Of a stretch of 11,345 nt of DNA, positions 1 to 11,345 are shown piece after piece; the stretch's first letter is position 1; each line of letters starts with the position of its first letter. Source of the DNA: Nitrospinae bacterium RIFCSPLOWO2_12_FULL_45_22 (GTDB lineage: Bacteria; 2-12-FULL-45-22). The DNA is taken from positions 1 through 11,345 of the forward strand of contig MHDQ01000203.1 in NCBI GenBank assembly GCA_001803565.1, written 5' to 3'. Below the pieces are notes generated by a model that had not been told where the DNA came from, made no database searches, and saw only the letters and a list, made by a program, of their open reading frames with translations. The translations under genes and the position numbers were made by a program.

Positions 1-69
1 ATAAAGGGGAAAGATAGGTGCCAAGGTTTAACCTACCCTTGTCGGGGCTAGCTTCCCTATCCCCTTTAT
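1..69. repeat. Inverted repeat / large hairpin at window start
   Basis: The first ten bases (ATAAAGGGGA) are the exact reverse complement of 60-69 (TCCCCTTTAT). Allowing a small bulge, the pairing continues with TAGG/CCTA, giving a stem of about 14 bp. The interior contains another short pairing (AAGG around TTAAA with CCTT). It lies immediately after the stop codon of the minus-strand XRE gene and ends in a short T-rich run on either strand. It could be a terminator (possibly bidirectional) or the end of a small mobile repeat. The window begins exactly at the left arm, so an outward extension cannot be seen. Confidence 0.5.
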
Positions 70-70
70 G

Positions 71-553
71 TTACTGTGATATGGTGAATGAATAATACTT
101 TTTCTTACCTAATCCCGGCACCTGATAGACCTTCATCCCTTGCTTAATATCGCAAGGAAATACCGGTACCAGCTCTATAATCTTGCCTTTAGCTAACACC
201 AATAGGATATTAGTGAATACCTCAGTATCCGCTATCCCCAGGGCCTCCTGGAATAGTGATAAAGGATAGATACTCTTGGGTAAGTTTAGCCGCCGCCTCT
301 CTGCTAGCTCTTTTATCTTCTCTACAATGGGATCCAAAGGCTTTATCTCTATGGGTTCCTCATCCTCAAAAAAATCTTCCATACTAACCTTAAGGGCTTT
401 TGCTATCCGCCTTAATGGTTCTGCCATAGGTTCCCTTTTTCCGGCTTCATAAGAGGCTATTGTCATTAAATGCAGGTCAGCTATCTTAGCCAGTTCTTTT
501 CGGGTAAGCCTATTTTCCTTTCTAATCTTTTTTAACTTTTCCTTATTAAACAT
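71..553 (-). CDS. XRE-family transcriptional regulator
   Basis: This 160-aa cytoplasmic DNA-binding protein has an N-terminal Cro/C1-type helix-turn-helix at about residues 6-60: LTRKELAKIADLHLMTIASY forms the two helices, followed by the usual E-x-G-K-R-x-P turn and IAKALKVSMEDFF. Residues 75-160 form a second domain that I do not recognise; it is not a peptidase and has no obvious catalytic motif, so it may sense a ligand or dimerise. The start is set by GAGG at 559-562, five bases from the ATG. A TTGACA-N17-TATTAT promoter lies just upstream, with palindromes across it, so negative autoregulation is likely (inference). It is transcribed away from the secreted beta-helix gene and may also control that gene, because their promoters lie in the same 256-bp gap. 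Confidence 0.85.
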   Translation of the reverse strand: MFNKEKLKKIRKENRLTRKELAKIADLHLMTIASYEAGKREPMAEPLRRIAKALKVSMEDFFEDEEPIEIKPLDPIVEKIKELAERRRLNLPKSIYPLSLFQEALGIADTEVFTNILLVLAKGKIIELVPVFPCDIKQGMKVYQVPGLGKKKYYSFTISQ

Positions 554-571
554 AGAGACCTCATTATTTAA

Positions 572-629
572 TTACAAATGAATATATATAATAAGACAAA
601 TGTAATTATTTGTCAAGATAAATTTGTAA
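572..629. promoter_or_regulatory. Nested palindromic operator
   Basis: GACAAAT (595-601) and ATTTGTC (608-614) form a perfect 7-bp inverted repeat around a 6-bp centre. Outside it, TTACAAAT (572-579) and ATTTGTAA (622-629) form a second, nearly concentric pair. All four arms share ACAAAT. The inner palindrome overlaps the -35 box and spacer of the XRE promoter, as expected for autorepression by the XRE protein. The assignment to that protein is inference. Confidence 0.6.
588..616 (-). promoter_or_regulatory. Sigma70-type promoter of the XRE gene
   Basis: Read on the minus strand, TTGACA (611-616) and TATTAT (588-593) are separated by exactly 17 bases. This is a perfect -35 and a 5/6 -10 box. 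The predicted transcription start is near 581, about 28 bases before the ATG at 553. Confidence 0.75.
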
Positions 630-658
630 CCTATCCAGCTTATTTTAGAAGTTAGATG

Positions 659-712
659 TTTTCACTTGCGAGGGTGTTTCATGCATGGGTAGTGGACTTA
701 GGCTGGTGAAAA
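659..712. repeat. 7-bp inverted repeat in the divergent intergenic region
   Basis: TTTTCAC (659-665) is matched by GTGAAAA (706-712), with a 40-base interior that includes the palindrome CATGCATG. It lies just upstream of the promoter of the 1299-aa gene. It could be a regulatory site or chance; the arms are short. Confidence 0.25.
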
Positions 713-719
713 ATTCCTA

Positions 720-748
720 TTGACAGCCAATCGTTTCTTTGATTTAAT
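720..748 (+). promoter_or_regulatory. Probable promoter of the beta-helix gene
   Basis: TTGACA (720-725) is followed after 17 bases by TTTAAT (743-748). The predicted start near 755 gives a leader of about 55 bases before the ATG at 810. I found no convincing riboswitch in that leader. Confidence 0.55.
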
Positions 749-809
749 TGGTTCCAGTATAAAGTCTCGCCTAGGAGCTTCTCTCTGAATACTCTAATAG
801 GAGAGCAAG

Positions 810-3800
810 ATGGGCAGAGCAGTTTCCCTACCTAAATTATCCCTGAGACCTTGCCTGGCAATGGCTATAATCACATTCCTCCTGCTTCTCACCCCTAATA
901 GCACTCTGGCTGCTGTAACCGGTAGCTTGAAACTGACTGATGCAAGCTGGCAGGATAAGACTATCTATCGAACTGGGGAGACTTTGTATATCCAGGTAAC
1001 CGATACTGATGAGAATGAGGATAGTACGGTTAAAGATAGCTTGAGTGTATCAGTAGCAAGTAATACCGAGGCCACAGCAGAAACCGTTACCCTGACTGAG
1101 ACCGGTATTTCTACCGGGGTTTTTCAGGGCTCCATAGACCTGGATGACAAAGGGGGTGTCGTGGCAGATGGGAAGCTGCAAGTTACTTTTGGTGGCGATA
1201 AGATAACGGTTACCTATAAAGACCTTACCGATGACTGGAGCAACACCATAACTATCGTTAAGACAGCCGATTTCCTTGGTAAGGCCATTGGCGGTAATAT
1301 TTCAACCGATACTACCTGGACTAAGGCCAATAGTCCTTATATTGTCAGCGATGATGTTTTTGTGAAGCCCGGTGTTCTCTTGTCCATAGAGCCTGGGGTA
1401 GAGGTAATGTTCATGTCCGGGTCAGGACTGTTTATCGCTGGAACTTTAAGGGCTATGGGCACCCCTAGCAAACTGATAAGATTTGCCTCCTATGCCGAGT
1501 CACCAACCCCCGGTGATTGGGGTGGTATTATAGTGCAGGGGGAGGCAGAGATGGGGCAAAATGGCAAGGCCACATTGCAATATTGTATTATAACCGAAGG
1601 AAAGTATGGCATTGGCTCAAGTGGTAATGGGTATGGTGGTATGAATCCAAGTGCTACTATAAGCAATAGTATGCTAAGTAATAATGTGGTGGGTATTTCT
1701 TTTGGAAATTATCCTGGTGGAAATTTTAGTTTGTACGTAATAAATAGCATTATTTCTCAAAATGAGGGTACTGGCATTGGCTTTGGAGGAAGTAATTGTT
1801 CACTAGAGAATAACAACATATCTGACAATAAGGGAACAGGTATCAATTTAATATACCAAATTCACACTGGAACAATCACAATAAAAAATAATTACATATC
1901 TGGCAATAAGGGAGATGGTGTCACTGGAAATATAGGCTCCACAAAAATAGCGAACATAGAAAATAATCGCATAATCGGCAATCATGAATATGGTATCTAT
2001 TGCTTTGGTGCAACAATAAAGAATAATCATATAATGGGAAATAATGGAGGTGTTGTCGGAGATGACCTAATAGTCGAGAATAATTACATATTTAGTAATT
2101 TTGCTTTTGGCGTCAACACAGGGGGTAGCTGGGGTAGCTCTACAATAAAGAATAATTACATATCTGGTAATAAGGGGTATGGTGTCAACACTTACAAATC
2201 CGGGCCGCTAATAGCTTATAACAGCATCATTGCTAATAATGCCTGGGGCATTTACCATGATTGGGGTTCTAGCTCGACGGTTAACTATAATAATCTGCAT
2301 AGCAACGGTTCCTACGATTTTTATAACAAGTCTTCTGCCGACAATGTCAATGCCAAATACAACTACTGGGGGAGCAAAACGACCCAGGAGCTGAATTCTG
2401 GGGGTAATCCTAAAGATATCAGTACTATCTGGGACTATTTTGATGGTGGCAGCGACAATGGTATGGTGAATTACTCTAATTGGCTAAACAATATTACCCT
2501 ACTCCCCCCTACCGCTGTTATGTTTACGCCAGGAGATAATGCCATTGACTTGTCCTGGGCAGGGAGTGAAGGGGCCGCTGGATACTACCTTTACTATGGC
2601 CTATCCTCTGGTACCTATTACGCTCCTATAGATGTTGGTAATAATACCAGCTACCAGTTGACAGGCTTGTCCAATAATACTACTTACTATATAGCTTTGA
2701 CTGCTTACGATGGTCCGAGGAATGAGAGTGCCTATTCTTATGAAATAATGGTAACTACCGGCAAGGTAACTATCGGTCCATTTCCAGGCAATAATAAACC
2801 CAACACCCCTAGCAATCCCTCCCCGCCTGATGGTGCTCTTAATCAATCCATAAATACCATCCTGACCTGGCACGGGGGTGACCCTGATGCCGATGATACC
2901 GTTACTTATGATATATATTTTGCCCCTGACAGTAGTCGCCCTTCCTTGGTGAAGAGTGGACACGGTACCAATAGCTATAACCCTGGTATCCTCGATTATT
3001 CCACTACCTATTATTGGCAAATAGTGGCCAAGGATAAATATGGAGCAACGGATGTCGGACCGATCTGGGTTTTCATGACTGGGTCTGCCTCTAATAACCC
3101 ACCGAATACCCCCAGCTATCCTTCTCCCGCAGATGGCTCTACCAACCAATCTATCAATACCACCCTGACTTGGCAAGGTGGTGACCCAGATACAGAGGAT
3201 ACTGTTACTTATGATATATATTTTGGCACTAGTTCCACACCTTCATTAGTTGCTAGCGATCTTACTACCACCAGCTATAATCCTGGTACTCTGGCCTATT
3301 CTACTACCTATTATTGGCAGATTGTGGCAAAAGATAACCACGGAGCCACTACTACTAGTTCGATATGGAAATTTACCACCGCTGCTACCCTTAGCAATAA
3401 TCCACCAAATACCCCCTCTAGCCCCAATCCTTCTGATGGTGCTACGAACCAGCCTATTGATCTTACCCTTAGTTGGAGCGGAGGTGACCCTGACGCTGGA
3501 GATTCGGTTAGCTATAATCTCTATTTTGGAACTAGCAGTAGCCCTCCTCTGGTTAAGAGTAATCTAAGCGAGGCTAGCTATAGCCCCGGTACCTTGGCTT
3601 ATGGCACTAAATATTACTGGCGGGTAGTAGCTAAGGACAATCATGGGGCCGAGGCCGGGGGGCCAGTCTGGATTTTTGAAACTAGCCCTGCTCCTAATAA
3701 TCCACCTTATACCCCCAGCAGTCCGTCTCCAGCTAATGGTGCAACCGTGGCATCCATCAGCCTGAGGTTAAGCTGGAATGGGGGTGACCCCGATACAGGA

Positions 3801-4709
3801 GATTCGGTGGCTTATGATGTCTATTGGGATGGTGCAGGTAATAACCCTGATCCACCCCTCTGGGCAAGCAACCAGAGGGATACTACCGTTGATGTGATCC
3901 CTATCCGGAACCCTTCTACTGTTTATTACTGGAAGATTGTAGCTAAAGATAATCATGGCGCCACTAGCACTAGCCCAATATGGAAATTTACTACCGCAGA
4001 GGTCCTTACTAACCCACCCAATACCCCTACCGGCTTGAAGGCTACCGTAGCGGGTAAGGCCGTACATATCCAATGGCAGGCAAATAGTGAGTCCAACCTG
4101 GATCATTATAACCTCTATCTAGGTAATACCTCCAAAGGCTATAATCTATCTGGCAGCCCCTTCAATGTAGGCAATGTTACCTCCCTTACTGCCTCAGACG
4201 TCCCCGAAGGGACCTATTACCTGGCCCTGAGTGCGGTCAATAGTGCTGGCCTGGAGAGTAGCCTATCAGAAGAGATAAAGGTAGTGGTAGGTGCTGAGCC
4301 CACCATTACCATAAGCAGCAATGCGAGTAGCTATTCCCCAGGGGATACTTTTAGCCTTTCATTTGGCCTCAGTAATCCTACTACTACTACTCAGATAGTA
4401 GATGTCTTTATGGGAATTATTGCGCCAGATGGTAGTCTCTACTTTTTCGACTCTACTCCCTTTCTACCCAACCTGATACCAGCTAAGGTAGATGATCCAA
4501 GAACCTTTGTCCCAGCCAGTACATCTCTACAACTCAGCCCAGGATACGATTTCCCTTTGACCCCATTCTTTTCTGTAACATTGCCGACCGGCTTACCAGA
4601 GGGTACTTATCAGGCCTTTGCTGCCTTAGCTGAGCCCGGCTCTGTGCAGGCCGGTTCCCCTAAGATAATGGGGGATGTCAGTATTAGTTCCTTCACCTAT
4701 TCTCCTTAA
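810..4709 (+). CDS. Large secreted beta-helix and FN3-repeat protein
   Basis: The 1299-aa product starts with a signal peptide (about residues 1-35, hydrophobic core AIITFLLLLT, cleavage probably after STLAA). Residues 40-150 form a beta domain with D-x-D-E-N-E-D and the pattern TLTETGISTGVFQGS, seen in other surface proteins. Residues 155-560 are a right-handed parallel beta-helix rich in Asn/Gly turns (recurring N-N-Y-I-S-G-N-K-G). An FN3 domain follows (566-655), then four tandem Ig/FN3-like repeats of about 100 aa (660-1066) with shared motifs (P-N-T-P-S, T-W-x-G-G-D-P-D, Y-Y-W-x-I-V-A-K-D), another FN3 domain (1069-1170), and a C-terminal beta domain. There is no LPxTG, PEP-CTERM or membrane anchor. 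AGGAG at 799-803 supports the ATG. It probably binds or cleaves extracellular polysaccharide or acts as an adhesin; I see no catalytic motif that decides between these. Confidence 0.85.
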   Translation: MGRAVSLPKLSLRPCLAMAIITFLLLLTPNSTLAAVTGSLKLTDASWQDKTIYRTGETLYIQVTDTDENEDSTVKDSLSVSVASNTEATAETVTLTETGISTGVFQGSIDLDDKGGVVADGKLQVTFGGDKITVTYKDLTDDWSNTITIVKTADFLGKAIGGNISTDTTWTKANSPYIVSDDVFVKPGVLLSIEPGVEVMFMSGSGLFIAGTLRAMGTPSKLIRFASYAESPTPGDWGGIIVQGEAEMGQNGKATLQYCIITEGKYGIGSSGNGYGGMNPSATISNSMLSNNVVGISFGNYPGGNFSLYVINSIISQNEGTGIGFGGSNCSLENNNISDNKGTGINLIYQIHTGTITIKNNYISGNKGDGVTGNIGSTKIANIENNRIIGNHEYGIYCFGATIKNNHIMGNNGGVVGDDLIVENNYIFSNFAFGVNTGGSWGSSTIKNNYISGNKGYGVNTYKSGPLIAYNSIIANNAWGIYHDWGSSSTVNYNNLHSNGSYDFYNKSSADNVNAKYNYWGSKTTQELNSGGNPKDISTIWDYFDGGSDNGMVNYSNWLNNITLLPPTAVMFTPGDNAIDLSWAGSEGAAGYYLYYGLSSGTYYAPIDVGNNTSYQLTGLSNNTTYYIALTAYDGPRNESAYSYEIMVTTGKVTIGPFPGNNKPNTPSNPSPPDGALNQSINTILTWHGGDPDADDTVTYDIYFAPDSSRPSLVKSGHGTNSYNPGILDYSTTYYWQIVAKDKYGATDVGPIWVFMTGSASNNPPNTPSYPSPADGSTNQSINTTLTWQGGDPDTEDTVTYDIYFGTSSTPSLVASDLTTTSYNPGTLAYSTTYYWQIVAKDNHGATTTSSIWKFTTAATLSNNPPNTPSSPNPSDGATNQPIDLTLSWSGGDPDAGDSVSYNLYFGTSSSPPLVKSNLSEASYSPGTLAYGTKYYWRVVAKDNHGAEAGGPVWIFETSPAPNNPPYTPSSPSPANGATVASISLRLSWNGGDPDTGDSVAYDVYWDGAGNNPDPPLWASNQRDTTVDVIPIRNPSTVYYWKIVAKDNHGATSTSPIWKFTTAEVLTNPPNTPTGLKATVAGKAVHIQWQANSESNLDHYNLYLGNTSKGYNLSGSPFNVGNVTSLTASDVPEGTYYLALSAVNSAGLESSLSEEIKVVVGAEPTITISSNASSYSPGDTFSLSFGLSNPTTTTQIVDVFMGIIAPDGSLYFFDSTPFLPNLIPAKVDDPRTFVPASTSLQLSPGYDFPLTPFFSVTLPTGLPEGTYQAFAALAEPGSVQAGSPKIMGDVSISSFTYSP
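1809..2176 (+). repeat. Degenerate direct repeats inside the beta-helix coding region
   Basis: A 26-bp unit beginning AATAATTACATATCTGG and ending AATAAGGG occurs at 1887-1912 and 2151-2176 with one mismatch. Weaker copies start at 1809 and 2079. Each encodes one beta-helix turn (N-N-Y-I-S-G-N-K-G). This stretch is visibly more AT-rich than the rest of the gene. Confidence 0.65.
2787..4007 (+). repeat. Four tandem ~300-bp coding repeats
   Basis: Units begin near 2787, 3093, 3396 and 3696, each opening with codons for N-N-x-P-x-T-P-S. They are 300-312 bp long and encode homologous Ig/FN3-like domains. Units 2 and 3 are the most alike in sequence. Copy-number change by recombination would be expected. 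Confidence 0.75.
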
Positions 4710-4732
4710 AGGCAGTAAATATTACCCGTAGG

Positions 4733-4840
4733 TTATCCCTACAACGTCACTTATAGCTTTTAATACAATATATTGTGTATCAAATTTAAATTAGCTACAA
4801 GATGCTGTATGATAACTGCTAAGTGGCGTTGTAGGGTTAT
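4733..4840. mobile_element. MITE-like inverted-repeat element
   Basis: The left arm 4733-4753 and the right arm 4820-4840 are inverted copies matching at 18 of 21 positions (core CCCTACAACG, then CACTTA). Between them are 66 AT-rich bases with the perfect palindrome ACAATATATTGT (4765-4776) and no coding capacity. The 108-bp size, long terminal inverted repeats and placement between genes fit a miniature inverted-repeat element. It could alternatively be a large transcribed hairpin ending the upstream gene. No clear target duplication is visible. Confidence 0.5.
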
Positions 4841-4899
4841 ACAGGCTTTAAATCAGTCCAGGGTCACCATTGCCCTTTTGCTTGGAGGTAGTAGCCAAA

Positions 4900-4983
4900 A
4901 TGAGGAAATACCTTAGGGAAATCACCCAAGAGGCAGGCAGAAAAAACCTATTTAAGGAAGAGCATAATTCTTGGCTTAACTAA
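4900..4983 (+). CDS. Possible 27-aa small ORF
   Basis: This short ORF starts with an ATG 11 bases after GGAGG (4884-4888) and stops 16 bases before the ATG of the next gene. The product is charged and soluble (MRKYLREITQEAG...), with no signal or membrane segment. It could be a leader peptide that couples translation to the 124-aa gene downstream, a remnant of a longer gene, or chance. The spacing of the Shine-Dalgarno site is a little long. It is the only coding candidate in the 290-bp gap after the beta-helix gene. Confidence 0.3.
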   Translation: MRKYLREITQEAGRKNLFKEEHNSWLN

Positions 4984-4999
4984 TAGGGAGGGTAGTGTT

Positions 5000-5374
5000 A
5001 TGAAGAAGATTTTATTAATAGCAGCAATACTTTCTCTAACAATAACGGCTGAAGCAATAGCTGGAGAATATGACGGGTTTTGGGTTACGGCAGTTTTACC
5101 CAATGAAGGCTTTTTTATTAGGAATAATGAAGGCTTTGTCGTAGTTGTAAGGTTATCAGGGCCTTTTTGGGAAGCATACGCGGGGCCTATTTCCAATAAT
5201 TCAGCAGTAATAACCACGCTTCTAACTTCTGACTTTTTTTACAGTGTTAATGTCAGTGTAACCTTATCCTTTACTTCCACAACTTCTGGGAAAGTACGAA
5301 TAAATTTTTGTAGCCCAGTTCAGGATTGCCTATTTCCTAGTGGTACTGTTTTTCAGATTGAAAAGATTTTTTAA
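5000..5374 (+). CDS. Small secreted protein of unknown function
   Basis: The 124-aa product begins with a typical signal peptide (MKKILLIAAILSLTITAEAIAG, cleavage probably near residue 22), so the mature part of about 100 aa is exported. The mature part is beta-rich with alternating hydrophobic residues (VVVVRLSG, VNVSVTLSFTST), a Y-D-G-F-W start and two Cys near the C-terminus (residues 103 and 109) that could form a disulfide. It reads like a small beta-sandwich or lipocalin-like fold, but I do not recognise the family. The start is supported by AGGGAGG at 4985-4991. The next gene, also secreted, follows after 42 bases and may be co-transcribed. Confidence 0.7.
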   Translation: MKKILLIAAILSLTITAEAIAGEYDGFWVTAVLPNEGFFIRNNEGFVVVVRLSGPFWEAYAGPISNNSAVITTLLTSDFFYSVNVSVTLSFTSTTSGKVRINFCSPVQDCLFPSGTVFQIEKIF

Positions 5375-5416
5375 CTGAAATTTTCTCTCTCCAAAAGTAC
5401 GAGAGGAGGTCTTACC

Positions 5417-5683
5417 ATGAAGAAGGTAGCTAATATGAAAAGAAATATCAAGATAGCAGTAATAGCCCTGATCTTGTGTTTTGCCTTAACCGCCTTTACC
5501 CAGGCGCAGGAGAAGCAGTATTATGTTGGTTCTGCCAAGAGTACTAAGTATCATTACACCTGGTGCAAGTGGGCAAAGAAGATTAAGCAAGATAATCTGG
5601 TAGTATTTCATAGCGTTAAAGAGGCCCAGGATGCCGGATATATCCCATGCAAAGTCTGTACCCCACCATTAGAGGAGCCCTGA
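5417..5683 (+). CDS. Secreted protein with Ada-like zinc-binding domain
   Basis: This 88-aa protein has an N-terminal hydrophobic export signal (residues 10-30, ending F-T-Q-A-Q). It is followed by a small domain that resembles the metal-binding domain of the Ada repair protein: Y-V-G-S-x-K-S-x-K-Y-H-Y-x-x-C-K-W-A-K-K-I, then G-Y-I-P-C-K-V-C. The likely Zn ligands are H46, C50, C78 and C81, so His replaces the first Cys of Ada. Without the methyltransferase domain and with an export signal it is not a DNA-repair sensor; related small domains occur alone or joined to secreted nucleases. AGGAGG (5404-5409) lies 7 bases before the chosen ATG; an in-frame ATG at 5435 is an alternative. The role is structural or binding, otherwise unknown. 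Confidence 0.75.
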   Translation: MKKVANMKRNIKIAVIALILCFALTAFTQAQEKQYYVGSAKSTKYHYTWCKWAKKIKQDNLVVFHSVKEAQDAGYIPCKVCTPPLEEP

Positions 5684-5710
5684 AGCAAAGGAATAATCTG
5701 AACATAAGGC

Positions 5711-5745
5711 GCAAAACGAGGTCAAATAGAGGAGTTTTGCTTTCT
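5711..5745 (+). terminator. Possible Rho-independent terminator
   Basis: GCAAAAC (5711-5717) and GTTTTGC (5734-5740) form a perfect 7-bp stem with a 16-base loop, followed by TTTCT. It lies 27 bases after the stop of the secreted Zn-binding protein. The stem is weak. A second small hairpin (AGGAT/ATCCT at 5767-5780, followed by TTT) lies just downstream. Confidence 0.35.
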
Positions 5746-5802
5746 CCGAGGGATAAAGTATGGGTCAGGATAGGAATCCTTTTCAAAACGCAAATATGGA
5801 GG

Positions 5803-5898
5803 CTAGTTCTCTCTCCTGGTAGCCAGGTAACTCATGAGAGCAATAAGAAGGGCCGTACCTCCAAAAATAATTATCGCACTGAGAGTATGGCTATCCAT
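5803..5898 (-). CDS. 31-aa single-span membrane peptide
   Basis: The peptide has a short polar start (MDSHT), one hydrophobic segment of about 20 residues (SAIIIFGGTALLIALMSYL) and a basic tail (ATRREN), which predicts one membrane span with the C-terminus inside. I chose the ATG at 5898 because AAGGTGA lies five bases upstream. A longer version of the same frame (from 6036) would run through the toxin gene and is unlikely. It begins 34 bases after the toxin stop, so it is probably the last gene of the toxin-antitoxin operon. It could be a membrane-acting toxin, a membrane partner or an unrelated small protein; I recognise no family. Confidence 0.5.
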   Translation of the reverse strand: MDSHTLSAIIIFGGTALLIALMSYLATRREN

Positions 5899-5932
5899 TT
5901 TTATCACCTTGTATAAAGGAAATAGCATCCCA

Positions 5933-6187
5933 TTATTTCCTATAAAAGGAAAGAAGGGTAACAGCTTCACCGATAACCTCATACATACAACGCCAAAGAG
6001 GAGTGAGCTTGAACCGATATTGATTAGCGTATCCACTTTTGTACTTCTTTATGACACCTTTCCCTGGGTGTCTGAAGGGATCCCTTTCCAAATGAGAGAT
6101 CATAGTATCAGCTTCCTTTTGCAAATTAGGAGGGAGCTTTTTATATTCCCTTTCAGCTCTCGGTGTCCATAGTACCCGATATGTCAT
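5933..6187 (-). CDS. RelE/ParE-superfamily toxin
   Basis: This 84-aa protein has the RelE/ParE fold pattern: an opening strand (TYRVLWTPRAEREYKKLP), two helices (LQKEADTMISHLERDPF), then the antiparallel sheet (YRFKLTPLWRCMYEVIGEAVTLLSFYRK). Members of this superfamily cut mRNA on the ribosome (RelE) or poison gyrase (ParE). The basic and aromatic residues in the last strands (R58, R66, Y69, F81, Y82, R83) fit the RNase-type branch, but I cannot assign a target. Its ATG overlaps the antitoxin stop (ATGA), the normal arrangement for translational coupling, with the antitoxin made first. It is expected to be neutralised by direct binding to the upstream product. Confidence 0.8.
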   Translation of the reverse strand: MTYRVLWTPRAEREYKKLPPNLQKEADTMISHLERDPFRHPGKGVIKKYKSGYANQYRFKLTPLWRCMYEVIGEAVTLLSFYRK

Positions 6188-6426
6188 GGCCTAACTGGTT
6201 TGGCCTTACCTGCCCTGGCTTCTGCAATTGAGGCATCAATCTCTCTTTTAAGCTCAGGGTGGGCATAGATATAAGCGGTCTCTTCCCAATCATCCAGGAG
6301 CTCCTCGGCTTTAGAGGTATCGCCATTCTTTGCTACTTCTTGCAATGTCTGGCGCAATTCCAGGATAAATTGCTCCAGGTCTTCTTTAGGCAAACAGGGA
6401 ATCCATGTTGTTTCCAATGTCTCCAT
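6184..6426 (-). CDS. Antitoxin-like partner of the RelE/ParE toxin
   Basis: This 80-aa acidic, helical protein ends in a segment (REIDASIAEARAGKAKPV) that resembles the C-terminal toxin-binding tail of several small antitoxins paired with RelE/ParE toxins. The preceding L-D-D-W-E-E-T-A-Y-I-Y-A-H-P-E-L is also a familiar pattern of that group. No DNA-binding domain is evident, so autoregulation may depend on another protein. AAGGAG lies seven bases before the ATG. The gene overlaps the toxin by four bases and, unusually, overlaps the end of the upstream HTH gene by 41 bases in another frame, so all three are probably translated from one message. Confidence 0.7.
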   Translation of the reverse strand: METLETTWIPCLPKEDLEQFILELRQTLQEVAKNGDTSKAEELLDDWEETAYIYAHPELKREIDASIAEARAGKAKPVRP

Positions 6427-7069
6427 TTTCCATCTCCTTATTTGTATGTTTTGCCAGTTCTGCCCTGGCTATGTCCTCAATGGTCTTACCGGCTTTAAGC
6501 TGGCGCTGGATACGTTTCTTTGCTGTATCATAACTCCTTCCTGGCGCCATGAGGTAATCCATCAGGTTCTTTCTTTTTTCCTGCCTTTGCTTTAGGATCT
6601 TCTTTTGTTCAAGGATCTGTCTTATTTGCTCTATACTCTCCTGGGTAAGCCGTATCCTCCCATATCTATTTTGGGTTACCGGAACCTTGCCCTGTTTTAT
6701 CCATCTATAAATTGTGTCCCGGCTTATCTCGTATCTTTCGTTTCTTAATTGGATAACAGCAGCATCTACCGAGATTAATCCTTCTTCTGATTGCTCTTTT
6801 GGTATCCTGCTGCGCTTGGAACCTTTTTCCTCCCGTACCCCTTTTTCTTGGGCTTTTTCAAGATCATCAACTATATACTCCTGCATATTCTTCTGGCGAA
6901 ACCCCCGCTTAGCTTTCGAGATGTAGGCCCTCAGACCCTGCCAGCCTTTAGCCAGAGTATAGTGCCGCTGCAAATAGTCCAGGAAAGCAGGGAGAGTCTC
7001 TGTAATGCCAAAAGTTTTAAGATACTTAGAGAAAATCTCATATATTCCTCGGTCGTTTAACTGAATCAT
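6386..7069 (-). CDS. Protein with MerR/excisionase-like HTH (N-terminus uncertain)
   Basis: The product from the first available ATG is 227 aa. Residues 98-153 form a helix-turn-helix of the MerR/excisionase type (I-S-R-D-T-I-Y-R-W-I-K-Q-G-K-V-P, followed by a wing G-R-I-R-L-T and a helix Q-E-S-I-E-Q-I). A basic coiled region follows (ILEQKKILKQRQEKRKNL). The N-terminal part is helical (YEIFSKYLKTFGITETLPAF). The ATG is only weakly served by a ribosome site (AGGAAGGG runs straight into it), and the same frame stays open for 50 codons upstream with a very protein-like sequence (REDIRFLIALYLWQEG) but no ATG, GTG or TTG. The true N-terminus is therefore probably encoded further upstream, with a -1 frameshift joining it to the 236-aa frame. 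Likely a DNA-binding regulator, perhaps of the toxin-antitoxin genes it overlaps. Confidence 0.65.
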   Translation of the reverse strand: MIQLNDRGIYEIFSKYLKTFGITETLPAFLDYLQRHYTLAKGWQGLRAYISKAKRGFRQKNMQEYIVDDLEKAQEKGVREEKGSKRSRIPKEQSEEGLISVDAAVIQLRNERYEISRDTIYRWIKQGKVPVTQNRYGRIRLTQESIEQIRQILEQKKILKQRQEKRKNLMDYLMAPGRSYDTAKKRIQRQLKAGKTIEDIARAELAKHTNKEMENGDIGNNMDSLFA

Positions 7070-7095
7070 CCCTTCCTGCCAGAGATAGAGAGCGA

Positions 7096-7806
7096 TTAGG
7101 AAGCGAATATCTTCTCGTGGCGTTTCCCCAGGTGAAGGTGCGAGCCAGAGTCGTTTGATCGAAAAACAAACATCCCACTTCCAAAATACACCCCCTTTGC
7201 CGTTTCTGTAACGTTGAGTTCACCACGGCGAATATCTATAGTTATGGTTTTTATAGGCGTTGTGGCTTTCTCATATGCATCTAGTGAGGGGTCATAGCGG
7301 GCTTCGTGTTCTTCAAATCTTTTCAGATCTTCTGGCTGCCAGGCTTCATCCTGGTCTCTGGAAGGCCCTTTAAATTGTGGGTATGATATCAGTCTAAGTA
7401 TCTCCTCCTCTGTTTTAGGAAGGTACTGCTTAAGCTCAAGTACCAGACGAGACGGGATATTTTTCTCCCTTACGGAACGGCCTCTTCGGGTAGGATTCCG
7501 ATGGTAATATAGATTATAACCCAGCCCATAAGTCCTTCCATAAGCTAAGCTCTTTCTTCCCATAGTCTTAGTTTTCATGGTTTTCAGTAATAGACGGTCA
7601 TCCACGTCCTCCAGCTTAAGGTTCTCATTTTTCAATAAAGACCTGGCATTAGCTAACTTACTCAGAGGTGAAGAATATTCAGGCAGTTGCAGACAGAAAT
7701 GTCCATCCCGACGTTTCTTACTGGCGTCCTCTATGGTGTCCTCTGTAGCCTGATCAAGCAGCTCTAAGACCGACTTATGTGTGAAAATTCGTTGAACTTC
7801 ATCCAT
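7096..7806 (-). CDS. Protein of unknown function, first gene of the minus operon
   Basis: I do not recognise this 236-aa product. It is soluble, with a charged helical N-terminus (F-T-H-K-S-V-L-E-L-L-D-Q-A), a basic middle (YYHRNPTRRGRSVREKN), and a section with beta character near the end (IKTITIDIRRGELNVTETA). There are no signal or membrane segments. The extreme C-terminus (after about residue 205) reads less naturally than the overlapping -1 frame, which continues into the HTH gene. The two could be one protein of about 473 aa if a -1 shift occurs, for example at A-AAG-GGG (7192-7198 on the plus strand). The ATG at 7806 has only a modest AAGGG site seven bases upstream. Transcription probably starts from the promoter at 7862-7890. 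Confidence 0.55.
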   Translation of the reverse strand: MDEVQRIFTHKSVLELLDQATEDTIEDASKKRRDGHFCLQLPEYSSPLSKLANARSLLKNENLKLEDVDDRLLLKTMKTKTMGRKSLAYGRTYGLGYNLYYHRNPTRRGRSVREKNIPSRLVLELKQYLPKTEEEILRLISYPQFKGPSRDQDEAWQPEDLKRFEEHEARYDPSLDAYEKATTPIKTITIDIRRGELNVTETAKGVYFGSGMFVFRSNDSGSHLHLGKRHEKIFAS

Positions 7807-7861
7807 TGTAAACCCTTGTTAATACTTAGTTTCAGAGTGTCCCCTTTTGCAACTATCTTTA

Positions 7862-7890
7862 ATTATAGCACACATGAACATTAAAGTTAA
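7862..7890 (-). promoter_or_regulatory. Extended -10 promoter of the minus-strand operon
   Basis: On the minus strand a perfect TATAAT (7862-7867) is preceded by TGC, giving an extended -10. TTAACT (7885-7890), a 4/6 match to the -35 consensus, lies 17 bases upstream. It would produce a leader of about 50 bases before the ATG at 7806. It lies in the 115-bp gap shared with the divergent XRE pseudogene, whose intact form may have regulated both directions. Confidence 0.65.
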
Positions 7891-7921
7891 ATAGGAAGAT
7901 GTCTAAAAATAGGAGGGGTTT

Positions 7922-8130
7922 ATGTTGACGGTTACTTTAAGCACTCGGCTCAAGGAATTACGGCAGAAACAGGGCCTAACCCAAATGCAGTTGGGCCAGA
8001 AAGCCCGCCTCACTCCACAGTTTATCTCCGCGGCATTGAGCGGGGTCATCTGCGGCCTTATCCGAAGCAAATGGATCGGATTGCACGAGCTTTAAGAGTG
8101 TCTGTAAGGGAGGTATTTGCGGATGATTAA
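7922..8130 (+). pseudogene. XRE-family regulator broken by a frameshift
   Basis: The reading frame opens at an ATG preceded by AGGAGGGG and encodes the first half of a Cro/C1 helix-turn-helix (RLKELRQKQGLTQMQLGQKA, then TPQFIS). After TCC at 8027-8029 this frame loses similarity. The family continues in another frame from ATT at 8035: I-E-R-G-H-L-R-P-Y-P-K-Q-M-D-R-I-A-R-A-L-R-V-S-V-R-E-V-F-A-D-D and stop. Family members have one residue between I-S and I-E-R-G; here five bases (GCGGC) stand in that place, so two extra bases explain the break exactly. The intact form would be about 69 aa, overlap the helicase start by 8 bases, and probably act as the element's repressor. A sequencing error cannot be excluded. 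Confidence 0.7.
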
Positions 8131-9664
8131 ATCTGCGATTTATGAGCGAGAAGCAGAAGTCATATCATCTAAACTTGCTGAGGTAAAAAGACTCTGGCCT
8201 GAGCTTAGCGAGGAAGAGCGCAGAAAAAAACTATATGAGTTACATCGCATGCTTGCTGTCAGCTCTGAGTTAATACAAGAAGCCGTCCTGAGTGATATAG
8301 TCCCTGATCTTGAGACAGAAGCTGAATACAGGGCAGAGCTTATGGCTGCAAAAGAGAGATTGGCAAAGAATGGTATTTTACCCCCAGGTAATGGTGGGCC
8401 GACAAATGGCCGGGATAGTCTTGATAAGTGGCCCAGCCCTGTAGCACAAGAAGCGTACTATGGCCTTGCTGGTGATGTTGTACGAACTATTAGTCCTCAT
8501 TCAGAAGCCGATGATGTTGCATTGTTAGTTAATTTCTTAGTAGCTTTTGGTAATGTTATTGGCCCTGGGCCTCACTTTATTGCCGGAGCCGACAAACACT
8601 TCACTAACCTCTTTGCTGTCCTGGTTGGTGAGACCTCCAAGGGCCGGAAAGGAATGTCATGGAACCGGATTCGAGAGTTGTTCTCTAGGATAGACGGGCA
8701 ATGGGCGGCATACAAAACCCCCGACGGGCTTTCCAGTGGCGAGGGGCTGATTTGGGCTGTGCGAGATCAGATTATGAAGGAAAACCCAATCAAGAAGGAG
8801 GGGTGGGTAGTTGACTATCAGGAAGTGATCGAGGATGCGGGTGTCTCGGATAAGAGGCTGCTGATCGTTGAGGGCGAATTCGCCTCTATTTTAAAAGTGA
8901 TGCAGCGTGACGGCAACACTTTGTCGCCGGTCATTAGAGGCGCATGGGATAAGGGAATACTCCAATCACTCACTAAGAATAGCCCTGCCAAAGCTACAGA
9001 TGTCCACATCTCTATTTTGGGGCATATCTCACGAGAAGAACTTTTAAGGAATTTAACTTCAACCGAAATGGGCAATGGGTTTGGCAACCGTTTTCTATGG
9101 GTCTGCGTGCGGAGAAGCAAATCCCTGCCTGACGGAGGAATCGTACCAGAAGAAAAAATAAAAGCACTGGTAGATCGTATCAAGGATGCCGTATCAAAAA
9201 TTCAAGGAATAGGGTTTGTTACTAGAGACAAAGAAGCGAATGAAATCTGGCATGCCGTTTATTCATCGTTATCAGAGGGTAAACCTGGGCTATACGGTGC
9301 CCTAATCGCCAGGGCCGAGGCCCAGGCTATGCGGCTGGCTTGCATATACGCCTTACTCGACTCATCAGCTATTGTACGGGCAGAACACCTAAGAGGGGCA
9401 TTAGCTATCTGGGAATACTGTGAAGAAAGCGCCCATTACATTTTCGGCGACAGGACCGGCAACCCGGTAGCAGATAAAATCATGTTTGCGCTTTACAATG
9501 GCCCACTTTCTCAAACAGCGCTACACGGTTTGTTTAAGCGACATGTAAAAGGCGAAGCAATTGGCGATGCCCTTGAGTTGTTGCTTAGGCTGGGCAAAGT
9601 AGAATGTGAAGAAAAAGAAACCGGGGGGCGACCAACAATTATTTGGCACTTAAAACAAGTGTAG
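8123..9664 (+). CDS. DUF3987-type P-loop helicase/replication protein
   Basis: The 513-aa product has a charged helical N-terminus, then the conserved core of the DUF3987 family of mobile-element proteins, which are related to RepA/DnaB-like ATPases and usually act in replication of phages and integrative elements. Visible motifs: Walker A variant G-E-T-S-K-G-R-K-G (about 169-177), D-G-L-S-S-G-E-G-L (201-209), Walker B-like K-R-L-L-I-V-E-G-E-F (244-253), L-T-K-N-S-P, H-I-S-I-L-G-H-I, and N-G-F-G-N-R-F-L-W with a likely Arg finger (about 318-326). The C-terminal 65 residues resemble a winged helix. GGGAGG at 8108-8113 is nine bases from this ATG; a TTG two codons earlier is too close to that site. 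The start overlaps the XRE stop by eight bases, suggesting coupled translation. Confidence 0.8.
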   Translation: MIKSAIYEREAEVISSKLAEVKRLWPELSEEERRKKLYELHRMLAVSSELIQEAVLSDIVPDLETEAEYRAELMAAKERLAKNGILPPGNGGPTNGRDSLDKWPSPVAQEAYYGLAGDVVRTISPHSEADDVALLVNFLVAFGNVIGPGPHFIAGADKHFTNLFAVLVGETSKGRKGMSWNRIRELFSRIDGQWAAYKTPDGLSSGEGLIWAVRDQIMKENPIKKEGWVVDYQEVIEDAGVSDKRLLIVEGEFASILKVMQRDGNTLSPVIRGAWDKGILQSLTKNSPAKATDVHISILGHISREELLRNLTSTEMGNGFGNRFLWVCVRRSKSLPDGGIVPEEKIKALVDRIKDAVSKIQGIGFVTRDKEANEIWHAVYSSLSEGKPGLYGALIARAEAQAMRLACIYALLDSSAIVRAEHLRGALAIWEYCEESAHYIFGDRTGNPVADKIMFALYNGPLSQTALHGLFKRHVKGEAIGDALELLLRLGKVECEEKETGGRPTIIWHLKQV

Positions 9665-9895
9665 CTAATGTTATGTGCAAAATAAATTCATATGCGAAAA
9701 ACTAAACTTTTCCGAGTAGCCTTTTTTCGCTTAATTCGCTTTTTTCGCAACATAAGAACAATTATTTATGGTTATCCTAATGATTACCACCAAGCCCAAT
9801 ATATTGATACCAATTGGACGAATAATATGCAACATGCAGCAGCAATGGTAGTGAAGCGGACAACCTAATAATTATTTTTCCAGGAACCAGGTTTT
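9665..9895. other. 231-bp noncoding gap, candidate origin or regulatory region
   Basis: No coding potential is visible. The left half holds the iteron-like TTCGC array and its partial inverted partner (TGCGAAAAA at 9693-9701 with TTTTTCGCA at 9741-9749). The right half has two small palindromes close together, CAATATATTG (9797-9806) and CCAATTGG (9810-9817), and is AT-rich. The position next to a replication ATPase would suit an origin. I see no convincing promoter. Confidence 0.35.
9725..9750 (+). repeat. 9-bp iteron-like array, copy 1 (noncoding)
   Basis: TTCGC occurs at 9726, 9735 and 9744, exactly nine bases apart, within TTCGCTTAA, TTCGCTTTT and TTCGCAACA. The 26 bases from 9725 to 9750 are a perfect reverse complement of 10003-10028. 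Confidence 0.8.
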
Positions 9896-10426
9896 ATGGG
9901 ACATTATCTTGAGATAGCTAAACGGGTAAAAACCATAAAAAGAGAGAGTACAGAACCAAAACAAGAGGGAAGGATTATTGCGAGAAAAATAATAGAAACC
10001 TCTTGCGAAAAAAGCGAATTAAGCGAAATAAGTGGGGCAGATTCACAGGTCGGAGAAGATCACCAGGGAGATCAAGAGAAATTTCCTTGTACGGCAACTG
10101 ATTGTTTTGACCCCGATGGCGCCTTAGCTTCCCTGCTAAAGTGGGCTAAAATAAAAGGTATAAGTGATGTCCAGGTAGCTTCTGTTGTGGACGATCTTAT
10201 CAAGTCAAAATCCCTCAAGGCGCCCTGGGGTATAAAGATCAAGAACAGCCCTGTCTTGGGTGATTACTGGCTCGTGAGCGATGACCAGGCCAAGAAGCAT
10301 ATCCCTGGTAATGAAACGGCCTTTACCCAGGATGAAATCGGGATACTGGCTGAGGTAAGAGAAATATTTGGTATCAAGGCCGTTGAGGTAAAGAAGTATG
10401 GCACAGGAAAACAAGCTGGCAACTGA
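9896..10426 (+). CDS. Protein of unknown function carrying an embedded iteron repeat
   Basis: The 176-aa product begins MGHYLEIAKRVKTIKRES, a helical basic start. A short periodic segment follows, S-C-E-K-S-E-L-S-E-I-S (residues 36-46), in which S-E-x recurs every three codons; this is encoded by the inverted copy of the upstream iteron array. An acidic linker leads to a C-terminal part with helices (ALASLLKWAKIKGISD, VQVASVVDDLIKSKSL) and a W-G-I-K-I...Y-W-L-V-S strand pair that could be a winged helix. I do not recognise the family, but the place directly after a DUF3987 helicase suggests a replication accessory role. The ATG has a weak AGG five bases upstream. Its end overlaps the next gene by 29 bases. 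Confidence 0.65.
   Translation: MGHYLEIAKRVKTIKRESTEPKQEGRIIARKIIETSCEKSELSEISGADSQVGEDHQGDQEKFPCTATDCFDPDGALASLLKWAKIKGISDVQVASVVDDLIKSKSLKAPWGIKIKNSPVLGDYWLVSDDQAKKHIPGNETAFTQDEIGILAEVREIFGIKAVEVKKYGTGKQAGN
10003..10028 (-). repeat. 9-bp iteron-like array, copy 2 (inside a gene)
   Basis: GCGAA occurs at 10005, 10014 and 10023, again nine bases apart, in the reverse orientation to the copy at 9725-9750. All 26 bases match and the identity stops sharply at both ends. It encodes the S-E-x tripeptide repeats of the 176-aa protein. Confidence 0.8.
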
Positions 10427-10613
10427 ATTCCAAAACATGGATCAAGGAAAGGTTTTGGCCCTATACAGACAAGGGAAAGGCATAAAGGCTATAGCTAGGG
10501 AATTAAACACTTATCCCAACGCCATAAAGCGATTTCTGATTAAAAAGGGGCTTTATAACGTCTCCCCTGAGGATAGGGTGACAACAATTAGCAATAAAGG
10601 TGACAAGCAATAA
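10398..10613 (+). CDS. Small helix-turn-helix protein
   Basis: This 71-aa protein contains a homeodomain-like/resolvase-type helix-turn-helix at about residues 18-50 (K-V-L-A-L-Y-R-Q-G-K-G-I-K-A-I-A-R-E-L-N, then T-Y-P-N-A-I-K-R-F-L-I-K-K-G-L), the pattern found in resolvase C-termini and small phage DNA-binding proteins. No catalytic domain is attached. The start at 10398 is supported by GAGG at 10385-10388, nine bases upstream; an in-frame ATG at 10437 is possible but has no better site. It overlaps its upstream neighbour by 29 bases and its downstream neighbour by 14, so it belongs to the same operon. A role in regulation or in DNA recognition for packaging is plausible. Confidence 0.65.
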   Translation: MAQENKLATEFQNMDQGKVLALYRQGKGIKAIARELNTYPNAIKRFLIKKGLYNVSPEDRVTTISNKGDKQ

Positions 10614-11139
10614 CCAGCCCAGTAAAACATCTGATAATCAAACTGCTCTGAAACAATACAAGAAAGCCTTATGTAAAAATTCCGATGCTTGCGCTGTATG
10701 CAACCTTGAGCCGGAGAAGCTTAAGTTGTTGGAGGAGCTATATATTGCAGGGACACCTAGCCCAGTTTTGTATAGTTACTTTAACATACCGTCTAAAGAC
10801 CTCGGCTATCATGCATACTACTTGAACTGGCATAAACAAAAGGCCAAATTGGAAGACCCCAGGCGCAAGAAGGCTGTGAAGGAAGCGTTGGAAAATGAGG
10901 TCTGGCAAACTATCATGTCTAGCGAAGCTTCTGGTAGCACAGGGGACAGAATAGCGGCTATGAAGCTGGTGGCACAAATGCAGGGCCTTGTCTCTTCTCA
11001 GAAAACCGAAGCCCACGTAAACATTAGCTTTGAGCATCTCTTGGCTGAAGTGGAGAGGGGAGAGAAGCAAGGGAATCAGGATCATAAGCTATTAGACGGT
11101 GAGGTTGAAGAGGGCAACCTGATAGACTGGGAGGAGTAG
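10600..11139 (+). CDS. Phage terminase small subunit-like protein
   Basis: The 179-aa product starts at a GTG with AAAGG running into it. Residues 45-85 look like a divergent helix-turn-helix (K-L-K-L-L-E-E-L-Y-I-A-G-T-P, then Y-F-N-I-P-S-K-D-L-G-Y-H). The middle has a basic helical stretch (R-R-K-K-A-V-K-E-A-L), and residues 106-135 (S-G-S-T-G-D-R-I-A-A-M-K-L-V-A-Q-M-Q-G-L-V) resemble the segment found after the helix-turn-helix in many phage terminase small subunits, which choose the DNA to be packaged. The tail is acidic. Two Cys near residues 31 and 34 form C-A-V-C. The family call is tentative; it could instead be another element-encoded DNA-binding protein. The large subunit, if present, would lie beyond the window end. 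Confidence 0.5.
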   Translation: MTSNNQPSKTSDNQTALKQYKKALCKNSDACAVCNLEPEKLKLLEELYIAGTPSPVLYSYFNIPSKDLGYHAYYLNWHKQKAKLEDPRRKKAVKEALENEVWQTIMSSEASGSTGDRIAAMKLVAQMQGLVSSQKTEAHVNISFEHLLAEVERGEKQGNQDHKLLDGEVEEGNLIDWEE

Positions 11140-11169
11140 GTAGTATGAGGATAGAGGCTATAATTCAAG

Positions 11170-11345
11170 GTGAAAAAGATTATCAATCCAGATATGGACA
11201 AACGACTTCTCACATTAAAAGAAGCGGCTAAATATTTGGGTAAGACCGAAAAGGCCCTTTATCTCTCTGTGATGAGAAAGGAAGTCCCTTTTCGTAAATG
11301 GGGCAAGAAACTGATCTTTGACCGGATGGAATTGGATAAGTTCAT
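11170..11345 (+). CDS. Excisionase-type HTH protein (cut by window end)
   Basis: The frame encodes a MerR-like/excisionase helix-turn-helix of the kind annotated HTH_17: R-L-L-T-L-K-E-A-A-K-Y-L-G-K-T-E-K-A-L-Y, then V-P-F-R-K-W-G-K-K-L-I-F-D and D-R-M-E-L-D-K-F. This is a complete or nearly complete domain; the 3' end lies outside the window. The start is unsure: the GTG at 11170 has GAGG 12 bases upstream, whereas the ATG at 11194 has no ribosome site; a stop at 11161 bars anything earlier. Small proteins of this type direct excision or regulate integrative elements. It follows the terminase-like gene by 30 bases. Confidence 0.7.
   Translation, partial: MKKIINPDMDKRLLTLKEAAKYLGKTEKALYLSVMRKEVPFRKWGKKLIFDRMELDKF

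Follow-up and report, generated by a model that had tools for sequence, protein, structure and literature searches.

The window (the whole 11,345-nt stretch of DNA that was analysed) contains a gene for a DUF3987 protein, a predicted helicase, and two short arrays of direct repeats that face each other beyond its 3' end, one of them inside the next gene. The features that concern us here are as follows.

8117..9664, + strand: DUF3987 protein, a predicted MCM-like AAA+ helicase with a C-terminal winged helix, and the proposed iteron reader
9464..9652, + strand: winged-helix domain, residues 450-512, from the secondary structure of the model
9726..9748, - strand: iteron array 1, GCGAANNNN three times, noncoding, 3' of the helicase gene
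9751..10002, no strand: inter-array stretch, A+T 64.7% versus 56% for the contig
9896..10426, + strand: 176-aa open reading frame (ORF); array 2 lies in its N-terminal third
10005..10027, + strand: iteron array 2, GCGAANNNN three times, in frame within the 176-aa ORF
10398-10613: 71-aa helix-turn-helix (HTH) protein

A small ORF that spans array 1 (9692-9868) is probably spurious. Several other genes of the window deserve mention in their own right. A Cro/C1-type HTH ORF of 57 aa (7922-8130) seems to run on in another frame, so that either the repressor gene is broken or the assembly is wrong at this point; a ParE/YoeB-like toxin ORF lies on the minus strand at 5933-6426, where an overlapping 80-aa ORF may be the candidate antitoxin; and a large secreted beta-helix/fn3 protein (810-4709) adjoins the element.

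A repeat search confirmed the perfect 26-bp inverted match between 9725-9750 and 10003-10028 that the preliminary description had reported, with one copy inside a gene, and placed it within arms of 30 nt (9721-9750 and 10003-10032, 1 mismatch) that are separated by 252 nt. Both arms hold their three units at an exact 9-bp spacing (TTCGC/GCGAA), the minus-strand units starting at 9726, 9735 and 9744 and the plus-strand units at 10005, 10014 and 10023, and array 2 is translated as C-E-K-S-E-L-S-E-I-S. The pattern GCGAAN4GCGAAN4GCGAA has two matches in the 3.67-Mb genome, both of them the window arrays, and the reversed control pattern has none across the same 3.67 Mb. The spacers of the window are 8/8 identical between the arms, which makes it possible that one arm arose as a copy of the other. 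The stretch between the arrays ranks in the top 7% of 252-mers for A+T, a modest richness.

Does the pair belong to the helicase gene, or only to this contig? Queries with the DUF3987 protein and with alignments of it, against genomes and viral contigs, yielded about 50 loci besides the window; a single-protein scan of genome contigs returned only 1 relative, and a search of relatives at n = 60, with the window's phylum represented by 2 genomes, gave none outside the window's own genome. On inspection by eye, 9-bp arrays, mostly facing, lie at the 3' end of the gene in nearly all close relatives. When scored, 32 of 52 loci had an inverted pair of at least 19/23 at the 3' end of the DUF3987 gene, a count in which L030 was scored on the wrong strand (as it was in the run counts) and entered as a miss, and whose denominator is slightly inflated by the near-duplicates L042/L043 and L060/L072. 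The same threshold was reached in 0/52, 0/50 and 1/46 control regions of these loci. Because only 1 of the 148 control stretches has such a pair, chance is excluded as its source, and the tie between iterons and the DUF3987 gene that had been proposed earlier stands.

The period of nine is equally general. In arms picked without regard to period, within-arm identity peaks at offsets of 9 (0.475) and 18 (0.421), other offsets lying at about 0.27; in a count of exact 5-mer runs, period 9 scores 11.0, the other periods from 6 to 15 score at most 2.8 and controls about 2.2, and the usual array size is three units. The core itself varies by element (GCGAA, ACGAA, GCGGA, GCGAC and others), as does its placement, that is, in the tail of the helicase gene (L018, L022, L026, L039 and L047), in intergenic DNA, or in the next gene (the window and L036). 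Three loci (L039, L047 and L055) carry arrays in the same orientation rather than inverted, so that inversion as such is not essential. SaPI/SCC-type origins have an A+T-rich region beside or between their iterons; L010 and L021 are not A+T-rich by eye, versus 64.7% in the window.

The arrays do not extend to every DUF3987 protein. Relatives with the same genes and no repeat, which the preliminary description had named as evidence against its reading, are confined to those that are distant or poorly resolved: no clear array was seen in L027, L075, L077 and L078, and no such arrays in the actinobacterial phages P318 and Success or in a Nonomuraea plasmid, whose DUF3987 proteins are at 23-29% identity. 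Arrays do accompany some broader PF13148 matches (L097, L100, L101 and L102). The feature thus belongs to one subfamily and some cousins.

Some loci hold more than the usual arrangement. In L052, a stretch of less than 300 bp (4273-4560) holds four or more GCGCA arrays, some in each orientation, which is more than in other loci, and extra arrays also occur in L044 and L037. Beyond the 3' end of the DUF3987 locus in L010 lie about 2 kb (9100-11500) of degenerate repeats with an 18-bp period (CGGTTCACTCN8CGGTACTCTC type; 18 = 2 x 9), perhaps a partition site or a very large array. In L036, the gene after the arrays (1558-3507) encodes a family A DNA polymerase with a 3'-5' exonuclease and has two in-frame iteron arrays near its N terminus; SCCmec likewise pairs an A-family polymerase with an iteron helicase.

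Where an array is translated, is it the peptide or the DNA that is kept? The coding arrays use any reading frame, and their peptides are quite different across loci. Inside them, glutamate is encoded by 24 GAA and 1 GAG, versus 112 GAA and 148 GAG in the rest of the same genes; therefore selection keeps the DNA letters, which bears out the earlier suggestion that the coding copy is constrained as DNA. The 9-bp step is also present in noncoding arrays, and so codons are not its cause; it is merely harmless inside genes, since 9 bp is three codons and an array can sit in a reading frame without shifting it. This explains the odd tripeptide repeats (SEx, NEx, VIS and FNA) of such proteins as DNA sites translated through.

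We turn to the protein proposed to read these sites. It matches Pfam PF13148 above the cut-off and has PHROG DNA primase/helicase matches, and no solved structure convincingly matches DUF3987 by sequence. The AlphaFold model is of middling confidence (mean pLDDT 73.6); its closest structures are MCM chains (Z about 15), and its C terminus (residues 450-512) is a predicted winged helix. On this model, DUF3987 looks like an MCM-like motor followed by a C-terminal winged helix, and MCM helicases have their AAA+ motor and winged helix in the same places. Cellular MCM is loaded by ORC/Cdc6-type proteins; unlike it, the DUF3987 winged helix itself appears, from the covariation that follows, to choose the DNA sequence.

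Across loci, distance between winged helices correlates with distance between iteron cores (Mantel r 0.47, p 5e-4) and distance between ATPase domains does not (r 0.16, p 0.10). A single position dominates this relationship. Among the 30 loci whose core reads one way only, residue 476 is Asn with ACG cores (10/10) and His (19 loci) or Arg (1 locus) with GCG cores (20/20). The association of this residue with base 1 (Fisher 3.3e-8) ranks first among 391 columns (z 21.5, the next 4.8); residue 476 was picked after the alignment had been viewed, and the association survives correction for all 391. In the window, the residue is His476 (codon 9542-9544), which immediately precedes the recognition helix, with Lys478 (codon 9548-9550) nearby. 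Five loci (L018, L031, L042, L045 and L049) lie outside the count, their cores being readable on either strand, and each has a fitting reading. Four of the 30 were scored with the rule already in view, and all fit: L030 and L062, which are clean, and L048 and L053, which were retained despite irregular arrays. On a tree built from the ATPase without the winged helix, there are nine base switches and nine residue switches and the labels do not cluster; where branch support is good, which is the case for 4 of the nine switches, the independent pairs are concordant in 4/4 cases (sign test p 0.125). Thr478 goes with C at core position 5 in 3/3 loci, a hint of a second link.

In total, linkage to the helicase gene, a 9-bp period, arrays of three units, constraint at the level of DNA, and covariation of a residue with a base are all present at these loci. 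We posit that the arrays are a replication origin or helicase-loading site that the DUF3987 protein of the same element reads through its winged helix, and we consider this reading, to which sequence comparison leads us, quite probable. That the helicase of the element binds an origin-type site here had been suggested at the outset, and the linkage, the period and the covariation of residue 476 indicate that this is probably correct. In this model, three 9-bp sites face three 9-bp sites, and the C-terminal winged helix of DUF3987 would read each of them; binding would bring one helicase ring, or more than one, next to the stretch that is richer in A+T; the strands would be opened; and replication of the element would start, after excision or induction. 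Physical binding, strand opening and origin activity are in each case what we infer from the arrays. Against this reading, the orientation of the arrays varies, and the geometry of a strict bidirectional origin would predict a fixed one.

How does such a site compare with known replication systems? Classical iteron plasmids (RepA/RepE/TrfA type) have iterons of 17-22 bp and a WH1-WH2 Rep protein. The window is not of this class: its unit is 9 bp, and no Rep_3-type family was returned for those of its proteins that were searched. At ori/crr of phage P4, iterons lie at two distant cis sites and are bound by the alpha primase-helicase. Of the systems studied, Cch2 of SCCmec comes closest: immediately 3' of its own gene lie three AAGTG iterons in 23 bp, which its C-terminal domain binds and which its helicase activity requires (PMC7581432). 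The 23-bp region would fit a 9-bp spacing (5+4+5+4+5). The Cch2 locus is like the DUF3987 loci in having a self-encoded helicase (hexameric in Cch2) and short iterons directly 3' of its gene; it differs in that Cch2 is a D5/Primase_Cterm helicase, not DUF3987, with one intergenic set of three reported. In staphylococcal SaPI elements, too, the C-terminal domain of the initiator helicase Rep reads iterons just 3' of rep (Ubeda et al. 2007, 2012, as presented in PMC7581432). According to the same account, Rep is a DUF927 protein in SaPIbov1 and D5-type in SaPI5, whereas the window helicase is DUF3987, and neither arrays within ORFs nor a residue-base code is described in it for SaPIs. The window shares with the SaPI/SCC type, the origin of a self-loading initiator helicase, its layout, short iterons at or directly 3' of the helicase gene, and, by prediction, an AAA+ helicase with a C-terminal DNA-binding domain.

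Work on DUF3987 itself points in a similar direction. A helicase function has been predicted for the domain, and for the PrimPol-PV1 group, which has a DUF3987 domain, it has been proposed that the C-terminal winged helix recognises the origin; an origin sequence, an iteron and a specificity code are absent from that paper (PMC5862659). In PICMI115, of a marine satellite family, deletion of prim (DUF3987/DUF5906 type) lowers copy number (PMC10803314). Our literature search found no paper combining DUF3987 and iteron. By analogy, then, the kind of origin would be one known from SaPI and SCCmec, and the helicase family is new for it.

The strongest competing explanation accepts that the DUF3987 winged helix binds the arrays but makes them operators or copy-number control for the downstream gene or the helicase operon. 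The covariation reveals only the reader of the site, not the consequence of reading it, and the sites often fall in the gap that follows the helicase gene or where the gene after it begins. However, the arrays are at the 3' end of the reader's gene, often in its coding tail, and not at a promoter, and the studied systems with such a layout are origins (PMC7581432). We therefore think an operator role improbable, if deserving of some weight. A different proposal is that the pair acts as an RNA or DNA hairpin (a terminator, an mRNA stabiliser or a cruciform), and the window transcript does fold with the arms paired (z -6.0). Yet the single-orientation arrays mentioned above cannot pair, and while facing cores match 15/15 in nearly all loci, the 4-nt spacers reach 0.58 versus 0.50 between loci (L031, mis-registered in this comparison, is to be disregarded there). 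Pairing would also leave unexplained both the period of nine and the covariation with a single residue of the protein. It is unlikely that the arrays generally serve as hairpins, and as an account of the pair we give the hairpin very little credence.

Could another protein of the element be the reader? Both the 71-aa HTH gene and the 176-aa gene adjoin the arrays, and the preliminary description had put forward the former as a binder. Two related elements on contigs C123 (L005) and C102 (L015) of the same genome as the window (C203) speak against either. The C-terminal part of the 176-aa protein is common to them (69% identity in C123, 56% in C102), as is the small HTH protein (60% and 76%), whose motif KGIKAIA.EL.TYPNAIKR is nearly identical in all three; the replication helicases differ, being DUF3987 in the window, D5/DUF5906 in C123 and AAA_25 in C102. 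The repeats are quite different as well: 3' of the D5/DUF5906 gene, C123 has gtctaaagtgtcgaaactgtctaag facing tagacactttagacggtttctac in 9-bp steps (GTCTA-type), and 3' of the AAA_25 gene, C102 has GTTTAC in 10-11 bp steps. Since the HTH motif is the same and the repeats are unrelated from one helicase to the next, it is the helicase gene that the repeats go with, and the HTH or 176-aa protein is a most improbable reader. With right-hand genes in common and three unrelated helicase modules, each with its own repeats, the three integrated elements are a case of natural module swapping. D5/DUF5906 loci as a class do not share the arrays: 16 further DUF5906 loci gave no general 9-bp signal, although the C123 locus does have one. 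No relatives of the 176-aa protein or of the C123 D5 primase were found on viral contigs. A beta-helix/fn3 protein adjoins the element in C123 (L005 15-1397) as in C203; their C-terminal parts are similar, and they were possibly duplicated with the insertion site.

Least credible of all is that the inverted pair is a duplication due to chance, or that it is a small mobile element's repeat spreading in frame through genes as once suggested: the identical spacers leave room for arm copying, but the triple occurs at only two places genome-wide, and relatives keep the architecture with different letters in the same place, which refutes such an origin for the architecture itself.

If the reading of the arrays as an origin or loading site is right, it can be generalized, and on this wider proposal we are evenly divided. 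The DUF3987 proteins of mobile elements would be bacterial MCM-like helicases that choose their own origin by a one-residue code (Asn476 for A, His476 or Arg476 for G, and perhaps Thr478 for C at position 5) on three-site 9-bp arrays, two of which, facing, could accommodate a pair of opposed rings or the six subunits of a single ring; such origins could sit in ORFs, their period being that of three codons. The finding offers a probable origin and initiator for a large uncharacterised helicase family of phages, satellites and integrated elements. Such origins could be spotted from sequence, and the code would predict the repeat bound by each helicase.
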